From Cytobacillus gottheilii (GTDB lineage: Bacteria; Bacillota; Bacilli; Bacillales; Cytobacillaceae), in assembly GCF_001636345.1 (NCBI RefSeq), contig NZ_KV440945.1:2933354-2997353 (forward strand): a DNA stretch of 64,000 nucleotides. Reading direction: 5' to 3'. The stretch's first letter is position 1, and each line of letters opens with the position of its first letter. The notes beneath the pieces are model-generated. The model was given only the letters and a program-made list of their open reading frames with translations, made no database searches and was not told the origin of the DNA. The position numbers were made by a program, and so were the translations under genes. Below are positions 1 through 64,000 of this stretch, one piece after another.

Positions 1-1520
1 CTGCCGTATCCTGTCCCATTTTCAGAAGAAACCACCGTCTCTAAGATATTTCTGACTTCCTTGGCAGTTGCGTCAGAAATAGGTGTTCCAACATTTTCAG
101 GACTTGTCTTTTGCACAGTTTTTCCTGAATTCGGGTCAACAACCTTGCTGATGACATGCGGCTTTTTCATTGAACCATCACCTGCTACAGCAGTTGCCGC
201 CTGCATTTGCTGTATGGGCGTAAAGGCTGATCCTTGTCCAAAACCGATCGAAGCTTTTTCCAAAGGCCAATCATACTTTATAAGCCCGCTCGTTTCATTT
301 GGCAAATCAATACCTGTTGGCTGATCAAAGCCAAACTTTGTTAGGTACTCACGAAAAGTTTCATAGCCAAGCTGTTCATTTACAATTTTTGCGAACGCAA
401 CATTGGAGGAGCGCTGAACTCCTTCCAGATAAGTAATCTCGCCCCATCCGCGCCCGCCGTTATGGTCAGGAATGGCAGGTGATCTTTCTGTCACTTTATA
501 AGAACCAGATTGATAGGTATTATTTTTATTAAAGACACCTTCTTCTATTGCAGATGCCAATGTAAATACCTTCATTGTTGAGCCAGGTTCATATGAATCT
601 TCAACGGCTAAGTTGCGCCAGGTGTCTTCAATTCCTTCTCTTGTTTTTGGATGAAATGATGGTCTCTGTGCCATAGCTAAAATATCGCCCGTCTTTGGAT
701 CTGCAACAATACCGATCATTTTCTTAGGACTATATTTCTCGTCTACCTTACTCATCGCGTCTTCGAGGAAGATTTGAATGGACTTATCTAATGTTAAATA
801 TACATCCTGACCATTTTTGGCCGGTTCAATGACTTCATCACCATTTGGCAGCAAATAACCCCAAAGATCTGCTTCATAGCTAAAATGGCCATTTGAGCCT
901 GTTAATAAATCATTTAAGCTTTGTTCTAATCCAAGCATTCCCACTGTTTCAGTGCCGCCATCTTCCTTTTCCTGTTTTTCAACATAACCAATTAAATGCG
1001 AAGCGAAAAGGCCATTCGGATAAAATCTTTTAGTATCCTGAATGAAAGAGATGCCAGGAAGCTTAAGATCCTCTATTTCTTTCTTTTTTTGAAGTGTGAG
1101 ATCGCGGCCGGCAGTACCGAATTCAACCTGCTTTAGATCACTTGACAGTTTGCTATAAATCTCGGATTCTTCCATATCAATTAATCCAGCAAGCTTTGCA
1201 GCAGTTTGCTCTGGATTTACCACATGTCTTGGATGTTCATCGTCTGTTGTTAATTCCTCGTCCAGGATCGCCACAAGTTTATAAGAGTTGGCATCTTCTG
1301 CAATAACCTCGCCATTTCTGTCATATATCGTCCCTCTTCTGGCTTCAAGAGTTTTTTCTCTTTCGTATTTAGATTGTGCTTTTGCAGCAACAGGCTGTCC
1401 GCCCGCCTCTCCAGTCACTTGAATGGACATAAACCGAAACAGTAAGACAAAAAAGAGCAGACTGAATATTATAAATAATATCACTGCTCCAGCATTAATA
1501 TTTCTTTGCTTTTTAATCAT
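1..1520 (-). CDS. pbpB: Penicillin-binding protein 2B, N-terminal part (runs off the window)
   Basis: Class B transpeptidase that cross-links septal peptidoglycan in the divisome. About 506 residues are visible. A short cytoplasmic tail and one membrane anchor (about residues 10-30) precede the dimerisation domain, which contains RRGTIYDRNG. The transpeptidase domain shows the SxxK nucleophile motif STMK (Ser about 314) and the SSN motif (about 371-373). The KTG motif and any C-terminal PASTA domains lie beyond the left edge. The ATG overlaps the ftsL stop as TGATG, which implies translational coupling. Orthologues in Bacillus follow ftsL in the same order. Identity is secure from motifs and context; completeness cannot be judged. 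Confidence 0.96.
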   Translation of the reverse strand, partial: MIKKQRNINAGAVILFIIFSLLFFVLLFRFMSIQVTGEAGGQPVAAKAQSKYEREKTLEARRGTIYDRNGEVIAEDANSYKLVAILDEELTTDDEHPRHVVNPEQTAAKLAGLIDMEESEIYSKLSSDLKQVEFGTAGRDLTLQKKKEIEDLKLPGISFIQDTKRFYPNGLFASHLIGYVEKQEKEDGGTETVGMLGLEQSLNDLLTGSNGHFSYEADLWGYLLPNGDEVIEPAKNGQDVYLTLDKSIQIFLEDAMSKVDEKYSPKKMIGIVADPKTGDILAMAQRPSFHPKTREGIEDTWRNLAVEDSYEPGSTMKVFTLASAIEEGVFNKNNTYQSGSYKVTERSPAIPDHNGGRGWGEITYLEGVQRSSNVAFAKIVNEQLGYETFREYLTKFGFDQPTGIDLPNETSGLIKYDWPLEKASIGFGQGSAFTPIQQMQAATAVAGDGSMKKPHVISKVVDPNSGKTVQKTSPENVGTPISDATAKEVRNILETVVSSENGTGYG

Positions 1521-1879
1521 CAGTCACGCACAGCCTTAACATTTTTTTCGTTGAATGTTAAACCAAGCTCTTCTGCTTTGGCTTTAATTCTTTCGTATGT
1601 ACTTAATTCAGCCACCTGCATGCTAAGATCTTTATTTTGTTCTGTTTGGCCTTGAATCGCTGCTTCTGTCTGCTGAATATTCTTGTTGACTTCATAAAGT
1701 GCTGATTGATTTGAAACCATTGTTACTGCACCGATACAAACTGCACCCGCAAAAAGGATACCAAGTATTTTTTCACCTGGAGAAAACAAGGTTTGGCGCT
1801 GAACAGATTTTTTAGGTTTTTGTACCTGCTGCTGTCTTTGCTGCTGTTCTTGTTGAATTTGTCTAGCTAGATTACTCAT
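1520..1879 (-). CDS. ftsL: Cell division protein FtsL
   Basis: Small bitopic divisome protein of 119 residues that partners FtsB/DivIC and DivIB. The basic, Gln-rich cytoplasmic N-terminus (about 1-32) is followed by one membrane segment (about 34-55) and an extracytoplasmic coiled coil (about 57-112) with heptad-like Leu/Ile spacing. Sequence conservation in this family is low, so the call rests on architecture and on position between rsmH and pbpB. A strong CAGGAGGG site precedes the ATG. The stop overlaps the pbpB start by one base. Confidence 0.93.
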   Translation of the reverse strand: MSNLARQIQQEQQQRQQQVQKPKKSVQRQTLFSPGEKILGILFAGAVCIGAVTMVSNQSALYEVNKNIQQTEAAIQGQTEQNKDLSMQVAELSTYERIKAKAEELGLTFNEKNVKAVRD

Positions 1880-1914
1880 AGTTTCCCTCCTGTTTCTCTT
1901 ATACTCCGTATATT

Positions 1915-2847
1915 TTATAGTTTTTCAGCAATTCGAAGTTTGGCAGAACGAGCACGATTATTTTGTTCAAGCTCTTCATCTGATGGTAATTGCGGTTTAC
2001 GTGTAATTAATTTGATTATAGGTTTATATTCATCTGGAATAATGGGCAAACCTGGCGGCAAATCTGGTGTCTCACTCGCTTTTTTCAATGTGACCTTGCA
2101 AATACGGTCTTCTAGTGAGTGGAATGTAATGACACTAATTCTGCCTCCCGGATTTAATAGCTCGATTGCTTGCTGAAGGGATTTTTCAAATACCCCTAAT
2201 TCATCATTTACCGCAATACGAATAGCTTGGAAAATTCGTTTGGCCGGATGTCCGCCTTTTCGGCGAGCAGGAGCAGGTATGCCGTCTTTAATAAGCTCAA
2301 CAAGCTCTGCTGTCGTTTCAATGGGTGCTTTTTCTCTTGCAGCTTCAATTTTTCTGGCAATTTGCTTTGAAAATTTCTCTTCACCATACTTAAAGAAGAT
2401 TCTAACAAGATCGTTATAATCCCAATGATTAACCACATCATAAGCAGATACATCTGCATCTTCATCCATGCGCATGTCCAGCGGTGCATCATGATGGTAG
2501 CTAAAGCCGCGTTCCGGTGTATCAAGCTGTGGAGATGACACTCCGAGATCGTAAAGAATTCCGTCCACTTTCATGACGCCAAGCTTTTCTAACTCTTCCT
2601 GCAAAAAGGCAAAATTACTTTTAATAATCGTAATTCGATCTCCGTATTGCTTCAGTTTTTCCCTTGCATGCCTGATGGCTGTATCATCTTGATCAAACGC
2701 GTAAAGTTTGCCTTTTTCAGAAAGCTTGGACAATATTAGCTCACTGTGTCCGGCCCCTCCTAGTGTACAATCAACATAAATTCCATCGGGGTTAATGTTA
2801 AGCCCGTCTACCGTTTCATTCAGCAATACAGTAGTATGTTCAAACAT
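1915..2847 (-). CDS. rsmH: 16S rRNA m4C1402 methyltransferase RsmH
   Basis: S-adenosylmethionine-dependent enzyme that N4-methylates C1402 in the 16S rRNA decoding centre. The 310 residues match the usual family length. It begins with [15 protein letters not shown], followed by the SAM-binding stretch [10 protein letters not shown] (about 27-36) and [12 protein letters not shown] (about 99-110). [16 protein letters not shown] and the C-terminal ISFHSLEDR-type motif (here [10 protein letters not shown]) are also present. It is second in the mraZ-rsmH-ftsL-pbpB operon, 52 bases after mraZ. Nothing unusual. Confidence 0.98.
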
Positions 2848-2899
2848 AGCTGTTCATCCTTTCCAATCCTGTTCAATCTAGAGCAAGCCTCTGTGATTT

Positions 2900-3331
2900 T
2901 TAAATATCAAACCCAATCATATTTTCTGCAATTTCAGCAAAAGATTCCTCTGAGTCTGTAAAATATTCTTCCCAAAGATTTTTGCTCCAAATCTCAATTC
3001 GATTGGAAACGCCTAATACGACACATTCTTTTTCCAATTTTGCATATTGCTGAAGCGGGGAAGTGATATTTATTCTTCCTTGTTTATCTATTTCACACTC
3101 TGTGGCACCTGAAAAGAAAAATCGGGTAAACGCACGGGCATCTTTTTTGGTAAGGGGCAGACCTTTTAGTTTTTCTTCAAGCTGCTGCCACTCGTCCATA
3201 GGGTAGCCAAATAAACATTGATCTAAGCCTCGCGTCAAAACAAAGGATTCTCCTAAGTGTTCACGGAACTTAGCAGGTACGATTAGTCTGCCTTTTGTAT
3301 CAACGTTATGATGGTACTCACCCATAAACAT
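2900..3331 (-). CDS. mraZ: Transcriptional regulator MraZ
   Basis: DNA-binding ring-forming protein that controls the division and cell wall (dcw) cluster from its own promoter. It has 143 residues and two SpoVT/AbrB-like halves, each with a DxKGR/DKQGR signature ([13 protein letters not shown] near 11-23 and DKQGRINI near 80-87). I start it at the ATG giving MFMGEYHHN, as in B. subtilis. A GTG five codons upstream is in frame, but it lies inside the repeated operator and lacks its own ribosome binding site. First gene of the operon. Confidence 0.96.
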
Positions 3332-3332
3332 A

Positions 3333-3388
3333 CCCACTGCACCCACTTTCTAACACAAATGTACCACAATCCCCCACTTTCCTCCACA
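3333..3388 (-). promoter_or_regulatory. MraZ operator: six GTG(G) boxes at about 10-bp spacing
   Basis: Read on the minus strand, the 56 bases before the mraZ ATG contain GTGG, GTGG, GTGG, GTGT, GTGG and GTGG. Successive starts are 10, 10, 11, 10 and 9 bases apart, roughly one helical turn. MraZ in other bacteria binds direct GTGG/TGGG-type repeats with this period in front of its own gene. The boxes run right up to the start codon. I could not pick a convincing -10/-35 pair. Confidence 0.75.
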
Positions 3389-3551
3389 TATTTTTATTAA
3401 TTCTCTCCACTGGCATGATCTCCTGCTGGAAAATTTTTATTTTGGGATTTTCCGTTCGCGGTTTATTTACAATTTCTCAGCGTTTCTTATGGGAAATTGT
3501 CTGAATGGGATTGCTGGTGTGTTTTTTTGTCATTAGAGGGCTTGCTGCTGA

Positions 3552-3583
3552 GTTGATTTTCGCTGCAGGGCAGTCCCTTTTAC
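3552..3583. repeat. Fragment resembling a dispersed Bacillus intergenic repeat
   Basis: The segment reading TTGATTTTCGCTGCAGGGCA and onwards resembles the outer arm of a palindromic intergenic repeat common in many Bacillus genomes (GTTGATTTCCGCTGCAGG-type). A larger, also decayed, copy lies at 10526-10603. The assignment is from memory of that repeat and is only moderately secure. Confidence 0.4.
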
Positions 3584-3650
3584 CAATACTTGTTTGAGCA
3601 GCAGTTAGAAAAAAAAACACTGGATCTCTGCCGCCTACTTGCTTGGCGAA

Positions 3651-3690
3651 CAAAAAAAAGACGGTCCCGGCAAAATTTGGGATCACGTCT
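3651..3690 (-). terminator. Intrinsic terminator downstream of bshC
   Basis: On the minus strand AGACG-tga-TCCC pairs with GGGA-c-CGTCT across a 10-base loop and is followed by eight T. It lies about 310 bases past the bshC stop, beyond the repeat element, and is correctly oriented for bshC. Confidence 0.75.
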
Positions 3691-3807
3691 TATTAAAGCA
3701 CCATTTTATAAATGAAACTTTTAATCTTTTCCAAGGTATTGCTGATCTTCGTATAATTCAAAAATGTATTTATCTGACTTGTCCTCTGGCCATTCTTTTT
3801 TAGAAAC

Positions 3808-4003
3808 CAGTGAAATAAACGGAGATTTTACCGTTATTTCCAGAAATGAGCTATTCTCGGGAGAAATAAGCGGAGATATTCCGGTTAAGTTGAATATAAT
3901 CGCCCATTTACACGTTTTTCGGTTAGTTAGTCGGAATTCCTCCGTCTATTTAAGCTCATTTCTAGTAATTTTATGATTTAAGCGGAATTCTTCCGCTTAT
4001 TGC
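3808..4003. repeat. About 195-bp imperfect inverted repeat of AATAAGCGGA..TTCCGCTTATT units
   Basis: The left arm holds AATAAACGGAGATTTTACCG, AGAAATGAGCT and AATAAGCGGAGATATTCCGG. The right arm holds the reverse complements AGCTCATTTCT (exact over 11 bases) and units ending GCGGAATTCTTCCGCTTATT. Each unit is itself a small palindrome of the form AAGCGGAn(5-7)TCCGCTT. The whole block can fold into a long branched hairpin. It abuts the bshC stop. A related partial block is at 40265-40330. Confidence 0.7.
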
Positions 4004-4004
4004 C

Positions 4005-5639
4005 TTAGATTTTCACTACCACATGACTACCGTCAAATGGCAGCGGATGGTTAAGGATTTGCTTGAAGAATTCCAATCCATACCGGTTCATGAAATATAG
4101 CGCGTTCCATACTCTTTCCTGCGGAGCTCCATCTGGCTTAAGAGCTGTTCCTGTCCGGTCATATTTATTTATGATATGGCTGTGCTGCAATTGAATATCT
4201 TCTTGAATCTTCTGCTGCAGAAATTGAATATGTTCAATTACCTTTTGTTCGTTCTTTTTAAGCAGCTGGACAACACCTTTTGTATTTGTTTTGGCATAAT
4301 CCTCAATACATCGATAATGTTTATTTACATCAGTTTGTAATGAATCAAATAACGAATCTGCCTGATCACTTTGAATCGACTGAAGAAAAGCGTTTTTCTG
4401 TCCTTCAATCCCATTAGCCAGCACATCTTCTAAGCGAACTTCGAGTTCATTGAGATCCGTTTCGATATCACGTTCTAAAAGCGTAAAATTTATTCTCGGA
4501 ACGAGCGGTGGCATTTGAATTGAAAAATGCCGGAAAGCTTGCTGAAGCTCTGCCCAATAAGCGATCTCACCAGGACCAGCAATAAAAGCAAGTGTTGGGA
4601 AAAGCAGCTCCTGTGTAATGGGCCGTGTCACCACATTATTGCTTAGTTTCTCAGGTGATTCTTCTGCAACTTGCAAAAGCTCTTCAAGTGAAAATTGAAT
4701 TGTCTGTTCCTTATCGGAAAACAGAGCAGATTCCTGATGATATTCCAGTAATAGACGGTCATGCTGTTTCTCATCATAGTAAAATAAATTAGCAGCATGT
4801 GCTGTAATATCGATACTATTGCTGATTCCTGCATTCTTCAAGTTCTCCTGCTGCATAAACACAGACTGAGTAACTTCTTTGCTCAAGCGGATTTGCTTCT
4901 TTAAGATTTCCTTCTGAAGCTGGCGGAACTGCCTGTCGCCGGAATCAACTAAAAGCAGTCCTGTATCTTTGAACATAGCCATAATAATATAGGCGAACAA
5001 ATCAACAAAGGTATCTGATTTTTGAATAGCCTCATCCAGAATGATCATTACATCCTTCGTAAATGCTGTTTCTCCATAAGACTCCAGAATACCGTCGACC
5101 CATTCACGGCAAATGTTCTGATCAAAAGCAATATTTGAGACCATTTTTTTCTCTAATACCTTTTCTGGGTATACGACTTTATTCATTTTAGCGCCGCTCT
5201 TTGTAAAAATATGATTGACCTCAGGATAATCATGGTCCTCTCCGGCAATCCAAAAAACTGGAACAACAGGAACCTGAAGTTCTTTTTCCTTCTCTTTTGC
5301 AAAGGCAACAATAGATAACACTTTATGTATACTATAGAGAGGACCGGTCATTATGCCTGCCTGCTGACCGCCAATGACAACGGCACTATTATTTTGCTGT
5401 AATTTTTTTAAGGATATCCCGACTTGTTCAGAGGCAGGAAACTTCCCCATAAATTGTTCAATATAGGAAGCTAATTCTTCCCTCATAAACGACCTGCCTT
5501 CAAGTTCGTGTATCCGCTTTTCATAGCTTTGAGATTCATTATAACGATAATCAAAATAAGGGCTAATACGATCTGATTGTATGATATACTCTGTTGCAAA
5601 CTTGTTTGCCGCAGGCAATGAGAGATTTAACATCTCCAT
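4005..5639 (-). CDS. bshC: Bacillithiol biosynthesis protein BshC (putative cysteine ligase)
   Basis: Last step of bacillithiol synthesis: adds cysteine to glucosaminyl-malate. The 544 residues are the usual length. Recognisable segments are VVIGGQQAGIMTGPLYSIHK (about 88-107), FWIAGEDHDYPEVNH (about 127-141), FPTLAFIAGPGEIAYWAEL (about 349-367) and PRINFTLLERD (about 380-390). A C-terminal coiled coil lies at about 425-480. An AAAGGAAG site lies nine bases before the first ATG; a second ATG is two codons in. It sits upstream of mraZ, as in B. subtilis (yllA). Single-gene unit ending in the terminator at 3651-3690. Confidence 0.96.
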   Translation of the reverse strand: MEMLNLSLPAANKFATEYIIQSDRISPYFDYRYNESQSYEKRIHELEGRSFMREELASYIEQFMGKFPASEQVGISLKKLQQNNSAVVIGGQQAGIMTGPLYSIHKVLSIVAFAKEKEKELQVPVVPVFWIAGEDHDYPEVNHIFTKSGAKMNKVVYPEKVLEKKMVSNIAFDQNICREWVDGILESYGETAFTKDVMIILDEAIQKSDTFVDLFAYIIMAMFKDTGLLLVDSGDRQFRQLQKEILKKQIRLSKEVTQSVFMQQENLKNAGISNSIDITAHAANLFYYDEKQHDRLLLEYHQESALFSDKEQTIQFSLEELLQVAEESPEKLSNNVVTRPITQELLFPTLAFIAGPGEIAYWAELQQAFRHFSIQMPPLVPRINFTLLERDIETDLNELEVRLEDVLANGIEGQKNAFLQSIQSDQADSLFDSLQTDVNKHYRCIEDYAKTNTKGVVQLLKKNEQKVIEHIQFLQQKIQEDIQLQHSHIINKYDRTGTALKPDGAPQERVWNALYFMNRYGLEFFKQILNHPLPFDGSHVVVKI

Positions 5640-5743
5640 TTTAAGAAACTTCCTTTCTGGAACCAGTTTTCATTTAATCTTATTGAGTATAGCATTGTCT
5701 GAATATAAAAGAAAAAAACTTTGCTTACTCACTTTAATTTATT

Positions 5744-6133
5744 TTAAGACACGAAAAAAGAAACACGCTTGATCAGTCCTATTGCCATCAAGACGATGTA
5801 CGCTGTGAGAAATAGGAGGAAATTAAAGCGCCAAAACCCCCGAAAAACAAGGGTGAAATTGATTTCATGCTTCACACGCCAATGAATGACAGTAAATAAG
5901 GCTGCAATCAGAAGGAGAAGCACGATAATCATCCATAAAAATGACTGCTCCCAAATTGCCAAAATTAAAAAATGTACAGATACGATTAAAAAGAATGTGC
6001 TAATGTCCACGGCTGCTTTCACAGCCAATTTGTGACGCTTCGTCAATTGCTTCGCAGCAATAAACACAATTATGTATCCTACTATAGGAAGTGTTACGAA
6101 AGTTGCTAAAATACCCGATAATACCGCATCCAC
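5744..6133 (-). CDS. DUF3397 family membrane protein
   Basis: Protein of 129 residues with four predicted membrane segments (about 7-27, 44-62, 65-84 and 103-122) joined by short basic loops. The order and the DISTFFLIVSVHFLI segment resemble the DUF3397 family, found in many Bacillaceae between panE and bshC. Function unknown. The start is GTG, set by an AGGAGGG site six bases upstream. It lies about 40 bases after panE and about 100 before bshC, so it may be cotranscribed with either. I infer nothing beyond membrane location. Confidence 0.75.
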   Translation of the reverse strand: MDAVLSGILATFVTLPIVGYIIVFIAAKQLTKRHKLAVKAAVDISTFFLIVSVHFLILAIWEQSFLWMIIVLLLLIAALFTVIHWRVKHEINFTLVFRGFWRFNFLLFLTAYIVLMAIGLIKRVSFFVS

Positions 6134-6175
6134 TTTTTTCCCTCCTGCCCCCTATGCATTTAGGAGCAAATGTCT

Positions 6176-7075
6176 CTATTTTTCTGCCCCTGTTTCTTTC
6201 CCTTTTATACTATTATAAAAAAGTTCTATAAGATGCGCCTCATAATGCAGGTCTCTTGCTTCTTCAAGCAAATAACCTAATATGGCGTCCACCTCTGTTC
6301 TTCTACCCTGCTCTAGGTCTCTATACATGGAAGAATAATTAGCAGCTGTTTTCTTGCTTATGGTCTGAACATGAAGAAACCCTTTTTCTTTGTCTCTGAC
6401 TTGTAAAATGGTACTCACTTCTTCATAAAGCATCGTGAAGATTTTAAAATAATAAGGATTTTGAATAATATCCCCATTTTTCACCTGAAAAATAGCTGTT
6501 AGCGGATTAATCACCGCATTAACGAGCAGCTTTTCAGCAAGCATCTCTTTGTAATCTGTAAACCACTCAAATGGAAAATCATTTATTTTTAGAAGATCAT
6601 TTATATTTAGTTTAAAATCTTCACTGCCGGAAAACATAGCGATTTTTGTCACTCCGGCACCAGTATGAATCACATGATTTCCAGCAGCCTTTAAGCTCCC
6701 ATGTTCAACGGTTCCAACATATATACTTGCTTCTTCAAATTGATGCAGCCACTTGAGATGCCCCATTCCATTCTGCAAAAACAAAAAAGAGTGCTTCGCC
6801 TTTTCTCCCTTTTTTAAAAACGGCATTAATGCAGATAAATGATATTGCTTAACTGCGACAATTGTCATTTCCTCTTCTCCCTGCCACTCCTGGAAAGACC
6901 GGGACTTTAGTGCAGTTGGAAGAGTTTGTCCATCCTTCTCTAAGTGAAGCCCTGTTCCTGAAATAAGGGCAGCTTGTTCCTGTTTATGCACATATAATGT
7001 GACATCATGTTCCTTGCTTAAATAATGGGCAAAAAGCAACCCAATTGCTCCGCCGCCAATAATAGCGATTTTCAT
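6176..7075 (-). CDS. panE: 2-dehydropantoate 2-reductase
   Basis: NADPH-dependent ketopantoate reductase, which makes pantoate for pantothenate and CoA. The 299 residues fit the family. The N-terminal Rossmann motif is IIGGGAIGLLFAHYL (about 5-19). KQYHL (about 76-80) provides the conserved lysine region. LLVNAVINPLTAIF (about 189-202) carries the conserved Lys-Asn-type helix, and the C-terminal segment includes the RTEVDAILGYL substrate motif. Orthologue of B. subtilis ylbQ in the same neighbourhood. A GGAAG site precedes the ATG. Bacillus genomes often carry a second panE paralogue, so this may not be the main pantothenate enzyme. Confidence 0.9.
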   Translation of the reverse strand: MKIAIIGGGAIGLLFAHYLSKEHDVTLYVHKQEQAALISGTGLHLEKDGQTLPTALKSRSFQEWQGEEEMTIVAVKQYHLSALMPFLKKGEKAKHSFLFLQNGMGHLKWLHQFEEASIYVGTVEHGSLKAAGNHVIHTGAGVTKIAMFSGSEDFKLNINDLLKINDFPFEWFTDYKEMLAEKLLVNAVINPLTAIFQVKNGDIIQNPYYFKIFTMLYEEVSTILQVRDKEKGFLHVQTISKKTAANYSSMYRDLEQGRRTEVDAILGYLLEEARDLHYEAHLIELFYNSIKGKETGAEK

Positions 7076-7163
7076 AAGTATCTTCCATTCTGTGCATTTA
7101 GTATTAGTTTAACAGAATTATTTAACAGTTGTTATATCAAAAATAGAAAACTTAATGCAAATG

Positions 7164-7188
7164 CCCCTTCCACAGCACGGAAAGGGGC
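7164..7188 (-). terminator. Hairpin downstream of the acyl-CoA carboxylase operon
   Basis: CCCCTTTCC pairs with GGAAGGGG around a 7-base loop just past the carboxyltransferase stop. The T-tract on the minus strand is poor (CATTTGC), so termination efficiency is uncertain. Confidence 0.5.
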
Positions 7189-7194
7189 AGGCAA

Positions 7195-8736
7195 TTATAC
7201 CGGGTACACTGGATGTTTTCTTACGCTAAAAGAAACTTCCTTTGTTTCATATAAAGCGAATCTGGTAATTAAAACGTTTCGAAGATCATGCGGAGCCACA
7301 ATTTCATCAATTATGAGTTCAGAAGCAAGACTATAAATATCAATATGCTCTTTATATTCCTGCTGTTTCTCTTGAATAAATTTCACCTTTTCCGCTGGAT
7401 CTTCAATTTCATTAATTTTATTTGAATAGACAGCGTTAACAGCCGCTTCAGGTCCCATTACGGCAATTTGAGCCGTTGGCAATGCAATGCAGCAATCTGG
7501 TTCAAATGCAGGACCGGCCATTGCATAAAGCCCTGCTCCATAAGCCTTACGGACAATTACCGAAATCTTTGGCACCGTTGCCGAACTCATGGCGGCAATT
7601 AATTTTGCACCGTGGCGGATAATACCTGCACGCTCTACCTTTGTTCCAATCATAAAGCCTGGTACATCTGCAAGGAAAAGAAGCGGAATATGGAAGGCGT
7701 CACAAAGCTGGATAAACTTAGCTGCTTTATCTGCTGAATCAACAAACAATACGCCGCCTTTAACCTTGGGCTGATTGGCAATGATTCCTACTGTTCTTCC
7801 ATCCATTCGGGCAAAGCCTGTAATCAATTCTGGCGCAAATAACTTTTTCATTTCAAAAAAACTGCCTTCATCAATGAGTACATCTATACATTCATACATA
7901 TCGAATGGTGCATTTTGATTAACAGGAATGATTTCCTCCAGATCCCTGCCCATTTTCGGCTGAACAGGCTCTCTTAATCCTGTTTTTTCTTTGAAACTTG
8001 CAGGAAAATAAGATAAGTATTCTTTTGCACGCTGAATAGCCTCTTCTTCGTTTGCAGCAAGCACGTCCCCACAGCCACTTACACTGCAATGCATGCGGGC
8101 GCCGCCCATTTCCTCTAAAGTTACCTTCTCACCGATTACTTTTTCAGCCATTCGAGGAGAACCTAGATACATGGATGCATTTTTATCAACCATCACGACA
8201 ATGTCACAAAAGGCCGGAATATAGGCTCCACCGGCAGCTGATGGTCCAAATAATAAACAAACTTGCGGAATCATCCCTGATAGCTTGACTTGATTATAAA
8301 AGATTTTTCCTGCTCCGCGCCGGTTCGGAAACATGTCAAGCTGGTCGGTGATTCTTGCACCAGCAGAATCTACCAGATAAAGAATGGGCACCTTAAGCTT
8401 TTCAGCTGTTTCTTGAATGCGGATAATTTTTTCAACGGTACGCGCTCCCCAAGATCCCGCTTTGACAGTTGAATCATTAGCCATCACACAGACTGTTTGG
8501 CTGTTGATTTTTCCAATGGCGGTCACAACTCCATCAGCAGGCAATCCTTCTTCTTTACAGTTTGCGAATTTGCCATCCTCTTCATATTGCCCACCATCAA
8601 ACAAAAGCTCGAGCCGCTTTCTTACAAAAAACTTATTTTGCTGCTCCAATTTTTGATGATATTTCTCACTGCCCCCAGCCTCTATTTTTCTTTTCTTATC
8701 TTTTAAGGTTTGTGCAAATGTCTGTATATTACTCAT
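7195..8736 (-). CDS. Acyl-CoA carboxylase, carboxyltransferase (beta) subunit
   Basis: Moves the carboxyl group from carboxybiotin to an acyl-CoA. The 513 residues contain both crotonase-fold halves. The N-half has PADGVVTAIGKINGQ-like sequence, SAGARITDQ (about 132-140), RRGAGKIFYNQVKLSG and GPSAAGGAYIPAFCD (about 173-187). The C-half has NQPKVKGGVLFVDSADKAAKF (about 327-347) and a GMGGAY-like RKAYGAGLYAMAG. It resembles the propionyl/methylcrotonyl type and B. subtilis YngE more than AccD. Substrate cannot be fixed from sequence. Strong AAAGGAGGA site. Third gene of the biotin carboxylase, BCCP, carboxyltransferase operon. Confidence 0.9.
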   Translation of the reverse strand: MSNIQTFAQTLKDKKRKIEAGGSEKYHQKLEQQNKFFVRKRLELLFDGGQYEEDGKFANCKEEGLPADGVVTAIGKINSQTVCVMANDSTVKAGSWGARTVEKIIRIQETAEKLKVPILYLVDSAGARITDQLDMFPNRRGAGKIFYNQVKLSGMIPQVCLLFGPSAAGGAYIPAFCDIVVMVDKNASMYLGSPRMAEKVIGEKVTLEEMGGARMHCSVSGCGDVLAANEEEAIQRAKEYLSYFPASFKEKTGLREPVQPKMGRDLEEIIPVNQNAPFDMYECIDVLIDEGSFFEMKKLFAPELITGFARMDGRTVGIIANQPKVKGGVLFVDSADKAAKFIQLCDAFHIPLLFLADVPGFMIGTKVERAGIIRHGAKLIAAMSSATVPKISVIVRKAYGAGLYAMAGPAFEPDCCIALPTAQIAVMGPEAAVNAVYSNKINEIEDPAEKVKFIQEKQQEYKEHIDIYSLASELIIDEIVAPHDLRNVLITRFALYETKEVSFSVRKHPVYPV

Positions 8737-8772
8737 CTTCTTCCTCCTTTAATCTTTAAAACTAGGAAAAAT

Positions 8773-8985
8773 TTATTCCATTACCAGAAGAACATCCCCT
8801 TCATTCACAAAATCACCGATATTTGCTTTTACCTCTGTCACTTTCCCGCCTTCAGAAGCTTCAACAGGTATTTCCATTTTCATGGATTCAAGCATAATAA
8901 CCTCCTGTCCTGCATTAACCTCATCCCCCACTCCAATAAAAACATTTAAGACCGTACCCGCCATTGCTGCTTTAATTTCTTTCAA
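8773..8985 (-). CDS. Biotin/lipoyl carrier protein of the acyl-CoA carboxylase
   Basis: A 70-residue stand-alone biotinyl domain. The biotin site is the ESMKM motif with Lys about 36. Flanking glycines (AMAGTV and VGDEVNAGQ) form the expected hammerhead fold. It resembles YngHB of B. subtilis and lacks the Pro/Ala linker of AccB. The start is TTG, chosen because AGGAGGAG lies seven to nine bases upstream and no ATG fits. It lies 26 bases after the biotin carboxylase stop and 36 before the carboxyltransferase ATG. The three products should form one biotin-dependent enzyme. Confidence 0.92.
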   Translation of the reverse strand: MKEIKAAMAGTVLNVFIGVGDEVNAGQEVIMLESMKMEIPVEASEGGKVTEVKANIGDFVNEGDVLLVME

Positions 8986-9002
8986 ATCAATCTCCTCCTA
9001 AT

Positions 9003-9016
9003 TGAAAGTGCTTACA
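9003..9016 (-). promoter_or_regulatory. cre-like site at the biotin carboxylase/BCCP junction
   Basis: Minus strand TGTAAGCACTTTCA matches the CcpA consensus TGWAANCGNTNWCA at 13 of 14 positions (A instead of the central G). It covers the biotin carboxylase stop codon. A site inside an operon could act as a roadblock, or could be chance. Confidence 0.35.
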
Positions 9017-10343
9017 TTTTAATGGTGTTTAAATAAGAAGTTGAATAATTGCCATTCTGATAATCTTTTTCATTTAAAATATGTGCAAATAGTGATGCAT
9101 TGGTTTTAATGCCAGTAATTTTTAATTGATCAAAAAAACGAATGGCTCTCTCAATCACCTGTTTCCGTGAGTCCCCTGAGATAATACATTTTGCAATCAT
9201 TGGATCATAAAACGGGGTCACCGCTGATTGAGACACATATCCATAATCGACCCTGACCCCTTCAAAGTCCGGCCAATCCAGCTCTTCAATTTTTCCTGGT
9301 GAAGGTAAAAACGTAATAGGATCCTCTGCATATAATCGAAATTCAATACTATGTCCTTCAGCAAATATGTCAGATTGCTGCAGCGGGAGGTTCTTTCCGC
9401 TTGCGGCAAGCAGCTGCCATTCTACTAAATCAAGACCAGTAATTTGCTCGGTAATCGGGTGCTCTACCTGCAGCCTTGTATTCATTTCCAAAAAGTAAAA
9501 ATGTTCATTTTCGTCCACAATAAATTCAATTGTACCTGCATTTTTATACTGAACAGCTGCCCCAGCCTTAAGTGCTGCTTCATACATCCTTGTTTTCGCA
9601 TCTGCTGAAAGTGAACATGCGGGAGCTTCTTCAATTACTTTTTGGTTTCTTCTTTGAATTGAACAATCTCTCTCAAATAAATGAACAAGATTGCCAGCTT
9701 CATCTCCAAAAACCTGTATTTCAATATGTCTGGCATTTTCGATATACTTTTCAAGGAAAATGGTTTCGCTGCCAAAATAAGCTTTTGCCCGTGTCTTAAC
9801 CGTTTGAAACGACTTAACGAGCGCTTGCTCATTTTCACACTTCACCATGCCAATTCCGCCGCCGCCCCCACTCGCTTTTAGCATCACAGGATATCCAATC
9901 TCAGCTGCAATGATACAGGCATCTTCCAAACTGGAAACTTGATCACTGCCAGGTACAATGGGTATACCTGCCTTTTCCATGGCCGATCGAGACTGAATTT
10001 TATCCCCCATCAGCTCAATTGTTTCTGGATCAGGTCCAATAAAAATCAACCCTTCCCTGTTAACAGCTCTTGCAAATTCAGCATTTTCCGATAAAAAACC
10101 ATAGCCAGGATGAATCCCATCCGCTTGCTCCTCCTTGGCTATTTCGATGATCTTCTCTGCATTTAAGTATGATTTATTCACTGGCGGCTCACCAATGCGG
10201 ACAGCTTTCGTTGCATAATGCACATAAGGCAACTGCTGATCAGCGTCTGAATAAACAGCAATTGTTTCAATTCCTAATTTATGGCAAGTGCGCATGATTC
10301 TGAGTGCAATCTCTCCCCTGTTTGCAATTAATATTTTTTGCAC
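9012..10343 (-). CDS. Acyl-CoA carboxylase, biotin carboxylase subunit
   Basis: ATP-dependent carboxylation of the biotin carrier. The 443 residues contain the N-domain (KILIANRGEIALRIMRTC), the ATP-grasp glycine-rich loop KASGGGGGIGMVK (about 156-168), the conserved EMNTRLQVEHPITE (about 284-297) and the C-terminal domain. I start at GTG giving VQKILIAN, because AAAGGAG lies seven bases upstream; an ATG 12 codons earlier has no site. First gene of the operon. Similar to YngH of B. subtilis; AccC of fatty acid synthesis is expected elsewhere. The promoter is probably at about 10460-10490 with a cre site beside it. Confidence 0.92.
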   Translation of the reverse strand: MQKILIANRGEIALRIMRTCHKLGIETIAVYSDADQQLPYVHYATKAVRIGEPPVNKSYLNAEKIIEIAKEEQADGIHPGYGFLSENAEFARAVNREGLIFIGPDPETIELMGDKIQSRSAMEKAGIPIVPGSDQVSSLEDACIIAAEIGYPVMLKASGGGGGIGMVKCENEQALVKSFQTVKTRAKAYFGSETIFLEKYIENARHIEIQVFGDEAGNLVHLFERDCSIQRRNQKVIEEAPACSLSADAKTRMYEAALKAGAAVQYKNAGTIEFIVDENEHFYFLEMNTRLQVEHPITEQITGLDLVEWQLLAASGKNLPLQQSDIFAEGHSIEFRLYAEDPITFLPSPGKIEELDWPDFEGVRVDYGYVSQSAVTPFYDPMIAKCIISGDSRKQVIERAIRFFDQLKITGIKTNASLFAHILNEKDYQNGNYSTSYLNTIKM

Positions 10344-10437
10344 AGCGAAACTCCTTTCAAAAGTTTGATCATACTGCATAATAAGCGTCGCAATATTATT
10401 TATTTCTACAATCTTCTGTTTATTCCTTCTTTAATCG

Positions 10438-10451
10438 TGAAAACGCTTACT
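10438..10451 (-). promoter_or_regulatory. cre (CcpA) site upstream of the acyl-CoA carboxylase operon
   Basis: TGAAAACGCTTACT matches TGWAANCGNTNWCA at 13 of 14 positions on the plus strand, and equally well as AGTAAGCGTTTTCA on the minus strand. It lies about 95 bases before the biotin carboxylase GTG. It is just downstream of a weak promoter-like pair on the minus strand (TTCTTT, 17 bases, TATAAA), a layout that would give catabolite repression. Confidence 0.6.
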
Positions 10452-10525
10452 ATTTATTTATATGATGTATGGGTTCTATAAAGAATTGCACATTATTTCC
10501 ATAGATCGAGCACTGAGTCATATAG

Positions 10526-10603
10526 CCGCATCAGCTTCTGCGGGTTTCACTTTCCCACATCCTCCTACAGGAGTCTCGCACCATTTTGGCTCGCTTCTAC
10601 TTG
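10526..10603. repeat. Decayed copy of a dispersed Bacillus palindromic repeat
   Basis: CAGCTTCTGCGGGTTTCACTTTCCCACATCC and then CAGGAGTCTCGCACC resemble a well-known intergenic repeat of many Bacillus genomes, whose core reads GGGGTCTCACCTTTCCC..TCCCGCAGGAGTCTCGC. The copy is diverged. It occupies the space between the carboxylase operon and ylbP. Recognition is from memory of the family rather than from multiple copies in this window. Confidence 0.5.
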
Positions 10604-10767
10604 TATCTTTAAAATATATTCCAGAAAGTAAAAAGGCAGAATTTTTCGTTTTATTAGTATATAATAATATTAGGCTAGTGCATTGTTATGGATAGCAACC
10701 AACTAGTCACTTGTTTATTTTAAAACAAAAAAGATTGTTATACATTTTCAGTCAAGGGGGATTTTAA

Positions 10768-11235
10768 ATGGCATACAAGGTTGAAAAATTAAAAATAAAC
10801 TACAAGACATTAGAAGAATTTAAAAGATTTAAGGAATATGGATTGCAGGAATTATCTATGGTTGAGGACCTTGAAGCAAATATTATTGAAAATGACAGTG
10901 CTTCTCCCTTCTATGGCATTTATTTTGGCAGTCTTTTAGTTGCGCGAATGAGCCTATACAGAGTAGACGCAAAATTTGACCGCTACTTTGATCCGCCACA
11001 AGATTATTTGGAGCTCTGGAAATTGGAAGTGCTTCCAGACTATCAGGGCAAAGGATATGGCCATGCCTTAGTAGATTTTGCAAAAAGTTACGGCTTGCCT
11101 ATTAAAACGAATCCTCGTGTTAAATCACAAGAGTTCTGGGCGAAAGCGGGCTTTACATCTGTTCATTATGATATGGAGCGTGATTTGGGCGAAAATCCAA
11201 TTATTTGGTATCCTAGCGGAGCAGCAGAACAGTAA
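10768..11235 (+). CDS. ylbP: GNAT family N-acetyltransferase YlbP
   Basis: Putative acetyl-CoA-dependent acetyltransferase, 155 residues; the substrate is unknown. The fold core is visible as LELWKLEVLPDYQGKGYG (about 78-95), where QGKGYG is the acetyl-CoA pyrophosphate loop of motif A, followed by HALVDFAKSYG and a WAKAGF near the C-terminus. It matches YlbP of Bacillus by these segments and by its place next to ylbO. AAGGGGGA lies eight bases before the ATG. Single gene ending at a shared terminator. A partial palindrome (TTGTTAT-gg-ATAGCAA, 10683-10698) lies upstream and could be an operator. Confidence 0.88.
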   Translation: MAYKVEKLKINYKTLEEFKRFKEYGLQELSMVEDLEANIIENDSASPFYGIYFGSLLVARMSLYRVDAKFDRYFDPPQDYLELWKLEVLPDYQGKGYGHALVDFAKSYGLPIKTNPRVKSQEFWAKAGFTSVHYDMERDLGENPIIWYPSGAAEQ

Positions 11236-11249
11236 AGCTAAGAATAGAA

Positions 11250-11276
11250 GGGGCTGGAATAATTCATTCCAGCCCC
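11250..11276. terminator. Bidirectional terminator between ylbP and ylbO
   Basis: GGGGCTGGAAT pairs perfectly with ATTCCAGCCCC across a five-base loop. The minus strand tail (TTCTATTCTT) is richer in T than the plus side. It lies between two convergent genes and can serve both. Confidence 0.75.
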
Positions 11277-11311
11277 CTTAAACAGCCTTTAAATTCAAAT
11301 TGATGTAAATC

Positions 11312-11905
11312 CTATACTTTTACATTTTTCTGGCGGCCATCTTCTTTTGTGACCACCATTTGTCTTGCTCTTTCCATAATTTCAATTAGAGCATTATGAT
11401 CTTTTTCAATATTTGATAACTCTTCTGTGAGCTTTTCATTTTCCGCAGCAAGACTGTAGGTTTGGCTTTCCAGCTCTTGAATACGCACTTTATAGCTTTC
11501 AACTTCTTCTTGATTATTTGTCATTTCGGCTTTTTCATATAAAGTTTTTAAATGTTGTACTAATGCTTCAAATTCAAGCAGATCTGATTGTGCTGTGGAG
11601 ATGTTTTCAGCAGAAACAGGACTTTTCGTTCCTGCAGTATCTGGTACATCTGCATGTGTCATCTCCTGTGGATATTTTTTCAGCTCTTTACGCTGTTTTT
11701 TGGCTAATTCAATTCCTGATTTATACTGCTTTCTTACATAGGAATTCCAGCGAAATCCGCAAGCGGCCGCTGTTCTTGATAAACGCTTTCCTACTTCTTC
11801 AAATGCTAAAAGCTGTGTTCCCCCTTCTCGAATATGACGAAGCACAACTTCTGCTAATAGCAAATCTTCATCTTGTGACCATGCATCCTGCCGTGTTGAA
11901 GACAT
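11312..11905 (-). CDS. ylbO: RsfA/YlbO family transcriptional regulator (prespore type)
   Basis: 197-residue Myb/SANT-like DNA-binding protein. The N-terminus carries the DNA-binding segment [22 protein letters not shown] and [11 protein letters not shown] (about 2-60). A linker follows, then a long coiled coil (about 100-185) for oligomerisation. RsfA-type proteins modulate sigma-F/sigma-G genes in the forespore. I start at the ATG nine bases after AGGAGG; an in-frame TTG two codons earlier sits too close to that site. B. subtilis has ylbO at this locus. Its exact regulon here is unknown. Confidence 0.88.
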
Positions 11906-12265
11906 CAGCAAATCCCTCCTAGTGTTTTTTCTTCATTTTATGCATCTGCTAGAAAAGATAGACTGATATCATGTTAGATTCTAAACATTTCTTTTTTCAT
12001 TAAGATGGACGATCTGCTCAAATGCTCTTCCATTTTGATGGTCAGGCTAAGGCTGCTTGAAAGAAAAAAACTCCTATTGAGTAAAAAACTAGCAGTCCAC
12101 TTCTGGTTAAGTGCATTTGAAAAGTTTTGGACCGTCAAGGATCAGCCAATGGTTATAAGAATCAAAATAGGTCAAACAATAGCTGTATTTCGAAGCTAAG
12201 CAATATATTGAAAAATAACAAAAGCACAAGAACATAATGTTCTTGTGCTTTTATTGTAAAAGAAA
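11906..12265. other. 360-bp intergenic stretch between ylbO and rpmF
   Basis: I see only the rpmF terminator (12220-12252) and presumably the ylbO promoter at the left. A 64-codon plus-strand open frame (12005-12199) lacks a ribosome binding site and any family resemblance, so I do not call it. Confidence 0.6.
12220..12252. terminator. Terminator of ylbN-rpmF
   Basis: AAAGCACAAGAACAT pairs with ATGTTCTTGTGCTTT, a perfect 15-bp stem with a one-base centre allowing a small loop, flanked by T-rich tails on both strands. It lies 14 bases past the rpmF stop. Confidence 0.85.
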
Positions 12266-12439
12266 TTAGTTGTTTACAACTTCTTTTCCTTTGTAAGTTC
12301 CGCAAGCTTTGCACACGCGGTGAGCAAGTTTCATTTCACCACAGTTTGGGCATTCCACCATACCAGGAACCTGTAATTTAAAATGGGTACGACGTTTTCT
12401 TTTTGCAGTTTTAGAAGTCCTTCTAAAAGGTACAGCCAT
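12266..12439 (-). CDS. rpmF: 50S ribosomal protein L32
   Basis: Large-subunit protein of 57 residues, starting [19 protein letters not shown] as in other Firmicutes. The zinc-ribbon cysteines are present as CPNCGE and CKACG (about residues 29-48), so this is the C+ (zinc-binding) form. The ATG is set by AAGGAGGTGG five bases upstream; an in-frame GTG inside that site is rejected. Cotranscribed with ylbN from a perfect-consensus promoter. Confidence 0.97.
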
Positions 12440-12528
12440 TCTTCCCACCTCCTTAAAGATAATTAAGAAAGTTATGAAGGCCAGATCATGCTGGTTTCTT
12501 CAAATGCTTCTTATTTTTCTATCTTCCT

Positions 12529-13056
12529 TTATGTATCGGAAGAAGAATCGTTTTCGTTAAAAAATTGAGCAAGGCCGGCAAGACGAGGATCAATGCTATC
12601 CTTCTTTTCCTGCTCTTGGATGACTTCCCAATCTTTTCCGGATTGAGGAGCTCCTTCATCACCGCTATCTTCGCAAAATACTTGCATAGGCACTTCTAAG
12701 ATCAAGATTTCATGAATGATCGGCATTAAGTCAATCACATCTCCCTTGAGCTGGTAAACCTCTTCTTCTTCCATATCATATCCGATATCTTTCAAAAGAA
12801 AAGTTTCAACAGTACTAACATCAATTGGAAGCTTTACATCCACTAATGTTCGGGAGCATGGCAAAATTAAATGCCCTTGAATCTTTAAGTGAAAAGTCAC
12901 TTTTGCTGAATCAATGTCAGCACGTCCTGTAACATGCATCGGCGAAGCACGTCTAATGTTCGGATCAATTTTCATGACTTCATCGACATTAACGATTTCA
13001 TCAATCAAAAAGTCCTTGCTACGATTTTTTTGTAACTGACTTAAAGTCCATTTCAT
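12529..13056 (-). CDS. ylbN: YceD/YlbN family protein (DUF177), large-subunit rRNA accumulation
   Basis: 175 residues. YceD-family proteins are needed for normal 23S rRNA levels in E. coli and plants and are genetically linked to rpmF. Visible features are MKWTLSQLQKNR at the start, a central beta-rich part with LILPCSRTLVDVKLPID (about 81-97) and IDLMPIIHEILILEVPMQVFCED (about 122-144), which is the usual conserved helix and strand, and an acidic tail with DPRLAGLAQF. I start at the ATG six bases after GGGGTG rather than at the GTG inside that site. Confidence 0.9.
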   Translation of the reverse strand: MKWTLSQLQKNRSKDFLIDEIVNVDEVMKIDPNIRRASPMHVTGRADIDSAKVTFHLKIQGHLILPCSRTLVDVKLPIDVSTVETFLLKDIGYDMEEEEVYQLKGDVIDLMPIIHEILILEVPMQVFCEDSGDEGAPQSGKDWEVIQEQEKKDSIDPRLAGLAQFFNENDSSSDT

Positions 13057-13083
13057 ACGAATCACCCCAAGGCAACAAAGGTA

Positions 13084-13112
13084 ATTATAGCTTTCATATA
13101 ATTATTTGTCAA
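13084..13112 (-). promoter_or_regulatory. Perfect-consensus sigma-A promoter of ylbN-rpmF
   Basis: On the minus strand TTGACA (13112-13107), a 17-base spacer and TATAAT (13089-13084) match the sigma-A consensus at every hexamer position. The ylbN ATG follows 27 bases downstream of the -10. The -35 hexamer overlaps that of the opposing promoter by five bases. Confidence 0.9.
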
Positions 13113-13134
13113 TATTTTTTCTTTACACTATAAT
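13106..13134 (+). promoter_or_regulatory. Sigma-A promoter of tmcAL (ylbM)
   Basis: TTGTCA (13106-13111), a 17-base spacer and TATAAT (13129-13134). One mismatch from consensus. It fires away from ylbN and shares five of the six -35 bases with that promoter. Confidence 0.85.
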
Positions 13135-13222
13135 GTAGACATTATCAGCGTATTTGAAACTAAAATTAAAAAATTCTTTTTTAAACTTCCTGCATTTAAA
13201 TGATTTTGAAGGAGGCCAATCT

Positions 13223-14431
13223 ATGGAAGCTGTTGGCGTTGTTGTTGAATATAATCCTTTTCATAATGGACATGCCTTTCATTTGCGTGCCGCAAAACAA
13301 ACTTCTGGGGCAAATATCGTCATTGCTGTCATGAGCGGCAGTTTTCTTCAGCGCGGAGAACCTGCATTTGCTTCTAAATGGACAAGAGCTGAAATGGCTT
13401 TGCGTGCTGGAGCTGATATTGTGTTTGAACTTCCTTATCAATTTGCTGTTCAGCAGGCTGATACGTTTGCTGCCGGGGCAGTGTCGATTTTGGAAGCTGC
13501 ACGGTGTAAATCCCTTTGCTTTGGAAGCGAATCAGGAGATATTTCCCAGTTCCATCATGCAGCAATGTTCTTTGCTCGGCATGAAAAAGAATATCAGGCA
13601 AGCATCCGTCAGTTTTTAGTAAAAGGTAACAGTTATCCAAAAGCAGCATCACTGGCTGCGCAAGAACTTCAAAAAAATGCGGGTACACTTGATTTGTCCC
13701 AGCCAAATAATATTTTAGGCTATCAATATGTAAATTCTATTATAAAACAAAATGCATCCATAAAACCACTCACTATTAAAAGAAAAAATGCGGACTATCA
13801 TGATCAGTCATTCACATCAGATGATATAGCAAGTGCAACCAGCATCCGCAAAGCACTCTTTGCGGATGGAGGAAGCATAGAGGATATCGCACCATTCGTG
13901 CCACAATCAACCTTTAACTTAATGCTATATTACCAAAAGACATACGGTACATTTCATCATTGGGAGCTTTACTGGCCCCTGCTGCAATATCGGCTGCTGC
14001 ATTTAAACGCTCATGAGCTGAGTACCATCTATGAAATGGAAGAAGGGCTTGAGCACCGTTTTTTAGCAGCTGCTTTAAAAGCTGATTCTTTTCATCATTT
14101 TATGACTTTAATTAAAACAAAACGGTACACATGGACCCGTCTGCAGAGAGCTTGTGTACATATTTTAACGAATTCATCTAAAGAGGACATGAAGGGACAT
14201 GAAAAAGCTGATTATTTGCGGCTCTTAGGCATGACAGCAAATGGGCGCTCTTACTTAAATAAATATAAAAATGATTTAGGACTTCCGCTTGTATCCAGGG
14301 TTTCCTCGAATCAATCTGCTGGACTTGCACTTGATATTAAAGCATCCCGGGTATATGGATTAGCCACAGGTTTAATAAATAAAAAGGCATTCATTTCACA
14401 AGACTTTACACAGTCTCCGATTATACTGTAG
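13223..14431 (+). CDS. tmcAL: tRNA(Met) cytidine acetate ligase TmcAL
   Basis: Uses ATP and acetate to make N4-acetylcytidine at the wobble position of elongator tRNA-Met. The 402 residues begin MEAVGVVVEYNPFHNGH, whose HNGH is the nucleotidyltransferase HxGH motif. AVMSGSFLQRGEPAFASKW and GADIVFELPYQFA follow (about 32-75). The C-half holds KRKNADYHDQSF and ATSIRKAL. I start at the ATG seven bases after GAAGGAGG; upstream in-frame codons are non-coding in character. Known as ylbM in B. subtilis. Single-gene unit, convergent with ylbL. Confidence 0.94.
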   Translation: MEAVGVVVEYNPFHNGHAFHLRAAKQTSGANIVIAVMSGSFLQRGEPAFASKWTRAEMALRAGADIVFELPYQFAVQQADTFAAGAVSILEAARCKSLCFGSESGDISQFHHAAMFFARHEKEYQASIRQFLVKGNSYPKAASLAAQELQKNAGTLDLSQPNNILGYQYVNSIIKQNASIKPLTIKRKNADYHDQSFTSDDIASATSIRKALFADGGSIEDIAPFVPQSTFNLMLYYQKTYGTFHHWELYWPLLQYRLLHLNAHELSTIYEMEEGLEHRFLAAALKADSFHHFMTLIKTKRYTWTRLQRACVHILTNSSKEDMKGHEKADYLRLLGMTANGRSYLNKYKNDLGLPLVSRVSSNQSAGLALDIKASRVYGLATGLINKKAFISQDFTQSPIIL

Positions 14432-14483
14432 GTATTTTTTGAGTATGCGGTTTCTTATATTCGTTAAACCCGATCTATATGTA

Positions 14484-14530
14484 AAAAAGAAGCCTTCTGT
14501 CTCTCAAAGAGTCAAAAGGCTTCTTTCTTA
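14484..14530. terminator. Bidirectional terminator between tmcAL and ylbL
   Basis: AAAGAAGCCTT pairs with AAGGCTTCTTT around a loop of about 20 bases, with T-rich tails on both strands. It touches the ylbL stop codon. Confidence 0.8.
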
Positions 14531-15544
14531 CTTTTCTTCTAAGGCCATTAAATACTCAATTGCATCATCAAAAGTATCTACAGGCACAATTTTCATTTTA
14601 GTATCAATATCATCTGCTGCAGCGGAAGCTTCTATGTAATTGGAATTTTCCGCATTGTTTTCCTTTGGAGCAAAAAAGATTTCTGCACCCGCCTTATCAG
14701 CTGCCACTACTTTTTGTTCAATTCCGCCAATGCGCCCGATTGTACCGTCACTGCTCATCGTACCAGTACCAGCAATCTCATATCCTCTTGTTAAGTCTTC
14801 CTCGACCAATTGATTGTAAATCTCTAAGGAAAACATAAAACCAGCTGAAGGTCCTCCGATATCTGAACTATCTACAGTTACTTTTGGTTCTACTTTTATT
14901 TCTTTGTCATCAACGAGCGATATGCCAACGCCAGGTTTCTTTGTTTGCGGCAGAAGATCAACTGTTAATGCTGCATCTTCTGTTCTGCCATTTCGTTCAT
15001 ATGTAAGCATAATTTCGTCACCTTCCTCTTTTGAGGCAACAAGATCAATAAATTGCTGTGACGATTCAAATTCTGTACCATCAACAGCATATATGCGGTC
15101 AGCTGGCTCTAAAATGCCGTCTGCTGGCATATCCGGCAATACATTTAATACATAAACTCCTCTGTAATTAAACTCAACCGGCAAACTGGCTTTTTTATAG
15201 GCTACTTCAATTGCTGACAATTTTGATGAGTCCATTAAATATAATTGACGGACATTATACTCTTCATCTGTTTCGTCTTCAGCACGGATGTCTTCAACAG
15301 GATGAAGCTCCTGATACTTGCTCATTTTCGCAATGAGGTAGGCATAAATATTTGCTTTGCCCATTCTGACTGTTGTCAGCATAAAACTTCCTTCTTCTTC
15401 ATAGCCGTTCTCAACCTCAATGATAGGCTCTAACTCTTTTGCCATACCCGGTTTGGATACATAATAAGGAAGATGGTAAAAGGAACTTAGCATGATTATG
15501 ATTGCAACGATTATAAAGGAGCGAGTATAAAAGCGTTTATTCAT
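14528..15544 (-). CDS. ylbL: Membrane-anchored PDZ/Lon-type serine protease YlbL
   Basis: 338 residues: a membrane anchor (about 10-28), a PDZ domain (about 125-195, containing GVYVLNVLPDMPADGIL) and a Lon-type protease domain. The Ser-Lys dyad is Ser 233 in GGPSAGF and Lys 278 in GGIEQKVVAADKAGA. B. subtilis YlbL degrades the division inhibitor YneA after DNA damage together with CtpA. The active site should face outside. The ATG overlaps the ylbK stop as ATGA; an in-frame TTG upstream coincides with the GGAAGGAG site and is rejected. Second gene of the ylbK-ylbL pair. Confidence 0.92.
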   Translation of the reverse strand: MNKRFYTRSFIIVAIIIMLSSFYHLPYYVSKPGMAKELEPIIEVENGYEEEGSFMLTTVRMGKANIYAYLIAKMSKYQELHPVEDIRAEDETDEEYNVRQLYLMDSSKLSAIEVAYKKASLPVEFNYRGVYVLNVLPDMPADGILEPADRIYAVDGTEFESSQQFIDLVASKEEGDEIMLTYERNGRTEDAALTVDLLPQTKKPGVGISLVDDKEIKVEPKVTVDSSDIGGPSAGFMFSLEIYNQLVEEDLTRGYEIAGTGTMSSDGTIGRIGGIEQKVVAADKAGAEIFFAPKENNAENSNYIEASAAADDIDTKMKIVPVDTFDDAIEYLMALEEK

Positions 15545-16332
15545 TCTTGTGCAGGCTCCTTCCAATTAGAAATATAATTTTTTATTTCAATGACTTGCTT
15601 AAGCATTTCTTCCTCGCCAATTTTAATAATTTCTTCAATATTTGTAAAAGCTTTTGCACTAAACATTTCAACCCTAGGCTTGATCATAAAGTCAGAGGCA
15701 ATCTCACGATGCATAACCAGTTCCATTTGTAAGATATCCAAGCTTTGCATTATGACATCATAAATGGATGTGATTTCCGTATTCACTTTCACATGTGAAA
15801 CATCTACGGCTATGACAATATCAGCACCCATTTCTTTTACAACAGACACCGGTACACGATCAACGACCCCACCATCAACAAGCATACGCCCATTCACTTT
15901 TTCAGGTACAAAGATCCCTGGTATTGAAATACTTGCGCGAACAGCTTCTGCCACTGGACCTTCCTGAAAAACGACCTTTTCACCTGTAAGCAGGTCTGCC
16001 GCAACAACCCTAATCGGGATATTTAATTCCTCTAAACGCTTATTATGTGTAAAAATCCGAATAAGCTCTTTTACTCTTTTCCCTGAAATAAACCCCATTT
16101 TTGGAACGGTAAAATCAAGATAATACTTTCTCTTAAATCCTTTAGAGAATTTGTATAGCTTTGTCAGCTCTAATCCAGAAGCATAAAAACAGCCAACCAT
16201 TGCCCCCATGCTGCTTCCAGCTATCATATCAACCTGTATGCCTTCATCCTCTAACACTTTCAAAACACCTAAATGAGCAAAGCCTCTCGCTCCGCCAGAT
16301 CCAAGTGCCAGACCAATTTTTGGACGACTCAA
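15541..16332 (-). CDS. ylbK: Patatin-like phospholipase/esterase YlbK (RssA type)
   Basis: 263-residue patatin fold hydrolase. The oxyanion motif is GSGGARG (about 11-17), the nucleophile elbow is GSSMG (Ser about 41) and the dyad aspartate is in DGGVVDRVP (Asp about 153). It likely acts on lipids at the inner face of the membrane; the substrate is unknown. The start is TTG, because GAAGGAGGG lies seven bases before it and an earlier in-frame ATG sits upstream of this site. Translationally coupled to ylbL by a four-base overlap. Confidence 0.9.
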   Translation of the reverse strand: MSRPKIGLALGSGGARGFAHLGVLKVLEDEGIQVDMIAGSSMGAMVGCFYASGLELTKLYKFSKGFKRKYYLDFTVPKMGFISGKRVKELIRIFTHNKRLEELNIPIRVVAADLLTGEKVVFQEGPVAEAVRASISIPGIFVPEKVNGRMLVDGGVVDRVPVSVVKEMGADIVIAVDVSHVKVNTEITSIYDVIMQSLDILQMELVMHREIASDFMIKPRVEMFSAKAFTNIEEIIKIGEEEMLKQVIEIKNYISNWKEPAQE

Positions 16333-16416
16333 AGGATTCCCTCCTTCAGTTACCATGCTTGTATATTCTTATGGTCTATTTTTCATATGTATGAGTATAT
16401 TGATTAATATGGTAAC

Positions 16417-16465
16417 TAGAAAAGCGGAAGACGGCTTGCTCAGGGACAAGCATAAGCAAGGCATT
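16417..16465 (+). repeat. Dispersed repeat, GAAAAGCGGAAG..GGCTTGCTCAGGGACAAGCATAAG type
   Basis: Begins TAGAAAAGCGGAAGACGGCTTGCT and continues with CAGGGACAAGCATAAGCAAGG. The first part recurs inverted at 54743-54783 as TAGAAAAGCGGAAGGCGCTTGCT. It has inner short palindromes (GCTTGCT/AGCAAG). It resembles a short intergenic repeat seen in several Bacillus genomes. Confidence 0.65.
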
Positions 16466-16564
16466 TAGGTATTAAGGTTAGGCACTTATTATTTTACACA
16501 TTATTTTATCATTAAATGAAATGTGTTGCACAGTATGTTCACTTAAGTAAGGGAGGATCTGCAC

Positions 16565-17778
16565 TTGTTTCGTTCAAAATTAAAAACCATTGTTCTTGCA
16601 CTTTCTGTAACGATGATGGCAGTTTCGCTCATCTCATTTCCGCAGGAATCAGTAGATGCTTCCATAAGAGGATTAGATATGTGGTGGGAAATTGTTTTTC
16701 CTTCACTTCTTCCTTTTTTTATTGTTTCTGAAATGCTGATTGGATTTGGTGTTGTCAAATTTATCGGGGTTATGCTTGAACCGCTTATGCGCCCATTATT
16801 TCGTGTTCCTGGAGTCGGAGGCTTTGCCTGGGCAATGGGAATGGCCTCGGGATTTCCAGCTGGAGCAAAACTATCTGCCAGACTTCGCCAAGAGGGTCAA
16901 TTAACAAGAATAGAGGCAGAAAGACTCGTCTCCTTTACAAACTGTTCGAATCCCCTTTTTATTTTTGGTGCTGTTTCTGTTGGTTTTTTTGGAAATGCTA
17001 AGCTGGGTGTCATTTTAGCTCTCGCCCATTATCTTGGGAATTTCACTGTAGGTATACTGATGAGATTTCACGGTCACAAAGAAAATAAGAAATACAAAGA
17101 GAAACAAAAAGCTCCATCAATCCGAAAGGCTTTATCTGCCTTACATAAAACAAGAATAAATGACAATCGTCCACTTGGTAAATTATTAGGAGACGCAGTG
17201 ATGTCATCCATCCAGACTTTATTAATGATTGGCGGATTCATTATATTATTCTCGGTAATCAATAAAATGCTCTTCCATGTTGGCATAACAGCATTTTTAG
17301 CTAAAGGGATTGAAATGATGCTAACCATGCTGCATTTTCCAGTCGAACTTAGTCTTCCGCTGATCTCTGGCCTTTTTGAAATCACTTTTGGCAGCCAAAT
17401 GGCGAGCCAGGTAGATGAGTCAACATTAATGCATCAAGCAGTTATTGTCAGCCTTGTTCTTGGCTTTAGCGGTTTTAGCGTCCAGGCTCAAGTGGCAAGC
17501 ATACTTGCTCAAACAGACATTCGTTTCAAGCCATTCTTCTTTGCGAGAATTCTTCATAGCTGTTTTGCTGCTTTTTACGCTTACCTTCTATGGAATCCAA
17601 TCTATGTTCGCTTTTACAGCAACGAGCCAACCTCTAATGCCGTCCCGGTTTTCAATTTTGGTGATGGATTAATGTCTCAAAAAATACTTAATTCCTTAGC
17701 AGAGATTGGTCCATTAATAACGATTTTTGCCTTAATGCTGTATACAATTATTCTTGCCAAAAGAACGCTGGCAAAATA

Positions 17779-17779
<1 letters not shown>
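16565..17779 (+). CDS. ylbJ: Sporulation integral membrane protein YlbJ
   Basis: 404-residue polytopic membrane protein with about eight segments and two nucleoside-recognition (Gate) domains. GGFAWAMGMASGFPAGAKLS (about 80-99) and the matching SGLFEITFGSQMASQ half (about 262-276) are the paired signatures. B. subtilis YlbJ is made in sporulation under sigma-E and is needed for spore heat resistance. It belongs to the family of SpoVV, the dipicolinate transporter. The start is TTG, eight bases after GGGAGG; the next in-frame ATG would remove the first membrane segment. Single gene, convergent with coaD. Confidence 0.92.
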
Positions 17780-18338
<559 letters not shown>

Positions 18339-18407
18339 TCATGTAAACTTGTTATAGGAACGAAATAAGGAGAAACAAACAGTACTAGCCTCGCCTCAAT
18401 TCCTGAA

Positions 18408-18956
18408 TTACCTTTTATAGATTGAAATCGATATCATTCCATAGTTTTCGTGCTTATATTGCACAAAGCTGCCAATCTGTTCCGGTAAATGAACATCCGA
18501 ACCATGCTCGCAAATGATCGTGCCATCTTCGGCAAGCAATGCTTCTCTATCAATCAGTTCAATCAGCTTGACCAGCTGCTGCTTCTTGTATGGCGGATCT
18601 AAGAATATATAATCAAATACAAGCTCTCTTTTTATAATTGCCTTTAAAGCTCTTTCAGCGTCATTGCGATAAACTTCACTTTGTTCTGTAAATCCGCTGG
18701 ATGAAAGATTATCATGAATGGTTTGTATTGCCATCCGGTCCCGGTCTACAAAAATAACTTTGTCCACACCTCTGCTGATTGCCTCAATCCCAAGTCCCCC
18801 GCTGCCGGCAAATAAATCAAGGCAAAGTCCTCCTTCAAAATATGGACCAATCATATTAAACAATGCTTCTTTCACTTTATCAGTTGTCGGCCGGGTTGTA
18901 TTCCCTGGGACAGGCTTTAAGCTTCTCCCTTTCTGCGAACCAGAAACAACTCTCAT
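18408..18956 (-). CDS. rsmD: 16S rRNA (guanine966-N2)-methyltransferase RsmD
   Basis: 182-residue SAM-dependent methyltransferase acting on assembled 30S particles. It begins MRVVSGSQKGRSL. TRPTTDKVKEALFNMI (about 21-36) is the substrate-side motif, LDLFAGSGGLGIEAISRG (about 45-62) binds SAM, and LDPPYKK (about 117-123) is the catalytic NPPY-type motif. Located 120 bases upstream of coaD and probably cotranscribed (ylbH-ylbI in B. subtilis). A GTGGTGAT site precedes the ATG. Confidence 0.95.
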   Translation of the reverse strand: MRVVSGSQKGRSLKPVPGNTTRPTTDKVKEALFNMIGPYFEGGLCLDLFAGSGGLGIEAISRGVDKVIFVDRDRMAIQTIHDNLSSSGFTEQSEVYRNDAERALKAIIKRELVFDYIFLDPPYKKQQLVKLIELIDREALLAEDGTIICEHGSDVHLPEQIGSFVQYKHENYGMISISIYKR

Positions 18957-19121
18957 ATCATCACCACTGCTACCATTATTGATTTTTTTTCTTCCCTATC
19001 CTACCATATTTGCCGATCGCAATCCAACCAATATTTTGAAATCGTTATCATTCCTCGTAGTTTCGTTATTATTTTTTATTCTGATGTGTATATTGAACTT
19101 TATTGTGGAAATACTGTTATT

Positions 19122-19271
19122 AACAGCATCTATTCGATGATGCTGTTGCCAACCGCGGAGAAGACTTACGTTTCCCCATAAGTTCTTCCTCCGGTTTCTC
19201 CTCTCCCTTTGCCTTCTATCCTTTAAGGATATAGAAGGACCCTGCAGAAGTCTGCAGGGTTTTCTTTTTAT
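19122..19271 (+). ncRNA. Candidate structured small RNA ending in an intrinsic terminator
   Basis: Four consecutive hairpins on the plus strand with no gene to serve. AACAGCATC/GATGCTGTT lies at 19122-19147, an imperfect CCGCGGAGAAGACTT/AAGTTCTTCCTCCGG at 19153-19194, and CCTTCTATCC/GGATATAGAAGG at 19212-19238. ACCCTGCAGA/TCTGCAGGGT at 19239-19260 is then followed by TTTCTTTTTATTTATT. The flanking genes are both on the minus strand. I see no good promoter (best is TTGAAC, 16 bases, TGTTAT, which overlaps hairpin 1). No match to a known family is claimed. Confidence 0.45.
19239..19271 (+). terminator. Orphan plus-strand intrinsic terminator
   Basis: Perfect 10-bp stem ACCCTGCAGA/TCTGCAGGGT with a two-base centre (AG), so the real loop is slightly larger, followed by a T-rich run. 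The T-tract is only on the plus strand, whereas the adjacent protein genes run on the minus strand. Confidence 0.8.
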
Positions 19272-19297
19272 TTATTGCACTATTAAAAATGAAATGA

Positions 19298-20716
19298 CTA
19301 CTGAGCAGCTTTGATTGATATTTCAGAAGCACTTTCATCTATTTGTATATTAAATATTGAATCTAACCACTGCTTCTCCATATAAATACTTCCGTACATA
19401 GCTGTTAATGGATTTTGCAATAAGCCATAATTATCTTCATTTAATATAAATATGTTTTTGTTTAAATAAAAACGATAGCTTTGTTCTTTATTTTGGATTA
19501 AAACGGTCTCTTGATCAGGTAAATATTGAACGTTGTATCCAAAATACTCCATCGTTTCCTTTAGTGGAAACAATCTTCTTGTTCCTTCATAGATGACTTT
19601 GTTATCTTTTTCTTCCCCATTGACGATTAATTTGCGGTCGTCATAATAAAATAACGGAATAAAATCATCACTCTTGCTATTGAGAGTATAGAAGCTTGTC
19701 CGAAAGCCCATTATTTTTGTTAATGCCTGATCAAGTTTTTCTGTTGTCAATGCATCCGGCTCATTATGAACAGATGAGAAAAAGAGATCGAGCTCATTTT
19801 CCGTCATTTTTTCATTCATTTCTGTTAAAACAGCTTTCCCTCTCGCTGTTTGTGCTTCTTTCCCCAGTGAATAAGCAATAAACACATCTGCAAGCCAGTT
19901 TTCTTTAAGCTCCAAGGAAGCAAATTTATGCTCAAAATAATGAGTTAACAGCTTAAGCTGCAAAGCCTCGTCAGTGATGCTCTTATTCACAATGATGAAG
20001 GAATCCTCCTCAAACTCCTTATGCTGATCTGTTACAACAATCGAATGCCGTTTAAAATCATTAAGTTCACTAATCACTTTAAAGGAAGATGGCTCAAAAA
20101 TTGAGGAATCAGCATAATAATTGAAGCCTGCTTTTGTTTCAAAGTAGTTCAAAGGTGCTGCCTGCCAATATAATGCAGTAGCATCCCCGCTTCCTGCAAA
20201 GGAAAAGAAATCAATATATTCTTTCTCAATGTGACCCTGCAGCGGTAAACCCGACATCCACGAACCTGCCCTGTTTACGGATTCAGTCACTTCCATTCTT
20301 GTTTCAGAAAGGACTATATCCGCTAGGCTGACAGTCCATTGATCTACTAATAAGGAACTGCCTCTTTTCCCAACCGGAATGGTATAAGAAAAATTTAATT
20401 CGCCATTCTCACTGGTATAAAAGTATGGCTGCTCTCCTTCAGCCTTACATGGATTTCCATCTGTATTTGTACATTGAAAATTAAACAGCTTTTGAGGGAC
20501 CACTGCTTCATATATCTCTCCCTCTGTTAATCCGCTGATGGTTTGTTGAACCGATAATTCATTGCCTTTCGTATACACTGATAATTCCTGTTTTATATTG
20601 GATGATTCAGAACTGTCTGGGTCTTTTTGTTCAGAGAATGCTTCCCATTGCCAGAAAAGCATACCGCTAATAGATGCCGACAGTATTAGAAATATCAATA
20701 GAAATGCTCTCCACAT
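19298..20716 (-). CDS. Secreted or membrane-anchored protein with a C-terminal stalk/copper-amine-oxidase-N-like domain
   Basis: 472 residues. An N-terminal hydrophobic segment (about 3-22) looks like a signal anchor. A large beta-rich extracellular region follows, with a CTNTDGNPC pair that could form a disulphide. The final about 110 residues (LIVNGEEKDNKV, RRLFPLKETMEYFGY, TVLIQNKEQSYRF) look like the stalk domain found in Bacillales surface proteins. No catalytic motif seen; function unknown. I use the second ATG, seven bases from AAAGGAG; the first overlaps that site. It sits between rsmD and ylbG, where B. subtilis has no gene. Confidence 0.7.
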   Translation of the reverse strand: MWRAFLLIFLILSASISGMLFWQWEAFSEQKDPDSSESSNIKQELSVYTKGNELSVQQTISGLTEGEIYEAVVPQKLFNFQCTNTDGNPCKAEGEQPYFYTSENGELNFSYTIPVGKRGSSLLVDQWTVSLADIVLSETRMEVTESVNRAGSWMSGLPLQGHIEKEYIDFFSFAGSGDATALYWQAAPLNYFETKAGFNYYADSSIFEPSSFKVISELNDFKRHSIVVTDQHKEFEEDSFIIVNKSITDEALQLKLLTHYFEHKFASLELKENWLADVFIAYSLGKEAQTARGKAVLTEMNEKMTENELDLFFSSVHNEPDALTTEKLDQALTKIMGFRTSFYTLNSKSDDFIPLFYYDDRKLIVNGEEKDNKVIYEGTRRLFPLKETMEYFGYNVQYLPDQETVLIQNKEQSYRFYLNKNIFILNEDNYGLLQNPLTAMYGSIYMEKQWLDSIFNIQIDESASEISIKAAQ

Positions 20717-20990
20717 CGTCATTCTCCTTTAAAAATTCATGCTGATTATCCTTGAAGCCTTTACATGACTCTGTCTAAAGAGTGCTATCACAACAATTTT
20801 CTACAAAAGATCCTTTTTATAAAGTGTATCAAAAACAGGGACATACGTCACAAGAAATTTATCGTTTTTTAAATAAATTAATCCGTTTGGCACAATCTGA
20901 TTTTTTAGGTAAACTTGTATAGGGAAAATTGATTATATACTTTAAAATAATAAAAGTGGAATACAACGAGAGAGTAATGGAGGAATAATC

Positions 20991-21380
20991 ATGATACAAC
21001 GTTTTATTGAGCTTGGCGAAGGATATTCTGACCTTTATGAACTTCTTGAAATTGCTGAAGTTAATAAACATCGTTTAGCTAAATTGATGGCATTTCATAC
21101 AAATGTGAACCATAAAGAGGTAACCTCGCTTGCTGTTATATTAAACCCTGCTGCAGAGGGGAAATTTCAGCCGCTGTATATTTGCCTGGAAGGCATACCA
21201 AATCCAAACATGAAAGCAAATAAACGCTATGACCTTTTTAAAGAGAAAGCAGAGGAACTTGGACAAACCATTTTTGAATTAAAAGTAAAATCATCCGCAG
21301 AATTTGCGGAGAAAGAATTATTTTATCAATATTTGATCGGTATCCTCCGTTTAAATCACTACATTCCACCGCTTCAATAA
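20991..21380 (+). CDS. Conserved hypothetical protein, 129 aa
   Basis: Small soluble acidic protein with alternating helices and strands and no signal peptide or membrane segment. Segments such as HTNVNHKEVTSLAVILNPA and FQPLYICLEGIP look conserved-protein-like. I recall similar Bacillus proteins annotated as hypothetical or, doubtfully, as methylthioribose kinase; the length is far too short for that kinase and no kinase motif is present. A clear GGAGGA site precedes the ATG. Transcribed alone, divergent from the stalk-domain gene and convergent with ylbG. Confidence 0.7.
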   Translation: MIQRFIELGEGYSDLYELLEIAEVNKHRLAKLMAFHTNVNHKEVTSLAVILNPAAEGKFQPLYICLEGIPNPNMKANKRYDLFKEKAEELGQTIFELKVKSSAEFAEKELFYQYLIGILRLNHYIPPLQ

Positions 21381-21413
21381 AATCCTGCAAGAAAAAAGAG
21401 CACCAACATGAGA

Positions 21414-21438
21414 GGGCGGGATTAATTCCCGCCTTTTC
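21414..21438 (+). terminator. Terminator of the 20991-21380 gene
   Basis: GGCGGGA pairs with TCCCGCC around TTAAT, followed by TTTTC on the plus strand. Confidence 0.8.
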
Positions 21439-21441
21439 ACA

Positions 21442-21717
21442 TTAAATGCCCATCTTATAATCATATTCTTTTGCTTTATCCGGCTTTGAGTTTTCAAACT
21501 CCATTTTTAAAAATGGTTTATATGAGGGTTCGGCATTTTTTACAAACGAATATGCATTTAGCTTATTAATTAAAGCTTCTGTTTCATCCATGTCACAGTA
21601 TAAAACAACGTATTTGAGCCTTTTTGACACAAAGTGGACATTCCCAAATCTTCTTAACATTTTGGCTTGTTTAAGTGAATAAAGCCAAACAATAATCCCT
21701 TGCCTTTGACCTAGCAT
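21442..21717 (-). CDS. ylbG: YlbG family protein (DUF2129)
   Basis: 91 residues, matching the family length. The start [25 protein letters not shown] and the central [12 protein letters not shown] are typical, and [14 protein letters not shown] closes the conserved core. It has a small alpha/beta fold; cellular role not established. GAGGGAAATAT precedes the ATG. Located between ylbF and rsmD, as in B. subtilis, though here separated from rsmD by two extra genes and an RNA candidate. Confidence 0.92.
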
Positions 21718-21797
21718 ATATTTCCCTCACAATGACATTATTTTCTATAGTCTAGCATAAAAAACTTTTATTGTTCAATTTGTTATAGAAAAGAAAG

Positions 21798-21830
21798 TAA
21801 AAAAACAAGAGAAGCAGCAATGCTTCTCCC
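21798..21830 (-). terminator. Terminator downstream of ylbF
   Basis: On the minus strand GAGAAGCA pairs with TGCTTCTC around TTGC, followed by TTGTTTTTTT. It separates ylbF from ylbG. Confidence 0.8.
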
Positions 21831-21846
21831 AATTAATGCATCTATT

Positions 21847-22290
21847 TTATGCTGAACAGCCGCAGCTGCCGCCAGATCCACAGCCTCCGCCACAGCTGCT
21901 GGAAGAAAAATATGGACTTCCTGTTGGTACTTTCACGCTTTGTGAGACTGACTTTCCAATCAGCATGCCGATTTCATCCAGCAAGTTCTGCAGCTGATTT
22001 TCGGCTAAACGAAACTGTGCGACATTCTCATCCATATCCATGTCCCGTTTAACTTCACGGATCGTCATCATCACTCTTTTGTATTCAGGATGATATTTCC
22101 CGAAACGCTGTACTTCTTCGTACAGTTCTTTCAGTTCTACAAAGGCAGCTATTTTCCGCTGGCTTTCTTTACTGTTTTTCATGATATTTAAACGTGTACG
22201 GTATTCCTCTGCAGCTTCTGATTGGATAACCATTAGAGAGAGTTCATCCGAAGCATCTAATATTTCCAATGTTTCTAAAGTAGCAAGCAT
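21847..22290 (-). CDS. ylbF: YlbF, RNase Y-associated regulator (Y-complex subunit)
   Basis: 147-residue mostly helical protein of the YlbF/YmcA family. With YmcA and YaaT it forms the iron-sulphur Y-complex that helps RNase Y mature operon mRNAs and supports competence, biofilm formation and sporulation. The glycine/serine-rich tail carries the cysteine set CGGGCGSGGSCGC (about 133-145), the part that contributes cluster ligands. GGAGGTGAG precedes the ATG. Single gene with its own terminator. Confidence 0.92.
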   Translation of the reverse strand: MLATLETLEILDASDELSLMVIQSEAAEEYRTRLNIMKNSKESQRKIAAFVELKELYEEVQRFGKYHPEYKRVMMTIREVKRDMDMDENVAQFRLAENQLQNLLDEIGMLIGKSVSQSVKVPTGSPYFSSSSCGGGCGSGGSCGCSA

Positions 22291-22345
22291 CTTTAGCTCA
22301 CCTCCAATCCATATTTTATCATGAAAAAAAGGAAAGCTAAAGTGT

Positions 22346-22789
22346 TCAGGATTGAATTCGTACAGTAAATTCTTTTTTCAGTTCCTCATGATAAGTTGTA
22401 TTATCATTTTTTAATACGTTCAGTTGAATAGTATGAGTACCTGCAGGCAGGTTTTTAATGATAAATGCAGCGGATGTGATGTCCTTTTGTTTGCGACCAT
22501 CTACAAATAACCCGATCTTGGCCCTATTTTTTCCGCTATCCGCCCGAAATGAAACACCTGGGATAATGCACTCAACATACACATTCATTCCCTTCACTTG
22601 GTGTCTGACAAAGAATTGGGGAGCAGTCTCCATATTAGCAGCCTGGACAGATCGTCCATCCTCTCCACCCTCAAATATATGTAGAGGCTCAACAACAAGT
22701 TTCGTTTCAGGCTCTGGTATTTCATTACCGCATGCGGATAATAATACGGTATAAACAAGTATTAAACAAAGCTGTCGTATGATTCTCAT
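22346..22789 (-). CDS. Putative lipoprotein, 147 aa
   Basis: A signal peptide with lipobox LLSAC (Cys about 20) predicts attachment to the outer face of the membrane. The mature part is about 127 residues and beta-rich, with a conserved-looking FFVRHQVKGMNVYVECIIPG and a C-terminal GTHTIQLNVLKND that suggests an immunoglobulin-like sandwich. No enzyme motif. Function unknown. It lies 56 bases upstream of ylbF on the same strand and could be its operon partner. Confidence 0.7.
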   Translation of the reverse strand: MRIIRQLCLILVYTVLLSACGNEIPEPETKLVVEPLHIFEGGEDGRSVQAANMETAPQFFVRHQVKGMNVYVECIIPGVSFRADSGKNRAKIGLFVDGRKQKDITSAAFIIKNLPAGTHTIQLNVLKNDNTTYHEELKKEFTVRIQS

Positions 22790-22951
22790 TTACGCTTCAC
22801 TCCTTTGTGCCTTATTCTTTACAGGAGTGAGGGATTTTACTCTTTCTATTCAAAAAAGCTCCCTTAAATCTAATGTTAAAAGCAGTGATAATCATGTGCT
22901 CAGAAACTTGTCTAAACACTTGAAGCAAATTGCTGATTAAAATACAGGCTA

Positions 22952-22985
22952 AAAACATAGTCTCCTTGCTGAGAAGACTATGTTT
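22952..22985 (-). terminator. Terminator of ylbD-ylbE
   Basis: AAACATAGTCT and its complement AGACTATGTTT flank a loop of about 11 bases, with TTTTTA following on the minus strand. It overlaps the ylbE stop. Confidence 0.8.
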
Positions 22986-23217
22986 GAGAGTTCATTGCCT
23001 GAAACATGCCCATCATCATTGAAGCCATCTGTACACCATTATTAAATTTTTCAACATGATGTGGAATGGTTTTTCGATGGTAATGCAAAGCAGCAATTTC
23101 AAATGCCTGCAAATCCATTGGATTTCTCGATAGTTTTCGATACCAATGAGGCTGTTCACGAATGAAATTTCTTAATTCCTGATTTTGTTCAATATATTCA
23201 ATTACTTCTTTTCTCAC
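22978..23217 (-). CDS. ylbE: YlbE-like protein
   Basis: 79 residues, equal in length to B. subtilis YlbE. Diagnostic segments are REQPHWYRKLSRNP (about 21-34), HYHRKTIPH (about 45-53) and the methionine-rich QMASMMMGMF near the C-terminus. Function unknown; conserved in spore formers beside ylbD. I start at the GTG giving VRKEVIEYI, ten bases after AAGGAG; a GTG three codons upstream touches that site. It begins 14 bases after the ylbD stop. Confidence 0.88.
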   Translation of the reverse strand: MRKEVIEYIEQNQELRNFIREQPHWYRKLSRNPMDLQAFEIAALHYHRKTIPHHVEKFNNGVQMASMMMGMFQAMNSQT

Positions 23218-23231
23218 TCCAGCCACACTCC

Positions 23232-23636
23232 TTAATCTTTTCGAAAGCCAAATGGATTTGGCGGAGGATTATTACTTGTTCCGGATGACTTCCCGTCCGT
23301 TCCCCCTCCTTGGAAGTTCCCAATAACACCTTGAATTGCAGCTAATGCCTGACTAATATTTTGTACATAAACCTGCATTTGATTGGCATCCATTTTTTTC
23401 AGAGATCCCAAAAGAGTTGCCATAAAATCCATTTTCTTATCATCGTTTGTATCTTCTTGCTTTTCGTTCTCCTGTTCTGAATTCCACCTAGTGTCTTCTT
23501 CACCAAGCAGATACCAGTCTTCATATAATTCCTGCCATGTATGCTTTCCAGATCGAACATCCTTTACAAGTTCCGGGTGTTCTTTAACAAATAACTTAAA
23601 CTTCTCTACAGAAGGATGAAGTTTTTTTTCCGCCAT
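23232..23636 (-). CDS. ylbD: YlbD family putative spore coat protein
   Basis: 134 residues. The N-terminus (MAEKKLHPSVEKFKLFVKEHP) and LYEDWYLLGEEDTRW (about 37-51) are family marks. A helical middle with MDANQMQVYVQNISQALAAIQG and a Gly/Ser/Pro-rich tail ending NPFGFRKD follow. The family is listed as a coat component in Bacillus on limited evidence. The ATG is set by GAGGTGA five bases upstream. First of the ylbD-ylbE pair. Confidence 0.88.
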   Translation of the reverse strand: MAEKKLHPSVEKFKLFVKEHPELVKDVRSGKHTWQELYEDWYLLGEEDTRWNSEQENEKQEDTNDDKKMDFMATLLGSLKKMDANQMQVYVQNISQALAAIQGVIGNFQGGGTDGKSSGTSNNPPPNPFGFRKD

Positions 23637-23771
23637 TTTTCTCACCTCATTCTGTTACAAATGCCTATAATACGATATGTATCCAATAAAAATATGTGAA
23701 TGCATTGCTGTTTCTTTTTAAAGGTACTGATTTCATAAATGTATTACTGTTCATTTCGTTTCGATAGAGCA

Positions 23772-23820
23772 TAAAAAAGACAATTCTGCCAGAAGAATAT
23801 CTTCCAGCAGAATCGTCTTA
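23772..23820 (-). terminator. Terminator of ylbC
   Basis: A long hairpin (GACGATTCTGCTGGAAGA against TCTTCTGGCAGAATTGTC, with mismatches) is followed by TTTTTTAT on the minus strand. It begins inside the ylbC stop codon. Confidence 0.85.
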
Positions 23821-24876
23821 CTCTTGCCACTTTTCAATGAAGTTTTGTGTATAGTGTTTTTCGTATACTCCCACTCCCAGGTGAGTGAACTTATCGTTTA
23901 ATAGACTTTCCCTGTGCCCTTTGCTGTTTAGCCAGCCTTCTACGACTGCAGGTGCATCAATATAATTTGCCGCTATATTTTCCCCTGCAGATAAGTATGT
24001 AACCTCTCCGGCTTCCAAGCGATCAGATAATTCTCCATACCTCTCTGATGTATGTGAGAAAACCTCCGTTTCAAACATATCGATACTATGACCAAGTGCC
24101 ACAGCGGCAGTTTGATCGTCCCATTCTAAAGGTTCCATACCATGACGGACACGTATAACATTAGTGATGTCTAAAATTTGAAGCTCTTTCCCTCTATTTA
24201 CTTGATCATTGTCCTCTGCCTCTGTTCCTGCCTCAAGTAATTCTCCTCTGTAAACCATTTCGTATGGTCTTAATTTAAGAAGTGTTTCTGTATTTACAAA
24301 TCTCACACTTGATAATGTACCGGTAAATTTATCTATATACAGCAGAGCGAACACATCACCAAGCCGAATAATTGGCCGTGTATTCAGATCTTCTTCTGAT
24401 AATTCAAAACGATAAGAGCTGTTATCATATTCGATGTTGACATTTGTATCTGCAAAAACGGAAGCATATAATTCAGAGGCAGCCTGACCAATTTTGAAAG
24501 GTTCAACATCTGTTTCGCTGCCAGTAGCAAAAACAGTAACTGCCTGCTCATCCTCCATGCCTACCTGCATATAATTATGATCATTTATTGCATAAATCCA
24601 CCATTCATAATCGTATAGTGAAGGATCAACTCTTTGCGGTTCACCGTATAATTCAATAAGTTCTTGCTCGGATTTCCCAATTAAGGCAGCTAACCCTGTT
24701 TCCGGCATTTCAATCCCAGAATTGGTTTCATCAGAATCTACTAATGCCTGTTTTTTCTCAGGTTCAGTATTTTCTTCCTGTATCAGGATCTCTTGTTCTT
24801 CACCTGTTGAATCAAAGTAAAGCCAAATAAGTAAAAATGCAGCTATAAGTGCTAGAATTCTAACTAAATTTCGCAA
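23818..24876 (-). CDS. ylbC: CAP (SCP/PR-1) domain protein YlbC
   Basis: 352 residues: an N-terminal signal/anchor (about 5-22), an acidic linker, a CAP-associated N domain (about 60-200, GLAALIGKSEQELIELYGEP) and a C-terminal CAP domain (about 225-350). The CAP motifs are NVIRVRHGMEPLEWDDQTAAVALGHS-type, EVFSHTSERYG, AGENIA and GWLNSKGHRESLLN. Likely secreted or surface-bound; CAP proteins of this type are linked to spore and cell envelope functions without a proven activity. The YwqC-like name varies; the position matches ylbC. Confidence 0.9.
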   Translation of the reverse strand: MRNLVRILALIAAFLLIWLYFDSTGEEQEILIQEENTEPEKKQALVDSDETNSGIEMPETGLAALIGKSEQELIELYGEPQRVDPSLYDYEWWIYAINDHNYMQVGMEDEQAVTVFATGSETDVEPFKIGQAASELYASVFADTNVNIEYDNSSYRFELSEEDLNTRPIIRLGDVFALLYIDKFTGTLSSVRFVNTETLLKLRPYEMVYRGELLEAGTEAEDNDQVNRGKELQILDITNVIRVRHGMEPLEWDDQTAAVALGHSIDMFETEVFSHTSERYGELSDRLEAGEVTYLSAGENIAANYIDAPAVVEGWLNSKGHRESLLNDKFTHLGVGVYEKHYTQNFIEKWQE

Positions 24877-25243
24877 ATTTCATCCTCCCTTCTATCATTT
24901 TCTCTATCATTATATGTTTGTCCTTTAAAAATAGTATAACATCAAATAAATTCTTTAAAAATGTTATAAATATTTCCCCTTTTTCAGTACAGGACTATTT
25001 TTATTGGACATTTCCATTAAGAATGCTCTTTAAAACTTGAATAAGATAAAATTTTTATAAGGGTTTAGCTAGATCCCATTTGAATTAATGGTACCACAAA
25101 ATTGTTGAAGGATTAGGTTTTCTCATTCATTGACGTTGCAACTTCTGCTTTTTTCTACTATTATTAAGTTTGAGATAATTTTGTAGGAATGACGCATTTT
25201 TCCTTGCTATTATGCACGGAACGATTGTAGGAGGGGAATCGAT
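24877..25243. other. Divergent ylbC/ylbA intergenic region
   Basis: Holds the ylbA promoter (25136-25164). On the minus strand there is an extended -10 like TGTTATACT (24933-24941) that could serve ylbC. Otherwise A/T-rich with no gene. Confidence 0.5.
25136..25164 (+). promoter_or_regulatory. Sigma-A promoter of ylbA
   Basis: TTGCAA (25136-25141), a 17-base spacer and TATTAT (25159-25164); four of six and five of six matches. The start codon is 79 bases beyond the -10. Confidence 0.6.
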
Positions 25244-25606
25244 ATGAAGTTTGAAAACATTGGATTAGATAAACTAAAAGCAGACTTAAATCGGCTGGAC
25301 GAGGTTATGCTTTCATACGGTTTAGTCCGTGAAGGCCAGTGGGATTACGAAAGAGTTACATACGATCGCAAATTTGAATTAAAAGATGGTGTTTATTATT
25401 TGCGCGTTTTCGGATATGCTGCTGAAGGAGATGTAGGCGCTCACAAAGCCCTTATCCAGATTATGACACCGCTTTTAGGCAAGCATTATTATCCGCATGG
25501 CGTTGAATATGGTGAGGGAGAAACTTTTCCTAAAAGCCTTGTCAGCCAATGTGAAAAAATCCTTACAGATATTAAAAATGAAGTTGAGAAATTTGCACAG
25601 GCTTAA
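25244..25606 (+). CDS. ylbA: YugN-like family protein YlbA
   Basis: 120 residues, same as B. subtilis YlbA. WDYERVTYDRKFELKDGVYYLRVFGY (about 30-55) and GKHYYPHGVEYGEGETFP (about 76-93) define the YugN-like fold. Soluble, no known biochemical role. GTAGGAGGGG precedes the ATG. Single gene with its own promoter and a terminator shared with the convergent neighbour. Confidence 0.85.
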   Translation: MKFENIGLDKLKADLNRLDEVMLSYGLVREGQWDYERVTYDRKFELKDGVYYLRVFGYAAEGDVGAHKALIQIMTPLLGKHYYPHGVEYGEGETFPKSLVSQCEKILTDIKNEVEKFAQA

Positions 25607-25648
25607 CTCTTTACATGTGTCGCACTTTTGAGTGATACAAACAAAATA

Positions 25649-25684
25649 AACCAGACGACTAAGCAGTGCGTCTGGTTTTTTATT
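25649..25684. terminator. Bidirectional terminator after ylbA
   Basis: ACCAGACG pairs with CGTCTGGT across an 11-base loop, followed by TTTTTTATT on the plus strand. It ends inside the neighbouring minus-strand gene's stop region. Confidence 0.85.
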
Positions 25685-26030
25685 GCTTTTTTTCATGCAT
25701 ATATCTTTTTATCGCTATATCCACCTTTTCTACATTCACACCTGTAAAATCCCTTATCTCCTCGGCAATCTTTTCTTGAAGCACCGGCAACTTTTGTATA
25801 ACAGATGGTGTATTGACCACCGTAATATTTATTTTAATTTGTACTTTTTCCTTATCAGGATATGAAATATTTAGAGCTTCTCCAATCGGTGACGGAAAAA
25901 TGTTTGTAAATTGCATGCGTTTATACATTTCTACATGCTCGAAATCATCAATATTTGCTTCAACTATTGTATTTATGATTCCTTCTGCAATAGCGTTCCG
26001 TTTTTTCAGCAGCCCTTCTTTTTCGCTCAA
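25680..26030 (-). CDS. Hypothetical protein, possibly Asp23/Gls24-like
   Basis: 116 residues, soluble. The C-terminal half (KIAEEIRDFTGVNVEKVDIAI) recalls the closing helix-strand of Asp23/Gls24 envelope stress proteins, and QIKINITVVNTPSV gives the beta strand before it. The match is partial and I cannot confirm it. No membrane segment. Its ribosome binding site is GAGATGATGGGAGTTGAGC-like, just before the ATG. It stands alone between ylbA and the cta region. Confidence 0.6.
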   Translation of the reverse strand: MSEKEGLLKKRNAIAEGIINTIVEANIDDFEHVEMYKRMQFTNIFPSPIGEALNISYPDKEKVQIKINITVVNTPSVIQKLPVLQEKIAEEIRDFTGVNVEKVDIAIKRYMHEKKQ

Positions 26031-26224
26031 CTCCCATCATCTCCTTCTTTACTATTTAGCTTTCTATAAATAATTCAAAAAATCATCAAAAGGTGACGGT
26101 TATAGTGTATAAATGATGATGATGTACTAATTACCATTTTTATTCTTTCATGCTTTACCTGCAAACTCTCCCTCTAATAGAGGAGATCTTTTAGTCCGCT
26201 TGCAGCGTTTTTCGACACAATAGA

Positions 26225-26282
26225 AAAAACCCGAACGATTAGGCAGAAGAATAAAGAAAATTCTTTCTCCCAATAGTCGGGC
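26225..26282 (-). terminator. Terminator of the DUF420 gene
   Basis: A long interrupted stem (CCCGACTATTGGGAGAAAGAAT against ATTCTTCTGCC..CGTTCGGG) with TTTTTTC on the minus strand. Its outer CCCGA/TCGGG arms resemble the hairpin at 52354-52397. Confidence 0.75.
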
Positions 26283-26335
26283 TGATCTTGTTTGTAATTG
26301 TACTATACAGTGAATAAGCTGTTTTTGTAACTTGA

Positions 26336-26803
26336 TTAAAATCCTAAAATTGCCTTAATAACAGAAGTTGTCTCCCCGCCATGATAAAATACATAAAGCA
26401 GTAAATAGACAGCTACACCAGTAATGGCAGTGAAAAACCAAACTATACTCGTAATGGGACCAAGCTTTCGATGGCGGGCCAGTTTATTTTTATAGCCGGT
26501 ATATAAACTGATAATCCCCAGAACTGCACCAATTGTGGCTAACGTAATATGAAAGATAAGAAAGATGGTATAGTAAATTTTAATATCATCTGGACCGCCA
26601 AAAGCTGTATTTCCAATAAAGATTGTTCTGCTTGCATAAATAATAAAGAATATAACCGCAAAAAGCCCGGCTAAAAACATTGATTTTTTATGAGCTTCCA
26701 GTTTTCTTTTGCTAATTTGAACCCAGCCTATTGCAACCATGATGGCACTGAGAACTATAAACGTTGTACTGATTGTCGGTAAAATCGGCAATGAAAATTC
26801 CAT
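26336..26803 (-). CDS. DUF420 family membrane protein (YozB/CtaM-type)
   Basis: 155 residues with four to five membrane segments (about 8-28, 40-60, 79-100, 120-142). Histidines such as the pair in KLEAHKKS and FHITLATIGAV resemble the DUF420 family, members of which (YozB, CtaM) help cytochrome oxidase maturation in Firmicutes. I start at the ATG after AGAGGAAG; an upstream in-frame ATG 30 codons earlier has no site and would add a non-family tail. Location next to ctaG fits oxidase assembly, but the role here is inferred. Confidence 0.82.
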   Translation of the reverse strand: MEFSLPILPTISTTFIVLSAIMVAIGWVQISKRKLEAHKKSMFLAGLFAVIFFIIYASRTIFIGNTAFGGPDDIKIYYTIFLIFHITLATIGAVLGIISLYTGYKNKLARHRKLGPITSIVWFFTAITGVAVYLLLYVFYHGGETTSVIKAILGF

Positions 26804-27035
26804 AGTAACTTCCTCTCTGGCTATATATGTATACATAAAGCAATAACTAACAGACACATTGCTCATTCTATTAAAATATAGCGCACTTTTCAACAGTGAT
26901 ATAGTCTTTTTGGATAAAATTCAGTAATTGTTCATATTATTACTAGAAAATGTGATTTTGTTAACTGATATCTTTATCATAACCACAATTAAGAACCATC
27001 AGCAAAACGGAAGGAAAAGCACACATAATAGAGTA

Positions 27036-27072
27036 TAAAAAAATAAAACTGCCCTATAAACTAAGGCAGTTC
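27036..27072 (-). terminator. Terminator of ctaG
   Basis: ACTGCC pairs with GGCAGT across an 11- to 12-base loop, with TTTTATTTTTTTAT following on the minus strand. Confidence 0.8.
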
Positions 27073-27084
27073 TACTTCATGCTC

Positions 27085-27987
27085 TTACTCAATCGGCTGT
27101 GGATTTAAGAGCTTTTCAGTATGCGGGTCTGTTTCCTCTTGTTCTTTCTTGTACCAGCTGAAGAATACTAAGGCAAGTACATACCCATATACAATTTCCT
27201 GAATGATTTTCATTATAACTCCGCCAAGCTGCTGATCATGGACAAGAGACATGGAACTAAACATCTCTGGGCCGCTTAAATCTAAACTGCTTAATAGAGC
27301 AGGTGATACACATAGAGCGAGTGCCTGTCCCCATGCTGCAGGGTCAGAGTACGTAGCATACATCGGTGTATCAGCAAAGATAATTAACGCACATGCAGGT
27401 GTCAGCAGGACACCATCTGCAAAAATATAACCGACCTTTTTAAGTCCGCTCAGTTTTTCCTGCTCTGGAAGCGGATTAATTAGCGGCCACCACATAATAA
27501 TCGAAACGATAAACAAAATGGCTGTGTAGCCTTCATGCAGCCAGAAATTAATTTTTATCGTATCGAAAATGAGAGGGATATGATAAAAGGAAAATAAACC
27601 ATTGAATAAAATCAAAGCTACGATTGGTTTTGTAAAGAAATTAAAAGGTTTGCCAAAAAATTTCTTGGCTAGCAGTGCTCTCCAGACCCATTTAGGAATA
27701 CCTAATATGAAAAAGATTGGAGTAATTAAGTAAAGCACAGCCATCTGAATCATATGAGCATAAAACATTAAATGCCCCATTAAGTCTAAAGGAGAACCTT
27801 TAATGATATACAGCAAAATGATACCTGTTGTAAAATAGGCGGCTTCTTTTCTGGTTAGAGGCTCACTGGTTGAAAATTTGCTGCGGAACTTTGTCATCAG
27901 AAGGAAATAGATCCCTAATACGACCAGCAGCATAACAAACAATGACGGACTCCACAGTGCATTAAAGCCAAAAATATCTAAACTCAT
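27085..27987 (-). CDS. ctaG: Cytochrome c oxidase assembly factor CtaG (caa3 type)
   Basis: 300-residue membrane protein with about seven segments. It belongs to the caa3_CtaG family, needed in B. subtilis for copper-site formation in cytochrome caa3. Conserved pieces include GHLMFYAHMIQMAVLYLITP with its histidines (about 72-91), YHIPLIFD, WLHEGYTAILF and DQQLGGVIMKI (about 240-250). CAGAGGTG precedes the ATG. It follows ctaF in the operon direction but the hairpin at 28114-28145 separates them. Confidence 0.94.
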   Translation of the reverse strand: MSLDIFGFNALWSPSLFVMLLVVLGIYFLLMTKFRSKFSTSEPLTRKEAAYFTTGIILLYIIKGSPLDLMGHLMFYAHMIQMAVLYLITPIFFILGIPKWVWRALLAKKFFGKPFNFFTKPIVALILFNGLFSFYHIPLIFDTIKINFWLHEGYTAILFIVSIIMWWPLINPLPEQEKLSGLKKVGYIFADGVLLTPACALIIFADTPMYATYSDPAAWGQALALCVSPALLSSLDLSGPEMFSSMSLVHDQQLGGVIMKIIQEIVYGYVLALVFFSWYKKEQEETDPHTEKLLNPQPIE

Positions 27988-28113
27988 TTGTATTCACCTC
28001 TGTTCAGATTCTATTATAGTATATTATTTCACCGCGCTCAACTCGAGGTTTAAGCAAATAATAGAAAAAATAGAAGGAGATTCACCATGATAGTAATCGA
28101 TCTTTTCATAAGC

Positions 28114-28145
28114 ATAAAAAGAAAATCGGCTAATAGCCGATTTTC
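28114..28145 (-). terminator. Terminator at the end of ctaCDEF
   Basis: GAAAATCGGC pairs with GCCGATTTTC around five bases, with TTTTTAT following on the minus strand. Partial read-through may feed ctaG. Confidence 0.85.
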
Positions 28146-28152
28146 AATGATT

Positions 28153-28488
28153 TTACCACCAGATCACTGTCATAAATGCTAACACAGTGATAAAGCCGAC
28201 GAATACGCCAGAGTATAAGAATAATGCAGGTGCTTCATGTCCTTTGTGGCTCATATGCATGAAATAATACAGTTGAAAAGCCACTTGAACAAAAGCCAAG
28301 ACAAGGATAAAAGGTACTGCAAATGATGCAGAAAATCCTTCATATCCAACTGCAACGAATGCTACTAAAGTCAAGAAGATCATCAGTGCAAAGGTAATGA
28401 TTTGATAGCGCATTTCCTCTGCATTTTTTTTGCGGCGATATTCAATGTCTACTTTAGGGTTTCCTGAATTTAACTGTTCATTTGTCAT
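28153..28488 (-). CDS. ctaF: Cytochrome c oxidase subunit IVB
   Basis: Small subunit of cytochrome caa3 oxidase, 111 residues with three membrane segments (about 30-48, 55-76, 88-110). AFQLYYFMHMSHKGHE (about 71-86) is the family signature. Starts MTNEQLNSGNPKVDIEYRRKK. It begins four bases after the ctaE stop, so translation is likely coupled. Last gene of the ctaCDEF unit. Confidence 0.95.
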   Translation of the reverse strand: MTNEQLNSGNPKVDIEYRRKKNAEEMRYQIITFALMIFLTLVAFVAVGYEGFSASFAVPFILVLAFVQVAFQLYYFMHMSHKGHEAPALFLYSGVFVGFITVLAFMTVIWW

Positions 28489-28492
28489 CAGT

Positions 28493-29122
28493 TTATCCCA
28501 CCATTCCCATTAAATATACGACAGTGAAGATAAATACCCATACAACGTCGATAAAATGCCAGTAAAGACTAGCTACATAATATTTTGGCGCGTTGTACAG
28601 ATTTAATCCCCGTTTGCCATTTCGAATCATTAGTGCAATAAACCACATTAATCCAAAAGCAACGTGGGCACCGTGGAAGCCTACAAGCGTATAGAAGGCA
28701 GATCCAAATGCACTGCTGGTAAATGTATGGCCGAATTCATGCACATAATGATTAAACTCGTAAATCTCGAGTCCTAAGAAAACTAGACCAAGAAGAACAG
28801 TGATTGCAATCCAAAGCTGCATCTTACCAAAGTTGAAGTTTTTCATATGATACATAGCATATACACTTGTCAGCGAGCTTGTTAATAGAATCATGGTCAT
28901 TGCAAAAACAAGCGGCATCTCAAACAAATCTTTTGCTAGAGACATTTCACTATTTGGAACTTTATCTTTTAAAGCAAGATATGTCGCAAATAAAGATGCG
29001 AATAAAACCGTTTCTCCGCCTAAGAAGAACCAAAAGCCAAGAAATTTATTTTTCGCCTCGAGGGTTTGTTTTTCAGGCGACGCAGGCCATGTTTCATTTG
29101 TGAATTTTTCTTCTGCTTGCAT
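28493..29122 (-). CDS. ctaE: Cytochrome c oxidase subunit III
   Basis: Structural subunit, 209 residues with five membrane segments. GFWFFLGGETVLFASLFATYL (about 29-49), LVGFHGAHVAFGLMW (about 147-161) and YWHFIDVVWVFIFTVVYL (about 187-204) are typical. The ATG overlaps the ctaD stop by one base. Part of the aa3/caa3 oxidase that reduces oxygen and pumps protons. Confidence 0.97.
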   Translation of the reverse strand: MQAEEKFTNETWPASPEKQTLEAKNKFLGFWFFLGGETVLFASLFATYLALKDKVPNSEMSLAKDLFEMPLVFAMTMILLTSSLTSVYAMYHMKNFNFGKMQLWIAITVLLGLVFLGLEIYEFNHYVHEFGHTFTSSAFGSAFYTLVGFHGAHVAFGLMWFIALMIRNGKRGLNLYNAPKYYVASLYWHFIDVVWVFIFTVVYLMGMVG

Positions 29123-30996
29123 TATGCCTTTACCCCCTTATCATCATCGTCAACCAATTCCTCTTTATGAATATGGTATCCATGATCATCTTTAACTGAA
29201 CGAACAAGCATAGAACCTAAAGTGATTAATAATCCGATAATTAAGACTGGAATGCCCCATGTGTTGCCTTCGTCAGCATGATACATGGCACCAAACGCTG
29301 CCACGAATAATCCAGATGACATCACAAACGGAATAATTGAATTGTTTGGCATATGGATATCACCTAATGGTTCAGCAGGTGTCATTCCTTTTTTGCCTTC
29401 CATTTTTTCAATCCAAAGTGCATCTAATCCGCGCACAAGCGGCAGCTGCTTAAAGTTATAGAATGGCGGCGGTGAAGGAATTGCCCATTCAAGTGTACGT
29501 CCATCTCCCCATGGATCACTGCCAACCTTTTCGTTTTTAATGCTAGTCATAATAATATTAATTAAAAGAATAATCGTTGATACTGCCATAAAGAACGCTC
29601 CAACCGTACTGACTGCATTGGCTGCATCCAAACCTTGACCTTCATTGAAAGTAAAGATACGGCGCGGCATTCCCCATAATCCTAAGAAATGCTGGATAAA
29701 GAATGTTAGATGGAATCCAATTAAGAACAGCCAGAACGTCCATTTACCCATTTTTTCATTAAGCATTGTTCCAAACATTTTTGGCCAATATAGATGTGTT
29801 CCAGCTAATAGTGCAAACACAACCCCACCAACAATAACATAGTGGAAGTGAGCTACTACGAAATAACTGTCATGATATTGATAATCCTGTGCAGCTGAAG
29901 CAAGCATTACCCCTGTTACTCCACCCATTGTAAATGAAGGAATAAAGGCAACAGCATACATCATAGGAGTCGTAAACTGTATGCTTCCTCCCCACATCGT
30001 GAACAGCCAGTTGAAGATTTTAATTCCTGTAGGTACAGCAATTGCCATCGTTGCTACAGCGAAGATCGCATTCGCAATTGGACCCATACCTGTTGTAAAC
30101 ATATGGTGAGCCCATACCATGAAGCCTAAGAAACCGATTAACACGGTCGCAAAAACCATGGACGAGTAACCGAAAAGACGTTTTCTTGAGAAAATCGCAA
30201 AGATTTCAGAGAAAATCCCGAACGCCGGAAGAATCAAAATATAAACCTCAGGATGCCCGAAAATCCAGAAGAAATGCTCCCAAATAATCGTATTACCACC
30301 CATTGTTGGATCAAAGAAATTAGCTCCAAACATACGGTCAAATAACATTAGGAATAAACCGATTGTTAATGGAGGGAAAGCAAATAGAATTAATGCAGAT
30401 GTAACAAAAGTTGCCCATGTAAACATTGGCATACGCATATATGTCATACCAGGTGCACGCATATTAATAATCGTTACAAGGAAGTTAATTCCCCCAATTA
30501 ACGTACCTGCCCCGGATATTTGCAGCCCAAGTACATAGAAATCAATTCCATGGCCTTCTGATGCAAGTGATAAAGATGCGTAGGAAGTCCAGCCTGCATC
30601 AGGAGCGCCGCCTAAAAACCAAGAAAGGTTTAAGAATACGCCTCCGAAGAAAAACAGCCAGAATCCTAAAGAGTTTAGAAATGGAAACGCAACATCACGC
30701 GCACCAATTTGAAGTGGCATAATGGCATTCATAAAAGCAAAAACAAGCGGCATCGCAGCCAAGAAAATCATCGTAGTTCCGTGCATAGTTAAAATTTCAT
30801 TATATAGTCCCGCACTGACAAAATCATTATTTGGTACGGCAAGCTGAACACGGATAAACATTGCTTCTAATCCACCAACTAAGAAGAAGAATCCGCCAGC
30901 TATTAGATAAAGGATCGCGATTTTTTTATGGTCAACTGTTGTCAGATAGTCCCATATAGTAGCGCCGAACCCCTTTTTCTGAGCTAAGGTACTCAC
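29122..30996 (-). CDS. ctaD: Cytochrome c oxidase subunit I
   Basis: Catalytic subunit with heme a and the heme a3-CuB centre, 624 residues and about 14 membrane segments. EILTMHGTTMIFL carries a low-spin heme ligand. EHFFWIFGHPEVYILILPAFG (about 238-258) holds the CuB His and the cross-linked Tyr. VWAHHMFTTGM gives two further CuB histidines, and VVAHFHYVIVGG gives the heme a3 and heme a ligands. The start is GTG after GGGAGGTAAAATT. Located 31 bases after the ctaC stop. Confidence 0.98.
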   Translation of the reverse strand: MSTLAQKKGFGATIWDYLTTVDHKKIAILYLIAGGFFFLVGGLEAMFIRVQLAVPNNDFVSAGLYNEILTMHGTTMIFLAAMPLVFAFMNAIMPLQIGARDVAFPFLNSLGFWLFFFGGVFLNLSWFLGGAPDAGWTSYASLSLASEGHGIDFYVLGLQISGAGTLIGGINFLVTIINMRAPGMTYMRMPMFTWATFVTSALILFAFPPLTIGLFLMLFDRMFGANFFDPTMGGNTIIWEHFFWIFGHPEVYILILPAFGIFSEIFAIFSRKRLFGYSSMVFATVLIGFLGFMVWAHHMFTTGMGPIANAIFAVATMAIAVPTGIKIFNWLFTMWGGSIQFTTPMMYAVAFIPSFTMGGVTGVMLASAAQDYQYHDSYFVVAHFHYVIVGGVVFALLAGTHLYWPKMFGTMLNEKMGKWTFWLFLIGFHLTFFIQHFLGLWGMPRRIFTFNEGQGLDAANAVSTVGAFFMAVSTIILLINIIMTSIKNEKVGSDPWGDGRTLEWAIPSPPPFYNFKQLPLVRGLDALWIEKMEGKKGMTPAEPLGDIHMPNNSIIPFVMSSGLFVAAFGAMYHADEGNTWGIPVLIIGLLITLGSMLVRSVKDDHGYHIHKEELVDDDDKGVKA

Positions 30997-31027
30997 AATT
31001 TTACCTCCCTTTTAAACAAATCCCCTT

Positions 31028-32107
31028 TTAATCTTGAACTTTAAGACCCGTTAAGTATTGTGTAAGTGCATCAATTTCTTCATCGGATAAATCACCATAA
31101 GTATCGGTCATTTTGTTTCCAGGCTTCAGACTTTCAGGATCATTCAGCCATTTTTTAATGTTTTCTTCATTATTTTCAAGATATCCGATAATATGTTCAC
31201 GGTCACCAAAGTTTGTTAAATTCGGTGCCATACGTGCTGCTTCAGGAGTTGTGTTAGCTGGAGTAACAGCGTGACATCCGATACAGCTATTGTTGAAAAT
31301 TTCCTGACCTTGCTGTGCAGTTGCACTTTCAGCAGCTACAGGCTCAGTAACAGATTGCATATTGCCTACCCACTGATCAAATTGATCACGAGGAATCGCT
31401 CTAACCTTGAAATCCATTAAAGCATGTGAAGGTCCGCATAGCTCAGCACATTTCCCGTAGAAAATATTGTCTTCCATCTCACCAGCTTTATCTCCATCAA
31501 ATGAAAGCCAGAATTTATTTACGTTGTCCGTATTCGTATCCATCTTTCCGCCAACAGCTGGAATCCAGAATGAATGCTTTACGTCAGATGCAATCAAATT
31601 GAAATAAACTCTTTCATCAGTAGGAACGACAAGCTCTTGGCTTGTAATGATTTCTTCGTTTGGATATTCAAATTCCCACCAATATAGGTTGGCACGTACA
31701 TTTACTGTCGTAACATCAGTCTTGCCATCCTCATTTGTTTCTTCCATTGGAGAAACGTCAGCTAAATCAAATGTTGCTTTAACAGTTGGCACTGCTAAAA
31801 CAAGAAGGAGAAGGATCGGGATAACAGTCCAGATAATTTCAAGCTTGTGACTTCCTTCAACCTGTTTTGGAATACTTTCATCCTTACGGCGGAACTTAAA
31901 TAGCACAATAAGGAAAATTGCTGTTACAACAATGATAACACCCACCATGATCACTACGCTTAACAGCATCAAATCATACTGCGTACGAGCAACTTCTCCT
32001 GCAGGCTGAAGCGTCGATAGAAACGGTTCTCCACAGCCGGACAGTATTAGCGTTAGCATCGCAAACAGAAAAATAAAACTAAGACGCCCTTTTAAAAGCC
32101 TTTTCAT
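31028..32107 (-). CDS. ctaC: Cytochrome c oxidase subunit II with fused cytochrome c domain
   Basis: 359 residues. Lipobox LILSGC (Cys about 25), two membrane segments (about 48-70 and 90-110), the CuA cupredoxin domain (KHSFWIPAVGGKMDT, GKCAELCGPSHALM; about 178-230) and a C-terminal class I cytochrome c domain with CIGCH (about 276-280) and an axial Met in NKMTDTYGD. The fused cytochrome makes this a caa3-type oxidase, fed directly by reduced cytochrome c. First gene of ctaCDEF, 115 bases downstream of ctaB. Confidence 0.97.
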   Translation of the reverse strand: MKRLLKGRLSFIFLFAMLTLILSGCGEPFLSTLQPAGEVARTQYDLMLLSVVIMVGVIIVVTAIFLIVLFKFRRKDESIPKQVEGSHKLEIIWTVIPILLLLVLAVPTVKATFDLADVSPMEETNEDGKTDVTTVNVRANLYWWEFEYPNEEIITSQELVVPTDERVYFNLIASDVKHSFWIPAVGGKMDTNTDNVNKFWLSFDGDKAGEMEDNIFYGKCAELCGPSHALMDFKVRAIPRDQFDQWVGNMQSVTEPVAAESATAQQGQEIFNNSCIGCHAVTPANTTPEAARMAPNLTNFGDREHIIGYLENNEENIKKWLNDPESLKPGNKMTDTYGDLSDEEIDALTQYLTGLKVQD

Positions 32108-32222
32108 AGCTAAAACATACCCCTCTTTCGTATAAAATTTCTTAATGTTGATGATAAATATGGATAAATCCTCTCTTCATGAAACTAAGGAAAGAGAAAA
32201 TTTCCTAACAAAAAATAAATAA

Positions 32223-33161
32223 TTATATAAGTGTGACAATTACCATAGCTACAAACAGGATGGTCAGATATTGTATGGAGTATACGAACATTAAAGTTGC
32301 CCACTTAATGTCGTCTTTAAATTTGTTTGCATACACTCCAACTGCAATCCATCCTAGATTCAGTAATGTCGCAAAAGCAATAAATGGTGTTCCTAAAGCC
32401 GGAAGAAGAAATGGAAGCGGAATCAATAAAATGATCCACACATATGTATGTATCTTCGTTACCTTAAATCCTTTAACAACAGGAAGCATCGGTACACCTG
32501 CAGCCCTATACTCTTCTGCTCTTCTCATAGCTAAAGCATAAAAATGCGGTGGCTGCCATATAAACATAATCAAAAATAAAACCCACGCCATTGGATCTAA
32601 ATTGGCATCAACTGCAGCCCATCCGATTAAAGGCGGAACCGCACCAGAGATGCTGCCAACGATTGTGTTTGAAACAAATCTTCTTTTTGTCCAAAGCGTA
32701 TACAGTACAACATAGCTAAAAACGCCAACTAAACCAATCAAAACAGCTGTTTTCGTTGTCAGCAGAAGCAGCAGAGTTCCTCCTGATATAAAGGCAAAAC
32801 TCATAATAGCAACCATAACCGGGTTAACTTTCCCTGTTACAGTCGGCCTGGATTTTGTTCTTTCCATCAGGTGATCAATATCGCGATCAATATAGTTATT
32901 TAAACTGCATGAACCTGCGATAATTAGAGAAGACCCAACTAATGTAAAAAACACAATATCAAGATTATGGAAAAACCCTTTTCCGGTAAAATGCAATGCA
33001 AGCCATATTCCGGTAAAAGTAGTAATCGCATTAGAATTTACGATGCCGACTTTAATCAGTGCCATAAAATCCTTCCACACTGTCGTAGACGGCAAACCGT
33101 TTTTCAGGCTTCCTTCATTCCCCTCGATTCCAGCTTCGCTGAAAGCCCTCGAGTTTGCCAT
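32223..33161 (-). CDS. ctaB: Protoheme IX farnesyltransferase (heme O synthase)
   Basis: Converts heme B to heme O, the precursor of heme A. 312 residues, UbiA family with about nine membrane segments. The first Asp-rich motif is [19 protein letters not shown] (about 87-105), and the second region is VPMLPVVKG with the preceding [22 protein letters not shown] precedes the ATG. Divergent from ctaA, as in B. subtilis, so the two heme A enzymes share one regulatory region. Confidence 0.97.
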
Positions 33162-33453
33162 AAATTCTCCTCCTTTATCTTATATTACAAATACAACAAC
33201 GTATAAATGCACCATCATCTACTATATAGCATTATTGCTCACTTTGCCATATTTGTAATAAAAATTGAGAGAATGCTTAAAAATTATATAGAAAATAGTT
33301 TTCCACTACGTAAATAGTGTTAACATCCATATGATACCGTTACCTTAAACACTCTTTTGTTATATTAAATCACATTTTTTAGCTATTTTGTGAAATTTTT
33401 TTGAAATAATTATGAATAATTTGTGTCAAAAAATAAAAATTATTAATTATTTG

Positions 33454-33481
33454 TTGCTTTTCTGCGATAATATATTGTAAT
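33454..33481 (+). promoter_or_regulatory. Possible promoter in the ctaB-ctaA interval
   Basis: TTGCTT (33454-33459), a 16-base spacer and TGTAAT (33476-33481). The predicted start would fall at about 33488-33490, immediately before the structured segment described next. Confidence 0.4.
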
Positions 33482-33489
33482 TACATATT

Positions 33490-33596
33490 CAGCTTCTTAA
33501 ATGAGATTTTTCTTACCAGTTTATGCTCGCACGGCTGCGAACACGTAGCTGGTATCCCTCTGAAGAACAGGACAGTTACGTATTCAGTTAAGAAGG
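33490..33596 (+). ncRNA. Candidate structured leader or small RNA upstream of ctaA
   Basis: A closing stem CTTCTTAA (33493-33500) pairs with TTAAGAAG (33588-33595). It encloses TACCAG/CTGGTA (33514-33519 with 33549-33554), which in turn encloses TCGCA/TGCGA (33527-33531 with 33536-33540) capped by a CGGC tetraloop. The segment is more GC-rich than the A/T-rich surroundings. ctaA starts 330 bases further on. No intrinsic terminator follows. I do not recognise a known RNA class. Confidence 0.4.
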
Positions 33597-33925
33597 AATC
33601 CACTATTTTACTACATATTATGTATGCGCTTTATTTTAACCTTTACTACAAAACTATGTATCTTTTATTTTAAGAAGCAGGAATCAATTTTACTTAAATT
33701 ACTTAAACGGATTCCCAAAATTACCCTCATTTATATTTCTAGCAAAATATGTGGTAACTTTCAACCATTTTTCAATTAAATAAAAGAACTGCTAGAATTA
33801 CGGTTGTAAATATCTTCCCCATCCTGTACTATCAAAAAAGTGAACTTAATATACAAATACCTTTTAATTCAAAAGACTCATTTGATATGATAAACAGTAG
33901 ACAATTATTAAGAAGGTGAAAAATT
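33597..33925. other. A/T-rich region upstream of ctaA
   Basis: No gene seen. Presumably contains the proximal ctaA promoter and ResD-type regulatory sites, which I could not pinpoint. Confidence 0.4.
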
Positions 33926-34903
33926 TTGCAGAAAAAACTTAAGTGGTTTGCCGTTCTGACTACGCTCGGAATGCTTCTAATACTACTAGGCGGTGCTCTC
34001 GTAACAAAAACCGATTCAGGTGAAGGGTGCGGCAACTCGTGGCCATTATGCCACGGACAGTTAATTCCTTCCGAGATTACAATGGAACTAGTGATCGAGT
34101 TTGCACATAGAGCTGTAACATTCAGTGTTGGCATCATGGTGCTTGTTCTATCGATCTGGTCATGGAAAAAGATTGGACATATCCGTGAAACAAAATTTTT
34201 ATCATTGGCTTCCTTTATTTTTTTAGTGTTACAAGCATTAATCGGCGCTGCTGCTGTTAAGTGGGGCCAATCTGATTTTGTTATGGCGCTTCATTTTGGC
34301 ATCTCTCTTATCTCATTTGCTGCCGTCTTTTTGCTGACATTGCTAATTTTTGAAGTAGATAAGAAATTTGAAGCTGAAAAATTAATTATTGATAAGCGTA
34401 TGAAATTTCATATGATCGGCATTACCATATATAGCCTGTTCGTTGTTTATACAGGTGCTCTTGTTCGCCATGTGGATGCTAGTTTGGTATGCAGAGATTG
34501 GCCGCTATGTGTGAACGACGGCTTCTACATGCCAGAAAGTTTTCATCAGTGGGTACAAATGGGGCACCGGGCAGCAGCTGGTCTCATCTTTATCTGGATT
34601 GCGTATGTAACGTATATCGCCATTAAGCATTATAAAAATCAAAAAGTGATATACGGCGGATGGATTGCAGCATTCAGCCTTGTGTCACTGCAAGTAATTG
34701 CCGGTGCTCTGGTCGTTATTACTAGATTAAATTTAATTATTGCTTTGGCTCATGCTTTCTTTATCACTTGTCTATTCGGGGTTCTTGCATATTTCATTTT
34801 ACTGTTATCCAGAAATAAACATAATACAGTTATACTTAAAAATACAGAAAATCAAAAAAAAGCAGAGTCTAAAACTACTATACCGCCGATTACCATTCCA
34901 TAA
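33926..34903 (+). CDS. ctaA: Heme A synthase
   Basis: Oxidises the C8 methyl of heme O to the formyl of heme A. 325 residues with eight membrane segments in two pseudo-symmetric halves. Histidine ligands are seen in [10 protein letters not shown] (about 56) and [10 protein letters not shown] (about 213). Cysteine pairs CGNSWPLC (about 35-42) and CRDWPLC (about 191-197) are the extracellular redox pairs. The start is TTG, set by GAAGGTG about nine bases upstream. A final about 25-residue basic tail is longer than needed. Divergent from ctaB. Confidence 0.95.
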
Positions 34904-34926
34904 ACCAAGAATTGATGATGAACGCA

Positions 34927-34957
34927 ACAAAAAAACTCGCCGATTGGCGAGTTTTTT
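34927..34957. terminator. Bidirectional terminator between ctaA and pyc
   Basis: AAAAAAACTCGCC pairs with GGCGAGTTTTTTT around GATT. Serves the convergent ctaA and pyc genes. Confidence 0.92.
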
Positions 34958-34959
34958 TG

Positions 34960-37900
34960 TTACTCTTTGCTTATTTCAATTAAAAGATCTCCTGTTTGAA
35001 TGGCTTCACCATTGCTAACATGAATTCCCTTTACGATTCCAGAGAATGGAGCTTGAACCGTAGTTTCCATTTTCATGGCTTCTGTAATCATTAAGTGGTC
35101 ACCTTTTTGAACTTTCGCTTCTTTTTCTACCAACACTTTAATTACAGTTCCAGGCATCGACGCACCTATGTGCTGTTCATTATGCGGATCTGCCTTTGCT
35201 TTTACAGCGATTGTTGACTTAATACTCTCATCCTTAATAATAACTTCACGCTGCTGTCCGTTTAATTCAAAATAAACAACTCTTGTTCCATCCGGCTGCG
35301 GTTCTCCTATTGAAACTAGTTTTACGATTAACGTTTTTCCAGTCTCGATTTCTACTTCGATCTCTCCCCCAAGCTCCATTCCATATAAGAATGTTGGTGT
35401 ATCCAGAACGGAAATATCACCAAACTGCTGATGCGTTTTAATATAATCCATATAGACTTTCGGATATAAAGCATATGCAATAGCATCAAAGCTTGTTACT
35501 TGACGGCCGATCTCTTTAAAGAGCTTTTCCTTCAAGGCAGGGAAATCTACATCCTCCAGCAGCTCTCCCGGTCGGACAGTAATTGCTTTTTTGTCTTTTA
35601 GGATGACTTTTTGGAGCTGTTCCGGAAATCCTCCATACGGCTGTCCCAGATACCCTTCGAAGAGCTCCACGACCGAATCTGGAAAATCCAGTGAAAGTCC
35701 TTTTGTTAAAACATCTTCTTCTGATAATTTATTTTGAACCATATATAAAGCCATATCTCCAACCACTTTGGAAGATGGTGTCACTTTAACGATATCTCCA
35801 AACATTTCGTTAACCCGTGAATACATCGTTTTTACTTCATCCCACTTATCACCAAGGCCAACACCTTTTGCCTGCTGCTGCAGATTGCTGTATTGCCCGC
35901 CAGGCATTTCATGCTCGTAAACTTCCGTATGAGGAGCTACCATGCCACTCTCAAAATCATGGTAATATTTACGGATATCTTCCCAGTAATGTGCTAATTG
36001 TTCTAACGCCTGTATGTTCATGTCAGGCATACGTTCTGTACCTTCTAATGCATAATAGAGGGAGTTTGCACTCGGCTGTGAAGTTAAGCCAGCCATAGAG
36101 CTTAAAGCAACATCAACAATGTCAACTCCTGCTTCAATCGCTTTTGCGTAAGTGAATATGCCGTTTCCGCTCGTATCATGAGTATGCAAGTGAACTGGTA
36201 TATCAATCGTTTCTTTTAACTCGGAAATAAGTGCATATGCTGATTGCGGTTTAAGTAATCCCGCCATATCCTTGATGGCTAAAATATGTGCACCCTGCTG
36301 CTCAAGCTCGCGAGCTAAGGACTTGTAGTAATTAAGGTCATATTTAGTCTTAAGCGGATTAGAAATATCCCCAGTGTAGCAAAGAGCAGCCTCTGCAATT
36401 TTACCTGTCTGCCGAACGGCATCTATTGCTACCTCCATACCCTTAACCCAATTCAAGCTGTCAAAAATACGGAATACATCAATTCCTGCATAAGCACTTT
36501 TTTCAACAAATTCTCGTATCACATTATCTGGATAGTTTTTATATCCAACTGCATTGGAAGCACGAAGCAGCATTTGCAGCAGGACATTAGGCATTTGTTC
36601 TCTTAACGTCAGCAGTCTTTCCCATGGATCTTCCTTCAAAAACCTGTACGCGACATCAAATGTGGCTCCACCCCACATTTCATAAGAGAACATATTGGGA
36701 AGAAGTTTAGCTGTCGGTTCGGCAATATGCTTTAAATCGGTTGTCCTTACACGCGTAGCAAGCAGAGATTGATGGGCATCTCTAAAAGTTGTATCCGTCA
36801 GAAGAACTTTTTGCTGTTCTTTTATCCATTTTACCAAGCCTTCAGCACCGCGTTCTTCTAAAATTTGCTTTGTGCCCTGCTGATAAGGTTCATTATGTTT
36901 TACTTTCGGGATTCTTGGTGCTTCAAAAGCAGGACGTTTGCTCTTTTCAACTCCTGGAAACCCGTTAATCGTTACATTGCCAATATAAGAAAGCATCTTT
37001 GTGCCGCGGTCTTTTCTTTTTGGAAAAATAAAAAGTTCTGGTGTCTGATCAATAAACGACGTGTCATATTCACCTTTTTGGAATTTCTGATGCTTTACAA
37101 CATTCTCAAGGAACATAATATTCGTTTTTACACCGCGAATTCGAAATTCCTGAAGATTTCGAATCATTTTTGCAGATGCCTGCTTAAATGTCATCGCATG
37201 TGTAGAAAGCTTTACAAGCAATGAATCATAGTGAGGAGTGATCACTGCTCCCTGGTATGCATTGCCGGCGTCAAGTCTGACACCAAAGCCACCGCCTGAT
37301 CGATAAGCCATTAGCTTTCCAGTGTCAGGCATAAAGTTATTGAGAGGATCTTCTGTTGTCACCCTTGACTGGATGGCAAATCCTGTAATATGTATATCGT
37401 TCTGCTGTGGGATTCCAACCGTCTCACCGTGCAAATCATGACCCTCAGCAATCATAATTTGTGATTGAACAATATCAACACCCGTAATCATTTCAGTGAT
37501 TGTATGTTCAACCTGAACACGGGGATTTACCTCAATGAAGTAAAATTTATTTCCTGAAACAAGGAATTCGACTGTTCCTGCGTTAATATAGTCAACATTT
37601 TTCATGAGCTTGACAGCAGCTTCACAAATATCATTTCTTACATTTTCGTCTAATGACACACACGGCGCTACTTCCACTACCTTTTGATGACGGCGCTGCA
37701 CGGAACAATCTCTCTCGAACAAGTGTACGATATTTCCATGCTCATCCCCAATAATCTGCACCTCAATATGTTTAGGGTTTTCGACAAACCTCTCTACATA
37801 CACTTCATCATTTCCAAAGGCAGCTTTCGCTTCTGATTTAGCACGATCGTATGCTTCTTTTACCTCGCCGGCACTTTTAACAATTCGCATCCCGCGTCCG

Positions 37901-38403
37901 CCGCCGCCTAAAGAGGCTTTAATGATAATTGGATAGCCGTGCTGCTCTCCAAAATGCTCAACTTCATCAAAGCTGGCAACTGGCCCGTCACTTCCCGGAA
38001 TGACAGGAATGCCTGCCAGCTGAGCTTGAGTTCTTGCTTTTACCTTATCGCCAAACATATCTAAGTGCCTTGAATGAGGGCCAATAAATTTAATTCCTTC
38101 TTCTTCGCAGCGCTTAGCGAACTGAATATTCTCAGATAAGAATCCATAGCCTGGGTGGATCGCATCCACATTACTTTCTTTTGCAATCTCAATAATGCCT
38201 TCAATGTCTAAATAGGCATCAATCGGTTTTTTCCCTTCTCCAACAAGGTAAGCTTCGTCTGCTTTATATCGATGATAGGAAACAGAGTCCTCTTTGGAAT
38301 AGACAGCAACTGTTCTAATATTTAGTTCGGTACAAGCCCGAAAAACACGAATAGCAATTTCTCCTCTGTTTGCCACCAAAACTTTGCGAATACGCTGATC
38401 CAT
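34960..38403 (-). CDS. pyc: Pyruvate carboxylase
   Basis: Anaplerotic enzyme: pyruvate, bicarbonate and ATP give oxaloacetate. 1147 residues in the usual order: biotin carboxylase (about 1-460, KVLVANRGEIAIRVFRAC, KASLGGGGRGMRIV), carboxyltransferase (about 530-800, LLTDTTFRDAHQSLLATR, HLHTHDTSGNG), the linker/tetramerisation region, and a biotinyl domain with EAMKM (biotin Lys about 1111). I start at the ATG giving MDQRIRKVLVANRG; the in-frame GTG three codons upstream is part of the GGGGTG site. Usually activated by acetyl-CoA, which links it to the pdh genes in this window. Confidence 0.98.
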   Translation of the reverse strand: MDQRIRKVLVANRGEIAIRVFRACTELNIRTVAVYSKEDSVSYHRYKADEAYLVGEGKKPIDAYLDIEGIIEIAKESNVDAIHPGYGFLSENIQFAKRCEEEGIKFIGPHSRHLDMFGDKVKARTQAQLAGIPVIPGSDGPVASFDEVEHFGEQHGYPIIIKASLGGGGRGMRIVKSAGEVKEAYDRAKSEAKAAFGNDEVYVERFVENPKHIEVQIIGDEHGNIVHLFERDCSVQRRHQKVVEVAPCVSLDENVRNDICEAAVKLMKNVDYINAGTVEFLVSGNKFYFIEVNPRVQVEHTITEMITGVDIVQSQIMIAEGHDLHGETVGIPQQNDIHITGFAIQSRVTTEDPLNNFMPDTGKLMAYRSGGGFGVRLDAGNAYQGAVITPHYDSLLVKLSTHAMTFKQASAKMIRNLQEFRIRGVKTNIMFLENVVKHQKFQKGEYDTSFIDQTPELFIFPKRKDRGTKMLSYIGNVTINGFPGVEKSKRPAFEAPRIPKVKHNEPYQQGTKQILEERGAEGLVKWIKEQQKVLLTDTTFRDAHQSLLATRVRTTDLKHIAEPTAKLLPNMFSYEMWGGATFDVAYRFLKEDPWERLLTLREQMPNVLLQMLLRASNAVGYKNYPDNVIREFVEKSAYAGIDVFRIFDSLNWVKGMEVAIDAVRQTGKIAEAALCYTGDISNPLKTKYDLNYYKSLARELEQQGAHILAIKDMAGLLKPQSAYALISELKETIDIPVHLHTHDTSGNGIFTYAKAIEAGVDIVDVALSSMAGLTSQPSANSLYYALEGTERMPDMNIQALEQLAHYWEDIRKYYHDFESGMVAPHTEVYEHEMPGGQYSNLQQQAKGVGLGDKWDEVKTMYSRVNEMFGDIVKVTPSSKVVGDMALYMVQNKLSEEDVLTKGLSLDFPDSVVELFEGYLGQPYGGFPEQLQKVILKDKKAITVRPGELLEDVDFPALKEKLFKEIGRQVTSFDAIAYALYPKVYMDYIKTHQQFGDISVLDTPTFLYGMELGGEIEVEIETGKTLIVKLVSIGEPQPDGTRVVYFELNGQQREVIIKDESIKSTIAVKAKADPHNEQHIGASMPGTVIKVLVEKEAKVQKGDHLMITEAMKMETTVQAPFSGIVKGIHVSNGEAIQTGDLLIEISKE

Positions 38404-38445
38404 AAAAAACACCCCGACTTTGTTATAGTTTTCTTATGATTTATT

Positions 38446-39648
38446 TTACTTGCGCCCGATAGAAGCACCGCTAGAATATAGCGGAGCACTTTCAGGCACA
38501 GGGTTTTCAGCTTTATGTTTATATTTTTCTTCATATTTTACAAACATTGATACATTTAAAAGGACACCAATTGCAATAGACATTTGCAGCAGTGAAGAAC
38601 CACCATAACTTATAAACGGCAAAGTAACACCTGTTAGCGGGATCACCCCAGAAATGCCTGCTAAGTTTATAAACGCCTGAATTCCAATCATGCTTGAAAT
38701 CCCGATCGCAAGCAGACTTCCAAATGGATCTTTGCATTTCATTCCTATGTAATAGCCCCTCAGAACGATATACCCTAAACCCAGCAGCACAAAACTAACA
38801 CCAAAAATGCCTAACTCTTCAGCAATGACTGCCATAATAAAATCAGTATGCACCTCTGGTAAATAGCCTAATTTTTGCACACTCTCACCTAAACCCAGAC
38901 CTTTTAATCCGCCCATTCCTAAAGATATAAAAGAGTTTGAGAGCTGGTAGCCGTGTTCGGATCCAAATGGATCAATGAAGGCTTCAAATCTGCCAAGTCT
39001 TTTTTCAGAGAATATTTTTTCTCTAAGCAACAGGACGATCGGCACTAAAATGGAGATGCCGATTAAGCCAAGTTTAAAAATATTTTTGTAATTCATGCCA
39101 GAAGCAAAAATAATTGTGGCAGCAATTAAAAAGATGATTGCTGCTGTACCAAAATCAGGCTGCACTGCAATTAACATACAAACCAGTATTAAATAAGCAA
39201 GCGGCGGTGCTACCCCGCGGTTGAACTCATTTATGTAAGGCTGCTTTTTTGCATAAACAGCTGCCAGGTAGATAATGACACTTAGTTTGACAAATTCTGC
39301 CGGCTGCAGACTCCGTGTTCCTACTTCAAACCAGCTCAGTGCATTTCCTGCAACAGTTCCAATTATGAAGAGGCCGGATAGCCCAATAATTGATAAAAAC
39401 ACCATTGGAACAAGAATCTTATTGCTCATAAGTGCTTTGTATGGAAATAAAGCTACAACAATGAGCACAAAAGCAGAGATGATTAAGTTCGTTTTTTGTT
39501 TTTCATAGAAAAAATCGCTAGACTGCCCATAATATTGGACTGCCATGACCATACTTGAACTGTAAACCATTACGAGACCAAATATACAGAGCAGCACAAC
39601 CACAGCTAGTAGAGTGTAATCATAAGATTTTAATATTTTTTTAAACAT
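38446..39648 (-). CDS. ftsW: SEDS family peptidoglycan glycosyltransferase FtsW
   Basis: Lipid II-polymerising partner of the septal class B PBP. 400 residues with ten membrane segments. Conserved pieces are SLQPAEFVKLSVIIYLA (about 136-152), AVQPDFGTAAI (about 184-194) and GVTLPFISYGGSSLL near the C-terminus. I start at MFKKILKSYDYTLL after AAGGGAAGAGGA; an ATG 24 codons earlier gives an unconserved tail. Its neighbours ylaN and pyc match B. subtilis. Septal partner pbpB lies at the other end of the window. Confidence 0.94.
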   Translation of the reverse strand: MFKKILKSYDYTLLAVVVLLCIFGLVMVYSSSMVMAVQYYGQSSDFFYEKQKTNLIISAFVLIVVALFPYKALMSNKILVPMVFLSIIGLSGLFIIGTVAGNALSWFEVGTRSLQPAEFVKLSVIIYLAAVYAKKQPYINEFNRGVAPPLAYLILVCMLIAVQPDFGTAAIIFLIAATIIFASGMNYKNIFKLGLIGISILVPIVLLLREKIFSEKRLGRFEAFIDPFGSEHGYQLSNSFISLGMGGLKGLGLGESVQKLGYLPEVHTDFIMAVIAEELGIFGVSFVLLGLGYIVLRGYYIGMKCKDPFGSLLAIGISSMIGIQAFINLAGISGVIPLTGVTLPFISYGGSSLLQMSIAIGVLLNVSMFVKYEEKYKHKAENPVPESAPLYSSGASIGRK

Positions 39649-39866
39649 TGGTCCTCTTCCCTTATTTTCTAGGTTGTCATAGTTATTCGACTTAAGTGTA
39701 GGATTTCCTGCCTGCATCATGAGAAGAGAGCAAAAACTAGCAATTCTGTTCTCTTTTAATGTAACATACTAATTAATAATATTCTATAATAATGTCATAC
39801 TATTTAAGTTTACTGTTACAAAAAACTAACTGGGAAATACAGTGTTTTTTAAAAAGTTGCAGGTGT

Positions 39867-39900
39867 AAAAAAACTCAAACATCACAATGAATGTTTGAGT
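39867..39900 (-). terminator. Terminator of ylaN
   Basis: ACTCAAACAT pairs with ATGTTTGAGT around eight bases, with TTTTTTT following on the minus strand. Confidence 0.9.
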
Positions 39901-39908
39901 TCTTTCAG

Positions 39909-40193
39909 TTATTTTTTAACTGATGCTTCATGCAGAGCTGATAGCTCACGTTCTAATTCACCAAGTATAGCTTTCCCTTCCTGATCGTCTATTAAGCCTA
40001 AACGGACAGCAAAATCTATCTCTCGAGATAAGCCAAACATCTGCGTGTCAAGAACTTCCTCATACAAAGGGCACTGAGGCATTGTTAAATTGTCCATTTG
40101 GACCTTAATTAGTTTTAATATTTTATCAGCATCTGCTTTAAGCAGTGCATTAGCTTTCTCTTTATGATCCATAATCATTTCAGAAGCCAACAT
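39909..40193 (-). CDS. ylaN: YlaN (DUF1507), iron-responsive Fur partner
   Basis: 94 residues, almost identical in pattern to B. subtilis Yla[44 protein letters not shown]-type core (quoted in part from about 26-68). YlaN is conditionally essential at low iron and has been shown to bind iron and interact with Fur. Start uncertain: ATG at this end or the next codon TTG, which would give MASE as in B. subtilis; both sit near GGGGGGA. Single gene. Confidence 0.93.
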
Positions 40194-40264
40194 CAATCCC
40201 CCCGTTTCCGAGCGACTATCCTATCTATAAATTCTATACTTAACCTATAAAAAAAGCAAGAATA

Positions 40265-40330
40265 ATACGGACAAGCTTCCGTTAATTTGTCTTAAAAATT
40301 TATATAGTCTCAAATAAGCGGATTAAACAC
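40265..40330. repeat. Partial copy of the AAGCGGA..TCCGCTT repeat family
   Basis: Contains ATACGGACAAGCTTCCGTTAATTTG and, 25 bases on, AAATAAGCGGATTAAAC. These are the same half-palindrome units that build the block at 3808-4003. Located between ylaN and ylaL. Confidence 0.5.
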
Positions 40331-40435
40331 TTGAATCTTTCAACTTTCCTGCCAATTTGAAAAAATGACAATAAAAGAAATTAGGGGTATAATTTTATCC
40401 ATATGTAAGCGCTGAACAACTGGGAGGGAATTGTA

Positions 40436-40933
40436 ATGGAAAATATTATATCAATTAGCGGAAATGTAAAATTTCCGATAACATTAGATCCAGGTGTTTG
40501 GATCTTTGATGACCGCCGCGTGGATTTAAATACATATTTTGATGAAGCCATTGAAAAAACGGATGCACTGGAAGAATACACCAAGTCTATTTCAAAGCAT
40601 TGGGACAGAGAAATCATGGAAGGTGCCATTTATCCGCCTACACTAAAATCAGAAAAAAAGTTTGAAAAAGAAAAAGTTTTGACTGGCACCTTCGGCATTC
40701 CGTTAGCCCCATTTATTAAAAACGCAGAGCCTTATGAAGATGCTTCAAGTGTCATTATAATCAGCCGTAACGGAGAAGAGCAAGTGTCTTTAGAAGATGC
40801 AATGGGTATGATTCTCGGATTTTCAAAAGAAGGAAAGCCATTGAAGGAAGACGGACCTATTCATGCTTATTTTGGTGATGGCAGCAATTCTAATAGTCCA
40901 TTTAAAAACATTTCATCATTCCAAATTAAGTAG
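40436..40933 (+). CDS. ylaL: YlaL family protein (function unknown)
   Basis: 165 residues, soluble. Segments ITLDPGVWIFDDRRVDL (about 15-31), EIMEGAIYPPTLKSEKK and GTFGIPLAPFIKNAEP look like a conserved Bacillus family with no assigned biochemical role. The position between ylaK and ylaN is that of ylaL in B. subtilis, on which the symbol rests. GGGAGGG precedes the ATG by about eight bases. Single gene ending in a strong terminator shared with ylaK. Confidence 0.78.
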   Translation: MENIISISGNVKFPITLDPGVWIFDDRRVDLNTYFDEAIEKTDALEEYTKSISKHWDREIMEGAIYPPTLKSEKKFEKEKVLTGTFGIPLAPFIKNAEPYEDASSVIIISRNGEEQVSLEDAMGMILGFSKEGKPLKEDGPIHAYFGDGSNSNSPFKNISSFQIK

Positions 40934-40956
40934 CTCCAGCAAAGGAGAATCACTAA

Positions 40957-41005
40957 AAATCATGTCAAAAAGGCAAAAGCAGCCCTTTTTGACATGATTT
41001 TTTTT
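40957..41005. terminator. Bidirectional terminator between ylaL and ylaK
   Basis: AAATCATGTCAAAAAGG pairs with CCTTTTTGACATGATTT around about 11 bases, followed by T on the plus strand. It touches the ylaK stop. Confidence 0.9.
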
Positions 41006-42332
41006 AGAGCAAATCGGCAGCCAGCTGAGCCAGACCAGATCTTTCTCCCTTCACGAGTTTTACATGACCAGAAACTGTCTGATCTTTAAAACGCTCCAGC
41101 ACATAGGTTAATCCGTTATTATATGCATCTAAATATGGATGATCAATTTGCTCAGGATCCCCCATTAGGACAATTTTACTTCCTTCCCCTACTCTTGTAA
41201 GAATCGTTTTTACTTCATGCTTGGTTAAATTTTGCGCTTCGTCAATAATAATGTATTGATCTGGAATACTTCTCCCGCGGATGTATGTCAGTGCTTCCAC
41301 TTCAATTGAACCCATTCCCGCCAAAATGGCATCGAGCTCACCTGGCTTTTTGACGTTAAATAAATATTCCAGATTATCGTAAATCGGCTGCATCCAAGGT
41401 CTTAACTTTTCTTCCTTTTCTCCTGGCAAAAATCCTAAATCCTTGCCAACTGGAACAATGGGCCTAGCAACAAGAAGTTTTTTAAAGTGGCCATAGTCCT
41501 CTGTTTGCATTAGTCCCGCAGCAAGCGCTAATAATGTCTTTCCTGTTCCCGCTTTTCCAATAAGAGTAATCAGCGGAATATCTTTTTTCAGCAGCAATTC
41601 CAAAGCCATTGTCTGCTGTACGTTTCGCGGCTTAATTCCCCATATATGTTCAAAGTCAAAAATCAGCTTTTTAACTTTTTTGCCAGAAGAATCAACCATC
41701 CCAAGTGCTGATGAAGAAGATCCCAACGCATCCTTCATAACCAGAAATTGATTTGGGTAGAAGGGATGATTCACAATATCTGCAAGTAATAGCTCACCTT
41801 TTTCATAAAACTTATTCAACTCTTCCTTTTGTACATATACCTCTAAAAACCCAGTATAAATATGGTCGTTTTCAATTACCCGATCACTTAAGAAATCTTC
41901 GCTCATTAAACCAATTGCATCAGCCTTTACACGAACCAATGCGTCCTTGCTTACCAGGATCACAGGTTTGCCGTTTCCTTTTGTTTCTTCTTCAAGAGAG
42001 AGATTTTTGGCAACAGCTAATATGCGGTTATCATTTGTTTTTTCTACAAAAATTTCTTGAAGCTGATGAAATGATCTGTGATTTAATTCAATTCGAAGGC
42101 TTCCGCCGTTTTCGAGCGGAATTTTCTCATGAAGCTTGCCATTTAATCTCATGCTGTCTATGAGCCTCGATACCTGCCTTGCATTCCTGCCTATTTCGTC
42201 CATATATCTTTTTTTAGAATCGACTTCTTCTAAAACGACTGCTGGAATAACCACCTCATTTTCTTCAAAAGAATAAATGGAAAATGGGTCTTGCAACAAG
42301 ACATTTGTATCTAACACATAAATTTTTCTCAA
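41004..42332 (-). CDS. ylaK: PhoH2-type PIN-PhoH ATPase/ribonuclease YlaK
   Basis: 442 residues: N-terminal PIN nuclease domain (about 1-140, KIYVLDTNVLLQDP with the first Asp) and C-terminal PhoH ATPase (about 230-440). Walker A is LIGKAGTGKTLLALA and Walker B is YIIIDEAQNLT; VARPIVPVGKDLGFLPG is the PhoH signature. Such fusions act as RNA helicase/RNase in mycobacteria; the role in Bacillus is not settled. The start is TTG, eight bases after CAGGAGG; an upstream in-frame ATG adds a non-PIN extension. Confidence 0.93.
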   Translation of the reverse strand: MRKIYVLDTNVLLQDPFSIYSFEENEVVIPAVVLEEVDSKKRYMDEIGRNARQVSRLIDSMRLNGKLHEKIPLENGGSLRIELNHRSFHQLQEIFVEKTNDNRILAVAKNLSLEEETKGNGKPVILVSKDALVRVKADAIGLMSEDFLSDRVIENDHIYTGFLEVYVQKEELNKFYEKGELLLADIVNHPFYPNQFLVMKDALGSSSSALGMVDSSGKKVKKLIFDFEHIWGIKPRNVQQTMALELLLKKDIPLITLIGKAGTGKTLLALAAGLMQTEDYGHFKKLLVARPIVPVGKDLGFLPGEKEEKLRPWMQPIYDNLEYLFNVKKPGELDAILAGMGSIEVEALTYIRGRSIPDQYIIIDEAQNLTKHEVKTILTRVGEGSKIVLMGDPEQIDHPYLDAYNNGLTYVLERFKDQTVSGHVKLVKGERSGLAQLAADLL

Positions 42333-42565
42333 TCCCGATGCCTCCTGCCCTCGTAGCCATAGTATTGTGCAATATGTTTTGCAGATCCCATTCACACTTC
42401 TTGCTGGAAAAAGGAATGGGACAAATTGAACTTTGGTAAACTATATGTTTTTCTGCATAAAGATAGAAGATATTTTACACAATAATCAAGAAAGGTTCAG
42501 ATTAAATCAGGCTTATTTCACCCATAACTAAATATGGTCTAATTCTAACATTGGAGGTAAAGGTA

Positions 42566-43207
42566 ATGAGGTATATTCTTTTTTTACTATTTGCCAGTCT
42601 TTTATTAACTGGATGCGGAATGAATAATAACCAAAATAATGCTTCTGGTCTAAACCAAAATACTGGTCAAAATGCAATAAATGTTCGGAACAGCACCATA
42701 CAGGAAACAGATCGTCAGACAGGGCAGGAAATCTCTAAACACCTTGTCGATCTGGCTACAAGCTTACCTAACGTAAACGATGCAACCGCCATCGTCCTTG
42801 GCCAGTACGCAATCGTTGGGATTGATGTTAATCAGGATCTTGATCGTTCTGAAGTTGGTTCGATTAAATTTTCAGTTGCTGAAAGTTTAAAAAAAGATCC
42901 GCATGGTGCAAGAGCACTGGTAGTAGCTGACCCAGATATTAATGCCCGCTTGCGTGAGATTAGAGATGATATTGGAGCTGGCCGGCCGCTTCAGGGCATC
43001 ATGAATGAATTAGCAGATGTTTCCGGCAGATTAATACCTGAAGTACCGGCAGATATGGTTGATCCGAATCCGCGCAACGCTACTGAAGAGCCGGATAAAA
43101 GACTTAATAATAATCAAGAACAAAAATTAGAACAGAAACAGCAGGAACAATCTAATCATTACAAAAACGGAAAAGAATCTAAGAACAGCAATAATGAAAA
43201 TAACTAG
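42566..43207 (+). CDS. ylaJ: YhcN/YlaJ family sporulation lipoprotein
   Basis: 213 residues. Signal peptide with lipobox LLTGC (Cys about 17), an Asn/Gln-rich linker, a BON-like core (NVNDATAIVLGQYAIVGIDV, about 71-90; HGARALVVADPDINARL, about 114-130) and a Gln/Asn/Lys-rich tail. YlaJ/YhcN proteins occur in the inner spore membrane and affect germination. The ATG is set by TTGGAGGT; the TTG of that site is not used. Divergent from ylaK. Confidence 0.9.
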   Translation: MRYILFLLFASLLLTGCGMNNNQNNASGLNQNTGQNAINVRNSTIQETDRQTGQEISKHLVDLATSLPNVNDATAIVLGQYAIVGIDVNQDLDRSEVGSIKFSVAESLKKDPHGARALVVADPDINARLREIRDDIGAGRPLQGIMNELADVSGRLIPEVPADMVDPNPRNATEEPDKRLNNNQEQKLEQKQQEQSNHYKNGKESKNSNNENN

Positions 43208-43246
43208 GTATCATTTAACATGACAAAAAGAATCCGACGATAAAAA

Positions 43247-43316
43247 GAAAAAGCTTATGTATGGAATTTTAGACTCCTTTTGTAAGGAATTCAGAATTCC
43301 GGCCTAAGCTTTTTTC
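43247..43316. terminator. Bidirectional terminator after ylaJ
   Basis: Outer stem AAAAAGCTTA/TAAGCTTTTTT encloses a second hairpin, GGAATTC-a-GAATTCC. It overlaps the stop of the convergent gene. Confidence 0.65.
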
Positions 43317-43759
43317 ATTGCATCCATGACCTGATCATCCAGCCGGGAAGCTGCTTCCAGATCATATGTCTTATCATAATGAGGCTGTACTGTCATTTTC
43401 GCTCCGTAGAACATCACATCCCTAACCTCATCAATTCGCATTGAAACCAGTGTCAGTTTTAACGGCAGATGATTAAGAACATCTTCTTTAATGATCGTGT
43501 TTCCAGCTATTGAATAAGCAGATTCATCAGCAATAATGTGAACAATGACCTGATTATTCTCTTTTATGTTCTGAATGATCCTCGAATGGCTTTCAACTGC
43601 AAAATAAATTGTTTTTTCATTCTTTGCCATTATCCACGATAAGGCATGTACATTTGGGCCGCCTGTCTCATAATCAACTGTTGCCAAAGTAACAAAACGC
43701 TCCTTTTGCATTTCTTTGAACAGCGGCTCTGTCAATTGATTTTCAACTCTGTTAGCCAT
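43304..43759 (-). CDS. Pyridoxamine 5'-phosphate oxidase-like flavin-binding protein
   Basis: 151 residues with the split-barrel fold of FMN-binding PNPOx-like proteins: ERFVTLATVDYETGGPNVHALSWI (about 20-43), TIYFAVESHSRIIQNIKENNQV (about 50-71) and MTVQPHYD late. The fold suggests a small FMN-dependent oxidoreductase, but the substrate is unknown. AGAGGAGGTG precedes the ATG. Transcribed alone between ylaJ and ylaI; not part of the B. subtilis yla order that I recall. Confidence 0.75.
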   Translation of the reverse strand: MANRVENQLTEPLFKEMQKERFVTLATVDYETGGPNVHALSWIMAKNEKTIYFAVESHSRIIQNIKENNQVIVHIIADESAYSIAGNTIIKEDVLNHLPLKLTLVSMRIDEVRDVMFYGAKMTVQPHYDKTYDLEAASRLDDQVMDAMKKA

Positions 43760-43961
43760 GATGAAGGCACCTCCTCTTTATCACTATCATAGTATGTTTT
43801 TAATACTTGTTTCAACTTTCACCCCTTTTTCAAAAGGAACCGCCAAGGACGTGTAACCACTTTATTACTTCCATCCCCTCTTTTGCTGAGATAATTAAAT
43901 TCGAAACAGAAGTTGTGTTATATTATAATAAAAGAAAGAACTATTAACTGAGGTGTAATAT

Positions 43962-44162
43962 ATGCGAGTTAAATGTGTACTATGTGATAAAATAGAATCC
44001 ATTCCAAACGATTCTGCTGAGGCGAAAAGATTACGCAATCGCCCTATTCATACATATATGTGTAAAGTTTGTGAGGACCGCATTGCAGAAAGAACAAAGC
44101 AGCGTGCTGCCACGGGGAATTTCAGGCTTTATAAAAGCCCTAAAAGTGATGATGAATGGTAG
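43962..44162 (+). CDS. ylaI: YlaI family zinc-ribbon-like protein (DUF2197)
   Basis: 66 residues, typical of the family. Two CxxC pairs (CVLCDK at about 5-8 and CKVCEDR at about 34-37) probably bind zinc, with a basic helix RIAERTKQRAATG after them. Function unknown. GAGGTG lies about nine bases before the ATG. Ends in a strong bidirectional terminator. Confidence 0.9.
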   Translation: MRVKCVLCDKIESIPNDSAEAKRLRNRPIHTYMCKVCEDRIAERTKQRAATGNFRLYKSPKSDDEW

Positions 44163-44230
44163 ATCGATCTAAAAACCCAAACTTCTAACAGATTCCAATC
44201 CAACGGAGTAGGATTGAATGAAGAGGGTAT

Positions 44231-44268
44231 CAAAAAAGCCAGACGCTTATAGCGTCTGGCTTTTTTTA
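44231..44268. terminator. Bidirectional terminator between ylaI and ylaH
   Basis: AAAAAAGCCAGACGC pairs with GCGTCTGGCTTTTTT around TTATA. Confidence 0.95.
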
Positions 44269-44298
44269 AAAATCAATGCATCATAGCTGAAAATACAA

Positions 44299-44610
44299 TT
44301 ATTCTGCACTGGCTTGCTGCTTCTTTTCCTGATGGAGCCTAATTTTATAAATAATTAAAATTAAGGCAGCAACCACAAGGCCTTCTGCAACAGGCAGGAA
44401 AACACCTAAAAAGGTAAGCAGGGTACAGCCGAGGATCAGAAATGAGTAAATCACAACTGATTTCCCCAGAGGAAGTTTTTTTGCAAAGCCTAGCTTAAAG
44501 ACTAAAATCGATAAGAGGACTATTGTAATATACAAAAGCCACATACCTAAATCAGGGTTTTCATGGACTTTAAATAGAGCTGCGAAAAAAGATAATCTTT
44601 CTTCAACCAT
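44299..44610 (-). CDS. ylaH: YlaH-like membrane protein
   Basis: 103 residues with three membrane segments (about 22-41, 50-68, 70-88) and a basic C-terminus. [32 protein letters not shown] (in part) matches the YlaH-like family. Function unknown. GGGGGGCGAG precedes the ATG. Follows typA by 24 bases and is probably cotranscribed with it. Confidence 0.88.
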
Positions 44611-44634
44611 AACTTCTCGCCCCCCTCATAAAGC

Positions 44635-46479
44635 TTAGTTTGTTTCTGCTAGTTTCTTCTTCTTCGCTACACGCTCACGCTCGTTCTTGTCTAGAATTTT
44701 CTTGCGCAAACGGATTGATTCAGGTGTAATTTCACAAAGCTCATCGTCATTCAAATATTCCAATGCTTCTTCAAGCGTCATGATGCGAGGCTTTTTCATT
44801 GTTGCTGTCTGATCCTTGTTCGCTGAACGAATGTTCGTAGCTTGTTTTACTTTTGTAATATTTACAGTAAGATCACTTTCACGGTTATGCTCTCCAACAA
44901 TCATACCTTCGTAAATTTCAGTACCAGGCTCAACAAAGATCACACCGCGGTCTTCTACTTGCATGATACCATAAGTAGACGATTTGCCGCTTTCCATAGA
45001 AACAAGCACACCTTGACGTCTGCCGCCTACTTGTCCAGCAACAACTGGCTGATAGCTGTCAAATGTATGGTTTATAATTCCGTATCCGCGTGTTAACGTT
45101 AAGAATTCAGTTGTATAACCAATTAAGCCGCGAGCAGGCACATTAAAAGTTAAGCGCACTTGGCCATTTCCGTTATTCACCATATCAAGCATTTCACCTT
45201 TACGTGCTCCAATCGATTCCATAATAGAGCCTGTATGCTCTTCAGGAACATCAATTTGTACACGCTCAATTGGCTCACATCTTACGCCATCAATGTCACG
45301 GATGATAACTTCCGGCTTAGATACCTGAAGCTCAAATCCTTCTCTGCGCATATTTTCAATTAAGATAGATAAGTGAAGCTCACCACGGCCGGAAACGATC
45401 CATGCATCTGGTGATTCTGTATTTTCAACACGTAAGCTTACATCTGTCTGCAGCTGCGCACGCAATCTTTCCTCCACTTTACGTGAAGTGATGTATTTTC
45501 CTTCTTTACCCGCGAATGGGCTATTGTTTACAAGGAAAGTCATCTGTAAAGTAGGCTCATCAATTCTTAATACCGGCAATGCCTCTTGATGCTCAACTGG
45601 GCAAACTGTTTCCCCAACGTTGATATCTTCCATTCCAGATACAGCAATTAAATCCCCAGCTTTTGCTTCTTGAACTTCTTCACGCTTTAAGCCAAAGAAA
45701 CCAAAGATTTTCGTTACACGGAATTGTTTAACAGAGCCATCTAGCTTCATAAGAGCTACCTGCTGACCAACCTTCATTGTTCCGCGGAACACACGTCCAA
45801 CTCCGATTCTGCCGACATAGTCGTTGTAATCAAGAAGTGCAACTTGGAACTGAAGCGGCTCTTCACTGTTATCAACTGGTGCTGGAATATTATCAACAAT
45901 TGTCTCATATAGAGACTGCATGTTTTCATCCTGCTTTGCAGGATCTGGATCCACACTAGCTGTTCCGTTGATAGCAGATGCATAAATAACTGGGAAATCA
46001 AGCTGATCTTCGTTTGCATCTAATTCAATAAACAAATCAAGTACTTCATCAATTACTTCTTCAGGACGAGCAAAGTCACGGTCGATTTTGTTTACAACAA
46101 CAATCGGTGTTAAGTTTTGCTCTAACGCCTTTTTAAGCACGAAGCGAGTTTGCGGCATACAGCCTTCATAAGCATCAACGACTAGTAATACGCCGTCTAC
46201 CATTTTCATGATACGCTCTACTTCTCCACCAAAGTCAGCATGTCCAGGTGTATCAAGAATGTTTATGCGTGTATCTTTGTACTGGATTGCAGTATTTTTA
46301 GCCAAAATGGTAATACCGCGCTCCCTTTCGATATCATTTGAATCCATTGCACGCTCTTCTACATGCTCGTTTGTTCTAAATGTACCAGATTGCTTTAAAA
46401 GCTGGTCAACAAGCGTCGTTTTACCGTGATCAACGTGCGCGATTATAGCAATATTACGAATATTTTCTCTGAGTTTCAA
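44635..46479 (-). CDS. typA: Ribosome-associated GTPase TypA/BipA
   Basis: 614-residue translational GTPase that aids 50S assembly at low temperature and under stress. G motifs: AHVDHGKTT (about 14-22), [14 protein letters not shown] (about 76-89) and NKID (about 130-133). The EF-G-like domains follow, with [20 protein letters not shown] and the BipA-specific C-terminal part. The start is TTG, eight bases after AGGAGG. First gene of typA-ylaH. Confidence 0.97.
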
Positions 46480-46752
46480 AAAATTTTCCTCCTAGCCTAT
46501 TTATCAAATAATAGCTTTTAGCTTCATTTTTATACGATAACTGAAACATTATACCATAAACAAACTAGAAAGCTAAAAGCTTTTTATGTAAAATATTTAT
46601 TAAGAATAGCTTTTATAGAGTATTACTAGAGTTTTTCCATCATTGTATGGTAAAAAGAGAACAGAAAGCATCTAATTGAAAGGGTAAGCAAACATGTTTT
46701 TGATGCGGCCATCGCCACAGACAAAACAGCCCTGCGGAAAGGAATGGCGATA

Positions 46753-46938
46753 ATGAAAAAGATTCAATGGCCTTTATTAGCTTGTGCGGTCGCCGCTGCT
46801 ATATGTATTGGAGCAATTGGAATTGCCATTAGTGAAAGAAGTATATTAGGCATTCTAGCATGTATTGCTGGTTTATTTGTTGTAATGGGTTTTGGCTTCA
46901 AGACAAAAAAGAAAATGCGCGAAAAAGGATTATTGTAG
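46753..46938 (+). CDS. ylaF: YlaF family small membrane protein (DUF5325)
   Basis: 61 residues with two membrane segments (about 7-26 and 31-48) and a basic tail KTKKKMREKG. MKKIQWP at the start and SERSILGIL in the turn match YlaF of B. subtilis. Function unknown. I use the second ATG, nine bases after AAAGGA; the first ATG abuts that site. Divergent from typA. Confidence 0.85.
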   Translation: MKKIQWPLLACAVAAAICIGAIGIAISERSILGILACIAGLFVVMGFGFKTKKKMREKGLL

Positions 46939-46943
46939 CGTTT

Positions 46944-46975
46944 AAAAGGGCGATCCAAAGCGGACGCCTTTTTAC
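46944..46975 (+). terminator. Terminator of ylaF
   Basis: AAAAGGGCGATCC pairs with GGACGCCTTTTT (one mismatch) around AAAGC, with the T run closing the stem. Confidence 0.65.
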
Positions 46976-47079
46976 GTGTTGCAGGTTTGTAAGTAGAAAG
47001 TATAAAAAATTTAAATTTCATCCTAAATTCATAAAAAACTAAACAGCTTTATTAGTTTCCCTACAACTTTTAATAACTG

Positions 47080-47106
47080 AAAAAAGTGCAGCAATATCTG
47101 CTGCAC
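47080..47106 (-). terminator. Terminator of the GNAT gene
   Basis: GTGCAGCA pairs with TGCTGCAC around five bases, with TTTTTT following on the minus strand. Confidence 0.85.
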
Positions 47107-47126
47107 CTCCTCCATCACTTATTACG

Positions 47127-47600
47127 CTACATCATCGTCGGTTTGACAAAAATTAAATACTGGACATCTTGCTTGTCTTTTTCAAGCTTGAATTGTTCAT
47201 AGCCGCATTCTGATAAGAAAGAAATCCACTCATTTTCCATGATCGGAACACCCGCATAAATTGCTTTATGACCCTTATCCTTCATTTCATCCGAGAGCTT
47301 GTCTAAAATCCTTTCACCAAAGCCTTTTCTTCTAAATCCAGAATGAACAAGCAATGTTCCAAGCCAAGGCTTTTTATTTGAAGGTGAAGACTGAGTGTGG
47401 TGAGATACGGAAATAGGAGTTCCGCCCAGTTCCCATACTCTCCATTCCCCTCCTGCATACTCATGATCCTTCAAAAAGGTTTCAAGAGTCCTATCTCCTA
47501 ATTCAATTTCCTTCCACTTTGAACTCTGTGAAATTAAACTTTCGAAGAAGGGATAATCTGATTTTCCAAGCATTCTCCATGAAAGATTACCATTTTCCAT
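47127..47600 (-). CDS. GNAT family N-acetyltransferase
   Basis: 157 residues. The acetyl-CoA loop is HSGFRRKGFGERILDKL (about 86-102), preceded by the strand WLGTLLV and followed by YAGVPIMENEWISFLSECGYEQF, the usual late helix of the fold. Substrate unknown. Its first 14 bases overlap the end of yktC, so the two are a translationally coupled pair. B. subtilis lacks a gene in this slot as far as I recall. Confidence 0.8.
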   Translation of the reverse strand: MENGNLSWRMLGKSDYPFFESLISQSSKWKEIELGDRTLETFLKDHEYAGGEWRVWELGGTPISVSHHTQSSPSNKKPWLGTLLVHSGFRRKGFGERILDKLSDEMKDKGHKAIYAGVPIMENEWISFLSECGYEQFKLEKDKQDVQYLIFVKPTMM

Positions 47601-48387
47601 TATGAAGATAATCCTTCATGATCTCATCATGCAATTCTTCATTGGCAAAAAAGACAGAGCCGCCTTCGAGCATATTAAGTTTTTCTCCCCTTAGGTTTGT
47701 TGCACGTCCTCCAAGCTCTTCAATGATAATCAACCCTGCCGCAAAATCCCAGGGAGCGAGCCTTAACGTTAAGTATGCATCAATCCGGCCAGTTGCCACA
47801 TAAACAATTTCTAAAGCAGCTGAACCATATGAGCGTGTACCTCGGGATTTTTTTACAAGAGGTGTTAAAAGACTTGAATCAATCCGTCTGTTTTCTGTCA
47901 CCCAAGTTGCATTTAAACCTAAGATTGATTCAGCTAGTTTCGTTTTGCGCATCTGAGGAATTTTTAAGTCATTGAGGTATGCCCCCTCACCTGAAATGGC
48001 ATGATACAGTTCATCATGAACAACATCATAAATGAGGCCGATTTTCCCAACTCCATCTTCAAAGATTCCAATTGAAATAGCAAAATTACGCTGCTGATGC
48101 ACAAAGTTCATCGTGCCGTCAATAGGATCAATGATCCACACAATGCCTTCTAATGACTGAACATCATCTCCAAAGCCTTCTTCTCCCAAGATACGGTGTT
48201 CCGGAAAGACACTGTTAATTTTTTCGATAAAAAAACGCTCTGTTGCCTGATCTATATCCGTTACTAAATCATTAGCATGTGACTTTGTCTGAATGGTTAA
48301 TTCTTTAGAAAAAGAATCCTTTATTCTATCACTTGCTTCTTTAATCCACTTTTTTGCATATGTATCAATCTTTTTTAAATCTGTCAT
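47587..48387 (-). CDS. yktC: Inositol monophosphatase family protein (SuhB-like)
   Basis: 266 residues. Metal-binding motifs are DLVTDIDQATE (about 40-50), GEEG (about 73-76), IDPIDGTMNFVH (about 90-101) and the C-terminal WDFAAGLIIIEELGG (about 209-223). Probably a magnesium-dependent sugar- or inositol-phosphate phosphatase. Orthologue of B. subtilis YktC by position next to ykzI and yktB. AAAAGGATG precedes the ATG. Confidence 0.9.
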   Translation of the reverse strand: MTDLKKIDTYAKKWIKEASDRIKDSFSKELTIQTKSHANDLVTDIDQATERFFIEKINSVFPEHRILGEEGFGDDVQSLEGIVWIIDPIDGTMNFVHQQRNFAISIGIFEDGVGKIGLIYDVVHDELYHAISGEGAYLNDLKIPQMRKTKLAESILGLNATWVTENRRIDSSLLTPLVKKSRGTRSYGSAALEIVYVATGRIDAYLTLRLAPWDFAAGLIIIEELGGRATNLRGEKLNMLEGGSVFFANEELHDEIMKDYLHNGKW

Positions 48388-48551
48388 ATAGTTAACATCC
48401 TTTTCTATAGGCTATTTTATTTTATCTCCAGATTGTTATTTCAAGTTGTTTAAAATACTTTTAGCTTAAAATAAGCCTGCAAAATATTCAAGTTTCACGA
48501 ATATAACAACTGCACATTGATTGCGAAGTTCATGTTGGTTTTAACATCAAT

Positions 48552-48586
48552 AAACGAACTCCCACGAATGATGGAAGTTCGTTTTT
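48552..48586 (-). terminator. Terminator of ykzI
   Basis: AACGAACT and AGTTCGTT frame a stem with further CCA/TGG pairing. T-rich on both sides; on the minus strand it follows ykzI. Confidence 0.7.
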
Positions 48587-48645
48587 AATCCTGTTGTATA
48601 GATATTAAGAACATTTTTCCCCATTTTCTCCTTCTTAACTACATT

Positions 48646-48840
48646 TTATAAAGCTTTTAGCTTGAGAAGCTCATGTCTGATTTTTTCAAGCTTCTGCTTT
48701 GTTGTTGTTTTCAACTTGTCATTCTCGCTTGTCATTGCATCAAATAAAGTAGCCAGCTCATAATCAAGTTCCAATCTTAATACTGCTGTTCTTTCCTTTT
48801 CGCTTTTTTTCGTTTTGGTTGAATTTACAAGTTGTTTCAT
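48646..48840 (-). CDS. ykzI: Small YkzI-like protein, 64 aa
   Basis: Charged, helical protein (ERTAVLRLELDYELATLFDAM, then KQKLEKIRHELLKLKAL) likely forming a coiled coil. The slot between yktB and yktC is that of ykzI in B. subtilis, which is the main basis for the symbol. I use the ATG nine bases after GGAAGGGG; an in-frame TTG seven codons earlier is the site itself. Function unknown. Confidence 0.72.
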   Translation of the reverse strand: MKQLVNSTKTKKSEKERTAVLRLELDYELATLFDAMTSENDKLKTTTKQKLEKIRHELLKLKAL

Positions 48841-49015
48841 TAGACAATACACCCCTTCCAAGTTATCAACAAAGTTTTTCTTAAAAGATATTCAAGTCTT
48901 AAATTTTCTGATTATTTTTACTATTATCTTATGCTCTGTCTTCTGAATTGCAACAAAATTGTGCGATAACCTACCTTTTAATCTCATGCATTCTATTTCT
49001 TCTTTGCCTGCAGAT

Positions 49016-49024
49016 TATGCTACA
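49016..49024 (+). promoter_or_regulatory. Extended -10 promoter of yktB
   Basis: TGCTACAAT, that is TGn followed by TACAAT (five of six). No good -35 lies 17 bases upstream, which is tolerable for an extended -10. The yktB ATG is 30 bases downstream. Confidence 0.5.
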
Positions 49025-49054
49025 ATATTTGACATAGTAAGAGGAGGTTTCAAT

Positions 49055-49675
49055 ATGACATTTTCAGGTTTTACAAATGATGATTTTTCGGTCTTCACTA
49101 TAGATGGTCTTGATGAACGAATGGATGCTCTAAAGACTACCATCCGCCCAAAGCTAGACGATTTAGGCAAACACTTCTCAACGGTGCTATCGGCCGAGAC
49201 TGGAAATGAGATTTTTCCGCATGTTGCCCGTCATGCCAGAAGAACCAAAAACCCGCCAAATGATACTTGGGTTGCATTTGCGTCAAGCCCCCGCGGTTAT
49301 AAAATGCTGCCTCATTTTCAAATTGGTCTTTGGGAAACACATGTTTTCATTTGGTTTGCGATGATTTATGAAGCTCCAAATAAAGAAGAATACGGTAAAA
49401 AGCTAGAGGATCATCTTGATAAACTTTATCATGAAATTCCAAAAGATTTTGTTTGGTCAGGCGATCATACGAAGCCTGGAGTTTACAAACACAGTGATTT
49501 ATCAAAAGATGAACTTAAAAACCTATTTATCCGTCTGCAAACTGTCAAAAAAGCTGAAATTCTCTGTGGCGTTAACATTAGCCGTGAGGATGCTATAAAG
49601 ATGAATGGCAATGACTTTATCACAGCTGCAGATCATGTATTTAAAAAATTATTACCCTTCTATAAAATGGCGTAA
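49055..49675 (+). CDS. yktB: UPF0637 family protein YktB (DUF1054)
   Basis: 206 residues. [41 protein letters not shown] and [20 protein letters not shown] (about 90-109) match the UPF0637 family. Structure known for a homologue, function not. The ATG follows AGAGGAGG by seven bases; upstream in-frame ATGs overlap the promoter and are rejected. Convergent with yktA. Confidence 0.92.
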
Positions 49676-49702
49676 ACATAGTGAAATGGTACATTAAAAT
49701 AC

Positions 49703-49729
49703 AAAAAACCTCCCAAGGGAGGTTTTTTA
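49703..49729. terminator. Bidirectional terminator between yktB and yktA
   Basis: AAAAAACCTCCC pairs with GGGAGGTTTTTT around AA plus fraying; T runs on both strands. Confidence 0.9.
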
Positions 49730-50002
49730 CTTTTTCATTTTGACTACATTGCCAGCTTCAGTTTCCTTAGCTGCTTTTACTGTACGAAATGGGGAATAGC
49801 CGCTCATTTCCTCAAAGTCATTGCATAGATTTCTTTCATCAGATTTTCCTGGCACAATTTCTTTAAAGCGACGGTATGACTTCATCAGTTCTTCACGTTC
49901 AATCCCTTTTTCGTATGCTCTTTCAATGCTTTGATAAAATTGGATTACATCAATAATTTCTTCAGTCTTCCAATGATGTTCAATCGGATATTGATATTCC
50001 AA
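49727..50002 (-). CDS. yktA: UPF0223 family protein YktA
   Basis: 91 residues. EYQYPIEHHWKTEEIIDVIQFYQ (about 2-24) and YRRFKEIVPGKSDERNLCNDFEE (in part, about 43-65) match UPF0223. Small helical protein, function unknown. The start is TTG, about eight bases after TAAGGAGG. Divergent from speA. Confidence 0.9.
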   Translation of the reverse strand: MEYQYPIEHHWKTEEIIDVIQFYQSIERAYEKGIEREELMKSYRRFKEIVPGKSDERNLCNDFEEMSGYSPFRTVKAAKETEAGNVVKMKK

Positions 50003-50290
50003 AGGTCATCCTCCTTACGTTTTATCTCCTGCTGATTTTACTCTAAGTAGAATGCCAGCGCAAACATGTAAGCTTCTTTTTTGTGATGCTTGTAAGGGCT
50101 TTGCTCTGTCTAAAAATATGGAATAAAATGTTTTTAAACAAGATTATAAATTCTCCAATGAAAGAATGTTTATTTTATCCTTTTTACCCGAAAACTAATG
50201 GGGTATGAAGTTTCTATGCAAAGGCGATGAATAATGCTATAATGCAGATGTTTTATTGCAAATTAGAATTTAAAGAGGTGTGGAAATACA

Positions 50291-51766
50291 TTGTCTCAAA
50301 CTGAAACACCGTTATTTAGCGGCTTATTGGCACATGCAAAAAAGAATCCTGTACAATTCCATATTCCCGGTCATAAAAAAGGGACAGGAATTGACCCTGA
50401 ATTTAAAGAATTTATTGGAGAAAATGCATTATCTATTGATTTAATTAATATTGGACCTCTGGATGACCTGCACCAGCCTAAAGGCATGATCAAGCAGGCA
50501 CAAGACCTGGCAGCTGAAGCTTTTGGTGCTGAACATACATTTTTCTCAGTACAAGGAACCAGCGGAGCTATTATGACAATGGTTATGTCCGTCTGCGGCC
50601 CTGGCGATAAAATTATCGTACCCAGAAATGTTCATAAATCAGTTATGTCTGCCATTGTTTTTTCTGGTGCCACTCCTATTTTTATTCATCCCGAAATTGA
50701 TACTGAGTTAGGGATATCTCATGGTATTACAACAGATTCTGTAGCAAGAGCTCTTGAGCAGCACCCTGATGCAAAAGGATTACTTGTTATTAATCCAACG
50801 TATTTTGGTGTATCTGCAGACTTAAAAAAAATTGTTGAAATATCACATTCATATAATGTTCCTGTTCTTGTCGATGAAGCACATGGAGTTCATATTCATT
50901 TTCATGAAAGCCTGCCGATGTCTGCCATGCAGGCTGGAGCAGATTTAGCCGCAACAAGTGTTCACAAACTTGGCGGTTCCATGACACAGAGCTCTGTTTT
51001 AAATATGCAAGGTAATCTCGTTTCACATAAGCGCGTACAATCGATTTTAAGCATGCTAACTACCACATCAACTTCATATCTTCTTCTCGCTTCATTAGAC
51101 GTTGCCAGAAAAAGACTTGCAACGGAAGGACATGAACTAATTGAAAAAACAATTCAATTGGCACAGTCCATTCGAAAACGCATCAATGAACTCGATCACC
51201 TATATTGTGTAGGAGAAGAAGTATTAGAGACACATGCTGCTTATGATTACGATCCAACAAAGTTAATTATATCTGTAAAGGAACTGGGAATTAACGGCTT
51301 CGATGTTGAACTATGGCTGAGAGAGCGATATAACATCGAGGTTGAAATGTCTGACTTGTACAATATTTTATGTATTGTCACCCCAGGAGACACAGAGAAG
51401 GAAGCTGATATTCTAATCAATGCTTTAAGAGAGTTATCGATTGAATATCACGGAAAAGCTGAGAAGATTAATACGACTCAAGAGGTACTTTTGCCTCATA
51501 TTCCTGTCCTTGCTTTAACTCCGCGTGACGCTTTTTATGCGGATACAGAGCTTGTTCCATTTGATGAGTCTGAAGGCAGAATTATTGCTGAATTTATCAT
51601 GGTGTACCCTCCTGGCATTCCAATTTTTATACCTGGAGAAATCATCACGACCGATAACCTCCGTTATATTAAAACCAATATGGAAGCAGGATTGCCAGTT
51701 CAAGGGCCAGAGGATTATGACTTTAAATACTTGCGGGTTATTAAAGAACACCGGGCAATTCGATAA
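50291..51766 (+). CDS. speA: Arginine decarboxylase (Orn/Lys/Arg decarboxylase fold I)
   Basis: PLP-dependent decarboxylase giving agmatine for polyamine synthesis. 491 residues, near-identical architecture to B. subtilis SpeA. QFHIPGHKKGTG (about 22-33), DEAHGVHIHFHESLPMSAMQ (about 196-215) and ATSVHKLGGSMTQSS with the Schiff-base Lys about 226. The substrate follows the orthologue; lysine decarboxylases of the same fold are close. The start is TTG giving MSQTETP, ten bases after GAGGTG. SR1 lies head-on downstream. Confidence 0.93.
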   Translation: MSQTETPLFSGLLAHAKKNPVQFHIPGHKKGTGIDPEFKEFIGENALSIDLINIGPLDDLHQPKGMIKQAQDLAAEAFGAEHTFFSVQGTSGAIMTMVMSVCGPGDKIIVPRNVHKSVMSAIVFSGATPIFIHPEIDTELGISHGITTDSVARALEQHPDAKGLLVINPTYFGVSADLKKIVEISHSYNVPVLVDEAHGVHIHFHESLPMSAMQAGADLAATSVHKLGGSMTQSSVLNMQGNLVSHKRVQSILSMLTTTSTSYLLLASLDVARKRLATEGHELIEKTIQLAQSIRKRINELDHLYCVGEEVLETHAAYDYDPTKLIISVKELGINGFDVELWLRERYNIEVEMSDLYNILCIVTPGDTEKEADILINALRELSIEYHGKAEKINTTQEVLLPHIPVLALTPRDAFYADTELVPFDESEGRIIAEFIMVYPPGIPIFIPGEIITTDNLRYIKTNMEAGLPVQGPEDYDFKYLRVIKEHRAIR

Positions 51767-51825
51767 AAGATAAAATGCATTTTAATTTCGGGCAGACTTT
51801 GATCATGAAGCCTTTCGAATATGTA

Positions 51826-51858
51826 AAATAGCCGCCCATCTGATTGGGCGGCTTATAT
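51826..51858. terminator. Bidirectional terminator for speA and SR1
   Basis: GCCGCCCA (51831-51838) pairs with TGGGCGGC (51845-51852) around six bases. The tail is TTATATTAC on the plus strand and TATTTTAC on the minus strand. Confidence 0.85.
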
Positions 51859-51949
51859 TACTTGCTAAAAAACTGGTCGTTTTCACCATCTATTTTCAAA
51901 CTAACTTCTTCACTGTAAAGCTTTTTGACTGCACCAGCCTTACGGTTTC

Positions 51950-52072
51950 TTACTTCTCCTGCTGATTAGGCGGGTCACATTGGCAGCTTCCTTTTGAATA
52001 TAATACAGTCACCTTTTCATCCTCGAAATGTTCGATAGTTGAATTACAAGTTTGGCATACGATTGTACCCAT
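51950..52072 (-). CDS. sr1P: SR1P peptide (GapA-binding), 40 aa
   Basis: A short gene reading MGTIVCQTCNSTIEHFEDEK, then VTVLYSKGSCQCDPP and a hydrophilic end. MGTIVCQxC, the IEHFEDEKVTVLY core and the C-terminal cysteine pair match SR1P of other Bacillaceae. In B. subtilis SR1P binds glyceraldehyde-3-phosphate dehydrogenase GapA, stabilises gapA mRNA and promotes a GapA-RNase J1 interaction. A GGGAGAG site lies about eight bases before the ATG. Confidence 0.88.
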   Translation of the reverse strand: MGTIVCQTCNSTIEHFEDEKVTVLYSKGSCQCDPPNQQEK

Positions 52073-52107
52073 CTGCTCATCTCTCCCTTAATATCATATT
52101 CATTTAT

Positions 52108-52121
52108 TGAAAGCGCTTTAT
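52108..52121 (-). promoter_or_regulatory. cre (CcpA) site at the SR1 transcription start
   Basis: TGAAAGCGCTTTAT matches TGWAANCGNTNWCA at 12 of 14 positions, with the AAAGCGCTTT palindromic core intact. It begins about three bases downstream of the predicted start, a position where bound CcpA would block transcription. Confidence 0.65.
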
Positions 52122-52130
52122 CTACTATCT

Positions 52131-52159
52131 ATAATAATATGACACTATTTAAAAATCAA
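52131..52159 (-). promoter_or_regulatory. Sigma-A promoter of SR1
   Basis: TTGATT (52159-52154), a 17-base spacer and TATTAT (52136-52131): four and five matches of six. Predicted start near 52124. Confidence 0.75.
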
Positions 52160-52167
52160 GATCAAAT

Positions 52168-52228
52168 TGTATAACACATTTAATTATTTTACATTATTGT
52201 ATGTCATAATAAGTATTAATACAGCATA
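52168..52228 (-). promoter_or_regulatory. Three CcpN-type boxes upstream of the SR1 promoter
   Basis: Minus strand TGTGTTATACA (52178-52168) and TATGACATACA (52208-52198) each fit the published CcpN consensus TRTGHYATAYW at all 11 positions. TATGCTGTATT (52228-52218) fits at 10 of 11. The boxes are 30 and 20 bp apart, about three and two helical turns, so all face one side of the helix. CcpN represses gapB, pckA and sr1 in B. subtilis. Confidence 0.7.
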
Positions 52229-52234
52229 TATGAA

Positions 52235-52402
52235 TGACTTTTAATTGAGCAGACTGTTAATGAGTTTAATCAAGGGAACGAAGATTTGGATGTTTGGAGA
52301 ATGCATAGGGAAACTGGAGATTATTACAATGCGCAAAGAAAGTTAGTGTTAAACCCGAACGACTCTGTATGCTTTTTTCAACTATTAGTCGCTCGGGCTT
52401 AA
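52235..52402 (+). pseudogene. Coding-like remnant of an unrecognised gene
   Basis: After a stop at 52232-52234, an open frame of about 55 codons encodes VNEFNQGNEDLDVWRMHRET, then GDYYNAQRKLVLNP. This has protein-like composition but no start codon or ribosome binding site at its head. Its last third coincides with a CCCGA..TCGGG hairpin (52354-52397), so the natural C-terminus may be altered. It looks like the 3' end of a deleted gene. I do not recognise the family. Confidence 0.4.
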
Positions 52403-52581
52403 TGTAAAGTTTTAGTACAATCATTTAAAATTAGTGTTCAAAGGAACTGAGAGACTGGCATAAAAAAATGGAAAAGCAGGATTGGCCTATTTGCAAGCCT
52501 TTCTTCACACAAACATCTGTGTTCTCACTTCAACTGGGCCAATAAGGTTCAACTTGATAAGCGCTTCGCAAAACACCATCT

Positions 52582-52869
52582 TTAACTAACATGTGTTCCT
52601 GGGATCGCATCTTTGAAAAATTGAACAAGATCTTCTGTTTGATTTGTGGTTTCAATTTTGAATATTTTCTGCACGGAATGCGAATCTTCGAGGTCAAGCG
52701 GATCAAGGAGGATCGAACGGCCAGTTTGCATACAGGTCACAAGAGGTTTTTTATAAAATAGATTTGTATAAACGATAGCAAAATCATAACGCTTTAACTT
52801 GGTTGCAAAGCCGGCAAAACGTACAGTTACATTTTCATGTTCATCATAAATTTTAGAAAAATTGTCCAT
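52582..52869 (-). CDS. DUF3055 family protein, 95 aa
   Basis: MDNFSKIYDEHENVTVRFAGF, KRYDFAIVYTNLFYKKPLVTCMQTGRS-type sequence (in part, about 29-52) and LLDPLDLED match the DUF3055 family of Bacillales. Small soluble protein, unknown function. The ATG is set by AAGGAGGTG five to six bases upstream; an ATG 23 codons earlier has no site. Downstream on the minus strand a GGCCAAT-closed hairpin (about 52473-52547) may terminate it. Confidence 0.85.
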   Translation of the reverse strand: MDNFSKIYDEHENVTVRFAGFATKLKRYDFAIVYTNLFYKKPLVTCMQTGRSILLDPLDLEDSHSVQKIFKIETTNQTEDLVQFFKDAIPGTHVS

Positions 52870-53055
52870 ATGGCACCTCCTTTTTTTCAAACTATTTAGA
52901 ATACTATTGTATTGCGAACTTCTCATTTTATCAACCATAATTATTAATCGTTAATAAAGTTGTCATATGTTTTTATTCAATGATAGAATATTTAAGGGCA
53001 TGATCTTAATACGTCGCAAGTAAACTAAATGATTATACATACTTTGAGGTGTCAG

Positions 53056-53397
53056 ATGAATAAAAAAATTGTTGTAATCCTTTTGCTATCTTTAGCATTT
53101 ACACTTATTTCGCCTTTCGTTTTTAATGCATTTGTTGCAGACAAACCTGCTGAGCTCCCATATAAAGCTGTTTTTGGTGCACCATTTCCTTATTTAGGAC
53201 AAGTAAAGGAGCTTCCGGAAGATACTGCCTCCTATCCTGTCATAGTGGAGTTCAATTCACCATTTGAGGAAGAGACAGACTTTAGCGTTATTCCTTTCGC
53301 TTTATCTCTGCTTTGTTTTTTTCTGCTTTTCTTCTCTATTTATACCATCATCGCAAGATTTATGGACCGGAAGCCTGCAGAAAAGGAGCCTAAATAA
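53056..53397 (+). CDS. Two-pass membrane protein of unknown function, 113 aa
   Basis: Two hydrophobic segments (about 5-25 and 78-99) flank an extracellular loop of about 50 residues (DKPAELPYKAVFGAPFPYLGQ). The C-terminus is basic. I do not recognise the family. A GAGGTG site lies four bases before the chosen ATG, which is close; an upstream ATG nine codons earlier has none. Its terminator begins inside the last codons. Convergent with the deacetylase gene. Confidence 0.65.
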   Translation: MNKKIVVILLLSLAFTLISPFVFNAFVADKPAELPYKAVFGAPFPYLGQVKELPEDTASYPVIVEFNSPFEEETDFSVIPFALSLLCFFLLFFSIYTIIARFMDRKPAEKEPK

Positions 53398-53409
53398 GGC
53401 TCCTTTTTT
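53382..53409. terminator. Terminator overlapping the end of the 53056-53397 gene
   Basis: AAAAGGAGCC pairs with GGCTCCTTTT around seven bases that include the stop codon, followed by more T. The stem covers the codons for KEPK. Confidence 0.85.
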
Positions 53410-53413
53410 ATAA

Positions 53414-54289
53414 TTATTTAATTGTCTCAGGATCTGCAATAATATATCCTTTTGCCTGCAGACCTGTCACAATGTCTTCCATAGCTTCCATCGTCCACTG
53501 CCGATCATGCATGAGTAAATTTGCACCGTTGTTTAAATAGGGGCTATTGACCATGATATCAGCAATTGCTTCTTTTGTTTGATACTCCTGCTCCCAATCA
53601 TACCCATATGTCCAGTTCATGATGGTCATATTTTCTTCTGCAGCTACCTTTTTACTATAGTCTGTATTAGAACCAAAAGGTGCTCTGAAGAATCGTGGTC
53701 TTTCACCAGTTATTTCTTCAACCATATCATTAACCTTTACTATTTCTTGCTTTTGCTCTTCTTCTGATAGATCCTTTAAATTGTTGTGTCCATATGTATG
53801 ATTCCCAATAGCAAATCCAAGATCATAAATTTCTTTTATGACATCTTCCTTTTCAGGAGAGTTAATCAAATGACCGTTAACAAAAAAGATTGCCTTTACA
53901 TCAAGTTTTTTTAGAGTCTGCGCCATCTTTAATGCATGTGCATCCGGTGCATCATCAATGGTTAAAAGAGCTACTTTTGGATTCGCATCTGAAATAGGAT
54001 CTACTGTCCATGTATTTTCATTAATTTGATATTGTTTTTCAACTTCTTTACTTTCTGCTTCTTGTGAGCCTGCTGCAGACTGAGTTTCTTCTTCTTCTTC
54101 ATTCATTCCCTCTGCTTGTTCTTCTTCTTCACGATCCTGTTTCTCTAGCTCAGAATGGTTATTGCTTTCCGTCTGCTCCTGCGATGCTTGTCCATTCACC
54201 TCTTCAGCAGAATTGGATTCATTATCAGTTGCACAGCCTTGTAAAAAAATGAATGTCAGAAGCAGTGCAAATATACTTTTTATTCTCAT
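53414..54289 (-). CDS. Polysaccharide deacetylase lipoprotein
   Basis: 291 residues. Lipobox LQGC (Cys about 19), a highly acidic Glu/Gln/Ser linker (about 24-88) and a NodB-type carbohydrate esterase 4 domain (about 100-285). Motifs: TIDDAPD (about 110-116, first has TIDD for TFDD), GNHTYGHNNL (about 160-169, the His-rich metal motif), RPRFFRAPFG (about 196-205) and LLMHD (about 256-260). Likely modifies peptidoglycan or another envelope glycan at the membrane surface. Substrate unknown. GAGGAGGG precedes the ATG. Confidence 0.88.
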   Translation of the reverse strand: MRIKSIFALLLTFIFLQGCATDNESNSAEEVNGQASQEQTESNNHSELEKQDREEEEQAEGMNEEEEETQSAAGSQEAESKEVEKQYQINENTWTVDPISDANPKVALLTIDDAPDAHALKMAQTLKKLDVKAIFFVNGHLINSPEKEDVIKEIYDLGFAIGNHTYGHNNLKDLSEEEQKQEIVKVNDMVEEITGERPRFFRAPFGSNTDYSKKVAAEENMTIMNWTYGYDWEQEYQTKEAIADIMVNSPYLNNGANLLMHDRQWTMEAMEDIVTGLQAKGYIIADPETIK

Positions 54290-54432
54290 GCTGTCCCTCC
54301 TCGCTCCTAATTATAAACTAGTGCTTTTCAATTTCAATGAAGACAAATCTTAGCTGACTCAAGAATGTACAGAACTTCTTTACGAAGATCTGGAGCGCAT
54401 AACTAAAGAAATATACCCTAAACATTCTTTAC

Positions 54433-54672
54433 TCAAACCACTACGGCCATAATGGCATGAAAAGAACCATACACCGCTAAACTTACCATCGTTGCAACAA
54501 ATGTCTTTCGTGTGGATTTTATAATATAATGGCCAATGATGACAGCAAGATAAAGAAACACAAAAAACATTAACGCTTTAAATACTAATTGATCATACTT
54601 CGAAAGCCATTCAATAAAGGTAAACCCGCTCCATATAATGAGCTGTATGATAACTGCTGTATAAACCTTCAC
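54433..54672 (-). CDS. Small membrane protein, 79 aa
   Basis: Three hydrophobic segments (about 4-22, 32-50, 58-78) and few charges; no family recognised. The start is GTG after GGCGGTGATGATG; an in-frame GTG nine codons earlier precedes that site. Transcribed alone between the deacetylase gene and a dispersed repeat. Confidence 0.55.
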   Translation of the reverse strand: MKVYTAVIIQLIIWSGFTFIEWLSKYDQLVFKALMFFVFLYLAVIIGHYIIKSTRKTFVATMVSLAVYGSFHAIMAVVV

Positions 54673-54975
54673 ACCATCATCACCGCCTTTTAAATACACT
54701 AAATTTATGGATTTTCTAGAAATTTAAAGTTAACCTTTACTCCTCGCAAACAGGGCTTAGCAAGCGCCTTCCGCTTTTCTATTTACTCTCCCCTTTTTTT
54801 GATAATGAAAACCTGGTTTATTTGAAATATATGTTGAAGGTTTTGCTTGTATTTTTCATTTATATAACATTTAGGTGACATTTGCGGTTTCGGCAGTAGA
54901 CCGTGATAAAATACTTATGTATAGAGGGCAATTTGTAAGATTTCGGAAAAAATGTGTGTAAAGTGAGGCAGAGAA
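54673..54975. other. 303-bp region between the small membrane protein and slp
   Basis: Contains a dispersed repeat (54743-54783). Near the right end an extended -10 (TGATAAAAT, 54904-54912) could drive slp. Nothing else seen. Confidence 0.5.
54743..54783 (-). repeat. Second copy of the GAAAAGCGGAAG..GCTTGCT repeat
   Basis: Minus strand TAGAAAAGCGGAAGGCGCTTGCTAAGCCC. The first 23 bases agree with the copy at 16417 except for a two- to three-base difference; the rest diverges. Confidence 0.65.
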
Positions 54976-55356
54976 ATGATGAAAGGCATGCTTTTACTTT
55001 TATTTAGTGCTCTATTTATCTTAACATCCTCCTCTTGCAGTAAAGCAGAGTCGCCTGACCTGGAGATTAATGAAGATATACAACAAATACTGTTCTTTTC
55101 TGACGAGGCAAATTATCGTCAAGAAGTGGCTTATTATGATGCTATCATTGAATTAAAGCAAAAATACCCAGAAGCCATAAAAAATATGAAGATTATTTAT
55201 GAAAATAAAAAGCAATATTTAGATCAATTTGAGTTAGAGCGCAGTCCAGCGATGGTTTTAGTATATGAAGATCAGACACTCGTAAAGGTAGATGGAATTG
55301 TAAAAAAAGATCAAATTATAGAACCAATTGAAAACGCACTTGAACAGTATGAATAA
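54976..55356 (+). CDS. slp: Small peptidoglycan-associated lipoprotein Slp-like
   Basis: 126 residues. Hydrophobic signal peptide ending TSSSC (Cys about 21, a weak lipobox). The mature part has a thioredoxin-like layout (ILFFSDEANYRQEVAYYDAI, then FELERSPAMVLVYEDQTLVKVDGI) without a CxxC. B. subtilis Slp lies in the same interval between pdhD and speA, which supports the symbol; its role there is not well defined. Separated from pdhD here by an insertion sequence. Confidence 0.75.
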   Translation: MMKGMLLLLFSALFILTSSSCSKAESPDLEINEDIQQILFFSDEANYRQEVAYYDAIIELKQKYPEAIKNMKIIYENKKQYLDQFELERSPAMVLVYEDQTLVKVDGIVKKDQIIEPIENALEQYE

Positions 55357-55366
55357 ATATATAGTT

Positions 55367-55400
55367 AAAAAAAGACTTCTATACAACTGAAGTCTTTTTT
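55367..55400 (+). terminator. Terminator of slp
   Basis: AAAAAAAGACTTC pairs with GAAGTCTTTTTT across nine bases; T run on the plus strand. Confidence 0.9.
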
Positions 55401-55446
55401 CAAATCCTTAATAAAAAGAGGCTGGGACAAATAGTCTCAGTCAATG

Positions 55447-55483
55447 AAAAAAAGTGAAATCGCTCGTCGATTTCACTTTTTTC
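55447..55483. terminator. Terminator at the left end of the insertion sequence
   Basis: GTGAAATCG pairs with CGATTTCAC around five bases, with A and T runs of seven or so on either side, so it works in both directions. It ends the transposase transcript. Confidence 0.85.
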
Positions 55484-55514
55484 TTATGTATTTTGGTCTT
55501 AGGTAGGCAAGATC

Positions 55515-57083
55515 TTACGCTCTTGCCGCAGATTTTCTTATATTCACGGCCATTAACGCGAGGCCGATTTCGTTATCGACTTTTGATTGACCGCGAACCG
55601 AAAACCGAGTGAAACCCAAATTAGCCTTCAAGAATCCAAAAACTGGCTCCACGTCTGTTTTGCGTTGACGGTAAATGGCAGCCGTTTCTTCTTCCGAAAG
55701 CTTTGTCTTTACATATTCTTTTTGCTGTTCCCATTTCTCGTTGATCATGAGTTTACGATTTGTACCTACTTGTGCTTTTGTACAAAACGATCGCAATGGG
55801 CAGTCTGAACAGTCCTCGCATTCATAAACCTTTAATTGTCGCTTGTAACCACTTTTATCGGAACGAGTTGAATGGTATTGAAACATGACCTTTTTGTCAT
55901 TCGGACAAGTGAACGTATCACTTTCCTTATCATACTCCCAGTTACTTGTTTTGAAGGGATCTTGTTTGAACTTTTTCTTTTGCTCATTTAAGTAGTGATT
56001 ATACGTAATAAGCGGTGTACAGCTGCGTTTTGTCAAAATGTCATCATAATTTTGTTCGCTTCCATAACCGGCATCTGCCACAATGTATTTCGGCAACGAA
56101 AAGAATTCCTGTTCAATTCGGTCAAGAAAGGGGATTAATGTTTTGGTATCCGTCGGGTTTGGAAACACATCATAAGCCAGTGCGTATTGTCCTTCTGTCG
56201 CGATTTGTACATTATAGCCAGCCTTTAATTGTCCGTTTTGCATATAGTCATCTTTCATTCGCATGAAAGTTGCATCCTGATCCGTTTTTGAATAGCTGTT
56301 TCTTGTGCCAAACATGTTAAAATCCTTTTCATACTTCTGTTTGCGGGCAATCCAATCGTTCAGTTGTTTTACCATTTGTTTTGGTGACTTCCGTTCACTC
56401 CGAAGCTGTTTACGCTCTTCTGCATCATCAGAGCTCTCAATTTTTTGTGTATAATCATCGACTACTTCATCTAGTTGTTTGGCGACTTGCTTTAACTCTT
56501 CAATCGAAAGCTGTTCTTCATTCTCTCTTTTTATTTCAGGAATGATTTCATTTTCAAGGAGCTGGCTGTATAACTGATTAGACTTTTCAATGAGATTGGC
56601 ATGGAATTTTTCAATGGCTTTCTTCCATACAAACGTGAATTTATTAGCGTTCGCCTCAATTTTTGTGCCATCAATAAAGATCGCTTCTTGATCAATCAGG
56701 TTCTCCTGAACCAGCTGACATCGGAATTGGACGAAACATTGGCGTATTAATTCTTTCATTTCGGGGTGTACACGGAACCGGTTGATCGTGCGGTAGCTTG
56801 GCTCATATCCTTGTGCGAGCCACATCATGCGGATACTATCTTTCAATAATCCTTCTATTTTACGACCAGAGAAAGTAGATTGCGTGTAGCCGCATAAAAT
56901 AATTTTCAGCATCATGCGTGGATGATAGGATGGACAGCCAGTCTGTCGGCTAAAGGAATGAAAAGCTTCTTGAGGAATACTTTCGACTAAATGATGGATG
57001 GAAAAGGCGATATCATTTTCTTGTAATTTCACTGCTAAATCTAAAGGCAAAATAATTTGATTCATGTTATAATCTTTAAACAT
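55515..57083 (-). CDS. IS1182 family transposase
   Basis: 522 residues with DDE catalytic residues: Asp 138 in IFIDGTKIEAN, Asp 337 in YIVADAGYGSEQNY and Glu 479 in DVEPVFGFLK. An N-terminal DNA-binding part (LDLAVKLQENDIAFSIHHLV) comes first. A cysteine cluster (CEDCSDCPLRSFC, about 415-427) lies between the last two acids, typical of the family. Full length, no frameshift. The start codon and its AAGGG site lie in one arm of an inverted repeat, which is likely to limit translation from read-through mRNA. Confidence 0.95.
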   Translation of the reverse strand: MFKDYNMNQIILPLDLAVKLQENDIAFSIHHLVESIPQEAFHSFSRQTGCPSYHPRMMLKIILCGYTQSTFSGRKIEGLLKDSIRMMWLAQGYEPSYRTINRFRVHPEMKELIRQCFVQFRCQLVQENLIDQEAIFIDGTKIEANANKFTFVWKKAIEKFHANLIEKSNQLYSQLLENEIIPEIKRENEEQLSIEELKQVAKQLDEVVDDYTQKIESSDDAEERKQLRSERKSPKQMVKQLNDWIARKQKYEKDFNMFGTRNSYSKTDQDATFMRMKDDYMQNGQLKAGYNVQIATEGQYALAYDVFPNPTDTKTLIPFLDRIEQEFFSLPKYIVADAGYGSEQNYDDILTKRSCTPLITYNHYLNEQKKKFKQDPFKTSNWEYDKESDTFTCPNDKKVMFQYHSTRSDKSGYKRQLKVYECEDCSDCPLRSFCTKAQVGTNRKLMINEKWEQQKEYVKTKLSEEETAAIYRQRKTDVEPVFGFLKANLGFTRFSVRGQSKVDNEIGLALMAVNIRKSAARA

Positions 57084-57146
57084 AAGGACCCTTCTTTCTG
57101 ATTGAATTTGTTGTGGTGACTTTATTTTATCAGAAGTGGTCCTTAT
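57082..57146 (-). promoter_or_regulatory. Fold-back inverted repeat covering the transposase start, with an internal promoter
   Basis: ATAAGGACC-CTTCT (57082-57095, containing the complement of the ATG and ribosome site) pairs with AGAAG-t-GGTCCTTAT (57132-57146): 14 bp with one bulge. An extended -10 (TGATAAAAT on the minus strand, 57132-57124) lies at the outer arm, so transcripts from it would start at about 57117 and lack that arm. Only transcripts entering from outside contain both arms. Confidence 0.65.
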
Positions 57147-57160
57147 TTTTATTTAAAAAT

Positions 57161-57210
57161 GATAAAAGCCGGTGAAATTTTACAATGAGTAAAATTTCAC
57201 CGGCTTTTTT
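57161..57210. terminator. Terminator at the right end of the insertion sequence
   Basis: GCCGGTGAAATTTTAC pairs perfectly over 16 bp with GTAAAATTTCACCGGC around AATGA, with TTTTTT on the plus strand and TTTTATCATTTTT on the minus strand. It is the first terminator met by pdh transcripts. Confidence 0.92.
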
Positions 57211-57246
57211 ATCTTGGAGGTAGGTTTTGTCCCAGCCTCTTTTACT

Positions 57247-58656
57247 TTATTTTACAATGTGAATTGGCATTCCAAGAGCTACTTCTGCAGCTTCCATTGT
57301 GATTTCACCTAAAGTTGGGTGAGCATGGATTGTCATTGCAAGGTCTTCTGCAGTCATTCCAGACTCAATCGCTAAACCAAGTTCAGCAATCATATCAGAA
57401 GCATTTGTACCAGCAATTTGAGCACCGATGATTAACCCATCTTCTTTACGAGTTACAAGCTTTAAGAATCCGTCTGTGCTATCTAGTGCAAGTGCACGGC
57501 CGTTAGCTGCAAATGGGAACTTCGCAGCAACTACATCGATTCCTTCATCTTTTGCTTGCTTCTCAGTATAACCAACTGTTGCTAATTCAGGCTCAGAGAA
57601 AACAACAGCAGGAATTGCTAAATAGTCAATTTCAGCGTTGTGGCCAGAGATAGCTTCAGCAGCAATTTTACCTTCGTAAGAAGCTTTATGAGCAAGTGGA
57701 GGACCTTCAACGATATCACCGATAGCATAGATATTGCTTACGCTAGTACGGCATTGCTTATCAATTTCGATTACTCCACGATCAGTCATCTTGATGCCTA
57801 CTTGCTCAAGACCAAGCTCATCTGTATTTGGACGGCGTCCAACCATTACAAATACGTAGTCAGCGTCTACAGACTTCTCTTCGCCGCTCACTTCATATTT
57901 AACTGTAACGCCAGTTTCTGTTTCTTCAACACCTTTTGCAAGTGCCTTAGTAATAATTTCAGCACCCTTTTTCTTAAGGTTGCGTGTTACTAGAGATGAC
58001 ATTTGTTTTTCAAAGCCATTCAGAATATCATCTGCACCCTCAAGAATTGTTACTTTCGTGCCAAAGTTTGCATATGCTCCGCCAAGCTCAGTACCTACGT
58101 AACCTCCGCCAATTACAACAATGCTTTCAGGAATCTCTTCAAGAGCTAATGCACCAGTAGAGTCAAGAACACGCTTTGTGTATTTGAAAGTTGGTAATTC
58201 GATTGGACGTGAGCCAGTAGCGATAATCGCATTTTTAAAAGTATACGTTTGAGCAGAGTTATCATCCATTACACGAAGTGTGTTAGCATCAACAAAGTAT
58301 GCTTCACCGCGAACGATATCTACCTTGTTTCCTTTTAAAAGGCCTTCAACACCGCCTGTAAGCTTCTTAACTACGCTGCCTTTCCATTCTTGCACTTTTG
58401 AAAAGTCAACCTTAACGTTTTCAGTCGTAATTCCCATTACAGAAGAACCTTGTGCCTCTTCATAACGGTGACCAGCAGTGATTAATGCTTTTGAAGGGAT
58501 ACATCCAACATTCAAACATACGCCCCCAAGGTTGCCGCGTTCAATAATTGTAACTTTTTGACCAAGCTGTGCTGCACGAATAGCTGCAACATACCCCCCT
58601 GGACCTGCACCAATGACTATAGTATCTGTTTCAATCGGGAAATCTCCTACTACCAT
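57247..58656 (-). CDS. pdhD: Dihydrolipoamide dehydrogenase (E3)
   Basis: FAD enzyme that reoxidises the lipoyl arms of pyruvate dehydrogenase, and often also of other 2-oxoacid complexes. 469 residues: FAD motif [12 protein letters not shown] (about 14-25), redox-active CLNVGC (Cys 47 and 52), NAD motif [19 protein letters not shown] (about 182-200) and the active-site HAHPTLGE near the C-terminus. GGAGGCG precedes the ATG, which lies three bases after the pdhC stop. The insertion sequence begins just after its stop, so the native terminator is displaced or lost. Confidence 0.98.
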
Positions 58657-58659
58657 TTG

Positions 58660-60003
58660 TTACGCCTCCATTAACAATAGTTCTGGATCATTAAGTAAAC
58701 GCTTGATGTGGTTAAGTGCATTTTGAGCTGTTGCACCATCAATCATACGGTGGTCAAAGCTTAATGACAATGCTAAAACTGGTGCAGCAACAATTTCGCC
58801 ATCCTTCACAACAGGCTTTTCTGCGATACGGCCAACACCAAGAATTGCTACTTCAGGGTGATTGATTACTGGAGTAAACCATTGTCCGCCAGCTGATCCG
58901 ATATTAGAAATTGTGCATGAAGCACCTTTCATTTCGTTAGGTGCCAGTTTACCATCACGAGCCTTGCCTGCAAGTTCATTAATTTCGTTTGAAATTGCAA
59001 ATGGTGATTTACGGTCAGCATCTTTTACAACTGGAACAAGCAAGCCTTTTTCAGTATCAGCTGCGATTCCGATATTGTAATAATGCTTGTGGATGATTTC
59101 GCCAGCTTCATCATCAAGTGATGTGTTTAATGCTGGGAATTCACGTAATGCACTTGTTAATGCTTTTACTACATACGGAAGGAATGTTAATTTGATTCCT
59201 TTGCTTGCAGCTACTTCTTTGAATTTCTTGCGGTGAGCAACTAGTTTTGTTACATCAACTTCATCCATTAAAGTAACGTGTGGTGCCGTATGTTTAGAGT
59301 TTACCATAGCTTTCGCGATTGCTTTACGGATTCCGCTCATTTTTTCGCGAGTTTCTGGATATTCTCCAGCAGGAACAGCCGCAGCTGCTGCAGGTGCTGC
59401 AGTTTCTTCTGCTTTAGGTGCTGATTCTTGAACTGGAGCAGCTGCTTGAGCTCCGCCATTTAAGAATGCTTCGATATCATCTTTCTGGACACGGCCGTTC
59501 TTTCCGCTTCCAGCGACTTGACGAATGTCAACACCTTTATCACGAGCAAATTTTCTAACTGATGGCATTGCAATAATGCGGCGGTTTGGATCCACATCAG
59601 TTTGAGAAATTGCTACACCTTCTTTTTTCTCTTCTTGAACTGGAGCTTCTTCTTTCTTTACTTCCTGGCCAGCTTCAGCAGTTGCTTGAACTTGTGCTTC
59701 TGTTTTCTTGTCAGCAGCAGGTGCTTCATCATCGTGATCACCTTTAAATTTCAAGTCTTCATATCCTGGAGCGTCGAAAGAAATTAGAACTTCTCCAACT
59801 GTTGCAACAGTACCTTCTCCAACATGAATTTCTTCAACTTTCCCTTTAACTGGAGATGGAATTTCTACTACCGCTTTATCATTTTGAACTTCACATAATA
59901 CATCATCTTCTTGAACTTCATCGCCTGGTTTAACAAACCATTTTACGATTTCGCCTTCATGGATACCTTCACCGATATCAGGCAATCTAAATTGAAATGC
60001 CAC
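58660..60003 (-). CDS. pdhC: Pyruvate dehydrogenase E2, dihydrolipoyl acetyltransferase
   Basis: Core subunit, 447 residues. One lipoyl domain (about 1-80, lipoyl Lys about 43 in NDKAVVE), an Ala/Glu/Gln-rich hinge, a peripheral subunit-binding domain (about 140-180, [15 protein letters not shown]), a second hinge, and the acetyltransferase domain with [14 protein letters not shown] near the end. I start at GTG giving [18 protein letters not shown], nine bases after AGGAGG; an in-frame TTG adjoining that site is rejected. A short G/C hairpin separates it from pdhB. Confidence 0.98.
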
Positions 60004-60040
60004 TGAATTCAACCTCCTATTGATTTACTTTCTATTTCAT

Positions 60041-60058
60041 AAAAGGGGGTAACCCCCC
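60041..60058 (-). terminator. Short G/C hairpin with T-tail between pdhB and pdhC
   Basis: Minus strand GGGGG pairs with CCCCC around three to four bases, followed by TTTTAT. It lies seven bases past the pdhB stop and 38 before the pdhC start. The stem is only five to six pairs, so it may attenuate or block RNA decay rather than fully terminate. Confidence 0.5.
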
Positions 60059-60064
60059 TGCCAA

Positions 60065-61042
60065 TTAGAAATTAAGTACTTTATTAGCTGTTTCGATAAT
60101 ATCTTTGAAATTTGGAAGCCAAACCGTTTCAGCTTGCGGGAACGCAAACACTGTATCTGGAGCAGCTACACGCAATACTGGAGCTTCAAGGCTTAAAATT
60201 GCACGGTCGTTGATTTCAGCAACAACATTCGCTGCAATACCAGCTTGTTTCTGAGCTTCTTGAACAACGATTGCACGGCCTGTTTTCTCAACAGAAGCAA
60301 TAATTGTTTCAATATCGATTGGGCTTACTGTACGCAAGTCAATAACCTCAGCTGATTTACCATCTTTTTGAAGCTCATCTGCTGCTTTTAATGCTTCATG
60401 TACCATTGCTCCGTAAGTCACGATTGTTACATCTGTACCTTCGCGCTTAACTTCAGCAACACCCAATGGGATTGTATATTCTTCTTCAGGTACCTCTTCA
60501 CGGAAAGAGCGGTATAATTTCATGTGCTCTAAGAAAATGACAGGGTCATTATCACGAATAGCAGAAATTAATAGTCCCTTTGCATCATATGGAGAAGAAG
60601 GGATTACCACTTTAAGACCAGGCTGCTGTGCCATTAATCCTTCAAGGCTGTCAGCGTGCATCTCAGGAGTATGTACGCCGCCGCCAAATGGTGAACGAAT
60701 TGTTACTGGTGCGTTGTAGCGTCCGCCAGAACGGTAGCGCATACGAGCAAGCTGGCCGGAAATGGAATCCATTACTTCATAAACGAAACCAAAGAATTGA
60801 ATTTCAGGAACTGGACGGAATCCTTGTAAACCAAGGCCAACTGCCAACCCGCCGATTCCGGATTCAGCTAGAGGCGTGTCGAATACGCGATCTTCGCCGA
60901 ACTCTTTTTGCAGGCCTTCTGTCGCACGGAAAACTCCGCCGTTTACGCCTACATCCTCACCGAATACAAGTACATTCGGGTCATTGCGCAATTCTGTGCG
61001 CAAGGCATCAGTAATTGCTTGAATCATAGTCATTTGCGCCAT
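60065..61042 (-). CDS. pdhB: Pyruvate dehydrogenase E1 beta subunit
   Basis: 325 residues, normal length. [20 protein letters not shown] at the start; [19 protein letters not shown] (about 26-44), which includes the conserved Glu that activates thiamine diphosphate; [16 protein letters not shown] (about 54-69), and [19 protein letters not shown] (about 116-134). Pairs with PdhA as an alpha2-beta2 enzyme. It starts four bases after the pdhA stop. The GGAGTCG site is weak and includes the end of pdhA. Confidence 0.98.
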
Positions 61043-61045
61043 GGC

Positions 61046-62251
<1,206 letters not shown>

Positions 62252-62470
62252 TTACAATTTGTCAAATAAAGACGAAAAAACATCCTGCAAATGATAATCT
62301 TCGTGCGCAGCTGTTTAAAGGAAACCCTTTCAGCAAAAAATAATAAAGCTTCTCTATTATTTTCCCACAGATGAGATGTATAAAAACGTCTTTATTTTTT
62401 CTCCCATTACCATCTTATTCTGTATCAATCCTTTTTGCAACAAAATTGATACACGCCTCATACGATTTAT

Positions 62471-62500
62471 AGTTTAATATAATTATCGATATCTAGTCAA
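62471..62500 (-). promoter_or_regulatory. Possible pdhABCD promoter
   Basis: TTGACT (62500-62495), an 18-base spacer and TAAACT (62476-62471) on the minus strand; five and four matches of six. The distance to pdhA implies a long untranslated leader. Confidence 0.4.
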
Positions 62501-62928
62501 TCAAATGAACTATTGTTTTTTTTGATTGAATAACTTTTTTAAGTGTATTCCAAATAAAAGGAACTGTATCACCCGACAATCATCATCTGTATTATAAAAG
62601 AAATAAATTTATCTCGTGTTATACTAAAGCATCAATAGGAATTATTTTTTCCATATAATAGTTTTTCGTACAACATACAAATTTCGACAAGAAGAAAGAA
62701 ACAACTAAATGAATCATCGTAACACTCTTTCCTCTACATGACACTTTACTCACCCTAAACAGGAAATTCCGCTTGCTTCTTCTTTGTTCAAGTCATTGTT
62801 TTATTCACAGTTAAGAAGGCTATTATCTCTCCGGCAGGCAACAGTGCTTTAAAATCGCACTCGCTCCTCCCAGGAAAGATGTTCTTTAAGGGTCAATAGC
62901 GGTTTAGTTAAATTCCTATATAAATGTA

Positions 62929-62984
62929 CAAAAAAACCGGAACATTATGTAGATATTAAGGAAATATCCATCTAATGTTCCGGG
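62929..62984 (-). terminator. Terminator of ykyA
   Basis: CCGGAACATTA.. pairs over about 20 bases with ..TAATGTTCCGG, with TTTTTTTG following on the minus strand. Confidence 0.9.
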
Positions 62985-63023
62985 CTTCTTTATTTGACTG
63001 ATATACTAAGACTTTTTATTATC

Positions 63024-63695
63024 TTATTCATCTTCTGTATTTACATTTAGTCCAGCTGCCTGATAAAAAGATAACTTTATTTCATTATAATCAGCTGTTT
63101 TTTCATTGAATTTTTTATTCGTCTCAAGGACCTGCTCATATGAATCATTAATTAAAGTAATCTGCTCTTCCAATTGCTCTAATTGCAGATCTTTTGTTTT
63201 GAAAAGCTCATACAATTGTTTATCATTATTTAATGCTTCGGAATATTGATTATACAACGCATCATGCAATTCATATCTGTCCATCATCGTATCGTATAAT
63301 TGCTGTGCTTCACTCTTCAACTCTTCTTCTTCCATCTCTTCAATAAGATCAGGGATCTTTTGAAACTCTTCTTTAGAAGCGTCGATGCTTTGTTTTTCTT
63401 CGTTCATATGCTCTTCACGCTGATCGGCAGATGCGAGTGCTTCATCTGATAACTTTTGAATTTCTTCAAATTCCTTCATACTTAAGGCAATAATTTGATC
63501 ATACAGTTCCTTTTCTTGCTTTTCCAGTTCAACAAGCGGGGTTTGCTGTTCTTCAAATCCTTTTTCGGCCGCAACTGCATCTTCTAGTACAGTGTGCATT
63601 TTTTCAGCTGGTGTTTCAGAATTCAAACAGCCTGATAAAAGCACCATACTCATCAATAGGACACTGATCCACATTCCCGATTTTAATTTATTCAT
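63024..63695 (-). CDS. ykyA: YkyA family lipoprotein (putative cell-wall binding)
   Basis: 223 residues. Signal peptide with lipobox LLSGC (Cys about 23), then an almost entirely helical, Glu/Gln-rich mature part with heptads, predicted coiled coil from about 35 to 205. Matches the YkyA family, located near pdhA in Bacillus. Function not established. GGGGGATTATAG precedes the ATG. Confidence 0.9.
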   Translation of the reverse strand: MNKLKSGMWISVLLMSMVLLSGCLNSETPAEKMHTVLEDAVAAEKGFEEQQTPLVELEKQEKELYDQIIALSMKEFEEIQKLSDEALASADQREEHMNEEKQSIDASKEEFQKIPDLIEEMEEEELKSEAQQLYDTMMDRYELHDALYNQYSEALNNDKQLYELFKTKDLQLEQLEEQITLINDSYEQVLETNKKFNEKTADYNEIKLSFYQAAGLNVNTEDE

Positions 63696-63943
63696 CTATA
63701 ATCCCCCTAACTTCATTCCTTACTATATCTACTGTTGGTATATTTGGCAAATACTCTTGTATCAATTTTACAATATAAAGCTTGTCCTATCACAACCTAT
63801 GCTGAACTCTTTTCATTTATTCCTTAGGCACGGGCCTACACAAACAGAACACATCATACATAGGCTATATTAATCGTCCGATAATAAATATTAAAAAGCA
63901 CTGCAGATGTGGACGATATTCTACTTTAGGGAGGTTATCCTTC

Positions 63944-64000
63944 ATGTATGGATATGGCGGATACGGATATGGTTGTTCTTACCCAGGTTATGTAGCTGGT
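63944..64000 (+). CDS. YjcZ-type small Gly/Tyr-rich sporulation protein, N-terminus only
   Basis: The first 19 codons read MYGYGGYGYGCSYPGYVAG and run off the window. A strong GGGAGGT site lies seven to eight bases upstream. Gly/Tyr-rich starts of this kind are typical of the YjcZ family of short spore-associated membrane peptides, which continue into a hydrophobic C-terminus. That part is not visible, so the call is provisional. No clear promoter seen upstream. Confidence 0.6.
   Translation, partial: MYGYGGYGYGCSYPGYVAG

Follow-up and report, generated by a model that had tools for sequence, protein, structure and literature searches.

A plus-strand small RNA gene divergent from rsmD in Cytobacillus gottheilii is almost certainly csfG, filed in Rfam on the opposite strand

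The small RNA gene csfG was reportedly published by Marchais et al. in 2011, under a title that contains the words 'highly conserved in endospore formers'. According to excerpts of PMC3574147, csfG sits between ylbG and ylbH in Bacillus subtilis. In the northern blots described there, a probe for the ylbH-leader strand was silent and a strong signal came from the reverse strand; the authors equated the reverse-strand RNA with CsfG. The same excerpts report co-precipitation of CsfG with Hfq and a modest fall in its level when Hfq is missing. Excerpts of PMC9147052 place CsfG under sigF and sigG, in the forespore only, and state that disruption of sporulation small RNAs of the CsfG kind caused no obvious sporulation defect. 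CsfG is described as being without a known target in the available parts of PMC8216469 and PMC9147052, while PMC12456014, in a passing remark of its excerpt, has CsfG regulating mRNAs. On the basis of C-rich regions, which lie in predicted unpaired stretches, CsfG is classed with RoxS and FsrA (PMC4409812 and PMC8216469, in excerpt). RoxS/RsaE and FsrA answer nitric oxide or iron signals, whereas CsfG is under forespore control. A 2012 paper suggests, as an aside, a possible role in CsfG activity for YlbG, whose gene is nearby (PMC3814617, in excerpt). As far as the excerpts of the respective papers go, CsfG is included in an RNA-seq list of B. licheniformis (PMC3871023), the ylbH leader is annotated in B. 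methanolicus (PMC4342826), and the 'ylbH leader' was not detected in B. amyloliquefaciens (PMC4634765). The label S547 denotes CsfG in the excerpt of PMC8216469 but another RNA in that of PMC9147052. No clostridial study of CsfG was found among the open-licence PMC papers; the available part of PMC10267692 carries a citation only.

The window analysed here is a stretch of 64,000 nucleotides from Cytobacillus gottheilii. The Rfam family RF00516, 'ylbH leader', matches it at 19153-19269 on the minus strand with 114.8 bits (gathering score 50). It is the only match of this family in the genome, and the core tract is also found in one copy. Rfam files RF00516 as a Cis-reg leader and models the opposite strand of the same DNA. 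The element is like B. subtilis CsfG in its place beside ylbH/rsmD, its strand, its sigF/sigG-type promoter and its CU-rich tracts. It is unlike B. subtilis CsfG only in the far-side neighbours, as a DUF7147 gene and a stalk-domain gene lie between ylbG and csfG here. A sequence-only reading had described this region as an orphan, unannotated small RNA in a gene order different from that of B. subtilis. The plus-strand small RNA stands, with a promoter and a terminator of its own, while the words orphan and unannotated have to be dropped in favour of csfG (RF00516), and the gene order differs only in the detail of the two intervening genes. The small RNA gene is real and conserved, but it is already known as CsfG. 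Its identity as csfG and its transcription from the plus strand are taken as almost certain. The best explanation of the whole arrangement, held with high confidence, is a plus-strand small RNA gene with a forespore-type promoter and its own terminator, divergent from rsmD. The features of the locus are collected in Table 1.

Table 1. Features of the csfG locus, in window positions
Feature	Position	Strand	Basis or remark
rsmD (ylbH), divergent neighbour	18408..18956	-	PF03602, E 9.8e-61
rsmD sigA-type promoter TTGGAT-18-TAGGAT, extended -10 TATGG	18998..19027	-	read from sequence
-35 box GTATA, sigF/sigG-type forespore promoter	19088..19092	+	aligned columns
-10 box GGAAATACTG	19107..19116	+	spacer to GTATA 14
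csfG small RNA	19121..19272	+	ends predicted from -10 box and terminator
5' hairpin	19121..19148	+	MFE; sequence variable, stem kept
Central hairpin, CU-rich loop CGUUUCCCCA	19151..19196	+	MFE, unpaired probability
Near-invariant core with three CU-rich tracts	19153..19207	+	aligned columns, 158 genomes
CU-rich tract 1	19169-19178	+	in central hairpin loop
CU-rich tract 3, UUUCUCCUCUCCC	19195..19207	+	mostly single-stranded
Linker hairpin, variable	19212..19238	+	MFE
Intrinsic terminator and T-tract	19239..19272	+	stem 19239-19260, then TTTCTTTTTATT
Stalk-domain gene	19298-20722	-	other flank of csfG

The plus strand of 19100-19290 folds with an MFE of -59.8 kcal/mol (z -6.19), and none of 200 shuffles was as good. 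The four tandem hairpins that had been read from the letters were recovered at 19121-19260, and so were the plus-strand T-tract after the terminator stem and the minus-strand orientation of both flanking genes. The start proposed earlier, 19122, lies 6 nt past the -10 box. The minus strand of the same stretch folds equally well (MFE -64.2, z -5.99), so folding by itself gives no strand choice, and the choice was made from the T-tract, the promoter and the comparative data. The CU-rich conserved tracts expected of CsfG are present in the element. In the RNA of the window, the tract 1 loop and tract 3 have mean unpaired probabilities of 0.84 and 0.87, and tract 2, UCUUCCUCC, is mostly paired (0.18). 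C-rich unpaired stretches of the RoxS/FsrA type are therefore found in tracts 1 and 3 but not in tract 2. A coding sequence is ruled out, in line with the earlier reading that no protein frame explains the stretch. It is touched by two plus-strand frames of 20 aa or more, both starting upstream of the predicted transcription start, and the transcript fits no frame of that length.

To compare relatives, an alignment of 158 genomes with one locus each was used, composed of 110 of the 182 class matches and 48 further matches of the family (191 total); one duplicate locus of a genome had been removed. The relatives are not independent, so the counts given from this alignment are not probabilities. 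Shuffles in the promoter, rsmD-promoter and stem tests preserve base counts only. The five columns of the -35 box are conserved as G in 158, T in 153, A in 155, T in 158 and A in 156 genomes. In the -10 box, the corresponding counts are G 155 (19107), G 101 (19108), A 154 (19111), A 118 (19113) and T 152 (19115). The -10 box of the window agrees with the sigF consensus GGNNANAHTR. A regular expression for the forespore promoter matched 100/158 loci in the plus direction, 0/158 on the other strand and 0-1 in three shuffles. A looser pattern, also limited to the forespore type, matched 1/158 in the leader direction. Judged by this match and by its conservation, a putative sigF/sigG promoter is present on the strand that leads away from rsmD. 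Within the core, 48 of the 55 columns carry the base of the window in at least 95% of the genomes, and the pattern for tract 3 matches in all 158.

The strand was also judged from G.U pairs. The stem search makes no distinction between the strands and sets the pairs that would be G.U solely in a plus-strand RNA against those that would be G.U solely in a minus-strand RNA. The 5' hairpin gave 147 against 44, the linker hairpin 72 against 31 (144 of the 158 loci testable) and the terminator 243 against 40, which sums to 462 plus-only against 115 minus-only pairs. The best stem was better than its shuffle in 152/158 loci for the 5' hairpin and in 156/158 for the terminator. At least six T in the ten positions after the terminator stem were present in 110/158 loci, against 6/158 on the other strand. 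In the consensus fold, nine pairs common to the predictions of both strands showed 29 plus-only and 10 minus-only G.U pairs. The pairs predicted for the plus strand gave 147 against 24, and those predicted for the minus strand gave 38 against 692; the latter excess arises because a prediction picks the pairs that suit its own strand. Pairing-preserving changes, which had been proposed as a check on the element, were seen in the variable hairpins. In the central stem, the four pairs common to both predictions hardly vary across the 158 genomes, so no covariation support is claimed from them. The strand suggested by these relatives agrees with the northern blot of B. subtilis described in the excerpts of PMC3574147.

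The relation of the element with rsmD is close. rsmD adjoins it in 156/158 class-level and 67/74 out-of-class loci, and it is both adjacent and divergent in the window and in 151 of the 158 class-level loci. rsmD appears to have its own promoter below the element. An extended -10 promoter was found there in 124/149 relatives (shuffle mean 4.95), and a -35/-10 pattern in 69/149 (shuffle mean 23.45). In 5/158 loci (L038, L039, L040, L097 and L124), which come from two genome families (f2 g28 and f16 g45), the cassette is inverted relative to rsmD. After the inversion csfG reads towards rsmD, and the supposed leader strand would be antisense to rsmD. The promoter expression matches 3/5 of these loci, the GTATA box alone is present in 2/5, and the T-rich tail is kept in 5/5. 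The rsmD promoter, the inverted cassettes and the strand test together suggest that the element does not belong to the rsmD transcript in the same direction.

The distribution of the element was compared with that of sigG. RF00516 was found in 191/193 genomes of the family and in 182/299 genomes of the class, 153 of the latter above the cut-off. For this comparison, sigG was divided into classes set here: none (E above 1e-60), intermediate (1e-97 to 1e-120) and strong (the rest). NCBI's own sigG cut-off was passed by 184/299 class and 159/199 phylum genomes. In the class sample, RF00516 matched 181/189 genomes with strong sigG, 0/18 with intermediate sigG and 1/92 without sigG, and the single match without sigG is weak and below the cut-off. 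Eight genomes with strong sigG have no match (G206, G268, G305, G312, G358, G366, G396 and G432). All 18 genomes with intermediate sigG and no csfG match belong to one family, f13 (e.g. G217, G250 and G264). This family may have lost csfG or may follow a sporulation programme that has diverged.

In the phylum sample, RF00516 matched 79/199 genomes, of which 6/79 passed the gathering score; this score excludes 73 of the 74 out-of-class matches. Among these 74, a 24-nt tract is exact in 53 and the 13-nt tract 3 is exact in 68, while 5 differ from tract 3 at two or three places. The remaining one, L372, was rejected as not being a true match, and the tract lies elsewhere in that genome. Of the 73 out-of-class loci left after L372 was excluded, 58 have a forespore-type promoter in front. 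The controls for this count, with shuffles that kept base counts, gave 0 matches for the opposite strand, 1 past the terminator and 1-2 in the shuffles. The 23-nt tract, allowing up to three mismatches, was found in 100/199 phylum genomes, although a reversed control pattern matches 6/199 and some of the three-mismatch matches look like chance. It occurs in 0/26 genomes without sigG and in 100/173 with sigG, strong or weak; the other 73/173 sigG genomes lack it at this threshold. Among the 80 named loci listed, the genera include at least Bacillus, Paenibacillus, Brevibacillus and Cohnella along with Thermoactinomycetaceae-type members, and the locus most similar to the window within these 80 is that of Cytobacillus gottheilii (L214). 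What sequence comparison by itself shows is the strand with its promoter and its terminator, a CU-rich core that is near-invariant, and an almost complete restriction to sigG genomes.

As for its function, CsfG may act in trans in the forespore. Its CU tracts that are unpaired, namely the UUUCCCC loop and UUUCUCCUCUCCC, would pair with the Shine-Dalgarno regions of mRNAs, and this pairing would block translation, as with small RNAs with C-rich regions such as RoxS. This is the most likely mechanism and is considered somewhat probable. Outside the class, the region upstream of the tract diverges. A GA-rich partner upstream, searched with a crude expression, is absent in 24 of 70 out-of-class loci (the motif-matched loci of the 73), and 23 of these 24 have tract 3 exact. 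As tract 3 is kept without its GA-rich partner, the tract itself looks selected. We infer that this selection reflects contact with another partner, the simplest candidate being the GA-rich ribosome sites of mRNAs. This was not borne out by the target tests below.

Targets were sought in 36 genus genomes. Sites complementary over 10 nt to the tract 3 end and placed before ATG gave 51 matches, only mildly more than the 35 of a reversed control; the same complement next to ATG is absent from the genome of the window. The genes after 30 of those loci, inspected by eye in translation, are mixed (alpha/beta-hydrolase-like, PaaC-like, a 45-47 aa protein and short frames), and several of the loci are followed by no frame, so no target is claimed. 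At two of them, L184 and L189, the 10-nt complement of the csfG tract end lies within the ribosome site of the 45-47 aa protein (MQKRKDV...). Sites of similar sequence occur in 5 of the 36 genus genomes, L184 and L189 being the two that were translated. From its ribosome site, this protein would be a weak lead as a CsfG target.

A broader reading is put forward tentatively and is regarded as possible but doubtful. CsfG would be an ancient, phylum-wide small RNA of endospore formers, with a constant anti-Shine-Dalgarno-like tract of 23-25 nt and the rest rebuilt. It would serve as a general translation brake on many forespore mRNAs instead of one or two targets, and Rfam would hide its extent through a model of the opposite strand and a cut-off placed near class Bacilli.

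A role of CsfG chiefly as a sponge for Hfq or some other RNA-binding protein, in place of pairing with mRNAs, is unlikely. The Hfq co-precipitation and the modest reduction without Hfq in the excerpts of PMC3574147 fit such a role, as do the lack of a known target and a 55-nt core conserved beyond the need of a short pairing seed. A binding platform needs less exactness, however, than is seen in tract 3, which is constant out of class while the upstream sequence changes, and Hfq appears dispensable for small RNA regulation in B. subtilis according to the excerpt of PMC12456014.

An action of CsfG on the ribosome site of sigG, which would control the switch to sigG, is rated quite improbable. 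The excerpts of PMC5942855 describe a hairpin over this site and leave control by a small RNA open, and csfG is itself under sigF and sigG. Across 20 genomes, the duplexes of tract 3 with sigG have a median energy of -12.0, and four control genes have weaker medians (stalk-domain gene -9.75, ylbG -9.7, DUF7147 gene -9.4 and rsmD -7.8). Against this, coaD, which is unconnected with sporulation, comes close (median -11.65), individual control sites go down to -16.5, and the five sigG leaders from outside the class pair more weakly, from -6.7 to -11.5. Compared with ordinary ribosome sites, the sigG leaders fall among the strongest in pairing with tract 3 and form no clear outlier. The weakest reading, a riboswitch-like minus-strand 5' leader of rsmD as the Rfam name says, has the Cis-reg label, the good minus-strand fold and the nearly constant rsmD neighbour on its side and is rejected as barely credible, given the G.U test, the inverted cassettes, the separate rsmD promoter, the near absence of a forespore-type promoter in the leader direction and the negative northern for that strand in the excerpts of PMC3574147.

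With the element read as csfG, the finding is settled as a known RNA. The strand and the 'cis-regulatory leader' label of RF00516 look wrong, and the comparative evidence argues that the Rfam family should be turned round and retitled. Judged from their sequences, csfG-like genes reach past the Rfam cut-off. What is added here, namely the comparative evidence on the strand, the inverted cassettes in two families and a core that extends across the phylum below the Rfam cut-off, may overlap with Marchais et al. (2011). A conserved RNA tied to sporulation without a reported target is a question that can be answered in B. subtilis.

Elsewhere in the window, the Rfam family of the SR1 small RNA (RF02376) matches 51910-52131 on the minus strand with 52.4 bits (gathering score 45). 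This locus holds a 40-aa frame at 51950-52072, which is presumably the SR1P peptide, and is adjoined by a gene at 50291-51766, which is taken here to be decarboxylase-like.
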